From: Desulfolutivibrio sulfodismutans DSM 3696
GTDB lineage: Bacteria; Desulfobacterota; Desulfovibrionia; Desulfovibrionales; Desulfovibrionaceae
DNA: 64,000 bases
Assembly (NCBI RefSeq): GCF_013376455.1
Contig: NZ_CP045504.1
Coordinates: forward strand, 806,001 to 870,000
Direction of reading: 5' to 3'
Positions 1 to 64,000 of this stretch are shown here, one piece after another (position 1 is the stretch's first letter; each line of letters opens with the position of its first letter). Under the pieces are notes generated by a model. It made no database searches, was not told the DNA's origin, and was given only the letters and a program-made list of their open reading frames with translations. Both the position numbers and the translations under genes were made by a program.

Positions 1-722
1 CCGGACTGCCCATCGTGCCCCTGGTGCTCTCCGCCCTGGGGGCTCTGGCCGCCTGCGACCTAGATTTCCCCGTGGACGAAGGCGCCCGCGTGGACCGGGG
101 AACGGTGGTCTGCCGCCTGACGGGACCGGCCGTGGCCGTGCTTAAATCCGAACGGGTCATGCTCAACTTCATAAGCCACCTCTCGGGCATCGCCAACCTG
201 ACCGCACGCTACGTCGCGGCCCTGTCCGGCACGAACACCCGCCTTCTGGACACCCGCAAGACCCTTCCCGGGCTCAGGTATCCTGAAAAATACGCCGTCA
301 CCGTGGGCGGCGGCGTCAACCACCGCACAAACCTGGCCGACATGCTCATGCTCAAAGACAACCACATCGACCGGGCCGGGGGCATCCCCCAGGCCATGGC
401 CGCCTTGCGTAAAGCATACGAAAACAGTATGGAAATAATGCCGCCGGTTGAGATCGAGTGTCGCAGCCTGGAGGAAGTGGTCCAGGCCGTGGCTGAAAAT
501 CCCGCCCGGATCATGTTCGACAACATGGACCCGCCCACCATGCGCCGGGCCAGGGCCCTGGTTCCGCAGGGCATCGAGACCGAGGCCAGCGGCGGCGTGG
601 ACCTGGATTCCATCGCGGCCGTGGCCGCATCGGGCACGGACTTCGTGTCCGTGGGCCGCATCACCCACTCCGCGCCCGCAGCGGATTTCAGCATGCAACT
701 CGAGAGCATCCCCAGAGCATGA
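1..722 (+). CDS. nadC: Quinolinate phosphoribosyltransferase (5' end missing)
   Basis: NadC converts quinolinate and PRPP to nicotinate mononucleotide, the third step of de novo NAD synthesis in the cytosol. The reading frame is open from the window edge, so the N-terminal part is cut off. The remaining protein shows the family signatures TRKTLPGLR (substrate-binding Arg/Lys), VTVGGGVNHR, LMLKDNHI (active-site Lys/His) and the C-terminal ASGGV and SVGRITHSAP phosphate-binding turns. The stop codon overlaps the nadA start in an ATGA, so translation of the two is probably coupled. The three nad genes form one tightly packed operon. Confidence 0.97.
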   Translation, partial: GLPIVPLVLSALGALAACDLDFPVDEGARVDRGTVVCRLTGPAVAVLKSERVMLNFISHLSGIANLTARYVAALSGTNTRLLDTRKTLPGLRYPEKYAVTVGGGVNHRTNLADMLMLKDNHIDRAGGIPQAMAALRKAYENSMEIMPPVEIECRSLEEVVQAVAENPARIMFDNMDPPTMRRARALVPQGIETEASGGVDLDSIAAVAASGTDFVSVGRITHSAPAADFSMQLESIPRA

Positions 723-1765
723 ACACCACCATCTCCTCCGTCATCGACCGGCACCGTCGCCGCCTGGGCGACCGGCTGGCCATCCTGGCCCACCACTACC
801 AGCACGACGACATCGTCCGCCACGCCGACCATGTCGGCGACTCGCTGGAGCTGTCGCGCAAGATCGCCGACCTCACCGCCGAATACATCGTGTTCTGCGG
901 GGTGTTTTTCATGGCCGAAACCGCCGCCATCCTGGCCGCGCCGGGACAAAAGGTGCTCATCCCCGACGCCAAAGCCGCCTGCGTCATGTCCGACATGGCC
1001 CCGCACGAACTGGTGGCGGTCATCAGCCGGAATCTGCGCTCCACGGGCCGCACGGTGGTTCCCCTGACCTATGTCAATTCCTCGGCCCGGGTCAAAGCCG
1101 TGTGCGGCCGCCTGGGCGGCTCGGTATGCACCTCGGCCAACGCCGACACCATGCTCGCCTGGGCGCTTGGCCAGGGGGACGGCGTGCTCTTTCTGCCCGA
1201 CCGCATGCTTGGGGCCAACACCTGCGACCGGTTGGGCATCCCTCCGGAAAAACGGCACATCCTTGACATCCGCCGCCACGGGGCGTTGATTGACCACCAG
1301 GCCGCTGCGGCGGCCGACGTGCTCCTGTGGCCCGGGCGGTGCGTCATTCACGACAAATTCACCGCTGAGCGCATCCGGGCCGTGCGGCTGGAGCACCCCG
1401 GGGCCTTGGTGGCCGTGCATCCCGAATGCCCGCCCGAGACCGTGGCTGCGGCCGATGCCGCCGGAAGCACGTCGTTTCTGATCCGGTATGTGGAAAACGC
1501 GCCGAAAGGGGCCACGATCTTTATCGGCACGGAAGAGAACCTGGTTTTGCGGCTGGCTCAACGGCACGCCGGGGAAAAGACCATCCTGCCGCTTCGGACC
1601 AGCCGGTGTTCGAACATGGCCAAAATCACAGAGGAAAAACTCGCGGCGCAACTGGCCGACATCGAATCGCAACAGCCGGTGGCCGTTCCAGACGAGGTTC
1701 GCGAACCGGCCAAAACGGCTGTGACCCGCATGCTCGACGTCTGCGCCAAACGGATGAACCCATGA
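719..1765 (+). CDS. nadA: Quinolinate synthase A
   Basis: NadA condenses iminoaspartate (made by NadB) with dihydroxyacetone phosphate to form quinolinate, using an oxygen-sensitive [4Fe-4S] cluster. The 348-residue length is normal for the family. The N-terminal AHHYQHDDI segment and the AACVMSDMA motif (Cys88) are typical. Cys297 in RTSRCSNMAK is another likely cluster ligand, and the third ligand is one of the central cysteines (I cannot say which). It overlaps nadC upstream and nadB downstream by ATGA junctions, so all three steps are made from one message. Confidence 0.97.
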   Translation: MNTTISSVIDRHRRRLGDRLAILAHHYQHDDIVRHADHVGDSLELSRKIADLTAEYIVFCGVFFMAETAAILAAPGQKVLIPDAKAACVMSDMAPHELVAVISRNLRSTGRTVVPLTYVNSSARVKAVCGRLGGSVCTSANADTMLAWALGQGDGVLFLPDRMLGANTCDRLGIPPEKRHILDIRRHGALIDHQAAAAADVLLWPGRCVIHDKFTAERIRAVRLEHPGALVAVHPECPPETVAAADAAGSTSFLIRYVENAPKGATIFIGTEENLVLRLAQRHAGEKTILPLRTSRCSNMAKITEEKLAAQLADIESQQPVAVPDEVREPAKTAVTRMLDVCAKRMNP

Positions 1766-3345
1766 GTTATTACCGTATCCGCACCCAGGCCCTGGTGGTG
1801 GGCTCCGGACTGGCCGGCTGCACGGCCGCCCTGACCCTGGCCGACAGCGGCCTGGACGTTCTGCTTTTGACCTCGGGCGAAACGCTCGACGACGGCAACA
1901 GCGCCCTGGCCCAGGGTGGCATCGTCTACCAGGGACAGGACGACCCGCCCAAACTCCTGGAGCGCGACATCCTGACCTGCGGATGGAGGCACAATTCCCA
2001 GCGCGCCGTCACCTTCCTGGCCCGAAAAGGCCCCCTGGTGGTCAAGGAAATGCTCATTGACCGCCTGCACATCCCGTTTAACCGCAAATCGACCAACAAC
2101 GGCTTCCACCTGACCAAGGAAGGCGGCCACAGCGTGGCCCGCATCCTCCACACGGCCGACCAGACCGGCAAGACCATCATGGACGGGATGATCGAGGCCG
2201 TCGCCGCCAACCCCAAAATCACCGTGCTCACCCGGCGCACGGCCGTGGACCTTTTGACCACCCAGCACCACGCCGGGCTTCTGGAATACAAATACCAGTT
2301 GGTGAACCAGTGCCTGGGAGCCTACGTCTACGACGAGACGGCGGGCGTGGTGGAGACCATCCTGGCCGATTTCACGGTGCTGGCCACGGGCGGCGTGGGG
2401 CGTGTCTTTTTGCACACCACCAATTCCCGGGCCTGCATCGGCTCGGCCCTGGCCATGGCCTACCGGGCCGGGGTGCGGACCATGAACCTGGAATACATCC
2501 AGTTCCACCCCACCACCCTCATGCACCGGGCCGATCGGCGCTTTCTCATCACCGAGGCCCTGCGCGGCGAGGGGGCCAAACTGGTCAACGCCCAGGGCGA
2601 GGCGTTCATGAAGCGCTACGACCCCCGGGCGGACCTGGCCCCGCGCGATATCGTCACCCGGGCCATTCTCGAGGAGATGCTGCGCACGGACGAGGACCGC
2701 GTCTATCTGGACGCGGCCCATCACGTCAAAAACCTGCGCGAATACTTTCCCACCATCTACGAGAAGTGCAAATCCATCGGCATCGACATCACCACCCAGC
2801 CCATTCCCGTGGTTCCGGCAGCGCACTACTTCTGCGGCGGCATTCTCACCGACGTGCATGGCCGCACCAGCATGGAGCGGCTCTACGCCGCCGGGGAATG
2901 CGCCTGCACGGGCCTGCACGGAGCCAACCGCATGGCCAGCACCTCGCTTCTGGAATGCCTGTTGTGGGGGTACAGCGTGGGGCATGACATCGGCCACCGC
3001 TGCGCCAAGAACATGGCCATTAGCCGCAAGCTGGCCGACTGCATCCCGGACTGGGTGGGCGCGGGCCAGAACAAAAACGAGGATCCGGCCCTGATTTCCC
3101 AGGACTGGACCACCATCCGCAACACCATGTGGAACTACGTGGGCATCAACCGTTCCGCATCCCGGCTCATGCGGGCCTTCGAGGACTTGCGGGATTTAAA
3201 CAAGCATCTGCACGACTTCTACCGCGAAACCCCCCTGAGCAAGCCCATCATCGACCTCTTCCACGGCTGCCAGGCGGCCTACCTCATCACCCTGGCGGCC
3301 ATGCGCAACAAGAAGTCCCTGGGCTGCCACTACCGGGTGGACTGA
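1762..3345 (+). CDS. nadB: L-aspartate oxidase
   Basis: NadB is the FAD enzyme that oxidises L-aspartate to iminoaspartate for NadA. The start at 1762 overlaps the nadA stop (ATGA) and gives a 527-residue protein. An FAD dinucleotide-binding motif VVGSGLAG lies at residues 12-19. Succinate dehydrogenase/fumarate reductase-like motifs follow: QFHPTT, a TEALRGEGAKL segment and GLHGANRMASTSLLE near the second FAD contact. In strict anaerobes the electron acceptor is thought to be fumarate or quinone rather than oxygen (established for the family, not visible here). It is the last gene of the operon, followed by a terminator hairpin. Confidence 0.96.
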   Translation: MSYYRIRTQALVVGSGLAGCTAALTLADSGLDVLLLTSGETLDDGNSALAQGGIVYQGQDDPPKLLERDILTCGWRHNSQRAVTFLARKGPLVVKEMLIDRLHIPFNRKSTNNGFHLTKEGGHSVARILHTADQTGKTIMDGMIEAVAANPKITVLTRRTAVDLLTTQHHAGLLEYKYQLVNQCLGAYVYDETAGVVETILADFTVLATGGVGRVFLHTTNSRACIGSALAMAYRAGVRTMNLEYIQFHPTTLMHRADRRFLITEALRGEGAKLVNAQGEAFMKRYDPRADLAPRDIVTRAILEEMLRTDEDRVYLDAAHHVKNLREYFPTIYEKCKSIGIDITTQPIPVVPAAHYFCGGILTDVHGRTSMERLYAAGECACTGLHGANRMASTSLLECLLWGYSVGHDIGHRCAKNMAISRKLADCIPDWVGAGQNKNEDPALISQDWTTIRNTMWNYVGINRSASRLMRAFEDLRDLNKHLHDFYRETPLSKPIIDLFHGCQAAYLITLAAMRNKKSLGCHYRVD

Positions 3346-3396
3346 TCGCCAACCGGGCGCAACGCCTGAAAAATCCTCCCACCCACGCATAAAAAA

Positions 3397-3418
3397 CGGC
3401 CACCGGAAACGGTGGCCG
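3397..3418. terminator. Bidirectional intrinsic terminator between nadB and the TPR gene
   Basis: There is a perfect 9-bp inverted repeat (cggccaccg / cggtggccg) with a GAAA loop. Six A's precede it, giving a U tract for leftward transcripts, and a T-rich stretch follows it for rightward transcripts. It lies between two convergent operons. Confidence 0.85.
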
Positions 3419-3464
3419 CATCATTTTCGCGCCGCGCCCTGTGGGGCCGCAGGGTCCGCCCGCT

Positions 3465-4115
3465 TCAATCCAGGGGGGTCTTGACCTCGGGATCCAGGCT
3501 CTTGGCCTGGGCAAAGTCCTCTCTGGCCTTGGACTCCTCACCCATCGCAGACCAGACCCGGCCCCGGTTGTTCACGAATTCCGCATCAGCGGGCACAAGC
3601 CTCACGGCCATGTTGTAGTTGGCCAGGGCGCTTTCCAGGTTGCCCTTGGCGAACCATGCCGAGCCCCGGTTGTTGTAGGCTGCGGCGTCAGCGGCGTCGA
3701 GATCGATGGCCCGGGTGTAGTCGGCGATGGCCTCGTCGTAGCGCCCCATGCCGAAAAGCAGATTGCCGCGATTGAAACGGATCACGGCCTGATCCGGCGC
3801 CAGGGCCAGGGCCTTGTCATAATCCTTGAGGGCGTCGGTAAACTTCCCCATGGCGGCCAGGGCCTTGCCACGGGCGGCAAAGAGCAGCCCCCTGGACACG
3901 GCGCCAAACCCGGCGTCCTCCACGGCCCGGGCATAGCCTGCCACCGCCTGGTCCAGATCGCCCTGCTCTTCGGCGGCCATGGCCTGTTTGGCGTCGTCAA
4001 ACCCGGACGCGCGGCCGTTTGCCGCCCACAAGACGACAAGGGCCACGGCCGCGAGCGCGCCCAGGCGGCATCCCCGCACCAGGCTGACCGGGATCTCGCG
4101 CCACGCTTCGGTCAT
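3465..4115 (-). CDS. TPR-repeat protein with N-terminal membrane anchor
   Basis: The 216-residue protein has a hydrophobic segment at about residues 15-35 (signal anchor or uncleaved signal peptide). About five tetratricopeptide repeats of the form A-x-x-x-x-N-R-G-x-x-x-x-x-G-x-x-x-x-A follow, for example YNNRGSAWFAKGNLESALAN. Such repeats form a protein-binding solenoid, here expected on the periplasmic face. The start overlaps the end of the upstream PilZ gene by 4 nt, so the two are co-translated and may act in one c-di-GMP-responsive pathway (inference). The partner protein is unknown. Confidence 0.8.
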   Translation of the reverse strand: MTEAWREIPVSLVRGCRLGALAAVALVVLWAANGRASGFDDAKQAMAAEEQGDLDQAVAGYARAVEDAGFGAVSRGLLFAARGKALAAMGKFTDALKDYDKALALAPDQAVIRFNRGNLLFGMGRYDEAIADYTRAIDLDAADAAAYNNRGSAWFAKGNLESALANYNMAVRLVPADAEFVNNRGRVWSAMGEESKAREDFAQAKSLDPEVKTPLD

Positions 4116-4483
4116 TCCGGATCATCCTTTTTAGTGAAGGCCGGTATTTCAAGTTCCTGGTCGATGCGGTCGGCATCGTCTGCGGAATAGCGGACGATGT
4201 TGCGCAGATGGTAGAAGGCGGTTTCGTCCATACTCTCAAAATCGATGGCCGTTCCGGCCTCCACGCTGCGCACGATGCGCGCGGCGATGCGGAAACGGAT
4301 CTCCTTGGTCAAGACAAACAGCACGACGCAATCGGCCCCTGGCGTCAACTTGGGGTCGAAGCTTAACAGCACGCCCTTCATGCTGATGTTTTGGGTATGC
4401 ACGAGGATTTTTTCATCGCCAAGGATCACGTAGGCCTCAAACTCCGCCTCAACCCTGCTGCGGCGTCGCTTGTTATCGTCCAT
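4112..4483 (-). CDS. PilZ domain c-di-GMP receptor
   Basis: This 123-residue protein consists of one PilZ domain. The two ligand-binding signatures are visible: RxxxR at residues 6-10 (RRRSR) and the N-x-S-x-x-G loop (NISMKG). Stand-alone PilZ proteins bind cyclic di-GMP and pass the signal to a partner, often a motility or surface-attachment machine. It is the first gene of a two-gene leftward operon with the TPR protein. Confidence 0.9.
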   Translation of the reverse strand: MDDNKRRRSRVEAEFEAYVILGDEKILVHTQNISMKGVLLSFDPKLTPGADCVVLFVLTKEIRFRIAARIVRSVEAGTAIDFESMDETAFYHLRNIVRYSADDADRIDQELEIPAFTKKDDPE

Positions 4484-4911
4484 GGGATCTCCTCACGGGA
4501 TGGGCAACGTGGTGGTCCCGGCGGCCTTTGCGCGGCGGGACACCGCACGGATGCCGGTTCGCGCCGCACATGGGCCGACGGACATGCCGACAATTCCGAC
4601 TCAAAAACCAAACAAACGCGAAGCCCGGCCGGTTGTCAACCGCAGGGGCCCTGGGGAAGAAAAAATAGTGCGGACGACTCCGTGACCAGCGCCAGGACAG
4701 ACGTGCCTTCATGTATATAACCTGATAAATACATTGATGTTTTCAGAAAAGATACTGGAATAGCCCCCGCTTGCCGTGTTGACTTCGAAGATCATCCCCT
4801 CTAGCATTTCAATGGAACCAGACATGTCCCCATGTATTCGGGAAGGATACCTTTCCGGGGCCATTGCAAGGCCACCGGCCCACACCTTGCCTATCTTATC
4901 CGGAGGAGATC
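4484..4911. other. Intergenic region with divergent promoters expected
   Basis: These 428 bases lie between two divergent genes. The part at 4,700-4,830 is clearly AT-richer than its surroundings and should hold the promoter of the DUF2092 gene. I see no reading frame with a convincing start, no clear repeat and no RNA gene. Confidence 0.5.
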
Positions 4912-5706
4912 ATGCGCATCTTTTTTCGAACCTGCCTCTCGCTTTCCGCAGTCTTCATGGTCCTTGCCCTGTCTCTCCCCGCCCAGTCCGCCCGGAAGGC
5001 TCCCGCTGCAAAGGTGGTCGATCCCAAAGCCCTGGCCATCTATGAGCAAGCCTGCTCGTATATGGCCGGACTCAAAGGATACGCCTTCAAGGCCGATATC
5101 CTCGTGGACCTCGTCTATGATGGGACGGCAAAGATACAGATGGCTCGGACCATGGACGTCACAGTGCAACGCCCCAACGCCTTCAAGATCGTGACCATCG
5201 GCGACGACGTCTCCGCCACCTCTGTTTACGATGGAAAGACCTTCACCCTGGCCTTAGACGACAGGAGCCTCTACAATCAACTGCCTGCCTCGTTGGACAA
5301 CGACGCACTGGTCGATCTTTTGAGCGAAAAATACAGCCTCGACTCACCCCTGGGCGACATGCTTCGCAACGAGACCTGCGCCAAGGTGGACTATCTTTCC
5401 CTCACCTCTCTCGGCATGGGCTTTGTCGGACAGACACGCTGCCACCATCTGTTCTTCCAGGGAACCGATATGGATTGGCAGTTGTGGATTGAAGAGGGTC
5501 AAAAGCCCCTTTTACGCAAAATGGTCATCACCGAGAAATTCATGCCGCTGGCCCCCCAGTTTTCAGCCGTTTTGAGGGACTGGCAGTTTGCGGACTACGC
5601 CGCCTCGGTCTTTGCCTTCACGCCAGCGCCGCATTTCACCCGTGACGAAAACATGTTCATGCACCTGAAGCTGGAAAGGCAAGGGGGCGGACATGCCGTC
5701 AAGTAA
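4912..5706 (+). CDS. DUF2092-like periplasmic protein
   Basis: The start is chosen for the ribosome binding site ggagga 5 nt upstream, giving 264 residues. A signal peptide covers about residues 1-25 (cleavage after AQSA). The body resembles DUF2092 (predicted periplasmic, LolA/LolB-like half-barrel): an early '[17 protein letters not shown]' segment, a [10 protein letters not shown] strand pair, two cysteines, and a final 'W(Q)[14 protein letters not shown]' strand. The family has no proven reaction; a lipid- or hydrophobic-ligand-binding role is only suggested by the fold. Its last 14 bases overlap the next gene, so they are translationally coupled. Confidence 0.75.
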
Positions 5707-6421
5707 TCCGTCACGTACACGACGCCTGGGATTTCTTGGCCTTGCCGCATTGCTTGCCCTGGCCCTGGTCCTGAGCGGCGACTGGCTCACCCCCTTGCTC
5801 GCCGATGCGCGCGGCGGCGGCCGCGGCGGCGGAGGCGGAGGTGGTCGCGGCGGCGGTTTCCAGGCCCCGCGCGGCAACGTCGGACGGCCCGGCGGCCCTG
5901 GCGGCCCCGGAAACGTCGGACGGCCCGGCGGCCCCGGCGGTCCCGGCAATATCGGACGGCCCGGCGGTCCTGGCGGCCCCGGAAACGTCGGACGGCCCGG
6001 CGGCCCTGGCGTCCCCGGCGGTCCCGGCAATATCGGACGGCCCGGCGGTCCTGGCGGCCCCGGAAACGTCGGACGGCCCGGCGGCCCTGGCGTCCCCGGC
6101 GGTCCCCCGCCCCGAGGCCAGGTCGCCCGCCCGCCCGCTCCCGGGTATCGCCCACCGGCGCCAGGGCGCCCCTATCCGGCGCCTGTGCCGGTTCCGGTGC
6201 CCGTGCCGGTTCCGCCACCCTACTACGGGGGGTATTACGGCCCGTCGTCCGGCAGCGTCGCCGCCGGAATCGCCATCGGGGCTATGCTGACGGTCCTGCC
6301 GGCAACGGCCATCGCCATCTCCAACTCGGCGAATCAGACCATCTACCGGGACGGCGGCCAGTGCTTCCTGGAAACCTATGATGGCGGCGCAAAGGTCTAC
6401 AAGGCCATTCCCTGCCCCTAA
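5693..6421 (+). CDS. Exported collagen-like Gly/Pro-repeat protein
   Basis: This 242-residue protein starts with a twin-arginine-like [10 protein letters not shown] stretch and a hydrophobic signal segment (about residues 10-37). A poly-Gly/Arg stretch follows (about 39-58), then six tandem units of N-[VI]-G-R-P-G-G-P-G-x-P-G (about 61-141) in collagen-type Gly-X-Y register. After a Pro/Val linker comes a C-terminal domain with a small hydrophobic Gly/Ala helix and a final [23 protein letters not shown]-type motif (two Cys). That C-terminal motif recurs in exported partners of DUF2092 proteins (from memory). It is translationally coupled to the DUF2092 gene. The repeat number is likely to vary between strains. 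Function is unknown. Confidence 0.75.
5872..6108 (+). repeat. Tandem 36-45 bp repeats encoding Gly-X-Y units
   Basis: Six near-identical units each encode [10 protein letters not shown]. Four are 36 bp and two are longer because they carry an extra V-P-G. Alternate units (NVG versus NIG) repeat in the same order, which points to expansion by slippage or unequal exchange. Confidence 0.9.
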
Positions 6422-6582
6422 TTCGCCGCCAAGCGCACAAACGCCCTCCGGCGGCACGGATTTTCCCCGTGCCGCCGGACAGAGCGGTCATCCCGCAAAC
6501 ACCACGAACCCGGACATGACGGGCCAAGCGCGCCGGATGCGGCGCACGCCCTCCCCTCACGCCAGGAAAGATGAAATGCCGA

Positions 6583-8853
6583 CTAATCGTCCTCGTTTTC
6601 AGGAAGGATCATGACCACCACGTCGTCGATCTCGGAGAGCTTGCGCAAGGTCCGTTGATCCTTGGCCCCGCCCGACAGAAACATGGTGCCGCTGAAGCGT
6701 TGCGTGAAGTTTTCCTGCAACTCCTCGGGACGGACATACCGCAGTTTGCCCGCCGAAATCATGAGCATGTTGCCCTGGCCCTTGGGATTGGGCACCAGGA
6801 TGCACTTGCGCCCCTTGATACGGCCTCCCCGGATGAGCCCCCGGACGGCCTGCAGGAGTTGCTCCTCGTCCACGGGCTTGGGCAGGACGACATCGCCCCC
6901 GGCCTGGCTCCGATAGGGATAGGCGGACAGCACCACCACGGGGATGTTTTCGGTGGCCGGATTCTCCCGAAGGCGGCGTATGGCCTCGCTGCCTTCCATG
7001 CCCGGCATCATCAGATCCATGACGATGCACCGGGGCAGCATTTCCTCGGCCGCCGCAAGCGCCGACTGGCCATCCCCGACGGTGACAATGCGAAATCCGT
7101 CATCCCGAAAAAGCTGTTCCAGATAGTCGCGGATACCCGGACTGTCATCCACGGCGAGAATGAGCGGATCGGCTTCGTCGCCGCCGTCCGAGGGCACCCC
7201 CGTGAGAATTGCCCCATACCCGCTGCGTGACGGCTGTGCGGCAGGCAGGCGGAACTTGAACGCGCTGCCCTGGCCTGGTTCGGATTCGACCCAGATGCGG
7301 CCGCCGTAATGCTGGATGATTTCCTTGCAGATGGCCAGCCCAAGCCCTGTCCCCTCGGAATTCCCTTCGGCGCTGCACCGCTCAACTTGCTGGAATTTAT
7401 CGAAAACCTTATGCAGCGACTGGGGTGGGATGCCCCTTCCGGTATCTGCGACCTGAATCTCGACGAATGCGTCGTCGATGCTGGCCGCCGACACCGTGAC
7501 CGAGCCCGCGTCGGTGAATTTGGCGGCGTTGGACAGCAGGTTGACCATGACCTGGAGCATGCGGTCCATGTCTACGAAGACCTGCGGCAGCCCCTCGGCC
7601 ACATGGGTTCGCAGCTCCACCCCGGGTTTGGCTTCAAACTGCCCGCGCACGGCATGGCAGGCATGGAGCACGAAATCGGTCACCGGGATAAGCTTGTCGC
7701 GCCACTCGACCCTTCCGGCCTCGATCTTGGTCAAATCCAAAAAGTCGTTGATCAACCGCGTCATGCGCTCCCCTTCCTGGGTCATGACCTCCAGGTTGCG
7801 GGAAATGCGCTGGCTGAACTTCAAAAGCGAAGGGCTGTCGCCGACAAGAGGGGCGAAGCGTTCGGTAAAGATGCGGCCGGTGATCTTGGCAAACCCCAGA
7901 AGCGAGGTCAGCGGGGTACGGAGTTCGTGGGAAACGGAGCTCAAAAACGCCGACTTCATTTCGTCGAGGTGTCGCAGTTGTTGATTGGAATATTCAAGTT
8001 CCTCGTTTTTGCGGACCAGTTGGCGGGTGCGCTTGCGGACCATGAACTCCAGTTGCGCGTACCGCTTGACCAGGGTGGCCACGAGATCGGTCTGGGTGAT
8101 GAGACCCAAAAGTCGGCCAGAATCGTCGGTGACGGCCTGGTGTCTGACGCCGAGGCTCTCCATCCTGGCCACGGCCTCGAAGGCGTAATCGCCCGGGCTG
8201 ACAGAGGAGACCGGTGCGCTCATGACCTCCCGGACAACCCGTGTCCCGGCCGAATGGTCGAAGGAGACCAGCCGGGTCAGGTCGCGCTCGGTCAGGATGC
8301 CGAGAGGCCTGTCCCCTTCGACCACGAGCACGCAGCTGAGGCCGCGCTGCCCCATGATCCGAAGGGCCTCACGGACGGTCTGATCCGGCCCCACGGTCAG
8401 GACATCGCGGGTCATGACCTCGCCCACGGTCTTCATTTCGGACAGGTATTCCTCGCCCAGGCGGCGCATGAGGTCGGAAAAGGTCTTGACCCCCACGGCC
8501 CGGCCCTGCTCGTCCACAACCACCAGATGGCGGATGTTTTTCCCGCACATCAGGGAATAAGCCGCAAACATATCCTCATTTTCAGAGATGGTGACCACGG
8601 CCGCGCTCATGACATCGCGGACCTGATAGCCTGTGACGTCGCCACCGACCCGTTCCAGAAACCGGGCCAGATCGCGCTCGGTCAGGATGCCGACAGGCAT
8701 GCCGCCCCGGGTGACCAGAAGGCACGAGATATTGTTGCGCCGCATGATTTCGGCGGCATCGACGAGAGGGACGTCCTGTGAGGACGTAATGACGTGGGTC
8801 GGCACGATTCTTATGGTCTCTTCACTTCCCATGGTCCTCCCAGCGTAGAACAT
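6583..8853 (-). CDS. Cytosolic CBS-domain hybrid histidine kinase
   Basis: The protein has 756 residues and no membrane segment. Domain order: four CBS motifs as two Bateman pairs (about 15-265), a coiled coil (about 265-300), HisKA with the phospho-acceptor His309 in SSVSHELRTP, an HATPase domain with NLLSNAAKF, DTGRGIP and GTGLGLAI boxes (about 420-545), and a receiver domain beginning at ILAVDDSP with its Asp in IVMDLMMPGMEG (about 565-680). A further 80-residue tail of unknown fold follows. CBS pairs usually bind adenosine nucleotides, so this kinase may sense energy state (inference). An alternative start at 8832 follows gggagga but with only 3 nt spacing. No response-regulator gene is adjacent. 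Confidence 0.9.
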   Translation of the reverse strand: MFYAGRTMGSEETIRIVPTHVITSSQDVPLVDAAEIMRRNNISCLLVTRGGMPVGILTERDLARFLERVGGDVTGYQVRDVMSAAVVTISENEDMFAAYSLMCGKNIRHLVVVDEQGRAVGVKTFSDLMRRLGEEYLSEMKTVGEVMTRDVLTVGPDQTVREALRIMGQRGLSCVLVVEGDRPLGILTERDLTRLVSFDHSAGTRVVREVMSAPVSSVSPGDYAFEAVARMESLGVRHQAVTDDSGRLLGLITQTDLVATLVKRYAQLEFMVRKRTRQLVRKNEELEYSNQQLRHLDEMKSAFLSSVSHELRTPLTSLLGFAKITGRIFTERFAPLVGDSPSLLKFSQRISRNLEVMTQEGERMTRLINDFLDLTKIEAGRVEWRDKLIPVTDFVLHACHAVRGQFEAKPGVELRTHVAEGLPQVFVDMDRMLQVMVNLLSNAAKFTDAGSVTVSAASIDDAFVEIQVADTGRGIPPQSLHKVFDKFQQVERCSAEGNSEGTGLGLAICKEIIQHYGGRIWVESEPGQGSAFKFRLPAAQPSRSGYGAILTGVPSDGGDEADPLILAVDDSPGIRDYLEQLFRDDGFRIVTVGDGQSALAAAEEMLPRCIVMDLMMPGMEGSEAIRRLRENPATENIPVVVLSAYPYRSQAGGDVVLPKPVDEEQLLQAVRGLIRGGRIKGRKCILVPNPKGQGNMLMISAGKLRYVRPEELQENFTQRFSGTMFLSGGAKDQRTLRKLSEIDDVVVMILPENEDD

Positions 8854-9247
8854 TCTACACCCGGTCGGCGTGAGAAAATATGCCTGGGAAGCAGGCTCTC
8901 ACTCTCTACGCGCCTTTGTCGCCCAATTCAAGCCTCGCTTCTGGCCGACGGCAGGATTTCCCAAACGACTTCGGACGCCACGCTGCAGCTGAAGTGAAAA
9001 TCCCAATTATTTCATAGTATTGAGACAATTCATCAAGGTCATTCGCAGAGGTCTTTCACCCAATAGCGGTTGCCGCCCGTGCATTTCGCCTCTTCCAGAC
9101 CAATCGAAAAGGCCACGTATTCGCAGCAATATTTTCTCGACGATAAACCTGCCTTGGTGTAGACGTAATGCAGAACCCTCTTCGATGTATTTCAAATATG
9201 CACTTTCCCGTTTCGCCTGTACAATGCCATGATTTATATAGGAACTC
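8854..9247. other. Intergenic region between divergent kinases
   Basis: These 394 bases separate two divergently transcribed kinase genes. The right-hand half is AT-richer and ends in tataggaactc, a plausible ribosome binding site for the downstream gene. I see no supported small gene, RNA or repeat. Confidence 0.5.
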
Positions 9248-11548
9248 ATGTTGAATCGACGCTGTAAATTCCTTTACGCTGGTGTTGCGGCCCTTTCCAT
9301 ATGGTCCTACGTGATCTATTTCTCCTATGGGCACACGCTGGGAATCCAAAGAGAAAGCCTGTACTTACAAGCTGTTACAGAAGCCAGGATCGCTTTTGAA
9401 AAAGATCTCGCCTATCGGCTCTGGAACGCCCGGCTCGGAGGCGTCTATGCGGAAGAATCGGACCTTGCGCCTCCGAATCCCTATCTGGATATCCCCAATC
9501 GAGACCTGACCATGCCCTCGGGCCAAAAGCTCACCATGGTCAATCCGGCCTATATGACCCGCATGGTCCATGAACTGATGGCCGAGGGGACAGGCCTCAA
9601 AGGACACATCACGAGTCTTACCCCAATCCGCCCGCAAAACGCGCCTACGGAATGGGAGGTCAAGGCCCTGCAATCCTTTAGCAATGGTGTAAAGGAAGTC
9701 CATTATTTGGATAGTGAGAAGGATGAGCCGGTTCTTCGTTTCATGCGGCCCATGTTCGTGGAAAAGCCCTGCCTCAAATGCCACGCCAAGCAGGGATACC
9801 ACCTCGGCGATATCCGGGGCGGCATCAGCGTGACCGTGCCCATGGAGCCCTTTGACCGGACGTTCGCGGTTTTCAGCAGCCAAGAGCAAAACCTGCATGT
9901 CATGATCTGGGCGTTTGGAGTCGGCTTTCTGGTCATCGTGCTTGCCGCAGTATGCTATCTTGATCGTCGGCGCAAATCCTCGGAAGTCGCCGTGCGAAGA
10001 AGCGAGGAACGGTATCGCTCCATTGTCGAGGAACAGGTTGATCTTGTGAGCCGATTTGTCCCGGACGGGACGTTTGTCTATGTCAATCAAGGCTATTGCC
10101 ACTTTTTTGAAAAAAGCCGCGAGGCGCTGGTTGGCACGAAGTGGCACACGATTGTCGAGGGAAACGACATTCCCTGGATACAGGAAAAACTTTCGCGCCT
10201 TAGCCCGCAATCGCCGATTGTGACCATTGAAAACCGCGTCATGAACTCCAAAGGCGACGTGCGCTGGGTGCAGTTCTCCAACCGCGCATTCTTTGATGAT
10301 GCGGGAACCATTGTGGAGATTCAGTCGGTGGGTCGTGACATCACCGAACGCAAGCTCTCCGAGGAGGCCTTGCAAGAGGCCAAGTCCCAGGCCGAAGCGG
10401 CCAGCAGGACAAAATCGGAATTTCTCGCCAACATGAGCCACGAGATACGCACCCCGCTCAATGGCGTCATGGGAATGCTCCAGCTTATCGAGGCGACGCA
10501 TCTTGATGACGAGCAACGCGAATACGCTCATCACGCCCTCACGGCCGCCAAACGGCTGACGAGACTCCTCACGGACATCCTTGACCTGTCGAAAATCGAG
10601 GCAGGCAAACTGAGCCTGCGGGCCTCGCAGTTCGACCTCCGGACAGTCGAACAATCGATCATGGACCTCTTTGCCATGGCCGCCAGGGAGAAAGGCCTCG
10701 GGCTCACGTTTACCATCGACGGGAAGACCCCGGCGACCCTGATCGGCGACGAAGCACGTTTGCTGCAAGTGCTTTTCAACCTCATCGGCAATGCGATCAA
10801 ATTCACCGACCATGGAGACATCGCGGTGGGAATCTCCCCGTTGCCGTTCACCGGGAACGCGTCATGCCGCATCCTGTTTACGATTTCCGACACCGGCATC
10901 GGCATTTCCGAGGAACATGCCCAGGCCATTTTCGAACCGTTTGTCCAGGGCGAGAACGCGTATGTCAGGAGCTACCAGGGGGCCGGGCTCGGTTTGTCGA
11001 TCGTGCGACGACTGGTCACCCTCATGGGCGGTGAACTTGCCCTGGAAAGCACGCCAGGCCAAGGGTCGACGTTCTCTTTTTCTTTGCCCTTCACTCTCCC
11101 CGTCGAAAAGACGTCCGGACAAACCGACACCGAGCAGGACCGTGAGCCTGCCGCCGGATTCTTCAAAATCCTCGTTGTCGAAGATGATGCCCTAAGCAGG
11201 CTCTCCATCGTGCGCTTGCTGCAACGGCATGGGCATGCGGCAATTGCCGCCAATGACGGCCAGGAGGCCCTGCAGCGGCTCAAGGAGCAGGACTTCGACA
11301 TCATCCTGATGGATGTCCAGATGCCTGTCATGGATGGCGTCAAGGCGACCAACGCCATTCGTACCTCTCCGGAATTCAAAGAAAAGTCCACGATCCCGAT
11401 TATTGCGATGACGGCTTACGCCATGGCCGGGGACAAGGAAAAATTTCTGGCCGCTGGCATGGACAGCTACATTTCAAAACCAGTCGATATGGAGATTCTC
11501 AAAGAAGTCATGGCCAGGGTGATGAAAAAGCCGCCCACCCAGGCATAA
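9248..11548 (+). CDS. Membrane hybrid histidine kinase with DUF3365 heme sensor
   Basis: The protein has 766 residues. A first membrane helix (about 10-28) is followed by a periplasmic DUF3365/Tll0287-like domain (about 35-205) containing a c-type heme motif CLKCH at 175-179, then a second helix (about 217-238). The cytosolic part has a PAS domain (about 250-375), HisKA (His in [15 protein letters not shown], about 400), HATPase ([23 protein letters not shown]) and a C-terminal receiver ([13 protein letters not shown]). The heme suggests redox or gas (NO, O2) sensing across the membrane. The agga site 6 nt upstream fixes the start. No dedicated regulator gene follows. Confidence 0.92.
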
Positions 11549-11957
11549 GTCCGTCCCAAGGCGCCCCCTTCCCCATTCTATCATCATGGCGGAACCCCGC
11601 CCTCGCTGCCCCCTCCAGGAACTGAAGGGCCGCTTGGCAAGTTCATGGCGGCCAGGCCATCGATCCCCGAAATGATGCGGAGACTGGCAAAGACGGTGCG
11701 CCCCACTCCCCGGCCTGCTGGTGCAAACCGCGATCCCGATATGTTTCGGTTTGCCTTCCCACAGCGCCTCTGGCCTTTCCGCAGTTTGACGGAATATCGC
11801 GATTTGTTTGCCGGGCAGCGCCCCTCCACGGAGACATGCCCCGGGTAGTTTTATAATTATAAGGAAGTACGGCATGTTCCAAAAAAGGAGCACTGGCATG
11901 ATCACTGCTCATTGTCCGGCAACACCATATGCAGCACAACCTTGAGGAGAGAAAACT
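11549..11957. other. Intergenic region, no gene seen
   Basis: This stretch of 409 bases follows the kinase. Short frames exist on both strands, but none has a convincing start, conserved features or coding-like composition. The last 100 bases (AT-rich, with gaggaga just before 11,958) should contain the promoter and ribosome binding site of the next small gene. Confidence 0.4.
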
Positions 11958-12239
11958 ATGAACGCCATTCGCACCGCATGTATCACCCTGACCGTCGTCG
12001 TCGGGATCGCTTTGACCAACCAGGCCCAGGCCTTCGACCTCTTCGGACTTCTCGACGCCCCCGACGTGGACACGACTGGCTCCCTTTTGGCGATCAGCAA
12101 CGAACCGACCTATTTGGGAAACCCCTTAACGATCAGCAACGAACCGGTCTACAAGGGAAATCCTCTGACAATCAGCAATGAACCCGTCTACAAGAACACG
12201 CCCAGGCTGTCCGGAACGACCAGCATCATTCGACGCTAA
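11958..12239 (+). CDS. Small exported repeat protein
   Basis: The 93-residue product has a clear signal peptide (residues 1-24, cleavage after NQAQA). It then has three tandem copies of a 13-residue unit, [L]-[AT]-I-S-N-E-P-x-Y-x-G-N-P, at about residues 43-81, and a short basic tail ending IIRR. A strong ribosome binding site (gaggaga) lies about 8 nt before the ATG. I do not recognise a family. The mature protein would be about 70 residues and mostly repeat, so a fibre-forming, surface or binding peptide is possible. It lacks the Leu-rich C-terminal tail shared by the seven larger exported proteins nearby. Confidence 0.7.
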   Translation: MNAIRTACITLTVVVGIALTNQAQAFDLFGLLDAPDVDTTGSLLAISNEPTYLGNPLTISNEPVYKGNPLTISNEPVYKNTPRLSGTTSIIRR

Positions 12240-12261
12240 CAATTCATGGCATGTAACAACA

Positions 12262-12296
12262 CACGAGTGGAACGCTGATACAGCGTTTCACTCGTG
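12262..12296 (+). terminator. Long perfect hairpin after the repeat protein
   Basis: A 16-bp stem (one G-U pair) with a 3-nt loop starts 22 bases after the stop codon. No T run follows, so it may be an mRNA-stabilising or Rho-assisted terminator rather than a classic one. Confidence 0.6.
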
Positions 12297-12728
12297 CGTG
12301 ATTGCGCACTGAATGGTTCATGGCGATATATTCGACTCGCATCGTCGCCGGAGAGAAGTCAGGATCGGGATGCTCGGAAATATCTTGCCCCGTCCACTCG
12401 GCGCCGCCTGGAATCCATCAGCCATCCGCTCTCCAGACCGGCGTGAGAGTATCCTCGCAGCACTATCCGTATATCTCTCCGGCGCCAAAGGTCTTCCCCG
12501 TATCCTCAACAGCCAGCCGTTGCACACATACCATGAAGCATAACAATGGGTTGCGGAAAATGTGCAATATTTTGCTTGCACATACATATATCCTTCTGTA
12601 TTAAAAAAAATGATTCACATTTCTACAGGAATGCTTGCGATTGAATGATTGAAAGTCCGTAATGGAGTGAATTTTCGATTCCCCGTTCACCCAGACACAT
12701 ACCATGAACTCCAGCAAGGAGAACCGGC
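12297..12728. other. Intergenic region before the first DUF1566 gene
   Basis: These 432 bases hold no supported gene. The right part (12,540-12,680) is markedly AT-rich and should contain the promoter of the DUF1566 gene. The ribosome binding site caaggag lies about 8 nt before its ATG. Confidence 0.4.
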
Positions 12729-13766
12729 ATGCACCACGTCAGGATGATCATTTCGCGTGGCTTCAGATCGTTCCCAAAGATGCTGCTGTTATCCTCATTC
12801 GTTACAATGTTTTTTCTGTATTCCATGGTCGTATCGGCCCAAGCTTATAAATTGACCGTGACCGGCATTTCCACCTGCTACAACGACACGGCGCAGATCC
12901 CCTGCCCGGCATCCGGCCAGGATTTCTACGGCCAGGATGGAAACTATCGCATGGGTACGGCCCTGTCCTATACGGCAAACGGCGACACCATAACCGACCA
13001 GGTCACGGGACTCATCTGGCAGGCCGGGAATCAGGCAGGCATCCTCAACTGGGACAATGCCGTTTCCTATTGCGAGAATCTCGATCTGGCCGGACAGACG
13101 GACTGGCGGCTGCCCACCCGCAAGGAACTGCTCAGCATCACCGACGACGGACGCGTGGAACCGGCCATCAATCCGACTTTTCCCTGTGTCAACAACCTGT
13201 ATTGGACCATCTCCAAGGATGGAGATCCCTATACCGCCTATCGCTATTCCGTTGATTTCAATGCCGGGCAGTGGGGAAAGTCATACATGTCCGTGGAAAA
13301 TAACGTCCGTTGCGTCCGGGGGGGCTCCATCCCCGAATCCGTCTATGTCAATAACGGCGACGGCACGGTCACGGATTCCACCACCGGACTGGTTTGGGAA
13401 CGGGCCGGAAGCGACGCCAACATGACCTGGAAGGACGCCCTGGCCTATTGCGAGAATCGGGACACGGGGGGCAAGACGGAGTGGCGGTTGCCCAACAAAA
13501 AGGAGTTGGAGACCCTGATCTTTGACTCGGCCGACGAAATGCCCATCTCGCCGGAATTCATCGAGCCCGCCCCCGGCCGCCGTTACTGGAGCGGTTCGCC
13601 CTATGTCTGTCCCCGCGCGGAGTCCTGGCGAGTGGATTTCGACGCCGCCAAGGCGAGCTACTACGGGAATCTCCGGTACTACATGTATTATGTCCGTTGC
13701 GTGTACAGCGGGGGAACATCCGCATCGACGGTCCCCGCCAATTCACTACTTCTTATCAACAACTGA
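12729..13766 (+). CDS. Exported protein with two DUF1566 (Lcl C-type) domains
   Basis: The 345-residue protein has a signal peptide (about 1-39, cleavage after SAQA) and two DUF1566 domains, about 85-200 and 205-335. Each shows the family core: D-x-[VS]-T-[GS]-L-[IV]-W near its start, then CENxDxxGxTxWRLPxxKEL, then a YW...S strand and a final 'Y...VRCV' with paired cysteines. DUF1566 domains are C-type-lectin-like and usually found in surface or secreted proteins; ligands are mostly unknown. The C-terminus PANSLLLINN is a Leu/Ile-rich tail shared with six other proteins in the window. Monocistronic. Confidence 0.85.
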   Translation: MHHVRMIISRGFRSFPKMLLLSSFVTMFFLYSMVVSAQAYKLTVTGISTCYNDTAQIPCPASGQDFYGQDGNYRMGTALSYTANGDTITDQVTGLIWQAGNQAGILNWDNAVSYCENLDLAGQTDWRLPTRKELLSITDDGRVEPAINPTFPCVNNLYWTISKDGDPYTAYRYSVDFNAGQWGKSYMSVENNVRCVRGGSIPESVYVNNGDGTVTDSTTGLVWERAGSDANMTWKDALAYCENRDTGGKTEWRLPNKKELETLIFDSADEMPISPEFIEPAPGRRYWSGSPYVCPRAESWRVDFDAAKASYYGNLRYYMYYVRCVYSGGTSASTVPANSLLLINN

Positions 13767-13870
13767 TCACATGCACGATTCCGCAGCATAACGTCATGCT
13801 GCTGGTCATCTGCCCGGTTCCGGCATGAACAGGCCTTTCGGTGCGCGGCTGCGGCGCCCTCGGGAGGGGA

Positions 13871-14851
13871 TCACTCGCCGTTTAACAGTAAAAGCCCCTG
13901 TGGAACGGATGCGGCCAGGGGACCAGAGCCTCCTTCATAGGCATAGACCCACTCGCCGAAACGGATGACATTCGTCAATTGCGAGTACCCTATCCAAAAA
14001 TACCCCTGCTCACCCCAGGTGGTGTTCCAGCTGTTCTTGCACAAGAAGGCGCTCTTGCTATCATCCCAGCCAACGACCAAGACAAAATGTCCGCCCCGAT
14101 ACGTTCCGGACACCTGCTCGTACACCCCTGCGGTGTAGTCATAAAAGTCGGAATAAATCACCATGCGGGCCACGACCGGCCCAGAGACGAACACCGCCGA
14201 TTTGATCACGTCCGGAGTGGTGAGCTGGCCGGAGTTGGCATAATTCCAGGACGCAAACGTGTAGGGCGCCAGTTCCCAATTGGCGCAGGCATTGTCGCAC
14301 TCGCCCATCGTGTTGGCATAGGGATAGCAGGCTTCCGTGCTTGTTCCGGTATCGCGCAAATAATTTGAGGACATGCTTGCAGTTCCCGAGGTGCAATCGC
14401 CGGCTCCGGAGCAGGACAGAGGGATTTGCTCGGAAAGATCGAGGTTCGTCCCCGGACGGTTGTAAACCCGCAACAGTTTCGATTCCAGGGCCGCCACCGG
14501 AGCGAACACATAGCAACTGCCGCAGGTTTTCTGGTCACGCACGGGCGTCACATAATTTTTCCCATCATAGTTCCGCCAGTCCAAGGCGGCAGGCAGCTCT
14601 GCGGCCGGAAGCGGGGCGCGTCGTCTAGGCACGGCCCCTTCGCCCTGCTCCGGCAGGCCGCCAGCCAACCGCGCCTTCTCCTCCGGCGTCAAACGGGAGA
14701 CAGAGGTTTCCCCGGCCGTCCATGAAAGGTTCTTTTCGGCTATCAGACGCTGCAGTTCCGGCAGGGTAAGATCCTGCGCCATGGCCGGATGCGCCAGGAT
14801 ACTGCAACACACGCACAACAGGAATTTTCTCAGTATGGCTTGACTGAACAT
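13871..14851 (-). CDS. Exported papain-family (C1) cysteine protease
   Basis: The protein has 326 residues. A signal peptide (1-25, cleavage after AMA) is followed by a short propeptide-like region (about 27-88) and a C1 peptidase domain. The oxyanion Gln107 and catalytic Cys113 are in DQKTCGSCYVFA (Tyr replaces the usual Trp after the Cys). The catalytic His is in GGHFVLVVGW (about 259) and the Asn in CKNSWNTTWGEQGY (about 278). All residues needed for activity are present. The tail VPQGLLLLNGE matches the C-terminal motif of its neighbours. It lies convergent to the DUF1566 gene at 12,729 and could process exported proteins (inference). Confidence 0.9.
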   Translation of the reverse strand: MFSQAILRKFLLCVCCSILAHPAMAQDLTLPELQRLIAEKNLSWTAGETSVSRLTPEEKARLAGGLPEQGEGAVPRRRAPLPAAELPAALDWRNYDGKNYVTPVRDQKTCGSCYVFAPVAALESKLLRVYNRPGTNLDLSEQIPLSCSGAGDCTSGTASMSSNYLRDTGTSTEACYPYANTMGECDNACANWELAPYTFASWNYANSGQLTTPDVIKSAVFVSGPVVARMVIYSDFYDYTAGVYEQVSGTYRGGHFVLVVGWDDSKSAFLCKNSWNTTWGEQGYFWIGYSQLTNVIRFGEWVYAYEGGSGPLAASVPQGLLLLNGE

Positions 14852-15086
14852 CAGACATCTCCAGGGTTGCCGTTTTCCTGGGCACCAGACCCAAAGCCGC
14901 CTCGCAGCATTGAACGTTCACATTCCGAAGAGAAACGAAAAACACCATGACCTCTTGGACTTTGGTCAAGCAGCGTTCCGATCTCTCCACCCATCCCGAT
15001 CATGGCCAAGCGCCGCCTGGACATCCGTCTTTCGTGCAACGCCGCCGCCTGTCCCTCGTGTTGCGCCCCTTGGAAAATACGCCCCG

Positions 15087-15452
15087 CTAGCCACCGGCAA
15101 GCTTGGCCGAATACCCGAGTTTTTTCAGTTCGAGAACCAGGATATCCCGATGGTCGCCCTGAATCTCGATGACGCCGTCCTTGACCGTACCGCCTGCGCC
15201 GCAGCGTTGCTTCAGTTGTTTGGCCAAGGCTTCGAGCTTCTCCGCCGACAGGGGAACGCCCGTTATGCAGGACACGCCCTTGCCTTTGCGGCCCTTGGTC
15301 TGCCTGGATATCCGCACGATCCCGTCGCCTTTTGGCGTACCCGGCGTCCTGGAGCAGGCGCAACGGGAAACAGGGTGACCGCAGCCGGGGCACATCTTGC
15401 CCTGGTCGGTGGAATAGACCAGACAGGAATTCTTCCGTTGGTGCACTGCCAT
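15087..15452 (-). CDS. SUI1/eIF1-like translation factor (YciH family)
   Basis: The start at 15452 gives 121 residues beginning MAVHQRKNSCLVYSTD, the usual N-terminus of bacterial YciH/SUI1 proteins. A zinc-ribbon-like pair CPGC and CAC (about 20-35) is followed by the SUI1 fold (about 45-121) with KGRKGKGVSxITG and the terminal GxxRDILVxELKKLGY. Bacterial homologues resemble eIF1 and may influence start-codon fidelity or stress translation; the physiological role is not settled. A longer upstream frame exists but has no ribosome binding site or conservation. Confidence 0.85.
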   Translation of the reverse strand: MAVHQRKNSCLVYSTDQGKMCPGCGHPVSRCACSRTPGTPKGDGIVRISRQTKGRKGKGVSCITGVPLSAEKLEALAKQLKQRCGAGGTVKDGVIEIQGDHRDILVLELKKLGYSAKLAGG

Positions 15453-15760
15453 ACAATTCTCACGCCCAGGTTGCCGGAGGCGGGTTTGATCGTCCAAAGA
15501 TTCCTGAAATCCAACTACACTGGATGGGGATTGCAGATCAAGACCCATGGGCTGCCGGAGGCTTTAAAAAACACCGGCAGACGCCATGCGCCCCCTTTTT
15601 CGAACAACCTGCGGGCGCAAGCGAAAAACCTCGCCTGCATGATCGATCCCACGGAAGAATGCTGCACCACCGGGTCGGGCAACACGAATAGCCCGGCTCC
15701 AAGGTTCCCTGCGGACGGGATTTTCTTCAGAGCCGGGCCGCAATACCGCGATTGGCCAGC
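15453..15760. other. Intergenic region, no gene seen
   Basis: The 308 bases between the SUI1 gene and the next DUF1566 gene contain an inverted-repeat-like pair of 'gccggctcc/gagccgggcc' sequences (15,690-15,742) that could form a weak terminator for the DUF1566 gene. Nothing else is recognisable. Confidence 0.35.
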
Positions 15761-17017
15761 CTATTCTCCGTTCAAGATCAGATTGATGACCGGAAGAACC
15801 GCGTTTACGGCACGAGCCGTGCGCACTGGCCAGATATACCAACTGTCTTCCTTGATCCTGTCGTACATGTATCCCTTTCTGAAATCGACACAGAAGTTGT
15901 TGGCCCAGTATTCATAATAACTTGTAGAGGTCCAGTAATAGTTATGTACGGCCCCCTGGATGTACACATTGCTGAAGGGATGGCCGCTTGGCAGGGCCGG
16001 GGATGTATTTTCATAGTCCATCAGGCTTAACAATTCCCGGACATTGGGGACACGCCAGTCGCCGTCCTTGGAGCCGTCGCTCAGACCACAGTCGCCATGG
16101 GATATCCCGGCCACGGCCGAGGGCGTGGACGACCAGTATTTCTTACCCAAGGGGGGGGCGCAATTCGCGTTCTTGAGCCAGACCAACCCCGTAAGCCGGT
16201 CGGTCACCGTACCGTCTCCAGTGTCAACAAACCGGGGCTCAGGCCAGGCCGCGCCGGGCCGCAGATCGCCGTCCTGTCCTGTGCCTGCGCAGTCAATGAC
16301 TGTCCCGGCCGTATTGTAGCATGTGGTCTGCCCGGTTCGGGGGATGGCCGTGACTCCCGTGGTGCGGGCTTTTTTGACCGCCAACACGTAATAGGCCCCG
16401 GTCTTGTCGTGATAATAAAAGGTACCCCGCCGAAAATCGATGGCAAAGGCCTGGGTGGGGCTCATGGGGTCGATCCGGTCGTTGTGGGTCGTGCTCGACC
16501 AGAAAAACGGCGAGACCTGATCTGTGAACTGCACGTTCAGGAAGGGATGGTTCGCGGGAAGTGCGGGTGCATAGCGATCATAGTCGAGCAGGGATTCAAG
16601 CTCGTTGATGCTCGGCAGGCGCCACTCGCCGACCGCAGACCCGTCGGTAAGGCCGCATTGACCATCCGCAAGGTTGTTGGCGAAATTCAGGGCGTTTTGC
16701 CAGGAGAACATCTGGGAGTTGCAGTAGGCATTTTTCAGCCAGACAAGCCCGGTCAGGTTGTCAGTCACTGAACCGTCCGCATTGTCCGTGAACCTGGGAT
16801 CGGGCCATGCCACGCCGGCCTGGAATTCGCCGTCCTGGCCGGTCCCAGGGCAGGGGGTGGGCAGGACCGTACCGGTGTAGGGAATGTAGTAGCAGGTTTT
16901 CTGTCCGGTTTTCGGAACCTGCGCCAGGGGAGCCGCTTGACAAATGTGGGGGATGACAAGAATCGCCAGCAAAGCGAGAATGAGCATGTGCGCGGTTTTC
17001 ATCGTTTTCCTCGTCAT
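15761..17017 (-). CDS. Exported protein with two DUF1566 domains
   Basis: The 418-residue protein has a signal peptide (about 1-28, cleavage after CQA). Two homologous halves each start with P-[KR]-T-G-Q-[KT]-T-C-Y and 'GTGQDG[ED][FL][QR]-GxAWPxPRF' and run into a DUF1566 core (SVTDNLTGLVWLKN ... GEWRLPSINELESLLDY ... YWTSTSY ... DFRKGxxY). The family is C-type-lectin-like; the ligand is unknown. The tail AVLPVINLILNGE carries the shared C-terminal motif. It is the longest of three DUF1566 proteins here and is only distantly related to the other two. Confidence 0.85.
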   Translation of the reverse strand: MTRKTMKTAHMLILALLAILVIPHICQAAPLAQVPKTGQKTCYYIPYTGTVLPTPCPGTGQDGEFQAGVAWPDPRFTDNADGSVTDNLTGLVWLKNAYCNSQMFSWQNALNFANNLADGQCGLTDGSAVGEWRLPSINELESLLDYDRYAPALPANHPFLNVQFTDQVSPFFWSSTTHNDRIDPMSPTQAFAIDFRRGTFYYHDKTGAYYVLAVKKARTTGVTAIPRTGQTTCYNTAGTVIDCAGTGQDGDLRPGAAWPEPRFVDTGDGTVTDRLTGLVWLKNANCAPPLGKKYWSSTPSAVAGISHGDCGLSDGSKDGDWRVPNVRELLSLMDYENTSPALPSGHPFSNVYIQGAVHNYYWTSTSYYEYWANNFCVDFRKGYMYDRIKEDSWYIWPVRTARAVNAVLPVINLILNGE

Positions 17018-17506
17018 GGGTTAGGCGATGCCGTTTTTCCACCAAGGCCCCTGTCCTCTCGGCGGTTCATCTGATTTTATTCACAAAATAAGTATCGGTG
17101 CTCCTTTTCTCTTTCAGCACACTGTAAAAATACACAAACTTCCCGCAATGTCAAAACATACATGAATTTACAACGCACTTTTAACAAAACTCGCGTGGAT
17201 ATTTAAATAATTTCCCAGCATCCCTGTTCTGAATAGATTCCTGCAAGACTCATAATCCCAACATGTTCTTCATAAAATCCTTCATCATACCTATAAACCA
17301 TGAAAAAGGCATTCGCACGAAGCCTGGATATACCGCTGTCACCTCTCAATCTCCTCCTTATGGTGTCAGTCGAATGGGGGCGCCTCCGATGACCGCTTCG
17401 TCACCAAGAAGGGAAAAAGTCCTCCGGGCGACCAGGATACGGCCAGCGGACCTAAAGATTCGCGGCTGTCATCCGAAAAGATGATAAACCGGGATTGTAA
17501 CCAGGG
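17018..17506. other. AT-rich intergenic region
   Basis: These 489 bases separate divergent genes. The part at 17,060-17,300 is strongly AT-rich and probably holds promoters for both sides. A 73-codon frame near 17,263 has no ribosome binding site or recognisable features and was not accepted. Confidence 0.4.
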
Positions 17507-18343
17507 ATGGCCAAAATGGCTCTTTCCGACCTCGAACGATATCTTGTCTACCAGTCATCATCCCAGCTCCTCCAGCAGGATCTGATAACCAATGCGTTGT
17601 TGCAGGGCGGGGCGGTTGGCAGAGATTTACGAAATCTGCTCTTTTCTGAAAACGAAAGTGTAACCTTGACCAACCCGTACGATGAAGCGATTACAGGGAC
17701 TTTGCGGGCCGATTCTCGGGCAGTAAAGCAAAATTCCAAAAATGTTTCCGAAGCTTCAAGCATGATGGGGATTGCGAAAGAAGGCGTTGCGGGCATCCAA
17801 ACCGCCCTCGAAGAGCTGGCTCAAATCATTGACGATATCAATAGCGGAACGCTCAGTGGATCAAGCGCGACAGTGCAAGATAATTACAACAACCTCAAAA
17901 ATCAAATTCTCGGATATATTTCCAATACAGAATACAATGGCATTTACATGCTTGACAGCACCAAATGGGGAACGGAACAGATAGACAGCAATGGAGCTGT
18001 ATATATTCAGGCGTTCATTAATGATGGGTTCAAAGTGAACTTCCAAGCAGTCAATCAACTTGATTTCAACAGTTTGGATTCGACCAAACTGGCAACACCC
18101 GCTGATCTCAATAGCCAGAAAGCATTGGTCGACAGCCTCGCCTCAAGCATTGATGCCATTCACGAAATATATGAAAACAGGGAAAGCGGTTTAGCACAGC
18201 AGGCCGTGCAGTTGAATTCTCAGTCCGCCTTATTGGCGCAGGCAGCAGAGAACAGACGACAGTCGCCAACGAAATCCATGGAATCCATCTTGCTGGATTT
18301 TGTAGCAACGACAACGGGAACTCTGGTAGACGAGTCGAGTTGA
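17507..18343 (+). CDS. Orphan flagellin-like protein
   Basis: The protein has 278 residues, mostly predicted amphipathic helix. The central part (about 80-150) resembles the flagellin/hook-associated D1 region: VSEASSMMGIAKEGVAGIQ, then NSGTLSGSSATVQDNYNNLKNQI and a YNGIYMLDSTKWG segment. The C-terminal part is helical again. The usual hypervariable middle is short. No flagellar genes are nearby and base composition is lower in GC than the neighbours, which suggests transfer. It could be a flagellin-related secreted protein or a decoy filament subunit. An alternative start is at 17516. Confidence 0.6.
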   Translation: MAKMALSDLERYLVYQSSSQLLQQDLITNALLQGGAVGRDLRNLLFSENESVTLTNPYDEAITGTLRADSRAVKQNSKNVSEASSMMGIAKEGVAGIQTALEELAQIIDDINSGTLSGSSATVQDNYNNLKNQILGYISNTEYNGIYMLDSTKWGTEQIDSNGAVYIQAFINDGFKVNFQAVNQLDFNSLDSTKLATPADLNSQKALVDSLASSIDAIHEIYENRESGLAQQAVQLNSQSALLAQAAENRRQSPTKSMESILLDFVATTTGTLVDESS

Positions 18344-18522
18344 CTGTTGTGAAACCAGCGTGAAGTGGTTCCCGGAGTAGCCCCCAATTCAACCGGACAT
18401 CCTGGCGAACCGAGGAGGTCGTGCTAGAGGTATGTCCAGACAGAGTGCTCACAAGTATCCTATAGTCGAGGTGTTCGGGGGCCAACCTGGAATCGCCTGG
18501 AAGGCGGATGGTGGAGCAACGT

Positions 18523-19563
18523 CTACTCGTTAAAGAGCAACAATTGGGATGGATTGTAGGAGGGGTTTTTCGCCGTTGCGTCATGAACGCATCGAAAGCG
18601 GAATGGAAAGGTCTTCAGCGCGCCACCAGCGACAAAACCGTTGTTGAAATCCACATACCAGGCTCTGTTGTCGTCGTGCACCTCGGTCGTGCCGGTGGTG
18701 TATTGTTCGGCGGCGCAACTGAAAAGCGGGTTGATGCGAGGACTGGTACGATCCGTATCCAGCAGGCTTTCCAATTCGCGTATGCTTGGCAGACGCCAGG
18801 CTGTTTTTGTGCCGATGGACAGATTCTCGCACCAGGCCAAGGCCTCTTTCCAGACCAACGGATTTGGACTCCCATTTTGTTCCCAGATAAGAGATGTCGT
18901 TGTATCGGTGATAGTTCCGTCTCCGTTATCGACATATGCAGCCACGTCGAGGGCGTTGCCTCTGACGCACCTCGAATAGAGCTGCCAATCCGTTTTGTTG
19001 TAATTATATGCCCCTCCGCCGCCAAAATAGACCATCCAGGCCGCGTTATCCTGGCCGACATACGTGGTGTTGGCCCAATAGTTTCCCGTCGTCTCCGTGC
19101 ATTGGAATACCGGATTGATTACTGGCGGCGTGAACACCCTGTTGATGTCGACAATCGTCGTCAGTTCGCGCCATGTGGGGAGCCTCCAATCCGACTGCCC
19201 GGCAAAGTCCAGATTCTGGCAATGCCCGACCGCGTTTTCCCAGGTGCGCTTCGTCCCGCCATCGGATTGTTCCCAGACGAGTCCTGTCACCAGGTCGGTC
19301 ACCGTGCCATTCCCATTGTCCTGATATGACATGGGAACTCGCTGGTAATTGCCATCCTGACCGTAGTAATCCTCTCCTGGCGCCGGGCATGCGATCTCGT
19401 ACAAATCGTTATAACACTTGACCTGCCCGGTCGATGGCAGGGTGTAGGCATGCACTCGCGCGGTCATCAAAAGAACCGACAACACACCACACAAGAAAAT
19501 TTGCATCGATATCCGTTTAAATACATTCGGATTCGTATGGCGCATATTCTCACCATGATGCAC
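18523..19563 (-). CDS. Exported protein with two DUF1566 domains
   Basis: The start is a GTG at 19563 with a near-perfect ribosome binding site (aaggaggt) 5 nt upstream, giving 346 residues. A signal sequence (about 18-39) precedes two DUF1566 domains (about 80-205 and 208-330), with T-V-T-D-L-V-T-G-L-V-W, CQNLDFAGQSDWRLPTWREL and the second-domain equivalents, each closing with a Cys-containing R-C-V strand. It is closely related to the protein at 12,729 (same 'CYND...CPAxGxDYYGQDGNY' opening), so the two are paralogues. The tail SYNPSQLLLFNE carries the shared C-terminal motif. Confidence 0.85.
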   Translation of the reverse strand: MHHGENMRHTNPNVFKRISMQIFLCGVLSVLLMTARVHAYTLPSTGQVKCYNDLYEIACPAPGEDYYGQDGNYQRVPMSYQDNGNGTVTDLVTGLVWEQSDGGTKRTWENAVGHCQNLDFAGQSDWRLPTWRELTTIVDINRVFTPPVINPVFQCTETTGNYWANTTYVGQDNAAWMVYFGGGGAYNYNKTDWQLYSRCVRGNALDVAAYVDNGDGTITDTTTSLIWEQNGSPNPLVWKEALAWCENLSIGTKTAWRLPSIRELESLLDTDRTSPRINPLFSCAAEQYTTGTTEVHDDNRAWYVDFNNGFVAGGALKTFPFRFRCVHDATAKNPSYNPSQLLLFNE

Positions 19564-20106
19564 GTTATACCTCCTTGACTACTGGAAGTGAAGTATTTAT
19601 CGTACGTATCGTTTCGCTCGCACCGATGTTATCTCATCGGTTGAGCCCCCTGGTTTTCCGAGCACAACCACTTCACATTTTGGATTGCTTTATCATTAAG
19701 TAAAATCTATCCAAAAATTAATAACCTTGCAAGAGGATATTGCCTCATAGATTGTAAAATACATGGCTGGCTCGCGAAAAATATATGCAACTAGCTGAAT
19801 GGGATGAACATGACCTGTGATGACTTCCCCCAGATATCATTCCAATACGAATGTGCCCATCAAGATCAGGCCGTCTTGAGACTGTCCATCAGTTCAATCC
19901 ATATGGACAAGGTTGGCGAGGCACGGCTCACGTCCGCGCCTTAACGAGCTTTGGGCAATATTTTCATAACTGTAATGATTTGTGGCGATCATTGTCTCAA
20001 AAATAACATAAACATTGGAGGAATGTTCACATGAAGACAACCTCTGCATGGTTTTCTGCTCCTTGTGACTGTTGCGACATCATCATCACAAGGAGTCATA
20101 AACCCC
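19564..20106. other. AT-rich intergenic region with a dispersed repeat
   Basis: These 543 bases hold no supported gene. Positions 19,918-19,972 match 30,538-30,592 (both contain 'ccgcgcc[t/c]taacga' followed by 'ttgggca[a/g]tatt'), so this is a small dispersed repeat, probably a remnant of a mobile element. The ribosome binding site aaggag for the next gene is at about 20,090. Confidence 0.45.
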
Positions 20107-20700
20107 ATGTCAGCAAACAGGCAACGAATTCTGCCGGTAGAGGTCTGCAGACGTATCATCGCCCTCATGAATGACGTCAAGGTGGAGTACGATCTTCTGG
20201 GGCACCCGCCAATTTCGGAGAGTCAAGCCACGATCGCCTGCCGCAAGGAATGCGGATGGACCGGCGCCCATTGCCGACCCATCATGCTCAAAGCCAAGGA
20301 CCGCTATCACCTCGTGGTCACCACCTGCGACTGCTCGATCAACGGCCGCCATTTCAAAAAGCCGTTTGGAACCAAGAACATCCGTTTTGCCAGATCCGAG
20401 GAAATCGAAGAGCATTCCGGCTGCGCCATCGGCTCCAAAGGCTCATTGCCGCCCTTTCTGCCAGGGAACAGGATGGTGCCCCACTACTTCGACCTCGCCA
20501 TCCTCGCCTCCGAGAACTTCATGTTTTTCTTGGCCGCGAACACGATCTCAGTGCGGATCAAAAGCAACGACCTCTATAAACTGCTCACCGCCTCCGGGAC
20601 CAAGGCCTTCTGGTTCTCGCGCAACACGGAAGAACGGCTCGATTTCTTCCACCACGAGGAGTTGCCCAGGTTGCGGCTTAGCCCTCCTTCTTGCGTTTGA
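20107..20700 (+). CDS. YbaK/ProX-like aminoacyl-tRNA deacylase domain protein
   Basis: The start at 20107 follows aaggag by about 11 nt and gives 197 residues. The sequence matches the YbaK/aminoacyl-tRNA editing fold: an N-terminal YDLLGHPPISESQATIAC segment, IMLKAKDRYHLVVTTCDCSI in the core, then the G-x-K-x-I-R-F-A-x-x-E-E-I-E-x-H-[ST]-G-C-x-I-G-S element and a 'PPFLPGN' turn. These enzymes hydrolyse mischarged tRNA (for example Cys- or Ala-tRNA-Pro) in trans. Its exact substrate cannot be told from sequence. An upstream in-frame ATG at 20065 has a weaker site. It lies about 2.2 kb from a tRNA-Thr gene; a functional link is not supported. Confidence 0.75.
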   Translation: MSANRQRILPVEVCRRIIALMNDVKVEYDLLGHPPISESQATIACRKECGWTGAHCRPIMLKAKDRYHLVVTTCDCSINGRHFKKPFGTKNIRFARSEEIEEHSGCAIGSKGSLPPFLPGNRMVPHYFDLAILASENFMFFLAANTISVRIKSNDLYKLLTASGTKAFWFSRNTEERLDFFHHEELPRLRLSPPSCV

Positions 20701-20885
20701 GCACGAGGATGAAGCCCCCAGGTTTCAGCGTCGCAGATATCCGGCGTGGACAAGGCCGCCGGGATGACCGTGTTCGTGAACCGTCAGATATGGCCCATGC
20801 TTCCTTGGCCATGTCTCCCAGTCCGACACCCTGCCCAGGATGGCGCTTCAGCTCATGGGCTCGTCGGCTCGAGGTCACCAACCAT

Positions 20886-21044
20886 CCGGCCGCGGCCGCA
20901 TCAAAACGATGCTTTCCAGGGGTGGATGCAAACTGGGTGTGAAATGCACCCAGTTGACCTATTTTTTGACCGTATTTGGCAACAATGAAAAAGGGCTGAA
21001 AACCACCTAAATGGTCTTCAGCCCTTGAATTCCTGGAGCCAGCA
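20886..21044 (-). repeat. 'R' repeat copy A: core, hairpin, terminator, tRNA-Thr 3' stub
   Basis: Read on the minus strand this is 11 nt of a tRNA-Thr 3' end (21,034-21,044), a terminator hairpin, and then a conserved core beginning at 20,886 (ccggccgcggccgcatcaaa). Inside is a 9-bp hairpin at 20,931-20,955. Copy B (28,548-28,735) has the same layout, but with a different stem sequence that keeps the pairing. Copy C (30,629-30,676) has the core only. Confidence 0.8.
20993..21024 (-). terminator. Intrinsic terminator downstream of the NHL gene
   Basis: A stem gggctgaa / ttcagccc with an inner acca/tggt helix is followed on the minus strand by five T's. It would end leftward transcripts from the NHL gene. 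An identical hairpin lies at 28,649-28,680. Confidence 0.85.
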
Positions 21045-21081
21045 CGAAATACCGTTGCATGCCAATACCGTCTCCAGATCA

Positions 21082-22080
21082 TCACTCCAGGAGCAGGAGC
21101 AGAAGAGACCCTGGCGAGAATGCCCCATGCGGTCGAAAATACTGGATGCGATAATTCCAGATATCAGCCACATACACCAAACCATCGGGTGCTACCGCGA
21201 CAGCTAAAGGGGAGTTGAACTGTCCGTCACCCGTGCCGTTCGTTCCCCATTTAGTCAGGAAGTTGCCGTTTGTGGAGAACTTCTGAATGCGATTATTCCA
21301 AAAATCAGCTACATACACCGAACCATCGGGTGCTACCGCGACACCCCGAGGATGCTGGAACTGCCCGTCATTCGTGCCTTCAGTTCCCCATTTAGTCAGG
21401 ATACTGCCGTTTGCAGAAAACTTCTGGATGCGATTATTCTCACTATCAACCACATAAACGGAACCATCGGGCGCTACCGCGACACCATAGGGGGAATCGA
21501 ACTGCCCATCACCCGTGCCTTCACTTCCCCATTTAGTCAGAAAACCGCCGTTTGCGGAGAACTTCTGGATGCGATGATTCCAATAATCAGCCACATAAAC
21601 CGAACCGTCGGGTGCTACCGCGACACAAAAGGGGTAATTGAACTGCCCGTCCTCTGTGCCGTAACTTCCCCATTTAGTTAGGAAATCTCCGTTTGCGGAG
21701 AACTTCTGGATGCGATGATTCCAAGAGTCAGCCACATAAACCGAACCGTCGGGTGCTACCGCGACACCGGGTGTATTGAACTGTCCGTCCTCAGTGCCAT
21801 AACTACCCCACTTGCTCTGGAAAGTGCCGTTTACGGAGAACTTCTGGATACGGTGATTGTCTTTATCAGCTACATAAACTGAACCATCGGGTGCTACCGC
21901 GACACCAGCGGGGTGATTGAATTGCCCGTCACCTGTGCCTTCACTTCCCCATTTCCCAACAAAAACAGGTGGCCCTTCCGACTGAGCCTGTCCAGAAAAG
22001 CCCACCAGCACAAAGATCGTCGTCAATGAGAAGCACATCAGACAAGCGTTGAGTCTTGCGGAAAATGTCGCCCCGATCAT
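21082..22080 (-). CDS. Exported six-bladed NHL-repeat propeller
   Basis: The start at 22080 is directly preceded by ggagggagga. It gives 332 residues with a signal peptide (about 1-34, cleavage after GQAQS). Six NHL repeats of about 47 residues follow, each G-V-A-V-A-P-D-G-S-V-Y-V-A-D-x-x-N-x-R-I-Q-K-F, then a W-G-[ST]-x-G-T-x-D-G-Q-F linker. They should form a closed beta-propeller, a binding scaffold for proteins or polymers. The repeats are nearly identical at DNA level, which points to recent expansion. The tail FSPGSLLLLLLE carries the shared C-terminal motif. The function is unknown. Confidence 0.85.
   Translation of the reverse strand: MIGATFSARLNACLMCFSLTTIFVLVGFSGQAQSEGPPVFVGKWGSEGTGDGQFNHPAGVAVAPDGSVYVADKDNHRIQKFSVNGTFQSKWGSYGTEDGQFNTPGVAVAPDGSVYVADSWNHRIQKFSANGDFLTKWGSYGTEDGQFNYPFCVAVAPDGSVYVADYWNHRIQKFSANGGFLTKWGSEGTGDGQFDSPYGVAVAPDGSVYVVDSENNRIQKFSANGSILTKWGTEGTNDGQFQHPRGVAVAPDGSVYVADFWNNRIQKFSTNGNFLTKWGTNGTGDGQFNSPLAVAVAPDGLVYVADIWNYRIQYFRPHGAFSPGSLLLLLLE
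21215..21960 (-). repeat. Tandem repeats of about 140-147 bp inside the NHL gene
   Basis: Six DNA copies encode the NHL blades. The 'accatcgggtgctaccgcga' stretch recurs almost unchanged in each. Copy number is likely to vary by recombination. Confidence 0.85.
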
Positions 22081-22154
22081 TCCTCCCTCCTCTGCAGCGT
22101 TTTTTTTACGCAACTCGAATGTCAAAACCAGAAGTCGATTTACTATCTATATGC

Positions 22155-22260
22155 CTCTCCTGCACAACATTTTCAAGTGGGAAGTGAACCCATAATGACA
22201 CTTCTGATTCTTCTTACAGGGTACAACCTCTACGAAAACTTAGAACTTACTGCTCAACTC
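22155..22260. repeat. Diverged duplicate of 32,419-32,530
   Basis: Both stretches contain 'tgcacaa[ct]att' followed by 'agtgggaagtga', then matching blocks ending at 'actgctca'/'cctgctca'. They sit upstream of the exported-protein genes and mark an old segmental duplication. Confidence 0.5.
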
Positions 22261-22299
22261 CAGGCACAAAAAATCTCACGCCCCTTGCACACTCCCCCC

Positions 22300-22640
22300 A
22301 TTCGCCCCTGGTTAGAGTCCACGGAGAGAACACCAAGATAGGTCATCATCCCATTTTCATACCGAAAAGCATGGATGTCGCCTGTAGCCGTTCCTGACCA
22401 GCCCACGACAACGCCTGCGTCGTTTAAGGCCGCAGCCTGACTCTCACTACCATCCCCCCAAGGGTTCCCAGGTCGATGATCGTGTATGTCGGAAACGCGC
22501 ATTGAGCCGTCCCGGGCACGACAACCTAAGAAACAAACGCGAGCAATGCGAAAAATAATAATTTCTCATGCATATGTGACATTATAATGAAAAATATATG
22601 GGGTCATTCCATGACATTCCTCATCGATGGACGGAGGATA
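22300..22640 (-). pseudogene. Broken 5' copy of the HAF-repeat gene
   Basis: The region matches the first third of the intact HAF gene at 29,022-30,230. The peptide AAALND[AL]GVVVGWSGTATG and the following HAFRYENGMMT block are shared. It is frameshifted before the first repeat (the signal peptide reads in another frame) and diverges and stops after about 80 codons. The homology extends upstream through the former promoter, so a whole gene-start segment was duplicated. Confidence 0.8.
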
Positions 22641-22844
22641 TTCGACACATAAACACTACTATTCTAAATTTTTTACGCTAATCGAAATTTAACATAAAAA
22701 ACCATCGTAGTCAATGCAACATACATCCCGCCAAGAGAACCCTTTTCACCAACCAGGTGGCAGTGATGTATCTGGCTGCTCTCCCCACCGTCTTGTCCAC
22801 GATCTTCAGGCGGGCCGGTTGGCGCAGTTGATAGGAAATCAAAA

Positions 22845-22872
22845 GGGCCTAGGAGGATTACCCCCTAAGCCC
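22845..22872 (-). terminator. Terminator of the tRNA-Thr gene
   Basis: An inverted repeat (gggcctaggagg / ccccctaagccc) followed by T's on the minus strand lies 10 bases after the tRNA 3' end. Confidence 0.75.
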
Positions 22873-22882
22873 TTGAAATTCT

Positions 22883-22958
22883 TGGAGCCAGCATGGAGAC
22901 TCGAACTCCAGACCTGCTGATGACGAATCAGCTGCTCTACCAACTGAGCTCTGCCGGC
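22883..22958 (-). tRNA. tRNA-Thr (anticodon CGT)
   Basis: A complete cloverleaf of 76 nt including an encoded CCA. The acceptor stem GCCGGCA/TGCTGGC has one G-U pair, the D arm is GCTC/GAGC, the anticodon stem is GCTGA/TCAGC with loop TTCGTCA, and the T arm is TGGAG/CTCCA with the TTCGAGT loop. The anticodon CGT reads ACG (Thr). Position 37 is C, where a purine is nearly always found. The partial copy at 28,691-28,735 has the usual A there, so this gene may carry a mutation or a base error. Confidence 0.93.
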
Positions 22959-23114
22959 TTTCTGCGGAAAATGCTTGAGACACGCGGCATTATGGCCAGT
23001 CAAGGCGTTTATTGATTTGTTCGCATCCGCTCAAAATTGGGGCGAGGAGTTCGCCTTTTGCGAACCGTGCGCGCCCCCTCATTGCTCCTGCGCCCTTCCC
23101 TGTCGTCCCCTGTT

Positions 23115-26100
23115 TCATCGTCCCTTGAACAGCCTGGAGGTCAGCACGAAGAACAGGGGGATGAAGATGAGGTCGATAAACGTGGCCGAGAGCATGCCGC
23201 CGCACACGGCCGTGCCGATGGCGTTCATGGCCCCGGCCCCGGCCCCGGTGGCGATGGCCAGGGGCAGAACCCCGAAGAAAAACGCCAGGGAGGTCATGAG
23301 CACCGGCCTAAACCGGGTCTTGACCGCGCCGAGCGTGGCGTCGACGAGCGTCTCTCCCTGAGCCATGCGCTCCTTGATGAACTGGATGATCAGGATGGCG
23401 TTTTTCGTGGACAGCCCGAGCGTGGTCAGAAAACCGATCTGGAAGTAGACGTCGTTGGGCATGCCCCGAAGCGACGTGGCCGCGATGGCCCCGAGCACGC
23501 CAAGCGGCAGCATGAGCATGTTGACGATGGGGATGGTCCAGCTTTCGTACAACGCCGCCACGCACAAAAAGATCACGAAGACCGAGAAGGCGTACAACAG
23601 CGGCCCCTGGGCTGTGGCCATCCGTTCCTGATAGGACAGGCCCGTCCAGTCGAAACCGATGCCCTGGGGCAGCTTGGCGACGAAGTCCTCCATGATCGTC
23701 ATGGCCTCGCCGGTGCTGTGGCCCGGAGCCGGCTCGCCCAGGATGTTGATGGACGGGAAGGCGTTGAAGCGCTCAAGCTTTGGCGACCCCATGGTCCAGT
23801 GGCCGGTGGCGAAGGCCGAGAAGGGCACCATCTTGTCTTCGGTGTTGCGGACGTAGAGCTTGTTCAAATCCTGGGGCTGCATGCGGTATGGGGCGTCGGC
23901 CTGGACGTAGACCTGCTTGACCCGACCGGCCTGAATGAAGTTGTTGACGTAGGAACTGCCGAAGGCCGCCGAAATGGTATGATGAATGGAGGTGATGGGC
24001 GCCCCGAGGGCTCCGGCCTTGTCCCAGTCCACGGCGACATGGTATTCCGGGACGTCATCCATTCCGTTGGGGCGGACCCTGACCAGCCGTGGCTCCTGCC
24101 TGGCCATGCCCAGAAGCTGGTTGCGCGCGGCCATGAGCTTGTCGTGGCCAAGGCCGCCCCGATCCAGCAACTGGAAGTCGAAGCCCGTGGCCATGCCCAG
24201 TTCCACCACCGGCGGCGGTGGAAAGGCGAAGACCATGGCCTCGTTGATCTGGGAGAGGCGCTTGGAGGCCCGCAGGGCGATGGCCTTGACCTTGAGGTCG
24301 TCGCCTTGGCGCTGGTCCCAGTCCTTGAGCTTGACGAATCCCAGGGCCATGTTCTGTCCCTGGCCGCTGAAACTCACGCCCGAGACGTTCATGAAGCTGT
24401 CCACGGCGTCTTTTTCCTGCTCCAGGAAATAGTTGCGGACCTTGGTCATGACCGCCTCGGTCTGCTCCAGGGTGGACGAGCCCGGCGGCAGGGTGGCCTG
24501 GATCATGAGGATCCCTTGGTCCTCGTCCGGGATGTAGCCGGTGGGCATGCGCACAAACAGGTAGCCCACCCCGGCCACGATCAGGGCGTACAAGACGAGG
24601 TAGCGCGCGGCCCTGGAGAAGGATCTGCCCACCAGGCCCACGTAGATGGACCGGGCGCGATAAAAGACCCGGTCGAACCAGCGGAAAAAGGGGCGCAGAA
24701 AGTAGATCACATTTTCCGAAGGCTCATGCCCCTTGGGCACGGGTTTGAGAAACGTGGCGCACAGAACCGGGGTCAGGACCAGGGCCACCACCACGGAAAG
24801 CAGCATGGCGGCGATGACCGTGACCGAGAACTGGCGGTAGAGCACCCCCGTGGACCCCTGGAAAAAGGCCATGGGACCGAACACCGCCGAGAGCACCAGG
24901 CCGATGCCGACCAGGGCGCTGGTGATCTCGTCCATGGATTTGGCTGTGGCCTCCCGGGGCGAGAGGCCCTCCTCGGACATGATCCGCTCCACGTTCTCGA
25001 CCACCACGATGGCGTCGTCCACCAGAAGGCCGATGGCCAGCACCATGGCGAACATGGTCAGCATGTTGATGGAGAAGCCGAAGGCGCTTAGGACTGCGAA
25101 GGTTCCCAAGAGCACTACGGGCACCGCGATGGTCGGGATAAGCGTGGCCCGGATGTTGCCCATGAACAGGTACATGATCAAAAAGACCAGGATCACGGCC
25201 TCGAACAGGGTCTTGACCACCTCGTCGATGGCCACCCTGGTGAACGGCGTGGTGTCGTAGGGATAGACCACCTTCAAGCCCGGGGGAAAATACGCGCTCA
25301 TCTCCGCAAGCTTGCTCTTGATGGCGTCGGCGGTGTCCAGGGCGTTGGCTCCGGCGGCCTGGCGGATGGCCATGGCGGCCGAGGGCAGGCCGTTGTACTC
25401 GCCCACGATGTCGAAGCGTTCGGAGCCCAGTTCCGTGCGCCCGATGTCCTTGACCCGGACCACGGAGCCGTCGGGATTGACGCGGATGGGGATGTTGGCG
25501 AATTCTTCCGGGGTTTGAAGCAGATGCTGGACCACGATGGGGGCGTTGAGGTGCTGGCCGGGCATGAAAGGCGCTCCCCCGATCTGGCCGGCCGAGACCT
25601 CGACGTTGTAGGCGGTAAGCGCCGAGGTGACGTCGGCCACGGTCAAGCTGTAGCTGTGCAGCTTGTCCGGATCGAGCCAGACGCGCATGGCGTACTGGCT
25701 GCCGAAATTCTCCACCTCGCCCACGCCGGGCACCCGGGAGAGGATCTTTTCCAGATTGGACTGGGCGTAGTCCCGCAGATCCACGCCGTTCATGCTGCCG
25801 TCTTCCGAGATCAGGCCGACGACGATGAGGTAGTTCCGGGTGGACTTGCTGACCTCGACGCCCGAACGCTGCACCTCGTCGGGCAGACTGGCCGTGGCCA
25901 GTTGCAGCTTGTTTTGCACCTTGGACCAGGCGATGTCCGGATCGGTGCCCGGCTCGAAGGTCAACTCCAGCCTAGCCTCGCCCGAGGATGAGCTGGTCCC
26001 GCTTAAATACAGCAGCCCGTCCAGACCGGTCATCTTCTGCTCGATGATCTGGGTCACGGTGTTCTCCACCGTCTCGGCCGAGGCGCCCGGGAAATAGGCG

Positions 26101-26240
26101 GTGATGGAGATGGAGGGCGGGGCGATGGGCGGATACTGGGAAATGGGCATCTTATAGATGGCCAATCCGCCAAGGGCCATCATGGAGATGGCGATGACCC
26201 AGGCGAAAACAGGCCTGTCCAAAAAGAATTTCGACAACAT
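23115..26240 (-). CDS. RND efflux inner-membrane transporter (AcrB/HAE1 family)
   Basis: The 1041-residue length is standard for AcrB-type pumps. The sequence begins MLSKFFLDRPVFAWVIAI, has the typical N-terminal 'SQYPPIAPPSISITAYFPGAS' porter region (split here), and carries the proton-relay Asp pair in the TM4 GLLVDDAIVVVENVERI motif. Twelve membrane helices and two large periplasmic loops are expected. It extrudes drugs, solvents or bile-like compounds by proton antiport as a trimer with the AcrA-like adaptor encoded just upstream and an outer-membrane TolC-type channel not present here. Its start overlaps the stop of the adaptor gene (TAATG). Confidence 0.97.
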   Translation of the reverse strand: MLSKFFLDRPVFAWVIAISMMALGGLAIYKMPISQYPPIAPPSISITAYFPGASAETVENTVTQIIEQKMTGLDGLLYLSGTSSSSGEARLELTFEPGTDPDIAWSKVQNKLQLATASLPDEVQRSGVEVSKSTRNYLIVVGLISEDGSMNGVDLRDYAQSNLEKILSRVPGVGEVENFGSQYAMRVWLDPDKLHSYSLTVADVTSALTAYNVEVSAGQIGGAPFMPGQHLNAPIVVQHLLQTPEEFANIPIRVNPDGSVVRVKDIGRTELGSERFDIVGEYNGLPSAAMAIRQAAGANALDTADAIKSKLAEMSAYFPPGLKVVYPYDTTPFTRVAIDEVVKTLFEAVILVFLIMYLFMGNIRATLIPTIAVPVVLLGTFAVLSAFGFSINMLTMFAMVLAIGLLVDDAIVVVENVERIMSEEGLSPREATAKSMDEITSALVGIGLVLSAVFGPMAFFQGSTGVLYRQFSVTVIAAMLLSVVVALVLTPVLCATFLKPVPKGHEPSENVIYFLRPFFRWFDRVFYRARSIYVGLVGRSFSRAARYLVLYALIVAGVGYLFVRMPTGYIPDEDQGILMIQATLPPGSSTLEQTEAVMTKVRNYFLEQEKDAVDSFMNVSGVSFSGQGQNMALGFVKLKDWDQRQGDDLKVKAIALRASKRLSQINEAMVFAFPPPPVVELGMATGFDFQLLDRGGLGHDKLMAARNQLLGMARQEPRLVRVRPNGMDDVPEYHVAVDWDKAGALGAPITSIHHTISAAFGSSYVNNFIQAGRVKQVYVQADAPYRMQPQDLNKLYVRNTEDKMVPFSAFATGHWTMGSPKLERFNAFPSINILGEPAPGHSTGEAMTIMEDFVAKLPQGIGFDWTGLSYQERMATAQGPLLYAFSVFVIFLCVAALYESWTIPIVNMLMLPLGVLGAIAATSLRGMPNDVYFQIGFLTTLGLSTKNAILIIQFIKERMAQGETLVDATLGAVKTRFRPVLMTSLAFFFGVLPLAIATGAGAGAMNAIGTAVCGGMLSATFIDLIFIPLFFVLTSRLFKGR

Positions 26241-27454
26241 TACTTCTCTCCCTCACCGCTTTTCGGCGTCCGGGCATCGGCCTGGGCCGTCTGGCCCTGG
26301 TCAACGGGTGTGGCCTTGACCTCAGTTCCGGGCCGGAGCATCTGCAGGCCCTCGACGATCACCCGGTCCCCGGGGGCCAGTCCGGCCACCACGAGCCACT
26401 GGTTGCCGATGGCCCGGTCCAGGGTCAGTTGGCGCATCTCGGCCTTGTTTTCGGCATTGACCACCAGGGCGTAGGGGTTGCCCTTGGTGTCCCGGGACAC
26501 GCCCTGTTGGGACACCAGGATGGCCTCGTCGTTGACGCCTTCCTTGATGATCGCCCGCACGAACATGCCGGGCAGGATCTCCGCCTGCGGGTTGGGGAAG
26601 ATCAGGCGCAGGATGACCGAGCCGGTGGAGGGATCCACGGTGACGTCGCGGAACTGAAAGATCCCCTCCAGGGCATAGGGCTTGCCGTTCTCCATGATGA
26701 GATTGGCCGCGTTCTGGTTCTTCTGGTCCGGGTTGATCAACCCCTTCTCCCGGCGTTCCTTCAGCCTGAGAAGCTCGGCCGAGGACTGGGTCACGTCCAC
26801 ATAGATGGGATCGAGTTGCTGGATGGTGGCCAGGGCCACGGTCTGATACGCCGCGACCAGGGCGCCGTCGGTCACGCTGGACTTGCCGATGCGGCCGGAG
26901 ATGGGCGCGGTGACCTTGGTGTATCCCAGATTGATCCTGGCGGTCGCGACCTTGGCCTGCAGGGCCGTGATGGTGGCCTTGAGCTGATCGTGGGCCGAGG
27001 CGGCGTCGTCATAGTCTTGCTGGCTTAAGGATTCGCTGGTGAGAAGCTTGCCGTAGCGCTGGGCCTTGGCCTGGACGCTCGGCAGCTTGGCCTGGGCCTC
27101 GGCCAAGGCGGCCTCTGCATTGGCCAGATCGGCCTCGAACGGGGCCGGATCGATCTGGTACAGCATCTGCCCTTCCGTGACGTCGCCCCCCTCCGTAAAA
27201 AGACGCTTCTGGATCAACCCGTTGACGCGGGGGCGTATCTCGGCGACCCGGAACGCGGAGGTGCGTCCCGACAATTCCTTGGCCAAGAGGAGTTTCTGGG
27301 GACTGATGGTGATGTAGGAAACCTCGGGAACTCGGGCTTGGGGAGGCCCCTGCTTTTCCTGGCCGCATCCCGCGAGCGTGAACAGGGACAAGGTCAAAAC
27401 CGACAGTCCGCACCAACGTGACAGCGGACGTGTAAACGCATTCATGACTTGCAT
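26240..27454 (-). CDS. RND efflux periplasmic adaptor lipoprotein (AcrA/MexA family)
   Basis: The start at 27454 is selected for the ggagg site 8 nt upstream, giving 404 residues. A lipoprotein signal ends in the lipobox LAGC (about residue 30). The membrane-fusion protein layout follows: barrel-sandwich start (RPRVNGLIQKRLFTEGGDVTEGQ), a long coiled-coil hairpin (about 85-150), the lipoyl return (GYTKVTAPISGRIGKSSVTDGALV), a beta-barrel and a membrane-proximal domain. It links the pump at 23,115-26,240 to an outer-membrane channel. The tail is rich in Gln/Glu/Lys. Confidence 0.96.
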   Translation of the reverse strand: MQVMNAFTRPLSRWCGLSVLTLSLFTLAGCGQEKQGPPQARVPEVSYITISPQKLLLAKELSGRTSAFRVAEIRPRVNGLIQKRLFTEGGDVTEGQMLYQIDPAPFEADLANAEAALAEAQAKLPSVQAKAQRYGKLLTSESLSQQDYDDAASAHDQLKATITALQAKVATARINLGYTKVTAPISGRIGKSSVTDGALVAAYQTVALATIQQLDPIYVDVTQSSAELLRLKERREKGLINPDQKNQNAANLIMENGKPYALEGIFQFRDVTVDPSTGSVILRLIFPNPQAEILPGMFVRAIIKEGVNDEAILVSQQGVSRDTKGNPYALVVNAENKAEMRQLTLDRAIGNQWLVVAGLAPGDRVIVEGLQMLRPGTEVKATPVDQGQTAQADARTPKSGEGEK

Positions 27455-27487
27455 GGGCACTGCCTCCGGATGAAAACAAAACGACAA

Positions 27488-27772
27488 TATCGGATGAAAG
27501 CCGACACGGCTCGAAACACCTGCATCGCATTCTCACATGAAATATCCCCTGAAACGCCGCGCGCCCGGGCACATGCCGGGCCGCTAGGGGATCAGGAAGG
27601 GATCGGAAACACTCTCGACTCCGTACCGGTCATGGACGATTCCCGCATCGGGGCCGTCGCAACCGGCCTCTTCGCGGCATGGGGCATGTCCGCGAACAAT
27701 ACGTTCCTCAGCGGCGTTCCACGCGTGAGGCCGCTGTGCGGCGGCCGCATGCCGCCGCGAAAAAAACCGCCA
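27488..27772. other. Spacer between tetR and the efflux operon
   Basis: I see no second copy of the palindrome here and no gene. The adaptor gene is therefore either read through from the tetR promoter or has a separate, unrecognised promoter. Confidence 0.35.
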
Positions 27773-28366
27773 TCAACAGGCCACCGCTCGGGCGAACAGA
27801 TCCCAATTCGCGCTGGTCTGGAGCGGCAGGTCGACCTCCTCGGGTCTTCGCGCCCGCATCAACGCCGGCATGGCCACCAGCCCCAGAAAAAAAACGAAAA
27901 TCTCATCGGGCCGGATGTCGGCGCGGACCTCCCCCGAGTCCTGCCCCGAGGAGATCAGGTCCAGTATGGCTTCGCGGAACATGCGGTGGTGCCTGAGCTT
28001 GAGATCGCGCAGACGCAAGTCCCCCAGCCACAGGGCGTCGGAAAGAAAAATTACCGGCAGGGCGCAGTATTTCTCCACGAGGGCCATGCTTCTCATGTTC
28101 ACACGGCGCAAAGCGTCGAGAGCGGTCGCGGCCTCGGCCCGGCTGCGGCGGATGATATCGACCATGATTTCATGATGCTCCTCGAGAACGGCGGCCAGGA
28201 TATCGGACTTGTTTTTGTAATGCCGATACAGGGCCGCGGCGGAGATGCCGACGGCCTGGGCCACCCGGCGAACGGTCACCGCGCCCAGCCCTTCCTCGAC
28301 CACGAGACGAAGCGTCACTTCGGCGATCTGTTCCCGGCGAAGCGGGGATTCCATGCGTACGGCCAT
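27773..28366 (-). CDS. TetR-family repressor of the efflux operon
   Basis: The N-terminal TetR helix-turn-helix is clear (TLRLVVEEGLGAVTVRRVAQ then AVGISAAALYRHYKNKSDIL), followed by a helical ligand-binding domain. The start at 28366 (197 residues) is preferred because a frame extending to 28402 would run through the -35 box; 28354 is also possible. It lies upstream of, and in the same direction as, the pump genes, 318 bases away, and probably represses them and itself until an inducer binds (established pattern for this family; inferred here). No ribosome binding site is visible, which fits a leaderless message. Confidence 0.9.
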   Translation of the reverse strand: MAVRMESPLRREQIAEVTLRLVVEEGLGAVTVRRVAQAVGISAAALYRHYKNKSDILAAVLEEHHEIMVDIIRRSRAEAATALDALRRVNMRSMALVEKYCALPVIFLSDALWLGDLRLRDLKLRHHRMFREAILDLISSGQDSGEVRADIRPDEIFVFFLGLVAMPALMRARRPEEVDLPLQTSANWDLFARAVAC

Positions 28367-28373
28367 GGGAGGG

Positions 28374-28402
28374 CATGTAAACACGTGTTCACTTGATGTC
28401 AA
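28374..28402 (-). promoter_or_regulatory. Promoter with TetR operator in its spacer
   Basis: On the minus strand a TTGACA -35 box (28,397-28,402) and a TACATG -10-like box (28,374-28,379) are separated by exactly 17 bases. Within that stretch lies a near-perfect palindrome, gtgaacacgtgtttac (28,377-28,392), of the size expected for a TetR operator. Transcription would start at about 28,367, immediately before the repressor ATG. A bound repressor would block RNA polymerase, so autoregulation is likely. Confidence 0.7.
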
Positions 28403-28547
28403 GTTGAGACTTCAAGCCCGATCTTAAGCTGAAGAACCCCGGCCTCGAATCCGCTCGGCGCATCTCTTGAGGCCTGGCAAGCCGAAGTCGGGGGAGGAAA
28501 GGCTCGGGGCACATATTCAGAAAATGACGACGGCCGCGCCCGCTTGC

Positions 28548-28735
28548 GCGGCCGCATCAAAACGATGCTTTCCAGGGGTGTATGCAGACTGACTGTAAAA
28601 TGCAGTCAGTTCGGCTAAAATTCGGTCATTTTTGAGAGGATCGAAAAAGGGCTGAAAACCACCTAAATGGTCTTCAGCCCTTGAAATTCCTGGAGCCAGC
28701 ATGGAGACTCGAACTCCAGACCTGCTGATTACGAA
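28548..28735 (-). repeat. 'R' repeat copy B: core, hairpin, terminator, tRNA-Thr 3' half
   Basis: It has the same arrangement as copy A. The hairpin at 28,587-28,611 has stem gactgactg/cagtcagtt where copy A has aactgggtg/cacccagtt. Four stem positions differ on each side, yet pairing is kept (one G-U), and the 7-nt loops differ at one base (taaaatg versus tgaaatg). That is evidence for selection on structure. The terminator hairpin (28,649-28,680) is identical to copy A. Confidence 0.8.
28691..28735 (-). pseudogene. tRNA-Thr 3' fragment (anticodon loop to CCA)
   Basis: 45 bases match the 3' half of the intact tRNA-Thr at 22,883 (CCA, acceptor, T arm, variable loop, 3' side of the anticodon stem), except for A instead of C at position 37. 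The match stops inside the anticodon loop. This is the classic footprint of a tyrosine-recombinase attachment site or a broken tRNA duplicate. No integrase gene is seen nearby. Confidence 0.85.
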
Positions 28736-29021
28736 GAGACAAAAGTTGGCTATTAAGCTAGAATTTATAGCTTATTTAAAAAAATCGACCCCGATTATGT
28801 TGGTAAACCGCCAACTGATTCTGCCCCCTCCAAACGGGGTGGTTGGCGGTTGGTTGGCTGAGTTGTTGGCTGCCCTGGATCAGCATCTTCCCACGATTTT
28901 CAGGAAAGCCTGCTTGATCCCCTCGACTTCAGGGCGGAGCGGCTCAATGGTTATCCCCAACCCCCTCAGGAGTTGTCGTAGCTGACATGGCTTGGCGGTT
29001 GCTCAAACACTGCCCGAATTC
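28736..29021. other. Non-coding remnant DNA
   Basis: The left part is AT-rich and abruptly different from its surroundings. Positions 28,812-28,880 resemble 30,347-30,412 ('ccctcc' + 'ggtggttggcg' + 'ggttggctgag'), so this is another shared fragment between the ends of duplicated segments. No gene is seen. Confidence 0.4.
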
Positions 29022-30230
29022 TCACTCTGACAAAAGTAAAAGCGTGAGCCCCCCTTGAACCGGAGGGGGGGGGCTGGGAAGAGCCAGGAAGGCATGACGG
29101 ATGCCGTCGTGCGTCATCCCGCTCCCAACGATACTGCCGGAATCAGAAATCGCGAGGGCGCTCTCCAGGCTTGCGAAGGGACTGCTCCCTGTAATGCGCG
29201 TGGCAAGTTCCATCATGACGCCTTGAGCATAGACAAAAGCCGCATCCACTCCCGAGGCTTTCCTGGCTTTGCCTACGATTTGCCCAGAAGCGTTTATCCC
29301 GTAAGCGAAACTCCTGTCGCCGCCTAGCGTTCCGAGGTCGTACAACTCCCCATCGCTCTGGCGCAAAAAGGCATGGGCGGGGCCGAGAAAGGGGTTCGTA
29401 AAAAAGGCGTAGCCAACGATCTGATCCGTGGCGTTGATGGCCGTGGCGAAGGCGTCATAAGCTGCACCGTCCTGGGGGTGGGGGCTGAACGCGTACAATG
29501 TTCCCTCAATCGGGTAAGTAAACGCCTTGCTGCATTGGAAGTTCGCGATAGTCGGAGGCTGGTTGTAGAGGAAGATGGCGCTTCCCACAATGTGTCCTAG
29601 GGGGCTTATGGCTGCGGCCTCACTTGTCATCCAAACCCAGGTGGCGCCGGGCGGCAGCGTAGAGGGCAGAGGATCAGGCGGTAACCCAATATTTGTCATG
29701 TTTCCGTTCGAGTACAGGAACGCCCGTGATCCCGAAACTGTATTTGCTTTTCCAACGATCTCGCCTGCATTGTTTATCCCCGTGGCATAGCTGAAATCTC
29801 CGCCTGGGAGTACTCCAAGATCGGTCATCACCTCGTTTTGATACAGAAAAGCGTGCAGTAATCCGGACGAAGTCGTGTAGGACTTCCCGACGATCTGTCC
29901 CGTATGATTGATTCCGGTCGCATAACTGTTCGTGCCCCCGGAGAGAACACCAAGATCGGTCATCATCCCGTTTTCATACCGAAAAGCATGGATGTCGCCT
30001 GTAGCCGTTCCTGACCAGCCCACGACCACGCCTAAATCGTTTAAAGCCGCAGCCTGGCTCTCGCTGTCTTCCCCCCCAAGGGCTCCCAGGTCGATGATCG
30101 TGTACGTCGGAAACGCGCTTTGCGCCATCCCGGGCAAGAAGACCCCATAAACACACGCAAGCAAAACGAGAAATAATAATTTCCCATACATTCGTGATCT
30201 TATGACCGAACACAAGCGGAGACTGTCCAT
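29022..30230 (-). CDS. Exported HAF-repeat protein
   Basis: The start at 30230 follows gaggagg by 6-7 nt and gives 402 residues. A signal peptide (about 14-38, cleavage after AQS) is followed by seven or more HAF-type repeats of about 40-45 residues with the pattern D-L-G-x-L-G-G-x-x-S-x-A-x-x-I-N-x-x-G-x-I-V-G and H-A-F-L-[YR]. Such repeats are found in extracellular proteins and are expected to form a beta-propeller or solenoid. The tail GGLTLLLLSE after a Pro-rich linker carries the shared C-terminal motif. A broken duplicate of its 5' end is at 22,300-22,640. Confidence 0.85.
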   Translation of the reverse strand: MDSLRLCSVIRSRMYGKLLFLVLLACVYGVFLPGMAQSAFPTYTIIDLGALGGEDSESQAAALNDLGVVVGWSGTATGDIHAFRYENGMMTDLGVLSGGTNSYATGINHTGQIVGKSYTTSSGLLHAFLYQNEVMTDLGVLPGGDFSYATGINNAGEIVGKANTVSGSRAFLYSNGNMTNIGLPPDPLPSTLPPGATWVWMTSEAAAISPLGHIVGSAIFLYNQPPTIANFQCSKAFTYPIEGTLYAFSPHPQDGAAYDAFATAINATDQIVGYAFFTNPFLGPAHAFLRQSDGELYDLGTLGGDRSFAYGINASGQIVGKARKASGVDAAFVYAQGVMMELATRITGSSPFASLESALAISDSGSIVGSGMTHDGIRHAFLALPSPPPPVQGGLTLLLLSE

Positions 30231-30628
30231 GATATTCCTCCTCAATGGATGGAGGAGAATCAATGTTCAAATGCCATTATTCTACTATTTCCAACATTTT
30301 TAGAATAAAACACAAAAAAAAGGCATCGTCAATGCAAAATGCTTCCCGTCAACAGACATTTCCCCCTCCAGGCAGGGTGGTTGGCGAGAGGTTGGCTGAG
30401 TCGGTGACTGCCCTACCCCGCTTCGCCTGCTTGAGAATTCCAATGATCTGTACCTCGCTGAAACGGCTCTTCCCCATGACCATGACCTGCTTGGCCGAAG
30501 TCACGAACTCATAACTGGGATACCTTTGGGGGAAAGGTCAGCTCGGCTCACATCCGCGCCCTAACGACCATTGGGCAGTATTCTCTTAACTGGAGGGGGG
30601 AGGGAGGCGGACGGCGCTGCCTGCCCGA

Positions 30629-30676
30629 CCGGCCGCGGCCGCATCAAAACGATGCTTTCCAGGGGTGGATGCAAAC
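30629..30676 (-). repeat. 'R' repeat copy C (core only)
   Basis: The 48-base core shared with copies A and B ends abruptly at 30,676, where the IS3 remnant begins. The insertion or a deletion removed the rest. Confidence 0.75.
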
Positions 30677-30990
30677 GGGGATACCTCTTAGGGGAAACGT
30701 CACATGCGCACGGAGTCAAACTGGAGTTCATCCGGCCAGGGAAGCCGACGGATAATTGTTTCATCGAAAGCTTCAATGTGAAGTTCCGTGAAGAATGCCT
30801 GGATGCGCACCTGTTCACGAGCCTTGCGAAAGCCAAAAAGATCATTGAGGAATGGCGACGGGATTACAACGCCCTTAGTCCCCATAACGCGTTTGCCGGT
30901 ATGAGCCCGGAGGAATACCGAAGAGCCGCGAAAGGTAAAAAACCTGAAACAAGGAGTCCGAACTTATCCCTGGTATACTCGCTGGGGTAA
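30677..30990 (+). mobile_element. IS3-family transposase remnant (OrfB C-terminus)
   Basis: The frame encodes the last part of an rve-type integrase core: KLEFIRPGKPTDNCFIESFN (with the third catalytic residue, Glu, in FIESFN), then FREECLDAHLFTSLAKAK and W-R-x-D-Y-N-x-x-x-P-H. The first two catalytic Asp and the whole OrfA are missing, so it is dead. It ends just before the AT-rich gene at 31,027, which it may have brought in or bordered. Confidence 0.85.
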
Positions 30991-31026
30991 GGTCATATGC
31001 AAACTGTCTATAAAAATTCAAAATAA

Positions 31027-32127
31027 TCATTCACCTAACAAAAGATTGTAGACGGGACATATCCCTGAAAAATTATTTTTAGGCCATGCCAAAAAGGCTT
31101 TTTTACTATTAGTAAGTCCTCCAATAAATCCTGTATCGCTAATTGTCCATGCGACGTCAAAAAAATCATTATCTCTTTTTTCGACCAAACTATCAAGATA
31201 ATAAAAATTATCATTTTTAGCCAGAACTGCTTGACATCCATAGCCAGGGCAGCTTTGTCCAACAAAGGAAAAGTCATTATTTACAGAAAGAAAAGAAGCA
31301 TATGCCAAGTTAAAGCTGTTTTCACCTTTTTTAAAAGTATCAGTTTTTATATTATAATACCCATATTCATAACACACTAGCCCGCCTATTGCGCTAACAT
31401 AAGTCAAAACTACTACACCGTTGTCAGACGCACTATGGGCATAAACACTTGATATTTCTTCTCCAGGTACAGGAGTGATAACAAAGGGATTGAATGTTTT
31501 TGTATCAAAATCAATATATCCATCCGACAAAACAATTGTATTGTTATTTGTAATGTGTATAATTTTTTTACTTGCCTCGCTATCAAATCGATTTTTTGCT
31601 CCATCCCTCAAGATTACATAAATATAGTAGTCATTATTATAATAACCCGGATAATAACCATAAACTGCAATTGTTCCCAGCGCATTTACTTTTCCATCAC
31701 AAAATATAAACTTGTAAACACCTTCACTTTCTACATCTACCCAATTTGTTTCTCCATCAGCACTCAATCGGAATGGCTTTCTCCAACTAACACCAGAAGT
31801 ATCTTCTTGCAACCCGACGCCATGAACAGATCCATCATCGAGTATACGAGTATCTTCACCAACAAAATGGATGTCAAACGTTTTATATTCTTTGCTTTTA
31901 TGTTTATACAATGATAGCGGCAACTGGCTATACTGAGAAAATGACTCAATGATCACATCACCTGAATTGTTTGAAGATCTAACAGAACACCCATCTGCGT
32001 CTTGTACACATTGTATAATTTCGTATTCATATAAAATATTCGCAAATACTGCATTACAATTAAAAAAACATTGATGAATAAAAACTGCAACCAATAATAA
32101 TTGATTAGTAAAATTATGATTTATCAT
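31027..32127 (-). CDS. AT-rich exported protein, distant HAF-like
   Basis: The 366-residue protein has a signal peptide (about 1-30, cleavage after VFA). Its body is beta-strand rich with several Tyr/Asn-rich blocks. The C-terminal part (ISDTGFIGGLTNSKKAFLAW) resembles the last HAF repeat of the protein at 29,022. Base composition is far AT-richer than anything else in the window, so it was probably acquired from a different genome. Even so, its tail PVYNLLLGE carries the same C-terminal motif as the other six exported proteins. I do not recognise a defined function. Confidence 0.65.
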   Translation of the reverse strand: MINHNFTNQLLLVAVFIHQCFFNCNAVFANILYEYEIIQCVQDADGCSVRSSNNSGDVIIESFSQYSQLPLSLYKHKSKEYKTFDIHFVGEDTRILDDGSVHGVGLQEDTSGVSWRKPFRLSADGETNWVDVESEGVYKFIFCDGKVNALGTIAVYGYYPGYYNNDYYIYVILRDGAKNRFDSEASKKIIHITNNNTIVLSDGYIDFDTKTFNPFVITPVPGEEISSVYAHSASDNGVVVLTYVSAIGGLVCYEYGYYNIKTDTFKKGENSFNLAYASFLSVNNDFSFVGQSCPGYGCQAVLAKNDNFYYLDSLVEKRDNDFFDVAWTISDTGFIGGLTNSKKAFLAWPKNNFSGICPVYNLLLGE

Positions 32128-32530
32128 GCTTTATTATAAATTTAACATTTACCAATTTGTCGCATTTTGCCAGTGATGGCACTAGGAGCAGCCATGTTAC
32201 TTCTCCTGGTTTCTTTCGGTGATTCAGACCCCGCGAGATTCAAATATCCATGGAGTATTCTGCCCGCAAACCAAATAAATGCCTTTGTCTACCCCTGTGT
32301 AAACAGAAGTCGCAAATTTCTTTCATAGGCCATTTCACATTTCCGCCGGAGCCAGGATGCGCAGCACATCCCCCCGAAGAAACGCGCCCCATGCCTATAT
32401 CGATGAAAGCATCATTTATAACCTGCCCTGCTTGCACAATATTGTCCAGTGGGAAGTGACCTCGTAGGAATTCTTAAAATGCGCATTGCAGGATAACCCC
32501 AACGAAAATCTAGGAATTCCTGCTCAGACC
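32128..32530. other. Non-coding region before the prophage
   Basis: No supported gene is present. Positions 32,419-32,530 duplicate 22,155-22,260 and must therefore be host or accessory DNA, which places the prophage boundary to the right of 32,530. Confidence 0.45.
32419..32530. repeat. Diverged duplicate of 22,155-22,260
   Basis: It shares 'agtgggaagtga' and further blocks with 22,155-22,260 in the same order and orientation. It marks the last recognisable accessory DNA before the prophage. Confidence 0.5.
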
Positions 32531-32613
32531 CAATCGAAAATAATTTCGCGCCCCATCCCAGCCGCCCCAGTCCCCATGCAAACGCACCCAGCCCCAAAAC
32601 GGGCCGTTTTAGG

Positions 32614-32794
32614 TGTGGGGAGGCAGGCAAAGTGAGAAATGGCCTGGTGCCTGAATCGGACAGGACGAATACGGGCCGGATGTAGGACTGGTGCGGGCTA
32701 GGGAGGTCGCGGGGCAACCTTGACGGGACGAAAAAGCGAAATGAGAAAAATGGGCCGAAGAGGCCCTTTTTTTGCGCCCAAAGTGAGAAAATCA
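32614..32794 (+). promoter_or_regulatory. Putative Mu-type left end with three transposase-binding sites
   Basis: A repeated motif [c/g]-aaa-[g/t]-tgagaaa occurs at 32,627-32,640, 32,736-32,756 and 32,778-32,794 in the same orientation. The spacings are about 109 and 42 bases. In phage Mu the sites L1, L2 and L3 have almost the same spacing from the end inward. A TG dinucleotide suitable as the terminus is at 32,614. Exact end and core sequence remain inferred. Confidence 0.55.
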
Positions 32795-32929
32795 TTGAGG
32801 CGGGTTGCCCTGATCGGCGGGCAAAATGATTGCCGAATCAGGGAGCGATATTGCCGCACAAAATTCATGTGGCGAGTTTCAACAGCACATCGCAATATAC
32901 AATAAACGTATCACTGGGGCAAAAAAAAT

Positions 32930-32959
32930 GGCGCGCCCTTTGACAGCTTGCGGCGCGCC
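32930..32959 (-). terminator. Terminator of the repressor gene
   Basis: Two copies of ggcgcgcc separated by 14 bases form a stem. On the minus strand eight T's follow. It lies 37 bases after the repressor stop. Confidence 0.8.
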
Positions 32960-32995
32960 GTGATTTTTCGGCACTGCCAATCCACAAAAACGACC

Positions 32996-33622
32996 TTACC
33001 CCGCCGCACCCACCTCCTGTTTCTGTCCTGGTGGCTCCATGCGCCGCTTCAATTCCTGATTTTCCTTTTCGAGGTCTTCCATTCGTCTCGACATCGCATC
33101 GCTCATTTCTTCGAGATGAGCGACGCGCCTTTCCATTTCCGCCAAAGTGCGGTCGTTCCTGACGGCCTGATGGAAGGCGTTGATATTGCTGGCTAAAGCT
33201 GTCCGGTAGATCGTGTCGGACTCCAGAATTTCGACAGTTTTGGTTATCATGTCCGACATTTTAAAGTCTTCAACAGGGGAACAGTCGGCAGACTCCTGCT
33301 TCCCTTCCGTCGATATCGGGGATTCCTCACCCCGGCGCATCGGGCCATTTCCAAAGAAAAGCCAATCAGCCGAAACCTGATAAAAACTCGAAACATGTTC
33401 GATCCAGCCTGAAGGTATCTGCTTCCGTTTGCGAGCTGCCGTTATGGATTGCGGCTTGATCTTGAGCGCCCTTGCGAGGTCAGAATCCTTCGAACAGCCA
33501 CACGCCTCGAAGATTCTTTGCAAGCGTGCGTCGAAGTTCCGACCTTGCTCAGGCAGGTCGGAACCATGCTCGGAACCATTGAAAGCACTACTCCCTTCGT
33601 TAATATTCATATATATCGCCAT
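32996..33622 (-). CDS. Phage CI-type repressor with coiled-coil C-terminus
   Basis: The 208-residue protein has an N-terminal helix-turn-helix of the phage CI-repressor type (RIFEACGCSKDSDLARALKI then KPQSITAARKRKQIPSGWI, and SADWLFFG). The C-terminal 50 residues are a strong coiled coil (MERRVAHLEEMSDAMSRRME and on), suited to dimer or tetramer formation. No LexA-type protease domain is seen, so induction may not be by RecA. It is transcribed away from the early operon and should bind operators in 33,623-33,774. Two starts (33,622 and 33,610) are possible. Confidence 0.85.
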   Translation of the reverse strand: MAIYMNINEGSSAFNGSEHGSDLPEQGRNFDARLQRIFEACGCSKDSDLARALKIKPQSITAARKRKQIPSGWIEHVSSFYQVSADWLFFGNGPMRRGEESPISTEGKQESADCSPVEDFKMSDMITKTVEILESDTIYRTALASNINAFHQAVRNDRTLAEMERRVAHLEEMSDAMSRRMEDLEKENQELKRRMEPPGQKQEVGAAG

Positions 33623-33774
33623 GTTAAACGTTACAAAGGATTTTTAAATCAAAATTTGTTCGGAACTCAAATTTTAGCTTGCATACACAAAAATTCTCGC
33701 TTAAAAATTGGTCGTCAACTGTCACAAAGTTGACCGTTTCACCTTATTTCTAGTCGGGAAATCAGGGGCTGGCA
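33623..33774. promoter_or_regulatory. Divergent early/repressor control region
   Basis: The AT-rich gap between the repressor and the first early gene has poly-A/T tracts and an inverted repeat gtcaact-7nt-agttgac at about 33,715-33,736. This is a probable operator for the repressor or the Ner-like protein. Confidence 0.55.
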
Positions 33775-34233
33775 ATGGCAAAAAATGTGCGCAAAATGGA
33801 CACCGGCCTAGTGCAACTCTCGTTGCCCTTGTCCAGCCTGCCTACGGCGGGACTCCCGGCCGGGAGTCTGCGCCGCCAGGAGGCTGTCCATGAGGCGTTT
33901 CGCGCCGTCCTCGCAACATCCGGCCTGACGCCGGAATACGTGGCCTCCGAGCTTTCCCGCCTGACCGGCAATTCCATCAGCGTCCACCACATCAACAACT
34001 GGACCGCCGAATCCAAGATCGGCGAGCGGCACATCCCGCTCGACTATCTCCCGGCATTGACGGCCATCCTGCGGGACAGCCGACTTATTCAAGCGGTCAT
34101 GCCGACGGGTTGGACGGCGCTTACGCCCGAGGACGCGGCGGTTTTCGAGCTGGGCAAGGTTGTGGTCGAAGAGCGCCGCCGTGGCCGCAAGAAACGTGAA
34201 CTGTGGGAGCGGATCAATGGTTCAGGGGCGTAG
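33775..34233 (+). CDS. Early phage protein of unknown function
   Basis: The 152-residue protein is the first rightward early gene. The central part (about 38-80: EAVHEAFRAVLATSGLTPEY, then ELSRLTGNSISVHHINNW) looks like a helical DNA-binding region, and the C-terminus is strongly basic (ERRRGRKKRELWER). A regulatory role is likely by position but not proven. It overlaps the next gene by 17 bases. Confidence 0.65.
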   Translation: MAKNVRKMDTGLVQLSLPLSSLPTAGLPAGSLRRQEAVHEAFRAVLATSGLTPEYVASELSRLTGNSISVHHINNWTAESKIGERHIPLDYLPALTAILRDSRLIQAVMPTGWTALTPEDAAVFELGKVVVEERRRGRKKRELWERINGSGA

Positions 34234-34420
34234 GGTCAAGGCCTGGATGGTCCGTCGGGGGTTGCGCGTGACGGATGTGGCGCAGGGGGCCGGCGTGGAC
34301 AAATCCTACGTGAGCCATTTTCTGGCGGGTCGAAGGCGTGGACGTGTTGTTCGCGAATACCTGATCCGGATCGGATGTCCGGCGACCTTCCTGGGCGAGG
34401 ATGTCCGGAAAGTTGCTTAA
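34217..34420 (+). CDS. Small Ner/XRE-like HTH protein
   Basis: The 67-residue product is one helix-turn-helix (KAWMVRRGLRVTDVAQGAGV then DKSYVSHFLAGRRRG). In Mu the Ner protein has this place and size and turns down early and repressor promoters. The start at 34217 lies inside the end of the previous gene. An upstream frame exists but would overlap far more. Confidence 0.75.
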   Translation: MVQGRRVKAWMVRRGLRVTDVAQGAGVDKSYVSHFLAGRRRGRVVREYLIRIGCPATFLGEDVRKVA

Positions 34421-34443
34421 GCACCATCAACTGGGAAAGGGCA

Positions 34444-36555
34444 ATGCAGGAAACGTACACGGCACGGGAGATCGCGGAGGCGTTAGGCCTTGGTGAAAGG
34501 GCGATCCGCAAGCGCGCCAATAAGGAACGTTGGTCCGTGCAATTGGCAGGGCATGGAAAGTCCTGGCGTACCATCGCGTATGTTGCTGCCTCCCTCCCCG
34601 CAGACGTCCGCGCGGCCATCATCGCCCACGAGGCCCAGAACCTTCCGGCATCTCCCGACCCGTCTGAACCGGCCCTGAGCGAGGCGCAACGCGCCAAGGC
34701 CCTGGCCAAGGCGGACCTTGTGCGGCTGTACGTCGAGGCCCTGACCAGGGCCCCGCACGGAAACAAGACCGCCGCCCGCGATGGATTCATGACCGCCTAC
34801 CACGCCGGGGCTTGGCCACGGCTGCTGGCCTTGCTCGGGCGCACCTCCTGGAAGAGCATCGAACGTTGGAAGCTGACCAGCTCGGCAACCGGTTCCGCCC
34901 TGCGGCTGGCGGATACGCGCGGCGGACAACGGGTGGCGTCGAAGCTGACGGAGCGGCATTGTCAGCTTTTGCTCAATCTGGCGCGGCATCCCAACAAGCC
35001 GTGCATCTCCGAGGTGTGCCGGATGGCCCGCGAGGCCTTTAAGGCCGCCGGGCTCCCTGATTGCCACGATGTGACCATGCGCCGGTTCCTGGAACGCTGG
35101 TCCCGACAGAACTACGGGGAATGGATCTTTGCCCGCGAGGGCAAGAAGGCCTGGAACGACAAGTGCTGCCCGTACATCGAGCGCGACTATTCCAAGATCG
35201 CGGTGGGCGACATCCTGGTGGCCGACGGCCACGCCCTGAATTTCGAGATACTTGACCCCGAGACCGGCCAGGGGCGTCGAATGGAACTGGTCCTCTGGTA
35301 CGACATGGCCAGTTCCTATCCCTGCGGTTGGGAAATTCTGCCCACGGAAAACGTGCGGTCCATTGCCGCCGCCTTTCGCCGGGCTTGCATGCGGCTCGGG
35401 AGCTTCCCCAAGGTCGCCTATCTGGACAACGGAAAGGCCTTCAAGGCGCGCTTTTTCACGGGCATCGACCTTTCCCAGACCGGCCTTTCGGGGGTGTTCA
35501 CCGAGCTTGGCGTGGAACCGCTCTTCGCATGGCCCTACCACGGCCAATCCAAAACCATCGAGAGATTTTTCGAAACCTTCGGCGAGCTGGAACGGTGGGT
35601 TCCGTCCTATGTCGGGACCGGGATCGACAGCAAACCGCCTCGGCTCATGCGGGGCGAGAAGCTGCACCGCAAGGTGTATGACGCCTCGGGCGGACGCCCC
35701 CTGACTCTCGAAGAGGCCCATACGGCCATCGCCATCTGGTTCGACGCCTACGCCGAACGGCCCCAGCGCGGACATCTGAAGGGCCAAGCGCCTCGCGACG
35801 TTTTCGAGGCCGGACGCGGATCGGGATTGACGGACGCGGACATGCAAAAGCTGCGCATGTGCATGCTGTCCAAGAGCGTCCGCAGCATCGACCGCAACGG
35901 CGTCAGCCTGCACGGGAAGCACTACTACCATCCGCTTTTGCATCATCTGCGGCACAAGGTGCTGGTCAGATACGACGACCAGGGCCGGGATTCCATCCTG
36001 ATTTACGACGAGGCCGGAAAGCAGTTCATCTGCGAGGCGACGCCGCGCAAAAGCGTGCATCCGGCGGCCCGAATCCTTGGAAATGCCGAGGATCAGGCCA
36101 TCCTGGCCGAGGAAATCGGCCTGAAGAAAGCCCTGGAGCATCAGGTTACGGCCAACGCACGCGCATTCTTGAAAGAGGTGGTCCTGCCGGAGACGCAATC
36201 GCGGATGCGGCTGATCGAGGCCAAAAAGACCGTCCCTGCGGCCGTGCCTGCGCCGAAGGCCCCAGACGTGGTGCGCATCGAAGAAGGCAAGTCGGCGGCT
36301 CGGGCCAAGCTGGCCGAGGCCCCGGCTTATGTGCCCCCGGCGCAAATTCCCGCCATCACCACGGAGCTTGATCGCTACGAATACCTTTTCAATCTGGCTG
36401 TCCGGGACGGCGTGGCCTTGCGCGAGGCCGACGCCGACTGGATGGCCCGCTACGAGCAGACCGGGGAGTACGCTGCCTGCGCACGCGGCAGATACGAGCA
36501 ATTGCGGCAGGTGTACGCGCGCCGCCGCGCCATAGCCAACGGGGGGGTGTCATGA
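34444..36555 (+). CDS. MuA-type DDE transposase
   Basis: The start at 34444 follows gggaaaggg and gives 703 residues (Mu A has 663). The N-terminal domain (about 1-60) is the winged-helix enhancer-binding region (YTAREIAEALGLGERAIRKR). An end-binding domain follows, then the RNase H-like catalytic core with Asp261 (VADGHALNF), Asp328 (YLDNGKAF) and Glu373 (KTIERFFETF), then the beta-barrel. All three metal-binding residues are present. It cuts and joins phage ends during integration and replicative transposition. It overlaps muB by 4 nt. Confidence 0.97.
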   Translation: MQETYTAREIAEALGLGERAIRKRANKERWSVQLAGHGKSWRTIAYVAASLPADVRAAIIAHEAQNLPASPDPSEPALSEAQRAKALAKADLVRLYVEALTRAPHGNKTAARDGFMTAYHAGAWPRLLALLGRTSWKSIERWKLTSSATGSALRLADTRGGQRVASKLTERHCQLLLNLARHPNKPCISEVCRMAREAFKAAGLPDCHDVTMRRFLERWSRQNYGEWIFAREGKKAWNDKCCPYIERDYSKIAVGDILVADGHALNFEILDPETGQGRRMELVLWYDMASSYPCGWEILPTENVRSIAAAFRRACMRLGSFPKVAYLDNGKAFKARFFTGIDLSQTGLSGVFTELGVEPLFAWPYHGQSKTIERFFETFGELERWVPSYVGTGIDSKPPRLMRGEKLHRKVYDASGGRPLTLEEAHTAIAIWFDAYAERPQRGHLKGQAPRDVFEAGRGSGLTDADMQKLRMCMLSKSVRSIDRNGVSLHGKHYYHPLLHHLRHKVLVRYDDQGRDSILIYDEAGKQFICEATPRKSVHPAARILGNAEDQAILAEEIGLKKALEHQVTANARAFLKEVVLPETQSRMRLIEAKKTVPAAVPAPKAPDVVRIEEGKSAARAKLAEAPAYVPPAQIPAITTELDRYEYLFNLAVRDGVALREADADWMARYEQTGEYAACARGRYEQLRQVYARRRAIANGGVS

Positions 36556-37271
36556 AGTCGGTATTTATCGAGACCAAAAACGTGGCCGCGTTTCGTCGCG
36601 CGGTGCTGTCCGTCGAGGACACCGAGCGCGGCCAGCCCGGATTCGTGCTGGCCTGGGGCCAGGCCGGAAGGGGCAAGACCTTCGCGGCCCGGAACAGCCA
36701 TGCCGAGCGCGGCGGGGTCTACCTGTCGGCCTGGGAGGCCATGAGCCATGCGGCGTTTCTGTCCCGGCTGCACTTCGAGGCCACGGGAGCCAAGGGGCCC
36801 CATGCCGCCCACGCCTGCAAGGTGCGGATCATCGAAGTTCTGGAGAAGCGGCGGATGCAAGGCGTGGCCACCACCATCTACATGGACGAGGCGGACAGGC
36901 TGCCGTTCGGCCTGATCGAACACCTGCGGGACATCCACGAGGCCACGGGCGCAGCGGTCATCCTGATCGGCGAGGAGGAACTCCTCGGCCTTCTGTCGCA
37001 ACGCCGCCGCATCTGGTCACGGGTCACGCAAGAGGTTTCGTTCGTCGCGGCGGACGATGGGGACATCGCCAGCTTCGCCATGGAGGCGGCGGGGCTGGAT
37101 CTGACGCCCCAGGCCACGGCCATGATCCGCACCACGTCCGACGGTGACATGCGTCTGGTGCGCAACATGGTGCAGCTCCTGGAACAGGCGGCCAGGGCGC
37201 GGGAGACGGGTCTGGTCGACGATGCAATGGTCGCGGCGATCCAGAAGACGAAGTCCTGGAGGCGGTCATGA
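36552..37271 (+). CDS. MuB-type transposition ATPase
   Basis: The 239-residue AAA+ protein has Walker A GQAGRGKT (36-43) and Walker B TIYMDEAD (108-115). It is shorter than Mu B (312 residues) and lacks the N-terminal HTH. It selects target DNA and activates the transposase. It overlaps both its neighbours by 4 nt (ATGA), so it is translationally coupled. Confidence 0.93.
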   Translation: MKSVFIETKNVAAFRRAVLSVEDTERGQPGFVLAWGQAGRGKTFAARNSHAERGGVYLSAWEAMSHAAFLSRLHFEATGAKGPHAAHACKVRIIEVLEKRRMQGVATTIYMDEADRLPFGLIEHLRDIHEATGAAVILIGEEELLGLLSQRRRIWSRVTQEVSFVAADDGDIASFAMEAAGLDLTPQATAMIRTTSDGDMRLVRNMVQLLEQAARARETGLVDDAMVAAIQKTKSWRRS

Positions 37272-37903
37272 AAAACACCCCGGAGGCGGATCGTGTGCGT
37301 CTTGTCATTCAAGGGTTGTCGGTCGGCGGCAAGCAACCCGTGCCCTACCCTCTCATCTACGAGGCCTTGGCCTGCGCTGACGAACCCGCCAAGGCACGGG
37401 TGCGTCGGCTAATAAACGAAATGGTCAAACGGCGAGAACTGATTCGGGTCGAGGATGGCGTCATCCGGTTCAATCCCGACACTGATGAGAAACGCCAGGG
37501 AGAGTTCTATCACCGCATTTGGCGGGCAATCAGATCGGCGAAACCCGGATTTTCCTACCACGACTTGGCCAGCGTCGCATGCGTGTCCTACGACCATGTA
37601 CGCAAGTACAGCCAATGGCTGGCCGATGCGGGCTATCTGGAGCGCCACGGCATGCGCTCCCAGGCGTACCTCTTCCGGGCCACGGAGGCCGCAAAGAACC
37701 GCGTGGATACACCCTGGCCGCCTCGAAAAATCCGTGATCCGTTCGAGGCTGAAAAGCGGTCCTCGCTTGAGATCGTACGGCTGTTTTTGACCCATGACCT
37801 CTACCAGCCAGCCATCAAGAAAAAGATCGTCGCCAATTGCCGGGTCATCCTGGCCCGCTTTGAGAAGGAGGACGACGCCGATGAATCCGAAGCAGTTGAT
37901 TGA
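37268..37903 (+). CDS. Early phage protein with winged-helix features
   Basis: The 211-residue protein has two helix-turn-helix-like stretches: ARVRRLINEMVKRRELIRVE (about 38-57) and ASVACVSYDHVRKYSQWLAD (about 98-117). It overlaps muB by 4 nt. I do not recognise a named family. A role in phage DNA metabolism or regulation is likely from its position. Confidence 0.7.
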   Translation: MKNTPEADRVRLVIQGLSVGGKQPVPYPLIYEALACADEPAKARVRRLINEMVKRRELIRVEDGVIRFNPDTDEKRQGEFYHRIWRAIRSAKPGFSYHDLASVACVSYDHVRKYSQWLADAGYLERHGMRSQAYLFRATEAAKNRVDTPWPPRKIRDPFEAEKRSSLEIVRLFLTHDLYQPAIKKKIVANCRVILARFEKEDDADESEAVD

Positions 37904-38075
37904 GGAGGCCCTGGCCGAACTCGGGCAGGTGCCGGGTATGGGCGGGGATGTGACCGCGATCCGCGAGGCCGCGTCCCGGGCCCGGAACAGCCTGCGCCGG
38001 GCGCATGCCATCCTGGCCCCGGCCCGACCCGGGAAATTGCTGGATATGCGCCAACGCAAGGAGGTGCGGGGATGA
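37881..38075 (+). CDS. Small early phage protein
   Basis: The 64-residue helical protein (MNPKQLIEEALAELGQV...) starts 23 bases inside the previous gene after ggagg with 9-nt spacing and overlaps the next gene by 4 nt. No family recognised. Confidence 0.6.
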   Translation: MNPKQLIEEALAELGQVPGMGGDVTAIREAASRARNSLRRAHAILAPARPGKLLDMRQRKEVRG

Positions 38076-38446
38076 GCGACAACAGCGAAACCGTCAAGGC
38101 CAGGCTCCTGGCGGAATTGACGCGTCACATCGGACGCCCCCGGGCCATCGGCATGGGCGAGTTGCACGAGAAGGTGCTCGGGCGGCCTGCGGGCAATCGG
38201 ATCAACGGCACCCGGCGGCTGCGCAAGTTGATCACGGAATTGCGGGAGGATGGCGTGGCCATCTGCTCCACGGCGGAGACGGACGGAGGCGGGTACTACC
38301 TGGCCTCGCCAGGCGGCAGCGAATTCGAGCGCTACTGCGCGGGACTTCGGGCCGCCGGGCTGCGCAAGCTGGCCCTGGAGGCCAGGATTCGCCGCCGGAC
38401 GCTGCCGGGCATCCTCAGCGAAATTCAACTGGAACTGCGGCCGTGA
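38072..38446 (+). CDS. Winged-helix-like early phage protein
   Basis: The 124-residue protein reads like a single winged helix. GMGELHEKVLGRPAGNRING, then RRLRKLITELREDGVAICST, then a GGGYYLA wing. It is coupled to both neighbours by 4-nt overlaps. It may regulate phage genes; the target is unknown. Confidence 0.65.
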   Translation: MSDNSETVKARLLAELTRHIGRPRAIGMGELHEKVLGRPAGNRINGTRRLRKLITELREDGVAICSTAETDGGGYYLASPGGSEFERYCAGLRAAGLRKLALEARIRRRTLPGILSEIQLELRP

Positions 38447-38631
38447 CCAGGATGGCCGGGGATTGGCCGCCGTCACCCCGGCAATGCGACGTGGTGTGTA
38501 CGCCGTGGAACGGCAGGCGATGCACCTGGCCGGACGTGCGCTGGCTGTCAGGCAAGAATTGCGCCTGCTACTGGGACGGCATCCGAGATGAATTTGCAAG
38601 GGCCTATCAGACGTTGCGCAGGGAGAAATGA
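38443..38631 (+). CDS. Small Cys/Trp-rich early phage protein
   Basis: A GTG start overlapping the previous stop gives 62 residues with four cysteines (CDVVCTPWNGRRC ... NCACYW) that could bind zinc. It overlaps gam by 4 nt. The function is unknown. Confidence 0.55.
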   Translation: MTRMAGDWPPSPRQCDVVCTPWNGRRCTWPDVRWLSGKNCACYWDGIRDEFARAYQTLRREK

Positions 38632-39098
38632 TGGAAAAACAGGCGATACTGGACCAGGGCGAAGAGCTGCTTGGCAGGCTGGCCAGGGCCGAGACGGAAC
38701 GGGACGCCGTGGCGATGGAATACGCCAGGGCGCAGGAGAGCCTGAAGGCAGTGTATGCCGGAAAACTACAGCCGCTTGTCGAGAAGGTCAAAGCCCTGGG
38801 CAAGAACATCCCCCGGTTTGCCAAGAAACACCACACCACACTTTTCAAGGAGTCCGATCTGGTGACGCTGCCCTCGGGGGAGCTGCGTTACGCGGAATCG
38901 AAGGCGGTGGTCCACGGCCGGTCGGTCACAGTCGAGGTGCTGCGGGAGCTTGGCTACCTGGACGGCATCCATGTTGAAGAGTCTGTGGATTGGGATGTCC
39001 TGGACGGCTGGTCGGATGAAAAGCTCCTGGCGGCCGGGACCAATCGTAAGGACGTCAAGGCATACACCTGGGAACTGAAACGGGAGGAACAGTCATGA
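38628..39098 (+). CDS. gam: Mu Gam-like host-nuclease inhibitor
   Basis: The 156-residue protein has a long N-terminal coiled coil (about 5-60) and the Gam core: FKESDLVTLPSGELRYAES, then VTVEVLRELGYLDGI. Mu Gam is related to Ku and binds DNA ends, protecting them from RecBCD-type exonucleases. It is followed directly by the HU-like gene (4-nt overlap). Confidence 0.9.
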   Translation: MMEKQAILDQGEELLGRLARAETERDAVAMEYARAQESLKAVYAGKLQPLVEKVKALGKNIPRFAKKHHTTLFKESDLVTLPSGELRYAESKAVVHGRSVTVEVLRELGYLDGIHVEESVDWDVLDGWSDEKLLAAGTNRKDVKAYTWELKREEQS

Positions 39099-39391
39099 CC
39101 AAGCTGGAGTTGATCATGCGAGTCAAGGCGCGCCTGGCGGCGGACCAAAAGACCAAACACGTTCACGAGGCGTCGGTCATCGGCTTTGTGCTGGACGCCC
39201 TGGGCGCGGAAGGCCGGTCGATCCTGTCGGCGGGCGGCGAGATGCCCCTGCCCGGTTTGGGCAGCATCAAGACCAAGGAGCGCGCGGCCAGAAAAGGACG
39301 CAATCCTCGAACCGGCGAACCCGTGGCGGTTCCGGCCAAGCGGACGGTGAAGCTTGAGCCGGGCAAGGCCCTGCGGGAAGCGTTGAACTAA
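39095..39391 (+). CDS. HU/IHF-family DNA-bending protein
   Basis: The 98-residue length and the pattern match HU/IHF: MTKLELIMRVKARL, an A-x-x-V-I-G-F-V-L-D helix, L-P-G-L-G-S-I-K-T-K-x-R, then A-R-K-G-R-N-P-R-T-G-E-P-V-x-[VI]-P (the DNA-contacting arm with its proline). Mu transposition needs host HU/IHF, so a phage-borne copy would make the transpososome less host-dependent (inference). Confidence 0.92.
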   Translation: MTKLELIMRVKARLAADQKTKHVHEASVIGFVLDALGAEGRSILSAGGEMPLPGLGSIKTKERAARKGRNPRTGEPVAVPAKRTVKLEPGKALREALN

Positions 39392-39403
39392 AGGGGGTTT
39401 GAC

Positions 39404-39538
39404 GTGGAAGACATCGACTTTGCGGCCGTGGCCATGCTGATCGAAAACCATTGGGACGAATTCGTCGAGCACAGCGGCGATGAGGAGTCCGCCCAGAAAT
39501 CCCTGGACGCGGTGAAACGTGCCGGAGGGTTGGCCTAA
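39404..39538 (+). CDS. 44-residue acidic protein
   Basis: GTG start after aaaggggg; 44 residues rich in Asp/Glu (MEDIDFAAVAMLIENHWDEF...). Its TAA stop (39,536-39,538) is immediately followed by hammerhead ribozyme 1. No family recognised. Confidence 0.5.
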   Translation: MEDIDFAAVAMLIENHWDEFVEHSGDEESAQKSLDAVKRAGGLA

Positions 39539-39539
39539 C

Positions 39540-39598
39540 GCGAAACCGCCCTGCGGGGCGGTCGTCGGACGGTGGCGCGTCCGGCCTGATGAGCAGCC
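39540..39598 (+). ncRNA. Type II hammerhead ribozyme, copy 1
   Basis: All conserved core elements are present in permuted type II order. GAAA is at 39,542-39,545. Stem III is ccgccc/gggcgg, closed by a UGCG tetraloop of the UNCG class. The cleavage triplet GUC ends at 39,563. Stem I is gtcggacg/cgtccggc (8 bp, loop gtggcg), and CUGAUGA is at 39,586-39,592. Stem II is open and short: G-C and C-G next to the core. Cleavage is expected after C39,563. The loop I sequence GGC could pair with the conserved GCC at 39,596-39,598, giving the loop-to-tail contact known to speed natural hammerheads (inference). Confidence 0.93.
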
Positions 39599-39612
39599 GA
39601 GGGGGATGAAAT

Positions 39613-39882
39613 ATGGCCGAGTATGTGCCGGTGCCAATTGAGGCAGCAAAGCGGATAGCCGAGGACTATGACAAGGAACAGGTCATTATCATCGCGTATG
39701 ACGACAAGCATCAACTCAAGCACTGCACAACGTATGGAAAAACCTTGCGTGATGCTGCTCTTGCCGCCGCTGTCGGTGCCCACTTGAAAGCATGGCTCGG
39801 GTTTCCGGAGGAGTACTGCAAGGTGCTTCCGGCGCGAGTACTCAAAGCCATTGAAGCATTCGAAGCAAATGAAGAGAAATAA
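39613..39882 (+). CDS. Ribozyme-cassette gene 1, unknown function
   Basis: The 89-residue protein (MAEYVPVPIEAAKRIAEDYD...) begins 13 nt after the purine-rich tail of ribozyme 1 (gccgaggggga), which serves as ribosome binding site. The sequence has an alternating beta/alpha pattern (QVIIIAYDDKHQLKHCTTYG then a long helix). It has no signal peptide and no recognised family. Its stop is just 3 nt before the first base of ribozyme 2's core. Confidence 0.7.
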   Translation: MAEYVPVPIEAAKRIAEDYDKEQVIIIAYDDKHQLKHCTTYGKTLRDAALAAAVGAHLKAWLGFPEEYCKVLPARVLKAIEAFEANEEK

Positions 39883-39942
39883 TGCGAAACCGCCCTGCGG
39901 GGCGGTCGTCGGGACGTGGCGGTCCCGGCCTGATGAGCAGCC
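39883..39942 (+). ncRNA. Type II hammerhead ribozyme, copy 2
   Basis: The architecture is that of copy 1, with GAAA 39,886-39,889, stem III plus UGCG loop, GUC ending at 39,907 (cleavage site) and CUGAUGA 39,930-39,936. Stem I is gtcgggac/gtcccggc. Compared with copy 1, three base pairs changed on both sides (A-U to G-C, C-G to A-U, G-C to C-G), while the 6-nt loop gtggcg did not. This is strong covariation support. Stem II has three pairs here (tgc/gca). Confidence 0.94.
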
Positions 39943-39954
39943 GAGGAGAGACAC

Positions 39955-40206
39955 ATGGCCGTCGCATATTGCTTCACCAACGGAGTGGTTCGCATCAACG
40001 AGACGTGCCCGGACGGTGCGCTCCCAATAGCTAGTGGCGATGCGTGTCAACTCCAGCGTGCCGTCCGTGATCTTGCGGTGCATGCATGGGATGGCGTGAT
40101 TATGCTCGTTCCAAACCTTGCCTTGGCACAGGATGATAGTGCGAAAGTGGCCGCTGTGCTGGATTTCTCACGGCGCGTCGAACAAAGCCTGCGCCGGGAG
40201 CAGTAG
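39955..40206 (+). CDS. Ribozyme-cassette gene 2, unknown function
   Basis: The 83-residue protein (MAVAYCFTNGVVRINETCPD...) starts 12 nt after the ribozyme 2 tail, which again supplies the ribosome binding site (ccgaggaga). It has a beta-rich N-terminus and a helical C-terminus. No family recognised. Confidence 0.65.
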   Translation: MAVAYCFTNGVVRINETCPDGALPIASGDACQLQRAVRDLAVHAWDGVIMLVPNLALAQDDSAKVAAVLDFSRRVEQSLRREQ

Positions 40207-40219
40207 GAGGAGGTGTCGA

Positions 40220-40429
40220 ATGGGCGGGTTCTCATGCACATGCGAGGAACGAAAGAAACCATTGAATGAACGTGCGTGGTTTGTTTTTAAGAGAAGATAC
40301 CATTGCTCTGCATTCTCTGGATACCATGCAACGCGAAGCGATTACAGCAGTGTGAGTTGTAGGAGATGTGGTCGTGTCTGGAGAACAAAAGCAAAGTACG
40401 TCTTCGATTTACCAGACGGAAGGCTTTAG
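40220..40429 (+). CDS. Small zinc-ribbon-like phage protein
   Basis: The 69-residue product has C-x-C near its start (GGFSCTCEERKKP) and C-x-x-C later (SVSCRRCGRVWR), a likely zinc site. The ATG follows gaggagg by 6-8 nt. The TAG stop at 40,427-40,429 overlaps the first base of ribozyme 3. It shares a cassette with the preceding gene. Confidence 0.65.
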   Translation: MGGFSCTCEERKKPLNERAWFVFKRRYHCSAFSGYHATRSDYSSVSCRRCGRVWRTKAKYVFDLPDGRL

Positions 40430-40487
40430 CGAAACCGCCCTGCGGGGCGGTCGTCGGACGGTGGCGCGTCCGGCCTGATGAGCAGCC
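40429..40487 (+). ncRNA. Type II hammerhead ribozyme, copy 3
   Basis: GAAA 40,431-40,434, stem III ccgccc/gggcgg with UGCG loop, GUC ending at 40,452 (cleavage site), stem I 40,453-40,474 identical to copy 1, and CUGAUGA 40,475-40,481. Stem II next to the core is gc/gc. The GCC tail (40,485-40,487) that could contact loop I is conserved. The tail changes to agagga, which serves as ribosome binding site for the next gene. Confidence 0.93.
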
Positions 40488-40499
40488 AGAGGAATCACC

Positions 40500-40919
40500 A
40501 TGCGCATCTACATCGCCGCATCCTGGAAACATCAGCACGCCGTCGAGATGCTGGCCGAAAGGCTTACAGACGATGGCCACGACGTCGTGTCCTTTATCGC
40601 CGAGGCCCGGCGAACTGAGGGGAACAATGTCGTCGCGGCGCTCGACAGAGAAGACTGGATCATGTCGCCCGATGGCGAGCGGCGCTTTCGCTATGATCTG
40701 GACGGGGCCTGCCGCTCCGACGTGGTCATCTACCTGGGACCGTCGGGCACCGACGCCTGGGCCGAGGTCGGCGCGGCGTATGCCTGCGGCGTGCCGATCC
40801 TGGGGCTGTGGGCCAAGGGCGAAAGCGCCGGGCTCATGCGCCGCATGGTGTCACGTTGGTTCACGGACTATCGCACGTTGCTGGCCAGCCTCGCTGATCG
40901 CGAGCATGCGGAGTTGTAG
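40500..40919 (+). CDS. Nucleoside 2-deoxyribosyltransferase-like protein
   Basis: The 139-residue protein resembles the NDT/DNPH family fold: MRIYIAASWKHQHAVEML at the start, a D-x-x-x-x-x-x-S-D-V-V-I-Y-L-G strand, and G-T-D-A-W-A-E-V-G-A-A-Y-A-C-G-V-P-I-L-G with the catalytic-type Glu in AEVG. Members cleave or exchange the base of deoxynucleotides, which could alter phage or host nucleotide pools. It directly follows ribozyme 3, so it belongs to the third cassette. Substrate unknown. Confidence 0.75.
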   Translation: MRIYIAASWKHQHAVEMLAERLTDDGHDVVSFIAEARRTEGNNVVAALDREDWIMSPDGERRFRYDLDGACRSDVVIYLGPSGTDAWAEVGAAYACGVPILGLWAKGESAGLMRRMVSRWFTDYRTLLASLADREHAEL

Positions 40920-40921
40920 CC

Positions 40922-41335
40922 ATGGAATGGCGCACCATCCCGGGATTCCCGGATCATGAAGTAAGCGACTCCGGTATCCTCCGCCGAGTAGGCGGGTACA
41001 TCATGACCAAACACGGCAGAAAGTACCGGTTGTACAATAATGGCCACCACGTCCAGGAAGCATACTACCCATACGAGTTGGTCGAAATGGCCTTCGGCGC
41101 CCGCGAGAACGAGGCGGCTGCTGCGCCCGTGGAGGCCCAGCCTCCGGCAGCGACAGGGGGCGAGACCGAGCCCCAGCCGTGGAGCCCAGAGCTAAGAAGC
41201 GGCCCGGTCTCGATCCCCGTCCCTGCCGCGCCGGATGACGACAGGGACGTCGAGCTTGAGCGCGAAAACCGGGAACTGCGGGCGTTGGTGGCGGAACTTG
41301 AAGCGGAACTGTCGGTCTACAGGGTGGCGATCTGA
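40922..41335 (+). CDS. NUMOD4-domain protein without nuclease
   Basis: The first 30 residues (EWRTIPGFPDHEVSDSGILR) match the NUMOD4 motif normally attached to HNH homing endonucleases. No HNH motif follows; instead there is a Pro/Ala-rich linker and a C-terminal leucine-zipper-like coiled coil (DVELERENRELRALVAELEA). It may be a domesticated DNA-binding remnant of a homing endonuclease. 137 residues. Confidence 0.7.
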   Translation: MEWRTIPGFPDHEVSDSGILRRVGGYIMTKHGRKYRLYNNGHHVQEAYYPYELVEMAFGARENEAAAAPVEAQPPAATGGETEPQPWSPELRSGPVSIPVPAAPDDDRDVELERENRELRALVAELEAELSVYRVAI

Positions 41336-41336
41336 A

Positions 41337-41540
41337 ATGCCTGCCTACGTCACGTCCAAGCGACACAAGGGCCGCATCGTGCTGATGGTCAAGTATTCGC
41401 GCGGTGGCGGCGTCGGCCGCAGGATATGCGCCGACGGCAGCCTGAGCGACCAGGAAGTGTGCCTGGTTCCGGGTGACATCATTGCGGTGAGGCCACTTTT
41501 GCCGGGGTGCGGGCAGCACGAGGAGGAAGACCGTGGATAA
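41337..41540 (+). CDS. Small phage protein, unknown
   Basis: The 67-residue product is basic at the start and beta-rich (HKGRIVLMVKYSRGGGVGRR, then CLVPGDIIAVRPL). Its frame overlaps the next gene by 8 bases. No family recognised. Confidence 0.55.
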   Translation: MPAYVTSKRHKGRIVLMVKYSRGGGVGRRICADGSLSDQEVCLVPGDIIAVRPLLPGCGQHEEEDRG

Positions 41541-41724
41541 GCCGACGCCCAAGGAAGGCTGGGGACAAATCCTGAACTCCCGCAAGGCGCATTATTTCCG
41601 GGGCGGACTGTCGCTGTGCGGGAAGTGGATGGCTGCCCCCCACGGCCTCGATGACAACGACGGTCATCCTGACAACTGCGCCGCGTGCCGACGGCTGCGG
41701 ACCAAGGAGAAAAGCCATGTCTGA
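41533..41724 (+). CDS. Small phage zinc-finger-like protein
   Basis: GTG start; 63 residues with a single C and a C-x-x-C (SLCGKWM ... NCAACRRLR) that may bind zinc together with nearby His. It overlaps both neighbours slightly. Function unknown. Confidence 0.55.
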   Translation: MDKPTPKEGWGQILNSRKAHYFRGGLSLCGKWMAAPHGLDDNDGHPDNCAACRRLRTKEKSHV

Positions 41725-42271
41725 GCAGGCGCTACGTAAGGAAGCTCCGGTCGCACGGGCGAATTTTGTGAGCTGCGCGGCCATCTACAACATGCAGACG
41801 TGCATCCTCTTCGGCACGCTGCTCCCGGCCGCCGGACTCTCCTATGAGCAGGACAAGGAAGCGGTCCTGGATCTTTTCGAGCGGATCACGCGCCGCCGCG
41901 CCTCCTGGTCAAAGCTCTCCCTGGGCGAACGCAACCTTTCGCTCGACGCCCTGGCCGCCAAGCTGCCCGAGCATGTGGCCGTGGAGGTGCCTCTTTTGCC
42001 CAAGCGGCTGCACGCCTGGCGCAAGGGCGATCCGGCAAACGGCTACGAGCGCCTGGACATCCCGGCCGGGCCGTTGGCCCGGCAAAAGCGCTACGTCGTC
42101 ACCTTGTGGTGCCTGCTCGGCTACGAGCCCAAACGTCTCGACGCCCGGGTGTCCAAACAATTCGGCGTGGAAAAATTCGTGTGGCTGTCCGACCCGGCCG
42201 CCCTGGCCACCCTGGCCAAGGACTTGTGGTCCCGCTGCAAGCGGGCAGGCATCGACCCGGAGCCAGCGTGA
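41717..42271 (+). CDS. Phage protein, unknown function
   Basis: The start at 41717 (overlapping the previous stop by 8 nt) gives a 184-residue, mostly helical soluble protein. It has paired C's near the start (SCAAIYNMQTC) and a basic C-terminus. I do not recognise the family. Confidence 0.6.
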   Translation: MSEQALRKEAPVARANFVSCAAIYNMQTCILFGTLLPAAGLSYEQDKEAVLDLFERITRRRASWSKLSLGERNLSLDALAAKLPEHVAVEVPLLPKRLHAWRKGDPANGYERLDIPAGPLARQKRYVVTLWCLLGYEPKRLDARVSKQFGVEKFVWLSDPAALATLAKDLWSRCKRAGIDPEPA

Positions 42272-42274
42272 CCC

Positions 42275-42640
42275 GTGCCGCCACTTCCCGAAGACGAACG
42301 GCGCGCCCTGCGGGCGGCCATCCTGGAGCGGCACAAAACCGTCTACGCCTTCTGCAAGGCCTGCCGGGTCACCAAAAGCGTTGTCGTGCAGCTATTGCGC
42401 GGCACCTATCCCGGCGACACGGCCCGGCAGACGGCGCGCGTCAAAGCGGCCCTGGAGGCTGGCCCGGCCGGGGCGGGTGGCCCGGCCGTGACGCGGGCGC
42501 AACTTGTCGAGGCTCTGGGGCGCGAGGCCTGCGCCAAATGCCGGGCCGTGGACCGACGGCGTTGCCGGTTCTGCCGGGTGCTGTGGGAACGGCAGGCCGA
42601 TGCCGTGCTCGGGCTTTGGGGTTGCCCGAACCATGAGTGA
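42275..42640 (+). CDS. Phage HTH plus zinc-binding protein
   Basis: GTG start, 121 residues. The N-terminal half looks like a helix-turn-helix (VYAFCKACRVTKSVVVQLLR), and the C-terminal half has CAKC and CRFC pairs plus a final CPNH, forming a probable zinc ribbon. A phage regulator is plausible. Confidence 0.6.
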   Translation: MPPLPEDERRALRAAILERHKTVYAFCKACRVTKSVVVQLLRGTYPGDTARQTARVKAALEAGPAGAGGPAVTRAQLVEALGREACAKCRAVDRRRCRFCRVLWERQADAVLGLWGCPNHE

Positions 42641-43076
42641 AAAACGCCGGAAATCACATGCCGTTTTGCTCAAGATTCAGGGCAAGTCCTCGCGGGTCGA
42701 GCTGTTTCCGGCCGAGGAATGGACCGGGACCGAGGCGGGGTTGTGGCGGGTGCGCATCGACGGCCGGTGGCATGTCCCGGCCGGGGGCGGGCACCATGAG
42801 TTTTTGAACCCGGAGGGGGTGGCCGCCTTGTTGGCCGGGCTGCTTTTCGGGGATGCGCCTGCGCAGGCCGGACCCGGAAAGGCCTGGGAAGCGGCCGGAC
42901 GCGGGATCAGGCGGGTACGCGCGCCGCTTCGCTACGAGGGCGACGTGGTCACGGCCACGCAGATCGCCGCCGTCCTGGCGCCGCCGATCCAGGCCATAGA
43001 CGGCCGGTTCTGGCTGCCGGTCATGGGCTACGACGGGCGTGGCTACGCGCTTTTGGAGGATTGCGAGGTGTTGTGA
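42633..43076 (+). CDS. Phage protein, unknown function
   Basis: The 147-residue protein starts within the last codons of the previous gene. It is mainly beta-strand (HAVLLKIQGKSSRVELFPAE, LWRVRIDGRWHVPAGGG). No recognised domain. Confidence 0.6.
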   Translation: MSEKRRKSHAVLLKIQGKSSRVELFPAEEWTGTEAGLWRVRIDGRWHVPAGGGHHEFLNPEGVAALLAGLLFGDAPAQAGPGKAWEAAGRGIRRVRAPLRYEGDVVTATQIAAVLAPPIQAIDGRFWLPVMGYDGRGYALLEDCEVL

Positions 43077-43102
43077 CCGGCCACGCGGCCGAGGGGGGTG
43101 CT

Positions 43103-43564
43103 ATGAGTGCGATTGAGGATGTGACACGGCTGTTGGCCACGGGATACGTGCCGTACCACGGCGTGGTGGATGGGTCGGTGTACGAGCGCCTGAAGTGCCT
43201 GCGGCCCAAGCGGGCCAAATGGTTCACGCGCGAGGCGAAAAAAATTTGCCTGGGTTGCTCCCGGGGCTGCGTGGTGGCCGACGCGATGGGGTTTGAATTG
43301 ACATTGCCCGTTTCCGGCCGGGCCAAGCGGTTGTGCTTCGCGGAACTGCCTGCGGTGAGCGCCCGGGAGCTTCTGGACAAGAAGTTGTTTTTGACCGTGC
43401 CGGAAGCCGAATTCGTCCTGAACGTGAGCACCCGTAGCGTCTATAACCTGCTGGAAGAGGGGCGGTTGACGCGGCATCCCGACCCGCCCACGCGGATCAC
43501 GTCGGCCAGCGTGCGGCAGGAGGCTGAAAGGCGGGAGGGCGACAACGCAACAGGGACTTACTGA
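43103..43564 (+). CDS. Excisionase/MerR-like HTH phage protein
   Basis: ATG after gaggggggt; 153 residues. The N-terminal part has a Cys cluster (KKICLGCSRGC). The C-terminal 60 residues fit a winged HTH of the excisionase type (LTVPEAEFVLNVSTRSVYNL then LEEGRLTRHP). It is the last early/middle gene and a candidate activator of later genes, in place of the Mor/C proteins of Mu, which I do not find. Its 3' end overlaps the convergent gene by 7 bases. Confidence 0.65.
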   Translation: MSAIEDVTRLLATGYVPYHGVVDGSVYERLKCLRPKRAKWFTREAKKICLGCSRGCVVADAMGFELTLPVSGRAKRLCFAELPAVSARELLDKKLFLTVPEAEFVLNVSTRSVYNLLEEGRLTRHPDPPTRITSASVRQEAERREGDNATGTY

Positions 43565-44304
43565 AACATTGAGGATTCGTAATAGTCGGTTCGGTATACT
43601 ATAAATTCACCATCACTACGAACGCCAACTTCAACTCTGATATCGAAGTCGATTGGCTTGTTCCCGAGTAATGTAAAAAGGTCACGCCCCGAAATTGTAA
43701 CCCGATGAATGGTAGATGTTTCACCTGGTTTTAGCTTGTCAACAGAAATATAGTGGTCACACAAAATGGTATTATGTTGAACTGACGTCATTTTGCAGAT
43801 TACGACAACTCTATCAAGAGGGACAGCTCCTGTATTTTTCACAGAGAAAGAGTACTCTGGGGATTTTGGCTTGTATTCGTTGAACCTGTTAAGCCAAATC
43901 CCTTTCGCCACCGGGACGATGGCAATGTCTAGTGGTTTTTTGGGGATAACGACAGGTGGCACAGCATCAATATGACGTTTTGGTTGTGCTTTTTCAGGTT
44001 GTGCGACAGGAATCGGAACGGGAATCACTGGAGTGGATGGAGCGACAGGCGGCTTCTGCACGACGTAAAAAGAGGTATTTTTAATGATCGCCAATGCAAT
44101 GATCAGAAGCACAAGCCCTGCTGCCGCCAGTAGAATCTTCCGGTTGGCGGTTTTTGGTTGCGTGAAGCCGCTGCCGCAGACGGGACAGGCGAATTTCCCT
44201 TGAGCCAACTGTCTTTTCAGGTCGTCAAGCCGAAAGGAGACGCCGCAGTTCGGACATCGTATTTCGTCGCCTTGGGAGGAGGGTGTATCGTGTGGTTCAC
44301 TCAT
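43558..44304 (-). CDS. Inverted accessory gene: zinc-ribbon membrane protein
   Basis: The start at 44304 gives 248 residues. An N-terminal double zinc ribbon (CPNC ... CPVC, about 15-43, of the MJ0042 type) is followed by a basic stretch, one membrane helix (about 52-72), a Pro-rich linker (VPIPVPIPVAQ-type) and an extracytoplasmic beta-sandwich-like domain (about 130-248). It is the only late-region gene on the opposite strand and is AT-richer than the phage genes. That fits a lysogenic-conversion ('moron') gene, perhaps a surface or phage-exclusion factor. An upstream in-frame extension lacks a ribosome binding site. Confidence 0.7.
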   Translation of the reverse strand: MSEPHDTPSSQGDEIRCPNCGVSFRLDDLKRQLAQGKFACPVCGSGFTQPKTANRKILLAAAGLVLLIIALAIIKNTSFYVVQKPPVAPSTPVIPVPIPVAQPEKAQPKRHIDAVPPVVIPKKPLDIAIVPVAKGIWLNRFNEYKPKSPEYSFSVKNTGAVPLDRVVVICKMTSVQHNTILCDHYISVDKLKPGETSTIHRVTISGRDLFTLLGNKPIDFDIRVEVGVRSDGEFIVYRTDYYESSMFQ

Positions 44305-44402
44305 GGCTGCATGCTCGGTCAGGTTTGTAAATAATGCCAACTCTGTGCACAGGTTAAGAGACGGAAAGATATTCGTCAACACATTGGGACTGGAAAGCTT
44401 GA

Positions 44403-44506
44403 CTTTCGCCGCCCAGCATCATAACCGGAAAGTCCCAACCCTATGAGGCGTCCTGCCGCCTCTGCTCCGGTTCCCATCCGGCGCGAAAGAGCGGGCTTTT
44501 TGTTTT
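44403..44506 (+). ncRNA. Structured RNA element with U-rich end
   Basis: Three nested helices can form: ctttcgc/gcgaaag (44,403-44,489), aaccgg/ccggtt (44,423-44,472) and gaggcg/cgcctc with a 6-nt loop (44,445-44,462). A U-rich run (ctttttgtttt) ends at 44,506. The loop sequence cccaaccctatg recurs at the Rha ribosome binding site (44,630-44,641). It is a candidate leader, antiterminator or terminator; I do not recognise a known class. Confidence 0.5.
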
Positions 44507-44545
44507 GGTCGCCTTAGCGGCCCCATTTTTGGGGCGGCACGAATC

Positions 44546-44618
44546 GGCGGCATGACGTCCGGGTGTCCGCGAGGCCCCGGCAGCTCATAGGGCTGGGGAG
44601 CGTCATGTCGCCTTTTTT
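44546..44618 (+). terminator. Three-way-junction terminator upstream of rha
   Basis: A 12-bp outer stem (ggcggcatgacg / cgtcatgtcgcc, one G-U) encloses two smaller hairpins (ccggg/cccgg and cagc/gctg) and is followed by six T's. It is an intrinsic terminator with an unusual branched loop, only 33 bases before the rha start. Confidence 0.75.
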
Positions 44619-44650
44619 ATTTCTAAATCCCAACCCTATGGAGGCGCATC

Positions 44651-45253
44651 ATGTCCCAACCCCAAACCCCTTCCGTCCCGGTGACCGTGGAATTCCTGCC
44701 CGGAGAGCGCCCAGCCGTCCGATCCGTGGAACTGGCCCAGCATTTCGGGCTGAAACACAAGAACGTGCTGCGGGACATCGACGATTTGACCCGTAAGCTA
44801 CCGGAATCATTTTGTCGGCTCAACTTTGAGCCCACAGAGGCCGAGGTCGTTGTTCCCGCGTCCGGCGGGATGAGGAAGGACCGCGCCTACCTCCTCACCC
44901 GCGACGCCTTCACGCTCCTGGTCATGGGCTGGTCCAGCCAGCGGGCCATGGAATGGAAGCTCAAGTACATCAACGCCTTCAACGCCTTGGAGCGCGCGGC
45001 GCTGGAAAACGCCCGCACCGAGGCCCTGGCCGAGGGGGCGCGGGCGGCCTTGGCCGTGACCCCGGAACGGGCGGCCATGTTGCGAAAGGTGGTCCGCTAC
45101 AAGGGCCTGGGGCTTTCCAGCGTGGAGATCGGCAAGCTGGTGGAGCGGTCGGACAGCGCCGTGCGCCGGGACATCGGCGCGGCCCGCAGGATGGGTCTGG
45201 TTCAGGAGCCGCCCCGCCGGGGCGCAGCGCGCCAGTCCGAGAGAGGGCGTTAG
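44651..45253 (+). CDS. Rha-family phage regulatory protein
   Basis: The 200-residue protein has the pRha domain: S-V-E-L-A-Q-H-F-G-L-K-H-K-N-V-L-R-D-I (about 25-43), R-x-Y-L-L-T-R-D-A-F-T-L-L-V-M-G (about 78-93) and the AMEWKLKYINAFNALE helix. A second, C-terminal HTH-like part (SSVEIGKLVERSDSAVRRDI) is added. Rha proteins affect phage growth through host factors such as IHF. The start follows ggaggcg. Confidence 0.85.
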   Translation: MSQPQTPSVPVTVEFLPGERPAVRSVELAQHFGLKHKNVLRDIDDLTRKLPESFCRLNFEPTEAEVVVPASGGMRKDRAYLLTRDAFTLLVMGWSSQRAMEWKLKYINAFNALERAALENARTEALAEGARAALAVTPERAAMLRKVVRYKGLGLSSVEIGKLVERSDSAVRRDIGAARRMGLVQEPPRRGAARQSERGR

Positions 45254-45255
45254 CC

Positions 45256-45534
45256 ATGCGCGTGACATTAAGCGTCCTGGCCACCCCGGACGATGCGCCC
45301 GGCGAGATCGTGGAGCGGGTCGGCTCCCTGGCCGCGTTTCTGCGCGAGGCCACCATGGGGCTTTCCATGGACCAGGGGCTGGTGTTCTCGCCCCGGGGCG
45401 TGCAGGGGCTGTCGCTCTTGGCCTCGCTTATCGAGGAGGCCACGGCCCAGGCCGCCCACAACCTGAAGCGGCAGCGCCTTCGCGGCCTGCCCAAGCCGGA
45501 AGGGCCAAAAATCGGCCGACGTTCCGTGAGTTAA
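45256..45534 (+). CDS. Small phage protein, unknown
   Basis: 92 residues starting 2 nt after the rha stop: MRVTLSVLATPDDAPGEIVE, then helices and a basic C-terminus. No family recognised. A terminator follows. Confidence 0.55.
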   Translation: MRVTLSVLATPDDAPGEIVERVGSLAAFLREATMGLSMDQGLVFSPRGVQGLSLLASLIEEATAQAAHNLKRQRLRGLPKPEGPKIGRRSVS

Positions 45535-45546
45535 ACCGCCCGCCAG

Positions 45547-45580
45547 ACCGGCCCGCCTCCGCAAAAGGCGGGCCGGTTTT
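45547..45580 (+). terminator. Strong intrinsic terminator
   Basis: A 12-bp stem (accggcccgcct / aggcgggccggt) with a 7-nt loop is followed by TTTT. It separates the rha unit from the lysis and late genes. Confidence 0.85.
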
Positions 45581-45763
45581 GCCTGAAACTCCGCGCACGC
45601 CCACGCACCCCCCGCTCACTGCCTCGCCCCCGCCCGTACTACTTGTGCGGCCATGCCGTGCGCCCCCACTGGCTAGCGTCCCTGCCTCGGGCGGCCGTGA
45701 AACATGCCCCACGGCCGCCCCGGTGGGGACATCCCGGGGCAACCGCAACCGTGCGAGGCCGCC

Positions 45764-46162
45764 ATGAAGAAACTCCCGTTGATCTTTTCCGCCTGCCTCC
45801 TGGCCGTTATCCTGACCCTTTCATCCTGCGCCGTTCTGCCCACGTCCTCCGACCCCGCCTCCGGCGGCCTGAGCGCCGAACAGGCCCAGGCCGGACTGGA
45901 ATGGCTCGATGCCTCCCTGGCCAGGCTTTCGGCCGACGTGGCCGTGGCCAAGGCCATTGCGCCGGAAAAGGCCGACGCCATTGACGCGGCCGTGGGCGGC
46001 TATCTGGCCGAACTGCGCATGGGACTGGCCACCATCCGCGAGCAGCTCGCGGCCGGACGAACCGGCGCGGCCGACACCGTGTGGCAGACCATGCGGCCAC
46101 TTGTGGGCCAGGCCGCCCTGCGGCTCCTCACGTACGGCGTCGGCGCGGTGGCCGGGAGCTAG
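45764..46162 (+). CDS. Phage lipoprotein in the lysis module
   Basis: 132 residues. A lipoprotein signal ends in the lipobox LSSC (about residue 22). The rest is helical with Ala-rich amphipathic stretches. By position beside holin-like and transglycosylase genes it may be a spanin-type component, but it is longer than usual Rz1 and not proline-rich. Confidence 0.6.
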   Translation: MKKLPLIFSACLLAVILTLSSCAVLPTSSDPASGGLSAEQAQAGLEWLDASLARLSADVAVAKAIAPEKADAIDAAVGGYLAELRMGLATIREQLAAGRTGAADTVWQTMRPLVGQAALRLLTYGVGAVAGS

Positions 46163-46166
46163 GCCC

Positions 46167-46361
46167 ATGCAGCGCGGACACATGGGGGGACTCCGCAAAA
46201 TTGCGGCGTCGGAAGTCGGCCAAGCCATGCGGAACATGCATCTGTCGTTTGCATTGGTCAGTCTGGCGCTCTCGACGGTGTACCTCTGTCGCCAGGACAT
46301 GGTGGACGCCTGTTTCTGGGCCGTCAATTTTTACGGCAACGCCATCCTGGCCAAGCGGTAG
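46167..46361 (+). CDS. Small membrane protein of the lysis module
   Basis: The 64-residue protein has one hydrophobic helix (about 28-45: SFALVSLALSTVYLC) and an amphipathic C-terminus. It lies just before the lytic transglycosylase, so it may be a holin or accessory holin. Confidence 0.5.
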   Translation: MQRGHMGGLRKIAASEVGQAMRNMHLSFALVSLALSTVYLCRQDMVDACFWAVNFYGNAILAKR

Positions 46362-46369
46362 GAGGGAAT

Positions 46370-46951
46370 ATGTCCATCACCTTTGAAGAACTTGTGGCGA
46401 TGTTGAACCAGGCTTTGGAGGCTCGGCGGCCGCTCCCTGTCGTTACCCCGGCGGAACTCCCCGCGCCGTCTGCCCCGAACCAGGACGAACTGATCGTGAC
46501 GATGGCCGCCAGCTACCAGCTCCCTGAGGACATCGTGCGGGCCATGGTGCTGCACGAGTCGGTCGGGGGCATCACGCATGCCATCCGGTTTGAGCCAACA
46601 TTTTATGACAAATACATCAAGGGCAGGGAGATGAACTACTGCCCGGAGCATTGCTCTCATGAAACCGAGCGCATCGGCCGGGCCACCTCGTGGGGGCTCA
46701 TGCAGGTCATGGGCGAGACGGCCCGCTGCAACGGATTTCGTGGCTGGTTTCCGGAGCTTTGCACCCCCGTTGTCGGCCTGGAATGGGGCTGCCGCTATCT
46801 GCGGCGGTTGGCGGACAAACACCTGGCCGAGGGCGGCTGGCCCACGGTCATGCGGGCCTATAACGGCGGCCCGGGCAACAAGGACAATCTCGCCAGCCCG
46901 TACCCGGACAAGATCCTGGCCCTGATCCCGGGCAACGTCTGGCCGGAATAG
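46370..46951 (+). CDS. Phage lytic transglycosylase (SLT domain)
   Basis: 193 residues. The catalytic Glu63 is in MVLHESVGG, followed by SWGLMQVMGETA, Y-L-R-R-L-x-D-K and the AYNGGPG turn, all typical of soluble lytic transglycosylases. It cleaves peptidoglycan glycan strands at lysis. There is no signal peptide, so release through a holin is expected. Confidence 0.88.
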   Translation: MSITFEELVAMLNQALEARRPLPVVTPAELPAPSAPNQDELIVTMAASYQLPEDIVRAMVLHESVGGITHAIRFEPTFYDKYIKGREMNYCPEHCSHETERIGRATSWGLMQVMGETARCNGFRGWFPELCTPVVGLEWGCRYLRRLADKHLAEGGWPTVMRAYNGGPGNKDNLASPYPDKILALIPGNVWPE

Positions 46952-46961
46952 GAGAAGCGCC

Positions 46962-47231
46962 ATGCCTGAACAGCCCCAAAACCAAATCCCGCCGACGGCC
47001 GTGCCGCCGCAGGTGGCGGCGGCCCTGAGCGCCCTGGTCCAGGCCCTGGCCCCGGCCACGTCCGGCCCTACCGGGCTCGCGGAACAGCCTCCGGCCGACC
47101 AGCCCACGCCCGAGCAGACAACCCGGGCCCAGGCCGCCGAACCGGCCCAGCCGCCCGCCCTCGCATGGCGGCATCGCCCCATCCCGTGCCCGAGGCCGGA
47201 CCCGGTCTGGAATCCCGGGGAGACGTGCTGA
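46962..47231 (+). CDS. Pro/Ala/Gln-rich phage protein (uncertain)
   Basis: An ATG after ggagaagcgcc opens an 89-residue frame rich in Pro, Ala and Gln. Its end overlaps the next gene by 67 bases. It could instead be the N-terminal part of that gene separated by a frameshift. Confidence 0.4.
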   Translation: MPEQPQNQIPPTAVPPQVAAALSALVQALAPATSGPTGLAEQPPADQPTPEQTTRAQAAEPAQPPALAWRHRPIPCPRPDPVWNPGETC

Positions 47232-47440
47232 CCGCGATCCTGGCCAGAACCACGTCCGGACGGCTGCGGTCCCGCAAGCTGTGGACCATGGTGGGCGCCG
47301 TGACCACGCTTGTGGTGGACAACCTGGCGGGACTCAATCTGTCGCCTCTGACCCAGGGCCTGATCGCCGGAGTGGCGGCCGTGTACATCATCGCCCAGGC
47401 CCTGACGGACAGCGGGCAGGTGTGGGTCAAGGATGAGTAA
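47165..47440 (+). CDS. Phage holin-like membrane protein
   Basis: 91 residues with two hydrophobic stretches (about 38-52 and 60-78: LIAGVAAVYIIAQALTD) separated by a short turn. It follows the transglycosylase and precedes a second peptidase-like gene. The holin assignment is from position and topology only. Confidence 0.5.
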   Translation: MAASPHPVPEAGPGLESRGDVLTAILARTTSGRLRSRKLWTMVGAVTTLVVDNLAGLNLSPLTQGLIAGVAAVYIIAQALTDSGQVWVKDE

Positions 47441-47981
47441 GCAGCCGCCGTATCCCGAAACGCTCGGGGACATCACCTACGCCGCCCTGCGGCCGACGCT
47501 TGACGTGTTCGTGGTCACCTGGATCGGTGACTCGCCGTTGTCCCGGGCCATCCGGCATTTCGCCCCGGGCGGGTCGCATACCAGCATCGGGCTGCGTTTG
47601 TACGGCAGCCTGTTCCTGGCCGAGGCCATGATCGACGGCTTCGTCCTGTCCCGGGCCTCACGGCGCTTCCATGCCTACGACGGCGAGATCCTTATCCACC
47701 CCCTGGACCTGACGCCGGATCAGGCCGAGGCGGCAAAACAGTTGGCTCTGAATCTCATAAGCGCCCGCCTTGGATATGGATTCCGGACGCTTTTGGCCCT
47801 GGCTTGGCGCACGGTGCGCATGACCATGCGGCGGCCGGTCTGCTCCCAGGCGGGAACCTACATCCTGGTCGAGGCGGGGGTGATCCCGCCCCAGTTCACG
47901 GTGCTCTCGCCCGGAGGCCTGCGCTTTCTGCTGCCCCGGCCCTGGCGGCTGGCCCCATATTCCAAGGAGGGAGACCGGTAA
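47433..47981 (+). CDS. Permuted NlpC/P60 (YiiX-like) peptidase
   Basis: The 182-residue protein places a His before the Cys, as in circularly permuted papain-like NlpC/P60 enzymes: APGGSHTSIGL (His about 48) then RPVCSQAGTYIL (Cys about 137). Such enzymes cut cell-wall peptides or lipid amide bonds. In some Mu-like phages a similar gene sits next to the lysis genes. It overlaps both neighbours (8 nt and 1 nt). Confidence 0.7.
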   Translation: MSKQPPYPETLGDITYAALRPTLDVFVVTWIGDSPLSRAIRHFAPGGSHTSIGLRLYGSLFLAEAMIDGFVLSRASRRFHAYDGEILIHPLDLTPDQAEAAKQLALNLISARLGYGFRTLLALAWRTVRMTMRRPVCSQAGTYILVEAGVIPPQFTVLSPGGLRFLLPRPWRLAPYSKEGDR

Positions 47982-48412
47982 TGGATCAGGCCACGATTGC
48001 AGTGATCATCAAGGCCTTGGCCAGCGTGGACGCCACGGTGGTCTTGTATCTGGTTCTGGGGTTCGGCCTGACGCCGTTCGGGCTGGTGTGCCTGGTCATC
48101 TGCTTCTGGTGGCTCAACGAGCGCAAGCGCACCGAGAACGAGCGTAAGCGCCAGGAGGCCCTGTCGCAGTACCGCGAGGACATGCACAAGGTGCTCAAGG
48201 CCTATGGCGACGACCTCAAGGCCGTGGCGGCCTTCTACCGAGACAACGTGAAGCTGGTCGAGAGCTACGAGAAGATCGCGGATTCCTTGCAGGATACCGT
48301 GGTGCTCAACACCCAGGTCATGCAGAAACTCACGGACGCGGTCTGCACCAACCAGTTCTGCCCGGCCACCCGTCTGGCCAAGGGCGATTCCCCCCTGAAA
48401 GGTCCGTTGTAG
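47981..48412 (+). CDS. Phage membrane protein with coiled coil
   Basis: 143 residues. One membrane helix (about 18-45) is followed by a long charged coiled coil (about 46-120). The start (TAATG) overlaps the previous stop. The topology resembles i-spanins or membrane-tethered regulators; no family recognised. Confidence 0.55.
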   Translation: MDQATIAVIIKALASVDATVVLYLVLGFGLTPFGLVCLVICFWWLNERKRTENERKRQEALSQYREDMHKVLKAYGDDLKAVAAFYRDNVKLVESYEKIADSLQDTVVLNTQVMQKLTDAVCTNQFCPATRLAKGDSPLKGPL

Positions 48413-48424
48413 CCGGAGGCAAAC

Positions 48425-48667
48425 GTGTCTGAAATGCTGAAATTCAAGGGCCGTCGTCGGGAGCTGGAGCTTGCGGCCGAGGCGCAGCGTCTGCGGGTGC
48501 GCGGCCTGGTGCGGTCCCTGCGTGACGCCCTGGACCCCACCGTCTCGCCGGAGCACCTGCCCGGGGAACTGATCGCCTCCCAGGCCGTGGATCTGGCCGC
48601 CGCCCACGGCGAATTGCGGGGCCAGTTGGCCCAGATCGCCGAGATCGACCGCATCCTCGGAGGTTGA
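48425..48667 (+). CDS. Small helical phage protein upstream of terminase
   Basis: GTG start after ggaggcaaac; 80 residues, all helix (FKGRRRELELAAEAQRLRVR ... AIEID-type). Similar small proteins precede the gp27-type small terminase in Mu-like phages. Function unknown. Confidence 0.6.
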   Translation: MSEMLKFKGRRRELELAAEAQRLRVRGLVRSLRDALDPTVSPEHLPGELIASQAVDLAAAHGELRGQLAQIAEIDRILGG

Positions 48668-48670
48668 TCC

Positions 48671-49263
48671 GTGGGCCGCGAACATCCCATGGAGGTCGTC
48701 GGCCGGGCCGAAGAACTGTACTGCGTGGACGGCCTGACCTTTGACGACACGGCCGTCCGGGCGGGCGTGGCCGTGTCCACGGTCAAACGCTGGGCCGAGC
48801 GGTACGGCTGGCAGGCCAAGCGCGAGGAGATACGCCAGGCCCTGTCCGCCATTCGCACGGACACCATCCGGCTTCGCGCCAAGCTCATCAACAACTGCTG
48901 GGCTCCCTCCAAGCCATGGACGCCTTTGCCGTGGCCAAGATGGAAGAGGTGGCGCTCAAGGCCATGGAGCTGGCGGACAAGCGCGCCGAGTCCACGCCGC
49001 CCGCCAGTCCCCCCTTGCGCGAGATCACGAGCGAAGCCGACGCCGTGGCCGCCCTGGAAGAGGCGGTCGGGATACGGCTTTCCGCCTCCTGGCCAGCCCG
49101 GACAAGGTGACGCTGACGGCGCTGAAGGAAATCAAGACGTGCTCGATCTGCTGAAAGACATGCGCGCCAGGCCGTTCCGGAGACGGACGAGGCCAGGAAG
49201 GATCGCGGCCTGACCGCTGCCACGGCGGATCGGATTCGGGCCATTCTCGGGGGCCAGGAATGA
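48671..49263 (+). pseudogene. DUF1804/Mu gp27-like small terminase, frameshifted
   Basis: Starting at a GTG, the N-terminus is a DUF1804-type HTH (YCVDGLTFDDTAVRAGVAVS then TVKRWAERYGW). The frame then breaks at about 48,899. The protein continues in another frame (MDAFAVAKMEEVALKAMEL...), breaks again near 49,070 (...LLASPDKVTLTALKEIK) and near 49,137 (...VLDLLKDMRA). Each break can be repaired by adding one base in a short run (for example gacgtg after aag). The restored stop would overlap the next start. It binds the packaging site in related phages. Confidence 0.75.
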
Positions 49264-50723
49264 GCAACGCGCCGCTTTTGCTGTATCAGGTCCGCTGGAA
49301 CCAGGACAAATCCCGGTCAAGTTCTGCGTGAAGTCGCGCCGTGTCGGCCTGTCCTACGGCGACGCGTCGGAATCCTCCATGCTGGCGGGCTTGCGCGAAG
49401 CGGACGGCGGCATGAACACCTATTACATCTCCTACAACAAGGAGATGACCGAGACCTACGTCAAGGACACGGCCGGGTGGGCCAAGCGCCTGAACATCGC
49501 AGCCGGGGAATTCGAGGAGGTCGTCCTGGAGGATGAAAAGGACATCCTGGCTACCGGGTACGCTTCGCCTCCGGCATGCGGTAACGGCCTTGTCAAGCAA
49601 GCCCAAGAACCTGCGGTCCAAGAAAGGCCGCATTGTCATCGACGAAGCGGCCTTTTGCGAGGATCTGGAAGAACTCTTGAAGGCGGCCATCGCCCTGACA
49701 TGTGGGGCGGGTCCGTGGAGGTCATCTCCACGCACAATGGCGAAACGAACCCCTTCAACACTATATCCTGGACATCCGGGCCGGAAAGTATCCGTACAGC
49801 CTGCATCGGGTCACGCTGGACGATGCCCTGGGCGAGGGCTGTACCGCCGCATCTGCCAGGTGGTGGGCTTTTGTGGTCTCCCGAGCCGAGGCATCCTGGC
49901 GTCAGGGCCTGATCGACCTGTACGGCGACGGCGCGGGACGAAGAGCTTTTCTGCATCCCCTCCCAGGGATCGGCACGTATTGACCCGGGCCATGATCGAA
50001 AGCTGCATGTCCCAGGCCATCCCGGTGCTGCGGTGGACCCCTCCGGCTGCGGATTTCGTGGACTGGCCCGAGGACCGGCGACACCGCGAGATGCGGGACT
50101 GGCTGGACGCCGAGCTGGGGCCGATCCTGGCCAACCTGCCCAAGGACGTCCGGTCGTACCTGGGCGAGGACTTCGGCCGCACGGGCGACTTGTCCGTGGA
50201 TTGGCCGCTTTTGGAGATGACCTCGCTTGAGCTGGTCACGCCGGTTGTCCTGGAACTGCGAAATTGCCCGTTTCGGCAACAGGAGCAGGCGCTTTTCTAC
50301 CTGTGCGACCGGCTGCCGCGTTTCTCCGGGGGCGCGCTCGATGCGCGCGGCAACGGCCAGTACCTGGCCGAGGTCGCCCGGCAAAACTACGGCCCGGACC
50401 TTATTCAGGAAGTGATGCTGTCCGAGACCTGGTACCGGGAGCACATGCCCAAGCTCAAGGCCGCCTTCGAGGACAAGACGATCCTTGCCCCGAAGGATGC
50501 ACTCATTTTGGATGACCTGCGCGCCTTCAAGGTCGTCAAGGGCGTGGCCAAGATCCCCGAGGCCCGCACCGGGGCCAAAGATGAAAAACGCCACGGCGAC
50601 GCGGGCGTGGCCGCCGCCCTGGCCGTGTTCGCGGCCAAGACCATCGAATGCGATTCCTTCGAGGTCATCACGGCCTCGCCCTACCGGGTGAACACGCTCT
50701 TTCGTGGCTATGGGGGACGGTAA
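49260..50723 (+). pseudogene. Mu gp28-like large terminase, frameshifted in its first half
   Basis: The C-terminal half is intact from about 49,980 (TRAMIESCMSQ ... FGRTGDLSVDWPLLEM ... AFEDKTILAP) and matches the nuclease part of the Mu gp28/terminase-6 family. The N-terminal ATPase half is scattered over three frames with at least five breaks (about 49,310, 49,550, 49,700, 49,760 and 49,840). Its recognisable pieces are still conserved (KSRRVGLSYGDA, GRIVIDEAAFCEDL with the Walker-B-like DEAAF). The gene would package DNA into the prohead. The breaks look like single-base losses. Confidence 0.8.
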
Positions 50724-52279
50724 TGCCGGGACTGTGGCTGTCTGATTCCGATTATATGGACCTGGACCGGATCATCCCGGCGGACATGCTGGGCGAGGTG
50801 GCGGTGCGCTCGGCGGCGTCGTGGCTGGGCATCCTGCCGGACCCTGACCCCGTGCTGCGACAGCGCGGCGACGACGCCACGGTCCTGGAGGCCCTGACGG
50901 CCGACGACAAGGTGTTTTCGTCCATCCAGGGCCGCAAGATTAAGACCCTCAACAAGTCCAACTACCGTTTCGAGCCGGGACACGAGGAAGACCAGGACGC
51001 GACGCCCGAGGCCGTGGCCCTGGCCAGGGCCATCACCAAGGATCTGGAGCGCGTGAATCTGCGTAACCTGTTCTCCGAAATCCTGGACGCGCCGTACTTC
51101 GGTTACACGCCGGTCGAGATCATCTGGCGGCTGGACGGCGGCGTCTACCGCATCGACCGGGTGGAGGGCAAGCCAAGGAAGTGGTTTATCTTCGACGCCA
51201 AAAACCGGCTGTGCTTTCGGGGGGAAGACATGGCCGAAGGACGGCCGGTGCATCCCTTCAAGTTCGTTTTGCCCCAACACTTCCCGACCTACGAAAATCC
51301 CTACGGTCTGCGCATCCTTTCACGCTGCCTGTGGCCGGTGGCCTTCAAGCAGGGCGGGGTGGAATTTCTTATGCGGTTCGCGGAGAAGTTCGGGCAGCCA
51401 TGGGTGGTGGGCGAGGCCCGCCCTGGCGCGCTTCTGCCCGAGCGGCAGGAGATGCTGTCCGCCCTGGCCAGCATGGTGCGCGACGCCGTGGCCGTGGTCT
51501 CGGGCGGGTCAAAGGTTACGGTGCATGAGATGGCGGGCCGGGCCGGGTCGCTGCATACCGGCATCGTGGAGCTTTTCAATTCCGCCATCGCCCAGGTCAT
51601 CCAGGGCCAGACGCTGACCCAGGACGTGGGCGACCGGGGCACCCAGGCCCTGGGCACGGTGCATCATCAGGTGTTGGAGGATTTCGCGGCCTGCGACGAG
51701 GCCCTTTTATGCACGGCCATGACCGATCTGGCCTGGGTTTACGGCCAGGTCAACGCCCCGGGCGTCTTGACGCCGGTCTTTGCGTTCGTCGAGCCCGAAG
51801 ACCTCCGGGAAAAGGCGTCCCTGGGCAAGGATTTGTTCGGGCTCGGGGCGCGGTTCACGGCCAAGTATTTCGAGGGCTACGGCCTGTCGCCGGACGAATT
51901 CACCGTGGCCACGGACACGGCGGCGGCCGTTCCCGAAGAGGCCATAGGAGAAGATGACCAGGGGCAGGCCTTCGCCGAGGGCGAGGAAGGTGGACGGCGC
52001 CAGTACACGCCCGCACAACAGGCCGTGGAGAACCTGGTGGCCGGGGCGCTGCCCCTGGCCGAGGCTGCGGCCGCCGATATGGCCAAGTCCATCATGGACC
52101 TGGTGCGGAAAGCTGAAACGGCGGATGATCTGTTGCTGCTTTTATCCGAGTCCCTGGGCGACCTGGACGCGTCGGAATTCGAGGCCGTGCTGGACGCGGC
52201 CATGACGGCGGCCCAACTCGTCGGCGTAGGGTCCGCCCGCGACGAGGCCGGGCAGGCGGCCGGGGGCGGCGATGGCTGA
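50723..52279 (+). CDS. Mu gp29-like portal protein (DUF935)
   Basis: The start (TAATG) overlaps the terminase stop; 518 residues, the usual size. Typical DUF935 elements: RIIPADMLGEVAVRS, the ILDAPYFGYTPVEIIW segment (about 120-135) and HGVEFLMRFAEKFGQPW-like and TLTQDVGDRGTQALGTVH blocks. It forms the dodecameric DNA-entry ring. In contrast to its neighbours this gene is uninterrupted. Confidence 0.92.
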   Translation: MPGLWLSDSDYMDLDRIIPADMLGEVAVRSAASWLGILPDPDPVLRQRGDDATVLEALTADDKVFSSIQGRKIKTLNKSNYRFEPGHEEDQDATPEAVALARAITKDLERVNLRNLFSEILDAPYFGYTPVEIIWRLDGGVYRIDRVEGKPRKWFIFDAKNRLCFRGEDMAEGRPVHPFKFVLPQHFPTYENPYGLRILSRCLWPVAFKQGGVEFLMRFAEKFGQPWVVGEARPGALLPERQEMLSALASMVRDAVAVVSGGSKVTVHEMAGRAGSLHTGIVELFNSAIAQVIQGQTLTQDVGDRGTQALGTVHHQVLEDFAACDEALLCTAMTDLAWVYGQVNAPGVLTPVFAFVEPEDLREKASLGKDLFGLGARFTAKYFEGYGLSPDEFTVATDTAAAVPEEAIGEDDQGQAFAEGEEGGRRQYTPAQQAVENLVAGALPLAEAAAADMAKSIMDLVRKAETADDLLLLLSESLGDLDASEFEAVLDAAMTAAQLVGVGSARDEAGQAAGGGDG

Positions 52280-53523
52280 TCCCGGTGGATGGTGCTCGCG
52301 CCGGTGCCGCCCAAGGAGGCCGTGACCGTTCTGCGCGGCAAGGTTCCGGTCACCAAGACCAGTGCAGGCCATGGATGAGGCGTCCCGATCCAGGGCCTTT
52401 TCGTCTCCGGTCTGGCCGGCGGACATGGTGGCCGCCGTGCGGGACTCGCTTCTGGCCGCCCTGGAGTCGGGCAGACCCTGGCGACTGGAAGTCCGGCCTT
52501 ATCAGCCAATTTGAGAAAAACGCTGGCAGCCTTGCGGTCACATCACTTGAATACGATCTTTCGCAATAATCTGGCCTCCGCGTATCAAGCTGGTCGCTGG
52601 TCTCATTTCAGCGTAACAAGCGCTTTTTCGGGTACTAATGTATGATGCAGTCGATGATTCGCGGACTCGGCTTGAGCATCGGGCGCTAGATGGCCTCGTT
52701 ACCCAATAGATCATGATTCTGGGATGTCTGGTATCCTCCTAACGATCACTTGTGCCGATGCAGTGTAAGGGCGTTGACCGAAAGACAGTCAAAGCCCGAA
52801 GCCTCAAGGTTAATACTGACATCCCGCGCGAGGTGGAGACCGATCAGGGCTGGTCAGTCTCACCCCGAAACCGGGATTTGGAGGAACACAGGTAAGGACT
52901 GGCTGTCCGGCCTGTCGCCCGAGCCGCTTGACGGGCCAATCCGGACGTGCCATCTCCGACCTGGCGAAGCGCATCTGCCGGGGAGCGGCACGGCCTTCGC
53001 AGCCGGGACGATCCGTGCGCCCCCCCCTGGCCAGCCTGGACCGGCGGCACATCCTGCCCGTGGCCGCCGGGGACGTCCTGGCCGGGGCCTGGCCCCCGAT
53101 GCCTACGTCAAGGCGTTTCTGGCCGAGTTCGGCCTGAAGGCCTGGATGAGAGCAAGGTGATCGCATTGCCCGGGTCGGCTCCCCGTGGTCGTCAGCAAGG
53201 GGTCTTTGTGGACAAGCGCACAGGGGATGGAAGTCGAAAGTCCGGACGCGCGCCCTACGTCAAGCTCTTGGCCCGAACGATCCAGTCTCCCTATGAGATA
53301 TGGTCGGTCCCCGTGGAACTGTCCGGCAGCCCACGGCAACCTTGCGCTGATCCGCGCTTCGACGTGGCGGATACGGAAATGGCAGATTGCTGTGTTCAAT
53401 CTGACGCGGTCGCGGCTCTGGACCGCAGCCACGGCTTCGTGCCCAAGGCGGGGCGGCGATGGCCACGCTCTGGCGCTACCTGGATGGTCAGCGTGTGGGG
53501 ACGCTCGTTACCGGGAACCATAA
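52272..53523 (+). pseudogene. gpF-like head morphogenesis protein with nuclease-like tail, frameshifted
   Basis: It overlaps the portal stop. Fragments in all three frames read as one SPP1 gp7/Mu gpF protein. PPKEAVTVLRGKVPVTK comes first, then FRNNLASAYQAGRWS (the SPP1-gp7 signature) and EHRALDGL, then HLCRCSVRALTERQ. After a linker, KVIALPGSAP, RAPYVKLLARTIQSPYEIW, RLFDVAD and FVPKAGRRW resemble a PBECR (barnase/EndoU/RelE-like) nuclease domain found at the end of such proteins. At least eight single-base breaks are needed to explain it. The restored gene ends at TAA 53,521. Confidence 0.7.
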
Positions 53524-53529
53524 AAAACA

Positions 53530-53552
53530 CCGGGGAGGTGCGGGCTCCCCGG
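53530..53552. terminator. Hairpin after the head morphogenesis gene
   Basis: An 8-bp perfect stem (ccggggag / ctccccgg) lies right after the restored stop. The A run to its left would make it a terminator for leftward transcription; for rightward transcripts no U run follows. Confidence 0.4.
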
Positions 53553-53710
53553 CTGGCGACGCGCCTACCGATCCCCCCGCCGGGACTCGGACACGCCGTC
53601 ATGATGGATATCAGGTAGTCCCGCTTTCCCCTCCGGTCAAGACTGCCCCCGTGGGGGCTTCCTCTCTCCCTCGTCCACCTGCCCTCCATGCGGATCGGTG
53701 CGCGGTTTTC

Positions 53711-53750
53711 TAGACCTATTTAGACCTAGTCTAAACCCGGTCTAGACCTA
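53711..53750. promoter_or_regulatory. Three TAGACCTA repeats
   Basis: The octamer tagaccta occurs at 53,711, 53,721 and 53,743, spaced 10 and 22 bases, which is about one and two DNA turns. A partial inverted copy lies between. This looks like a binding site array for a regulator. Confidence 0.5.
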
Positions 53751-53875
53751 TGCCGGGACTCGGGCGTGGTTCGGTTCGCCCCACCCCCTCCCGGGCCTTA
53801 CAGCGCCGCATTTTGCACGCACGGCCACGCACCCCCGACTCACGCCTACCATCGTCCCTGGATAGGGTCGCGGCC

Positions 53876-54725
53876 ATGAACCTGACACCCTGGAACGAGA
53901 TCGCCCGGGCCGAACCTGGATCGCCATGTCCGGCCAATCCGTAAACCTGACCGAAGCCGACCTGGACCGGATTGTGGCCGGGTTTGCGGCCGACGATCCC
54001 GACGGCGCGCCGCTGGTGTTCGGGCATCCGACTGTCGACGCCCCGGCATAGGCTGGGTGTCGGGACTGCGCCGCGAAGGGACCGCTTTGGCCGCTTCCGA
54101 GATGTGCCGGAGGCGGTCAAGGCTCTGTCGACGCGGGCCGTTACCGCAACGTCTCGGTCAAACTCACTCCGGACAAGGGCAGGCTGTGCATTGGGGCTGC
54201 TGGGGCGACGCCCCCGGCCATCAAGGGCTTTCGCCGGTCAAATTCTCGGCGGGCGACGGCTCACCATCGAATTTTCCAGCGGAGGAGACATGAACGAACT
54301 GGAACAGGCCCGGCCCGCGTCCGCGAGCTCGAAGCCGAAACGCCAAGCTCAAGGCCCAGTGCCGAGCTTGAGGGCCAGAGCAAGGCGGCAAAGGACGCCT
54401 CGCCGCGGCGGAAAAGGCCTTTGCCGACTACCGGATCGAAGAGCCGGACGCGGACGCGAAAAGCGGTTCGCCGAGCTGGTCAAGGCTGGCCGGCCCTGCC
54501 GGCGAGAAGGCCAAGACCCTGGCCTTCGCCGAGGCGCTGGCCGCCTCGACGGGCGACCTGGAATTCGCGTCTTCGGATGGCCAGACCGTGAAGTGGCCAA
54601 GGAAGAGGCCTACTGGCGCGAGCTGGAGCCCGGCCCGAAAACGGCCTGTGCCAGGAATTCGCCGCCCCGCCGGAAGCGGCGCATCCGGCGGCGCGGTTCC
54701 GGCCGATCTGGCCAAGCACGTCTAA
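53876..54725 (+). pseudogene. Mu gpI-like capsid protease/scaffold, frameshifted
   Basis: Pieces in different frames read as one Mu gpI protein: MNLTPWNEIARA, LTEADLDRIVAGFAADDPDGAPLVFGHP, RYRNVSVKL, an LLGATPPAIKGL stretch (protease domain), then the scaffold coiled coil (MNELEQAR ... RELEAE ... FADYRIEEPDA) and a conserved C-terminus. I count at least eight single-base breaks. The normal protein matures the head and then leaves it; the internal part also serves as scaffold. Confidence 0.7.
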
Positions 54726-54735
54726 GGAGACAGCC

Positions 54736-55331
54736 ATGACCATGCACTCGAAAATCGGGTCGTTTTCCTATGATGATGAACGGGCCCGGGGGGCGGACAT
54801 GATCCGGTGATCGTGTCCCGCAAGCTGGCGTCCGGGCTGGGGGAGCTGCCAGTGGGCCTGATCCTGTCCAGGGATCAGGCAGGGGCGGCCGTGCCCTACG
54901 AAGCGGTGGCCGCCGAGGCCATCGGCGCCGGGGACGGCACGGACAAGACCTTTTCGGCCACGTTGGCCAAGCATCCCGTGCAGCCGGGCAGCGTCGCGGT
55001 GTCCGACGGCGTGGAGGATTTCGCCGACGACGGCCTGGGCCGTCTGACCGGCGACGCCGGAGGTTCCGGAACGATCAATTACGCCACGGGCGCAGTGGCC
55101 GTGGAATTTCACGCCGCTCCCGCCAACGCCGCGCCCGTCGAGGCCGCCTACGACCGGCAGTTCTCGGGCGTCCTGGATGAGGCCGTGGACACGGCCCTGT
55201 CCGGGGCCGGTCTGGTCATCGTACACGGCTCGGTTCGCAAGGATGTGCTCAAGGTGGGCGTGTCGGCCCCGGCCGCGCCCTCGGCCGCCCTGCTCGGGCG
55301 CATGGAAGATCACGGCATCTGGCCTGTGTAA
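54736..55331 (+). pseudogene. Head decoration/structural protein with one frameshift
   Basis: The gene starts MTMHSKIGSFSYDDERARG. Its frame breaks at about 54,803, where one extra C in 'atgatccggtg' would join it to the intact 174-codon remainder (VSRKLASGLGELPVGLILSR, then a beta-rich body ending MEDHGIWPV). It lies between the protease/scaffold and capsid genes, the place of decoration proteins. The structural role is inferred from position. Confidence 0.65.
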
Positions 55332-55345
55332 ACGGAGGAATCCCC

Positions 55346-56323
55346 ATGCTCGATATTCGCGGCCTGTTCACCAAAGAGGCCATCGTTCGCTATCTGATGG
55401 CGCTGCCTGTTTTGAAGACGCCGGTCATGGATACGATTTTCGCCACCCGCCCACAGCACCCGCTGCCCATGCTGGGCGTGGATGACGTGTCCGTGGTGGC
55501 CAACCCCCTGCCGGTGGTACGGCGCGGCGCGCCGTCCATCTCGGCCGTGTCCGAGTCCGGCAACATCGCCTTCTACGAGCCTCTGCCCGTGAGCGCCCAC
55601 AAGTCCGTGACCGGGGCGGACCTGCTCAACCTGCAAATGCTGCGGGGCGACGGCCTGGAGGCCTGGGCCCGGGAAAAGACGGATCTGCTGCGCCGGGTCT
55701 GCCGCCTGACCACCGAGGCCCTGTGCGCCCTGGCCCTGACCGGGACGGTGGAGTGGCCCGTGCAGCTCGAAAAGGGCGGCTGGGAGGTCTACAAAATCGA
55801 ATACGGCGACCCCTTGTCCGCGATTCCGGGCACCCTGTGGGACGCCGGGGGCGTCAAGCTCAAAGCCGTGTTCGAGCTTTTGACGGCCATGCAGGAGTCC
55901 ATCCAGGACAACGGTTTCGGCGGCCAGATCGTGACCTGGGCCGGAAAGGCCGCCTATAACGCCCTGTTCGCCATTGCCGAGGCCTCGGTCACCACGGCCA
56001 AGATGCGGGTGGAGATCACTGAAAAGGGCATCGACGTGGGCGGCTACCTGGTGGAGCGGCGCAGCGAACGCAACCGCAACCCGCAGACCGGGGCGATGAC
56101 GCCGGTGGTGGCCGACGACGACGTGGTGATGGTCGCCCTGGATGCCGGACACAAGCTGCCCTACTGCGCCCTGGACGATCTGGACGCCAATCTCCAGCCC
56201 CTGCCGTTTTTCGTCAAGCCGATCAAGAAGAGCGACCCGAGCAGCTACAGGCTGGTCGGGATGTCCAAGCCGTTCCCGGTGCCCAACGTGAAGGGCATCT
56301 GCCGGGCCACGGTCCTGTCCTGA
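55346..56323 (+). CDS. Major capsid protein (phage lambda E-type)
   Basis: 325 residues, intact. It fits the Phage_cap_E family: MLDIRGLFTKEAIVRYLMAL, R-R-G-A-P-S-I-S (spike region), V-T-G-A-D-L-L-N-L at about 90, YNALFAIAEAS and the C-terminal DAGHKLPYCALDDLDA. Mu itself uses a different capsid protein (gpT), so the head module is a mosaic of Mu portal/terminase genes with a lambda-type capsid. It lies 14 bases after the decoration gene. Confidence 0.85.
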   Translation: MLDIRGLFTKEAIVRYLMALPVLKTPVMDTIFATRPQHPLPMLGVDDVSVVANPLPVVRRGAPSISAVSESGNIAFYEPLPVSAHKSVTGADLLNLQMLRGDGLEAWAREKTDLLRRVCRLTTEALCALALTGTVEWPVQLEKGGWEVYKIEYGDPLSAIPGTLWDAGGVKLKAVFELLTAMQESIQDNGFGGQIVTWAGKAAYNALFAIAEASVTTAKMRVEITEKGIDVGGYLVERRSERNRNPQTGAMTPVVADDDVVMVALDAGHKLPYCALDDLDANLQPLPFFVKPIKKSDPSSYRLVGMSKPFPVPNVKGICRATVLS

Positions 56324-56379
56324 TCACGCGGTCCCGGCGCGGCAGCCGCGCCGGGACCATCCATGTGGGGGGGTGACGC

Positions 56380-56841
56380 ATGGCTTCCTATTCCGATCCG
56401 GCCGATCTGGCCGCCATCATGCCCAGCCGGGACATTCTGGAACTGGCCGTTGACGACGGCCAGATCGACGACATCGAGGATGACGAGGTCGTGGCCGTCC
56501 TGGCCGCCGTCATCAGCGAGGCGGATCGGGAAATCGACGCCTACGCCGGGCAGGTCGCAGCCGTGCCCCTGGCCTATGTTCCGCCGCTCATCCGGCATCT
56601 GTCCAGCCGCATCGCCCGGTATCGCCTCCACGCCCGGCGCAGCCACATGGAGACGCCCAAGGCCGTGGTCCGGGACTACGAGGACGCCCTGCGCAACCTC
56701 TCGCGCATCGCGTCCGGAGCCGTGGCCCTGGCCACGGGGCCGGACGTGGAGACCGTCCCGGACCCGGGCGGCGTCCTGGTGTCCGCTCCGGAGCGCCTGC
56801 GGTTCGGGGACCGGACCTGGCGGAGGTTCCCCCGTGTCTGA
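56380..56841 (+). CDS. Mu gp36-like head-tail connector (DUF1320)
   Basis: 153 residues matching DUF1320: SYSDPADLAAIMPSRDILEL, AVISEADREIDAYAG and PPLIRHLSSRIARYRLH. It joins the portal to the tail in related phages. The stop is followed by a duplicated gene start (next entry). Confidence 0.85.
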   Translation: MASYSDPADLAAIMPSRDILELAVDDGQIDDIEDDEVVAVLAAVISEADREIDAYAGQVAAVPLAYVPPLIRHLSSRIARYRLHARRSHMETPKAVVRDYEDALRNLSRIASGAVALATGPDVETVPDPGGVLVSAPERLRFGDRTWRRFPRV

Positions 56842-56974
56842 TTGGCGCGCCGGATATGCCGTCTCCCCAAAATTGGGGCGGCCGGGGCGTCCCGGCTTTG
56901 CGTGCCGCGCCGGGCATTTCGCCGACACAATTTTGTGTCGGCCAAGGTGCCCCCATGTCTGACTGGCGCATCGA
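56829..56974 (+). repeat. Duplicated gene start around a palindrome-rich insert
   Basis: The sequence ccccRtgtctgaYtggcgc occurs twice, at about 56,831-56,850 and 56,950-56,969, about 119 bases apart. The insert between contains two hairpins with AATT-containing centres (ccccaaaattgggg and cgacacaattttgtgtcg). It looks like a small insertion flanked by a target duplication, or a partial tandem duplication. Confidence 0.6.
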
Positions 56975-57461
56975 CGTGGATACGTCCCCGGTGGACGCGC
57001 TGCTTTCCCAGCTCGCACGGAAGCTGGCGGACTTGAGCGGTCCCATGGATGCCATCGGGCTCCTCGTGTCGGAGTCCGTGCGCGACAACTTCAAGCGCGG
57101 GGCTGGCCCGGACGGAGCGGCCTGGAAGAAAAGCCGCCGGGCGGTGGAGCAAAACGGGCAGACCCTGGTGGATACCGGCCTCCTGCGGTCAAGCATCACC
57201 CACCAAGGCGGGGAAGATTTTGTGGTGATCGGCACCAACCTTCCGTACGCCGCCGTGCATCAATTCGGCGGCCGCACCCAGCCCCGGGTCATCAGGGCGA
57301 GAAACGGCAAGACCCTGGCCTTCACCATCGGCGGCCGGACGATCTTCCGGCGCTCGGTCAACCATCCCGGGTCCGTGATCCCGGCCCGGCCGTTTCTGGG
57401 CGTGCGGGGCGAGGACTGGCCGGAGATCGAGGCCATCCTGACGGCGTACCTGGAGGACTGA
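56955..57461 (+). CDS. Phage virion morphogenesis protein (Mu gpG/gpS tail-completion family)
   Basis: The start at 56955 (second copy of the duplicated start) gives 168 residues. Typical family motifs: LVSESVRDNFKRG, PDGAAWKKS, LVDTGLLRSSITH, G-T-N-L-P-Y-A-A-V-H-Q-F-G-G and IPARPFLG. It acts at the head-tail joint. Confidence 0.88.
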   Translation: MSDWRIDVDTSPVDALLSQLARKLADLSGPMDAIGLLVSESVRDNFKRGAGPDGAAWKKSRRAVEQNGQTLVDTGLLRSSITHQGGEDFVVIGTNLPYAAVHQFGGRTQPRVIRARNGKTLAFTIGGRTIFRRSVNHPGSVIPARPFLGVRGEDWPEIEAILTAYLED

Positions 57462-57462
57462 C

Positions 57463-57912
57463 ATGGATATGGGGCTGGACCTGACTGCGGTCGAGGCGGG
57501 CATCCTGGCCACGCTTATGCCTCTGACGGAATCCCACGGGGTGGCGACCCTGAAGGGATATGAGGGGGAGCTGTCCAGCGTCGAGGATCTGAAGGCCGCC
57601 CTGCCCCGGTTGCCGGGAGTGCTTGTGACCTACGTCGGGTCGCGGCTTCTGCCGGACGAGGGCGGCGGCGGCCGCCTCGAACGCATGACCTGGACGGCGC
57701 TGGTTGCGGCCAAGTCGTTGCGGTCCAAAGCCGAGGCCAAGGAGGGCGGCTACGGGCTCCTGGACGGCGTCAAAAAAGCGCTGTGGGGCGAGATCGTCGC
57801 CCCGGGGCTCACCCCGGCCGAACTGACCCGCCGGGAGGTGGTTTTTCAGGACAGCGGCCTGGCCGTGTACGCGGCCACGTTTGAAATCGAACAACGGGTC
57901 AGCCCGTACTAG
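57463..57912 (+). CDS. Mu gp37-like protein (DUF1834)
   Basis: 149 residues starting 1 base after the previous stop. DUF1834 features: L-P-R-L-P-G-V-L-V-T-Y-V-G, a Gly-rich loop, GYGLLDGVKKALWGE and an E-x-R-V final strand. It belongs to the tail-terminator/connector group. Confidence 0.85.
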   Translation: MDMGLDLTAVEAGILATLMPLTESHGVATLKGYEGELSSVEDLKAALPRLPGVLVTYVGSRLLPDEGGGGRLERMTWTALVAAKSLRSKAEAKEGGYGLLDGVKKALWGEIVAPGLTPAELTRREVVFQDSGLAVYAATFEIEQRVSPY

Positions 57913-57923
57913 GAGGCAAGGAT

Positions 57924-58670
57924 ATGGCCATTTCCCCCATCAAGGAATCATTCAAAGGGTCCGGGCACCTATTGCTCGACATCTTCGACGCCGACGGCAA
58001 ACCGACCGGCGTCTATCACCAGTTCGGCAACTGCACGTCGCTGACGCTGACGCCGCAGAGCGAAACCGAGACCCGGGAGTCCAACTATCCCGAGTCCTAT
58101 GGCGAAGAGCTGGAAAGCATCACTCAGAAAAGACCCACCAAGTTCAAGATGACGGGCAACGACGTGCCGAGAAAGGTGTTGGCATTGGCCGTCTTCGGCA
58201 AAGACGTGGATTTCGAACAGGAGGCGGCCACGGCAGATCAGACCCTCGTCGTGACGCCCACGCCGGGCACGGTGACCCTGCTGCCCCACGTCAACGTCCT
58301 GGCGGCCGGGCTGGCCATCGCCCCGCCGCGGGTGACGCCCTGGTCCTGGGCACGGACTACGAGGTCGACCTGAAGGGCGCGCGGTGAAATGGCTGGAGAC
58401 GGCCAAGGTCACCGGTTCGCTTACGATCACCTACCGCCACGGCGCGACCGAGGGCTATGCCATCACCATCGGCACCGAGGCCCAGATCAAGGGGCTCTGC
58501 GGTTAAACGCAAGAACCACACCAACGGCGCGCCTGCATCCTGGACATCTGGGTGCGTCCTTCACCCCACCACCGAACTGGATCTGAGGCAAAACGTTTCT
58601 GAGCCCCACCTTTGAGGCCAGATCCAGGTCATGCCCGCCATGACGAACCCGCGCTCTTGAGAGCTTCTAA
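57924..58670 (+). pseudogene. Phage tail tube/structural protein, frameshifted near its end
   Basis: The first 135 residues are intact (MAISPIKESFKGSGHLLLD ... SESETRESN-type ... ITQKRPTKFKM). The frame breaks at about 58,325, continues as GDALVLGTDYEVDLKGA, breaks again near 58,383 (WLETAKVTGSLTITYRHGAT) and again near 58,503. It ends in a conserved region before a TAA 2 bases from the next start. The pattern is that of a tail tube protein, but the family is not certain. Confidence 0.65.
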
Positions 58671-58671
58671 C

Positions 58672-59220
58672 ATGGCCAAGACCAAGACCATCACGCTCCC
58701 TGTCCCCACGGACGCCGAGCCCAGGCCGTGCGCGAGTGACCCTGCACGAGCTTCGGATCGGCACGATCCTGGATCTGCTCGAGCGCGCCAGGACGGCGGC
58801 CAGGGCACGGACCCCTGCGGCCCTGTCCGAACTCCTGACCTCCGGCCAGGTGCTCACCGGACTGTCGCTCGACGACCTCAAGCGGCTGGCCCCGTCCGAC
58901 CTGGGTACGCTCTGGAGGCCTTCCAGGAGGTGAACGCCGCTTTTTTGGCCCTGCTCCGGAAAACGGGATCTTGGACAAGGCGACGGCGATCTTCCTGGAC
59001 GGGTGCGGCGGAAGATTGGGGCCGGCCTCTGGCGGGCCTGCTGCCGCTTCTCCGGGCCGGGCATTCCGGCGTCCGGGATACACCTGGACCGAGTTCACCC
59101 TCGCCCTAGCCGAGGCCGATTCGGCTGACTGGGCCGCTTCGCCCAGGCGGCCTGGCCGCGCGTCTGGCCCTGGCCGGACAGGACGATTTTGAGCGCATCC
59201 TGCAAAGCTTCGAGGGCTGA
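58672..59220 (+). pseudogene. Tail assembly (chaperone-like) protein, frameshifted
   Basis: It starts MAKTKTITLPVPTD. Readable pieces in several frames are VTLHELRIGTILDLLERA, LSLDDLKRLAPSDLGTL, AFQEVNAAFLALLRKTG, YTWTEFTLALAEADSAD and DDFERILQSFEG. At least five breaks. The gene lies directly before the tape measure, the place of tail assembly chaperones. Confidence 0.6.
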
Positions 59221-59224
59221 CGAC

Positions 59225-62200
59225 GTGGCGAACGACTTCCTTCTTTCCATCCTCATCCAGGCCAAGGACGCGGCCTCCCAGACGGTCAAGGCCGTCGGGG
59301 AGGCCGTGCGCTCCCTTGGCGGCGAGGCCGCCGCGGCCACCAAGGGCGTGGGGGGACTGGATACGGCCACGGCGGAGGCGTCCGGCTCGGTGTCCAGGCT
59401 CGGGCTGTCCGTGGGCTGTGGACCGAAGCGGTCAACGCCGGGGTTAATGCGGCGCGTTCGTTCATCACGGAGCTGAGAAACTTCGTGGTGGGTGTGGTCA
59501 ATACCACGGATCGCTTTGAGGGCCTGACAAATGCCCTGGACACCATCACCAAGGGACGCGGGGCCGAGACGTTTAAGGAATTAAACGACTGGGCCAAGAG
59601 ATGCCGCTGTCCACCGAAGAGGCCATCCAGGCGTACATCCGCCTGAAGGCGATGGGCCTGGACCCGAACTAGAAACCATGACCACGCTGGTGGACACCAC
59701 CGGGGCGCTTGGCGGCAGCGTCGATATTTTCAACCGCATCACCCTGGCCTTGGGGCAGGCCGCCACCAAGGGGCGGCTCATGGGCGAGGAGGTCCGCCAG
59801 TTCGCCGAAGCGGGCATCCCGATTACGACATCCTGCGGGAGAAATTGCAGCTCACCCAGGAGCAAATGCGGCAAATCGGCCTGGAAGGCATCGACGCGTT
59901 TACGGCCATCCCGGCGATCATTGAGGGCATGGCGGAACGTTTCGGCGGCCAGGCCTCGAAGATGCAGCAACAATGGTCGGGATTAATGGAAACCTGGGAT
60001 CGATCTGGAAGGACTTTGCGCGCCAGATCGGCGACGCCGGTTTTCTTGACTACCTCAAACAGAAGGCCCGCGATGTGCAGACCGCCCTGGAGGAAATGGC
60101 CGAAACCGGCGAGCTTCAGGCCTGGGCGCAAACCATCTCGTCATTATTGGTCGGTGTTGCCGACACCATATCCGTCGTCGCCGGATTCGTGACAGAATTT
60201 TCCGATGTCTGGGCGGCGCTGCTTGTGGCTCTAGCCGTTTCCCGGATCACCGCCGCGACCACGGCGCTGCTCGGCCTGGGCAAGGCCTTGGCGGCCTTCT
60301 CCCTCGCCAATCCGGTTCTTGCCGCGTTAGCTCTCGCCCTGGGGACTGTATACGCGGCGATGGAACTTTTTCAAGACCGCTCACGGGAAACAGCCCAGGC
60401 GATGGGTGAATCCCGCAAGGCCGCTTTGGATAACGTGGCGGCTCTTCAAGATCTTGAAGGGCGGCTTTTGCGGACGGCCGCAGGGTCCGAGGAACACGCC
60501 GCGGCCGAGATGGAATTGGCGAAGGTGTTGCCAGCCGCGAATCTGGCCCTGGACGAACGCGGCCGGGTGCTGGCCCGGGCGGCGTCCGCCGAAGATGAAA
60601 ACCTGATCAAGCTGCGGGAATTGATCGCGCTGCGCGAACAGGAAGCGGACATGCTGCTGGTCACCCATATCGAGGCCCAGGCGCGGGCATATCAGAACGC
60701 GGCGGTCTGGCTGGAGACGTATTCCCGAAACATGCGGGAGATGTACGGCATCGGCCAGGAGGAGGCCAGGTCGTTTTATCAGGAAGTTCTCTTGGGGATG
60801 AACAAGCTTTTTGGTGTGTACGACGCCGATGTGCAGGCGGGCGAAAAAAAGCGCAACGAGATGTCGAAGACCCGGGCCGGTTACCTGGAGCTGCTTAAAA
60901 GCGCTGAAAAGGCGGGGATGTCCGTTGATGACCTCGCCAGAAGTTCTGGATCGGGTGGGCGCTTCCGACGGGGTCAAGGAGGAAGTCCTCAATTCCTACC
61001 GCCAGCTTGTCGGCGTCCTGGACGATGCCGGGCAGCGGCCCAGCGGCAGGCCCAGGTGGCGGAGTCCGCCGGGGCCCAGGCCTACGACCGCATGGCCCAA
61101 AAGGCCCAGGACACCTATTCCAAAAAGGCCGAGGCGGCGCGCACGGCCCACAATGCCGAAGTCGAAAACATTGGCAAGCTTAAGCTCACGGAAGACGAAG
61201 AGGCCGCCAAGCGTCTGGCGGCCGATGGGGCCTTCCATTCCTCCCGGCTGGCCGCCGCCCGCGCCCACTATCAAACCCTGGCCGACCAGTTGGCCGGATT
61301 TTTCTCGCGCGGCGAGATCACCCAGACCGATATCAGTCCCGGCTGGGGGCGCTGGAACGCCAGTACAATACGGAATACGGCCCATCCTGGCCGAGCGCCA
61401 GGAACTCCTGCGGGTGCGCCTGGCCGAGGCCGAAAAGGCCTACGACACGCACTTGGCCAAGATCAATTCCCTGGAAAACTCCCTCCTGGCGGATGATATG
61501 CGCCGGGAATCGGCCCTGGCCGACATCCGGCAGCGGGGCATGGATGGTGCGGCCAAAGACCGGGACAACCTGGCCCGGGTCAACCAGTTGTTGTCCTCCA
61601 GCGAGGAATCCCTAGCCAAGGCCACGGGCTTAAGCGGCAAGGAGCGGGAACAGGCCCTGGAACAGGCCCGGATGTACGCCGAGCAGGCGGCCGGGCTGTC
61701 CGGCAGGCTTTCGGACGCAAGCCAGGCCACGGATGCGGTCAATCGCTCCTTTGACCAGCTCTCCAAGGTCAAGGTCACATCCCTTTCCGACCTGGAAGAC
61801 GACGCGGCCGCCAGCAAGCAGAACCTGGAGAGCCTGCGGCGGAGATGGGCAACATCACGGCCACCATCAAGGCCTTGGCCGACCAAACCGTGACCCTGAC
61901 CCTGGACCCCGGCATCACGGAAAAGGTGGCGGGCCTGCGCCAGGATCTGGAGGCGGCGGCCGAGGACGTGACCATCACCGTGGTCGCCGACACCGAGACG
62001 GCCAAAACCAACATCGCCGCCTTGAATGAGATCGAGACCACCTCGCCGCATACGGTCAAGGACAATGCGACGGATGTCCTGGCCGAGATACGCTCCTTGG
62101 ACGGGCAGAACACGGAAAGCACCCACACCATCTACGTCCAGCGTGTAGAGGCCGCCGCCGCAGGCGGCCTGATCGCGAGGTCGCGCGGTTCGCGGCCGGA

Positions 62201-62635
62201 GGCTGGCACCGGGTGGCCGGGCTTTTACCGGGATACGGCGGCGGCGACCGGCGTCCGGCCATCCTGGAAGACGGCGAATTCGTGGTCAACAAGTCCACCG
62301 TGCGGCTGTTCGGCCCGGATCTTTTCTATGCCCTCCAGGATGCGGCGCGAAGCGGCCTGGGCGCTTTGCGCGACCAGGTGCGCGGGGCCTTGCGCGTCCC
62401 AGGGTTTTCCCTGGGCGGGCTGGCGTCGGCACGTATCCGCGAGGCCACGCGACCCGTCCTGTCCTTGGCCACCGGCGGTCTGGTTCCAGCATCGGCCACG
62501 GCCGCGACCATGCCGGACCTGGGCCGGGTGGTGCTTGAGATCGGCGGCGCGGACGTGCCCGCATACATGTCCGCCGACATGCTGGAAAACCTGGAAAGCG
62601 CCCTGCGCCGGGCAAAGCTCACGAGGAAGCTGTGA
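59225..62635 (+). pseudogene. Tape-measure protein, frameshifted
   Basis: GTG start (MANDFLLSILIQAKDAASQT). The protein is spread over frames with about eight breaks (first at about 59,418, then 59,598, 59,670, 59,822 and 59,993; others near 60,945, 61,030, 61,350, 61,845 and 62,180). The tape-measure N-terminal signature is present (FEGLTNALDTI, PLSTEEAIQAYIRLKAMGLD, GQAATKGRLMGEEVRQFAEAG). Membrane-like segments (about 60,190-60,370) and a long helical tail follow. About 1,100 codons would be restored, enough for a tail of roughly 160 nm by the usual rule (inference). Confidence 0.75.
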
Positions 62636-63012
62636 ACTCCCTGGCGGGCATCGACCTGGAAGATCTGTCCTGGCCGGGAGAGCTTTCGCCGTATGGACTG
62701 GAGGCCGAGGTGGACGTGACCCTGTCCGGACGCCCGGTCGTCTGGGAGCGGCCGCGCCAGGGCGGCAGGCCCATCGACCTGGCGGGCGGCGCAAACACTG
62801 CCTGGCTGCCGCGCGCGACACTTCTGGCCCTGCGTGGACTGGCCGACATCCCGGGCGGTGTTTTCGACCTGGCCTGGGACGGCGAGATCTACCGCGTCCG
62901 GTTTCGCAACGAGGACGCCCCGGCCATCGAGGCTGAGGCCGTCCGGCCCGGGCCGGGCATCCCGGCCGCCATGAAGTACCGTAATATCGTCATCAAGCTC
63001 ATGGAGGTTTGA
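62632..63012 (+). CDS. Phage tail protein, unknown
   Basis: GTG start overlapping the tape-measure stop; 126 residues, beta-rich (LEAEVDVTLSGRPVVWERPR, FDLAWDGEIYRVRF). Its place after the tape measure suggests a distal-tail or baseplate part. No family named. Confidence 0.65.
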   Translation: MNSLAGIDLEDLSWPGELSPYGLEAEVDVTLSGRPVVWERPRQGGRPIDLAGGANTAWLPRATLLALRGLADIPGGVFDLAWDGEIYRVRFRNEDAPAIEAEAVRPGPGIPAAMKYRNIVIKLMEV

Positions 63013-63015
63013 AAT

Positions 63016-64000
63016 ATGGCCGTCGAATCCACGGACATCCTACTGCGAAAGTCGGAGCTGCAAACCAACGTGGCGTCCCTCAACGGCGGCCGCCTGGGGC
63101 GTCAGGCCATCGTACATGGCGTGCGCCATGCGTTGCTGCCCCGGGTGTCCAAGGCCGAGCGCCTGCCGGGTTGACCAGGGTCAGAAAGTTTTTCGTTTGC
63201 AATGAAGCGGCCAGCAACGATCCGGCCTATGACATGCGGATTTTCCTGTCGGCCTGCTCCGTGGCCGGGGACGGTTACGCCCTGGGCCTGGGCAGCCAGG
63301 CTGACAAGGAAAACGAGATCAATACGGTCTGGTGCGGCGTGGGCCAGGTCGCAGAGGAAGTCGAGGCCGGGGGGAACACCGTCTCCCTGACCATGGAATC
63401 CGCCGACATGGAGTTCCCCAACGGGGGATATCTCATTTTGGCCGACAACCTGTACGGCGGCTGGGTTCCGGAGCTGGTCAACGTCGGCGACTCGCTGGAA
63501 TACGACGAGACCGACTACAAGTGGCGCAAGATCGCCAACGTGCCGGATATCACCTGGCCCCGGGGCATCTTTCTGGGGAACGACGTCATCCTGTGCAACC
63601 ACCGCTACGGCACGGTCGAAACCCTGGATCTGGCCGATAACCTGCACGAGGCCGAGCAGATCGGCTCAGGCGACGGAGTCAATGCCACGCCCACCCTGAC
63701 CCGGCTGTCCCACAACGCCAACGGCGTCTGCGGCCAGCCCGGCAAACGGCCGGTCGTCACCGCCACCTGCGGCGGCGTGGCCCGCACGGTGGCCGTGGGC
63801 AAGACCGGGGCCTGCTCGGGATACTGCTCCGGCGGCCAGCTCAACATGGCCACGGGAGAATGGACCACTCCCATCACCTGGACCAGCCCGCCGGACAACG
63901 GCACGTCCGTCGCCTGCACCTACCGGGAGCTGTGCTACAGCTACAACGGGCTGGTGGCCACGGTGCAATTGGCCGGTCAGGTGGCCAACGCGCACAGCAC
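63016..64000 (+). pseudogene. Large phage tail structural protein, frameshifted and cut by the window
   Basis: ATG at 63016 opens a 52-codon frame (MAVESTDILLRKSELQTNVA ...) that stops at 63,174. The protein continues without interruption in another frame from about 63,171 to the window end (VRKFFVCNEAASNDPAYDMR ...). A single-base indel near 63,165 explains this. The visible part is beta-rich with Cys/Gly-rich repeats near the end (TCGGVARTVAVGKTGACSGY). Probably a tail-tip or fibre protein. Confidence 0.65.

Follow-up and report, generated by a model that had tools for sequence, protein, structure and literature searches.

A probable c4/P4-CI-type antisense immunity cassette before the rha gene of a Mu-like prophage in the Desulfovibrio family

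The region immediately before rha in a Mu-like prophage of the Desulfovibrio family is very probably an antisense immunity cassette of the c4/P4-CI type that controls a Rha-like regulator of the prophage, as judged from sequence, folding models and analogy with phages P1 and P4. Within the window (the whole 64,000-nt stretch of DNA analyzed here, G000:C1:806001-870000), the cassette occupies positions 44433-44653 and has three parts, namely a sequence copy A, an RNA core with a three-way junction and a second copy, C. The prophage is marked in the window by a transposase and a DNA transposition protein (34375-37268), an endolysin-like gene (46370) and a portal gene (50648). The existence and kind of the cassette are well supported. 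Its structure, the complementarity and co-variation of A and C with the core segment B, the positions of a promoter-like motif and a U-run, and the identity of the neighboring genes are observed directly; action in trans, a translational block and a role in immunity would apply by analogy with P1 and P4. The features, with their positions in the window, are as follows.

44399..44404, + strand: -35-like TTGACT (motif position, with a putative start site)
44422-44427, + strand: weak -10-like TAACCG, 17 nt past TTGACT, which would place the start near copy A
44433..44445, + strand: copy A, TCCCAACCCTATG, with complementarity to, and co-variation with, loop B
44445..44462, + strand: hairpin GAGGCG-TCCTGC-CGCCTC over the 3' end of copy A, of at least 5 bp in 49/53 loci
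44517..44538, + strand: spacer hairpin GCGGCCCCA/TGGGGCGGC, whose sequence varies among close relatives
44546..44618, + strand: putative c4-like antisense RNA core doubling as an intrinsic terminator (fold, covariation, U-run)
44546-44557/44601-44612, + strand: core stem P1, 12 bp
44559-44563/44576-44580, + strand: core P2, with a GNRA tip at 44569-44572
44581-44584/44592-44595, + strand: core P3, with a variable loop
44584..44597, + strand: antisense segment B, CTCATAGGGCTGGG (P3 loop, 3' arm and junction)
44596-44600, + strand: core junction, single-stranded, after P3
44613-44618, + strand: U6 behind the core, directly after stem P1
44628..44640, + strand: copy C, TCCCAACCCTATG, bordering the rha Shine-Dalgarno sequence, complementary to B and co-varying with it
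44640..44644, + strand: Shine-Dalgarno-like GGAGG of rha (by sequence)
44651..45253, + strand: rha, 200 aa from an ATG start, Phage_pRha (PF09669, E 4.5e-24), the presumed regulated gene

Copy A is the counterpart of the a1b1 target of phage P1 and of P4 seqA, and copy C is the counterpart of P1 a2b2 and P4 seqC. The earlier note had pointed to a 12-nt repeat shared by the first of two structured elements and the rha ribosome-binding site; a scan of the 64 kb found this repeat, CCCAACCCTATG, exactly at 44434-44445 and 44629-44640, with a near-complement at 44586-44597. The count alone is not unusual (3 matches with no more than 2 mismatches observed versus 5.24 expected in 64 kb), and the repeat stands above chance because, among homologues, changes in the loop go with changes in the copies. 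Segment B forms inverted repeats with copies A and C (inverted repeats I2, 93%, and I5, 92%), and the predicted duplexes reach -25.3 kcal/mol (B-A) and -24.2 kcal/mol (B-C), with 0/1000 shuffles as good. A 12-nt stretch beside copy A also resembles the 3' arm of stem P1 and can pair with the 5' arm (inverted repeat I3). The rha product carries a C-terminal HTH_11 match that lies below the HTH_11 cut-off. Just upstream of the cassette, a divergent open reading frame on the - strand (43558-44307) encodes two CxxC motifs and a hydrophobic stretch.

The second structured element, at 44546-44618, is seen in the sequence as it had been described, with a 12-bp stem around two hairpins and then U6. 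Positions 44536-44622 fold at -42 kcal/mol (z -2.91), with 3/200 shuffles equally stable. Wider flanks gave unremarkable z-scores (-1.18 for 44536-44660 and -1.75 for 44395-44680); therefore, the case for the core structure is made by covariation. We used an alignment (A2) of 25 distinct homologous cores, obtained by removing duplicates and L021 from 30 core rows, which had themselves omitted identical or repeated loci (L001, L007-L009, L024 and L031) and matches shorter than 40 nt. Across the 25 cores, 98.6% of the pair cells are standard pairs and two-sided changes occur in 10/20 core pairs, a result reached by 0/500 shuffles and with no slid register near it. Covariation among homologous leaders, which the earlier note had named as a check, is thus present. 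RNAalifold, run unaided, returned a similar fold with two-sided changes in 11/23 pairs. The conserved fold consists of the closing stem P1, a P2 in which five pairs are interrupted by an internal loop and capped by a GNRA tip, a variable-loop P3 and a GGGAG junction; the alignment hence shows the three-way junction of the C4 kind, in which P1, a capped P2, a variable-loop P3 and a single-stranded junction are combined. A U-rich run (5/6 T) follows the stem in 64/65 distinct-code loci, compared with 12% of upstream windows.

The first element had been described as three nested helices with a U-rich end, and the case for it is weak. Copy A and its short hairpin are kept in relatives (the 49/53 loci above, with such a hairpin in 31% of shuffles); the three nested helices were not supported, and 44395-44510 scarcely beats its shuffles (z -1.45; 13/200 as stable). 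Across seven close copies, the block around TTTTTGTTTTTGTCGCC is partly conserved, and the spacer hairpin at 44517-44538 is variable.

The cassette region is present in six copies in its own genome, two of which are identical across the whole 271-base query, the second of them sitting in the duplicate of the prophage described below. By nucleotide search, matches were retrieved from 22/288 genomes of the Desulfovibrio family. A covariance model built from the 25 distinct cores (R1) extended this to 33/288 family genomes at an E value of 0.001, including one weak match (G283, 29.8 bits). Outside the family, R1 matches were much weaker (27.9 to 41 bits) and came from 8 further genomes out of 395 sampled across the phylum; the A and C matches of these hits look poor. 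In viral contigs, a core-like pattern was found in 11 stretches on 10 contigs, with R1 scores of at least 67 bits in 10/11 and 28.8 bits in one. At least one of these 10 contigs is identical to the window across the leader and rha; therefore, not all of the viral contigs are independent. A nucleotide search of 44340-45260 against 50,697 phage records gave no match, in a set from which near-identical records may be absent. The same pattern scan applied to genome contigs returned at least 118 stretches, largely from GC-rich actinobacteria, which we took as chance occurrences. From the 80 pattern-scan loci listed, 24 were scored with R1; eight loci reached at least 55 bits and one scored 20 bits.

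Several arrangements of these elements were observed along the way. Most of the Mu-like prophage (window 34583-63854) occurs a second time, in inverted orientation, at G000:C1:4196001-4236000 (L254/L255); this copy aligns at 99.2% over 20.0 kb and at 97.7% over 9.4 kb and carries the same loop code. Tandem cores lie ~77 to 520 nt apart (start to start) in L010, L020, L036, L223, L224 and L245, and the codes differ within each of the tandem pairs listed. The first L010 cassette has a diverged copy A and a short Rha-like protein; because of these two features, it may be decaying.

The window also contains three type II hammerhead ribozymes on the + strand (39538-39602, 39882-39946 and 40427-40491), with two short segments enclosed between them. 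Positions 39540-40488 are repeated elsewhere in the same genome (L256) at 99.5% identity, again with three hammerheads; the L256 flanks are diverged, and the identity starts and stops at the outer ribozymes. Another stretch (L257) has one hammerhead. This looks like a set of hammerhead-bounded gene cassettes. A nucleoside deoxyribosyltransferase-like gene (phrog_12607, 40500-40919) lies directly after the third hammerhead.

Evidence for antisense pairing is that the loop sequence of each core, hereafter its code, tracks the flanking copies across loci. The input was 88 distinct contexts from 97 R1 matches, with one row per code and short-flank rows dropped. Ten loci called weak after the matches had been viewed (L068-L075, L207 and L244) were omitted, with L068 and L069 (~41 bits) left out while L241-L243 (37 to 40 bits) and the L230 match (28.8 bits) were not classed as weak. 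For the resulting 65 distinct codes, the mean score was 8.20 with the locus's own A versus 5.46 with non-cognate A (z 21.6) and 7.17 with its own C versus 4.92 with non-cognate C (z 18.8), both z-scores being uncorrected for relatedness. The own-A or own-C score was reached in 0/20,000 permutations, which likewise ignore relatedness. An earlier run of the test on 29 loci gave the same result.

The match is not uniform across loci. The loop and junction are complementary to the ribosome-binding site of the next gene, as expected of the C4 kind, in 43/65 codes (score of at least 7 with own C, versus 5.5% for non-cognate C) and fail to be so in 22. A second target copy upstream, near the putative transcript start, is another mark of this kind and was found in 53/65 codes (score of at least 7 with own A, versus 11.0% for non-cognate A), with 12/65 scoring below 7. 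Own C was the best or tied best partner in only 33/65 rows and own A in 44/65. Several low-scoring loci (e.g., L013 and L210) have no first gene detectable by simple search. In total, 60 codes were counted among 74 loci in the family. We also considered whether identical codes are excluded within a genome; identical pairs made up 1/85 within genomes versus 16/2616 between genomes, and therefore no depletion can be claimed. The sole identical pair within a genome comes from the duplicated prophage.

The sequence context of the cassette is also conserved. The promoter, fold and A-hairpin analyses were restricted to the 53/65 loci with an A score of at least 7, i.e., loci selected for A-B complementarity, and the U-run and start-codon analyses covered all 65. 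TTGAC lies 35 to 46 nt before the A code in 51/53 loci, compared with 0 to 1 of 53 in ten shifted windows; because of this fixed distance, the RNA probably starts at copy A. A mechanical sigma-70 scan of the + strand from 42500 to 46500 listed no promoter, the TTGACT site included. The mechanical terminator scan of the same interval, with a loop limit of 8 nt, did not list the core, and terminator-like sites there were not above chance. A Shine-Dalgarno-like sequence and start codon follow the core in 54/65 loci, compared with 63/255 control windows.

Downstream genes were sampled as 20 hand-picked proteins, which do not constitute a census. Ten of these, picked from first or second genes, consisted by Pfam of two Rha, one AntA and seven Bro-N proteins. 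The other ten, from other loci, comprised six Toprim-DUF927, Toprim-DUF3987 or Prim-Pol-DUF3987 proteins and four small proteins with no Pfam match. A position before a phage antirepressor or replication operon, as for RNAs of the C4 kind, was thus found for 16/20 picked proteins, by gene context only. The small first genes before an antirepressor-like gene resemble icd before ant in phage P1, and the two classes of neighboring gene recall ant of P1 and the replication genes of P4 (in the part of PMC4825925 that treats them).

The earlier note had suggested that the leader could switch between termination and read-through, and folding in silico supports this. When RNAs were cut before the 3' arm of stem P1, pairing of A with B was predicted in 52/53 loci, compared with 10/53 when A was taken from another locus. 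The mean inner stem P1 probability over the 53 loci was 0.43 for the free RNA and 0.88 with A masked; masking other spacer segments instead gave 0.56, and substituting a non-cognate A gave 0.89. The window copy had probabilities of 0.01 (free), 0.96 (A masked) and 0.23 (other segments masked). These equilibrium folds, which ignore kinetics, proteins and Rho, suggest that A acting in cis opens the terminator and that masking of A closes it. The switch may be partial, because full-length minimum-energy folds are divided almost evenly between A-B pairing (28) and a closed stem P1 (24) among the 53 loci. The effect of pairing between the A flank and the stem P1 arm is small (-14.2 versus -12.7 kcal/mol).

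In the mechanism that we propose, the promoter would start the RNA at or near copy A, and transcription through the core would usually stop at U6; the c4-like RNA set free there would carry the variable recognition code in its P3 loop and junction (B). By analogy with P1 and P4, whose RNAs work in trans by keeping antirepressor from being made or by bringing about termination, B would pair in trans with copy C of a read-through mRNA and so block rha translation; the 5'-terminal copy A of the nascent transcript would be a further target of B. A free copy A would pair with B in cis while its flank engaged the 5' arm of stem P1, so that no terminator stem would form and the polymerase would reach rha. 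If a c4-like RNA already present masked A, the stem would close, transcription would end and another c4-like RNA would be made. The core itself, acting in trans, would be the natural masking RNA, and it could cover the ribosome-binding site as well. The predicted outcome is an off state maintained in lysogens and an initial on state in newly infected cells.

A more ambitious interpretation, to which we give slightly less than even credence, is that the cassette works as a bistable lysogeny switch without any protein, with a single RNA serving as terminator, product and regulator, A as a cis antiterminator, and ~60 codes coexisting in one family. Here, the released c4-like RNA would mask A of the next transcript, forcing termination and yielding more c4-like RNA, and would also block the ribosome-binding site of any transcript that escaped.

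The same folds could be accommodated by a cis-only attenuator, in which the loop would pair within one RNA either with A (read-through) or with C (translation block) and no trans-acting RNA would be involved. A, B and C do lie in one presumed transcript, and the folds show a balance of A-B pairing against the terminator stem. We nevertheless consider this reading improbable. For the P1/P7 c4 and P4 CI RNAs, whose layout is the same, the literature describes antisense action on targets (in parts of PMC5320573, PMC12197685 and PMC4825925). The core is, moreover, self-contained and structured, with the U-run behind it in 64/65 loci. Codes differ in 84/85 within-genome pairs; this is not decisive, as they also differ in 2600/2616 pairs between genomes.

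The put RNAs act in cis on RNA polymerase, and HK022 put, to which the earlier note had likened the leader, is a structured phage leader that affects termination; to our knowledge, put RNAs have no antisense targets. An antitermination RNA of this type, modifying RNA polymerase to pass terminators, would suit a structured RNA near the presumed phage transcript start with a terminator before the gene. It would leave unexplained the complementarity of the loop to two co-varying sites, as well as the c4 topology and gene context, and distant relatives align mostly at the terminator-like core, not at the upstream part. The likeness to HK022 put was not supported, since the loop co-varies with one copy at the putative transcript start and another at the ribosome-binding site, an arrangement that the c4/CI layout shares; pairing among A, B and C explains these features instead, and we regard a put-like function as very unlikely. 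An ordinary intrinsic terminator that serves the upstream genes and has no connection with the rha promoter or ribosome-binding site behind it accounts for the strong stem and U6, yet it is already contradicted by the co-variation of the loop code with A and C, leaves aside the covarying three-way junction matched in 33/288 family genomes and the conserved TTGAC before A, and is scarcely credible.

An antisense immunity cassette of the c4/CI kind in these prophages would be of interest on several counts. The three-part design of c4/CI appears in Desulfovibrio-family prophages, where current Rfam thresholds miss it, and the version found there is fused to an intrinsic terminator and has many loop codes. 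The role of A as a cis antiterminator provides a concrete, testable model for what the upstream target copy does. If the reading is true, the codes amount to a sizeable natural collection of RNA immunity specificities that may be orthogonal, shared by antirepressor and replication operons.

The c4/CI RNAs for which we found descriptions are those of P1, P7 and P4 and of various proteobacterial prophages (as covered in part of PMC5320573). The annotation of the phage P1 record runs in the order promoter, a1, b1, 77-nt c4 RNA, a2, b2, icd and ant1; as in the cassette described here, target copies flank the RNA, with a1b1 on its upstream side and a2b2 ahead of the first gene. The neighboring operon encodes an antirepressor in P1 and a primase in P4. 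P1 c4 and the P4 cI locus reach 68.8 and 74.9 bits, respectively, with the curated C4 model (RF01695), which has in common with our core a long closing stem, a short capped P2, an antisense loop on P3 and a single-stranded antisense junction. The conserved nucleotides differ from those of C4, both when R1 is compared with P1 and P4 and when RF01695 is compared with the window copy. The antisense element is nearly contiguous here and matches one stretch of 13 to 15 nt, whereas C4 uses split a/b sites, and a U-run adjoins the core directly, a feature that P1 c4 lacks.

Consistent with these differences, R1 run on phages P1 and P4 with filters off found nothing at c4 or CI, and an Rfam scan of the window gave no c4 model and no IsrK match. 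Lowering the stringency to an E value of 10 for 44300-44700 retrieved no c4 model and no related leader family; the two candidates that did appear, L31-Actinobacteria (16.7 bits) and chrB-b (11.4 bits), were far under their cut-offs and were rejected. The c4-2 model (RF02944), which belongs to the same Rfam clan as C4 (CL00128), shares the three-helix plan with an interrupted P2. It gave full-length matches to two places of the R1 family (L018/L247 and L240) at 32.6 and 32.8 bits, under its cut-off of 41, and matched 1/19 loci scanned among relatives. At gathering thresholds, RF01695 is not reached in the window, and RF02944 is reached neither in the window nor in any of the 288 family genomes (0/288 over 41 bits). 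Seven family genomes have RF02944 matches at 30.7 to 37.8 bits, of which only G051 has R1 matches. The other sub-threshold c4-2 matches, in G021, G038, G059, G098, G109 and G110, are in genomes with no R1 match, and further c4-like types may occur in the family. Kinship with c4 is one of topology and layout, because c4 models have no match at the window and few in its relatives, and R1 misses P1 and P4. Because layout, topology and gene context are shared and yet the curated models stay below cut-off, the best reading of the sequence comparisons is that these RNAs are an unrecognized variant of the c4 kind that is a member of neither RF01695 nor RF02944. Our search of the literature on Desulfovibrio and c4-2/C4, in which most subscription journals lay outside the search, found no description of these RNAs.

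Details of the known systems offer further points of comparison, in each case as given in part of the source cited. RNase P cuts c4 at the start of stem P1, at a GGW-like motif (PMC5320573), and stem P1 in the window begins with GGC at 44546. The b' loop of c4 partly occludes ribosome-binding sites (PMC5320573). The specificities of P1 and P7 are separated by a difference of only 4 nt (PMC5320573), and the loci described here supply dozens of natural pairs for asking how few base changes create a new immunity group. P4 CI pairs with seqA upstream and seqC downstream, which leads to termination (PMC4825925). The IsrK/P4 seqA leader (RF01394) is subject to read-through control and has complementarity to RNA further down its own transcript (PMC4825925). 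The effect of IsrK on its target is translational activation, whereas the match of B to C in the present cassette predicts repression.
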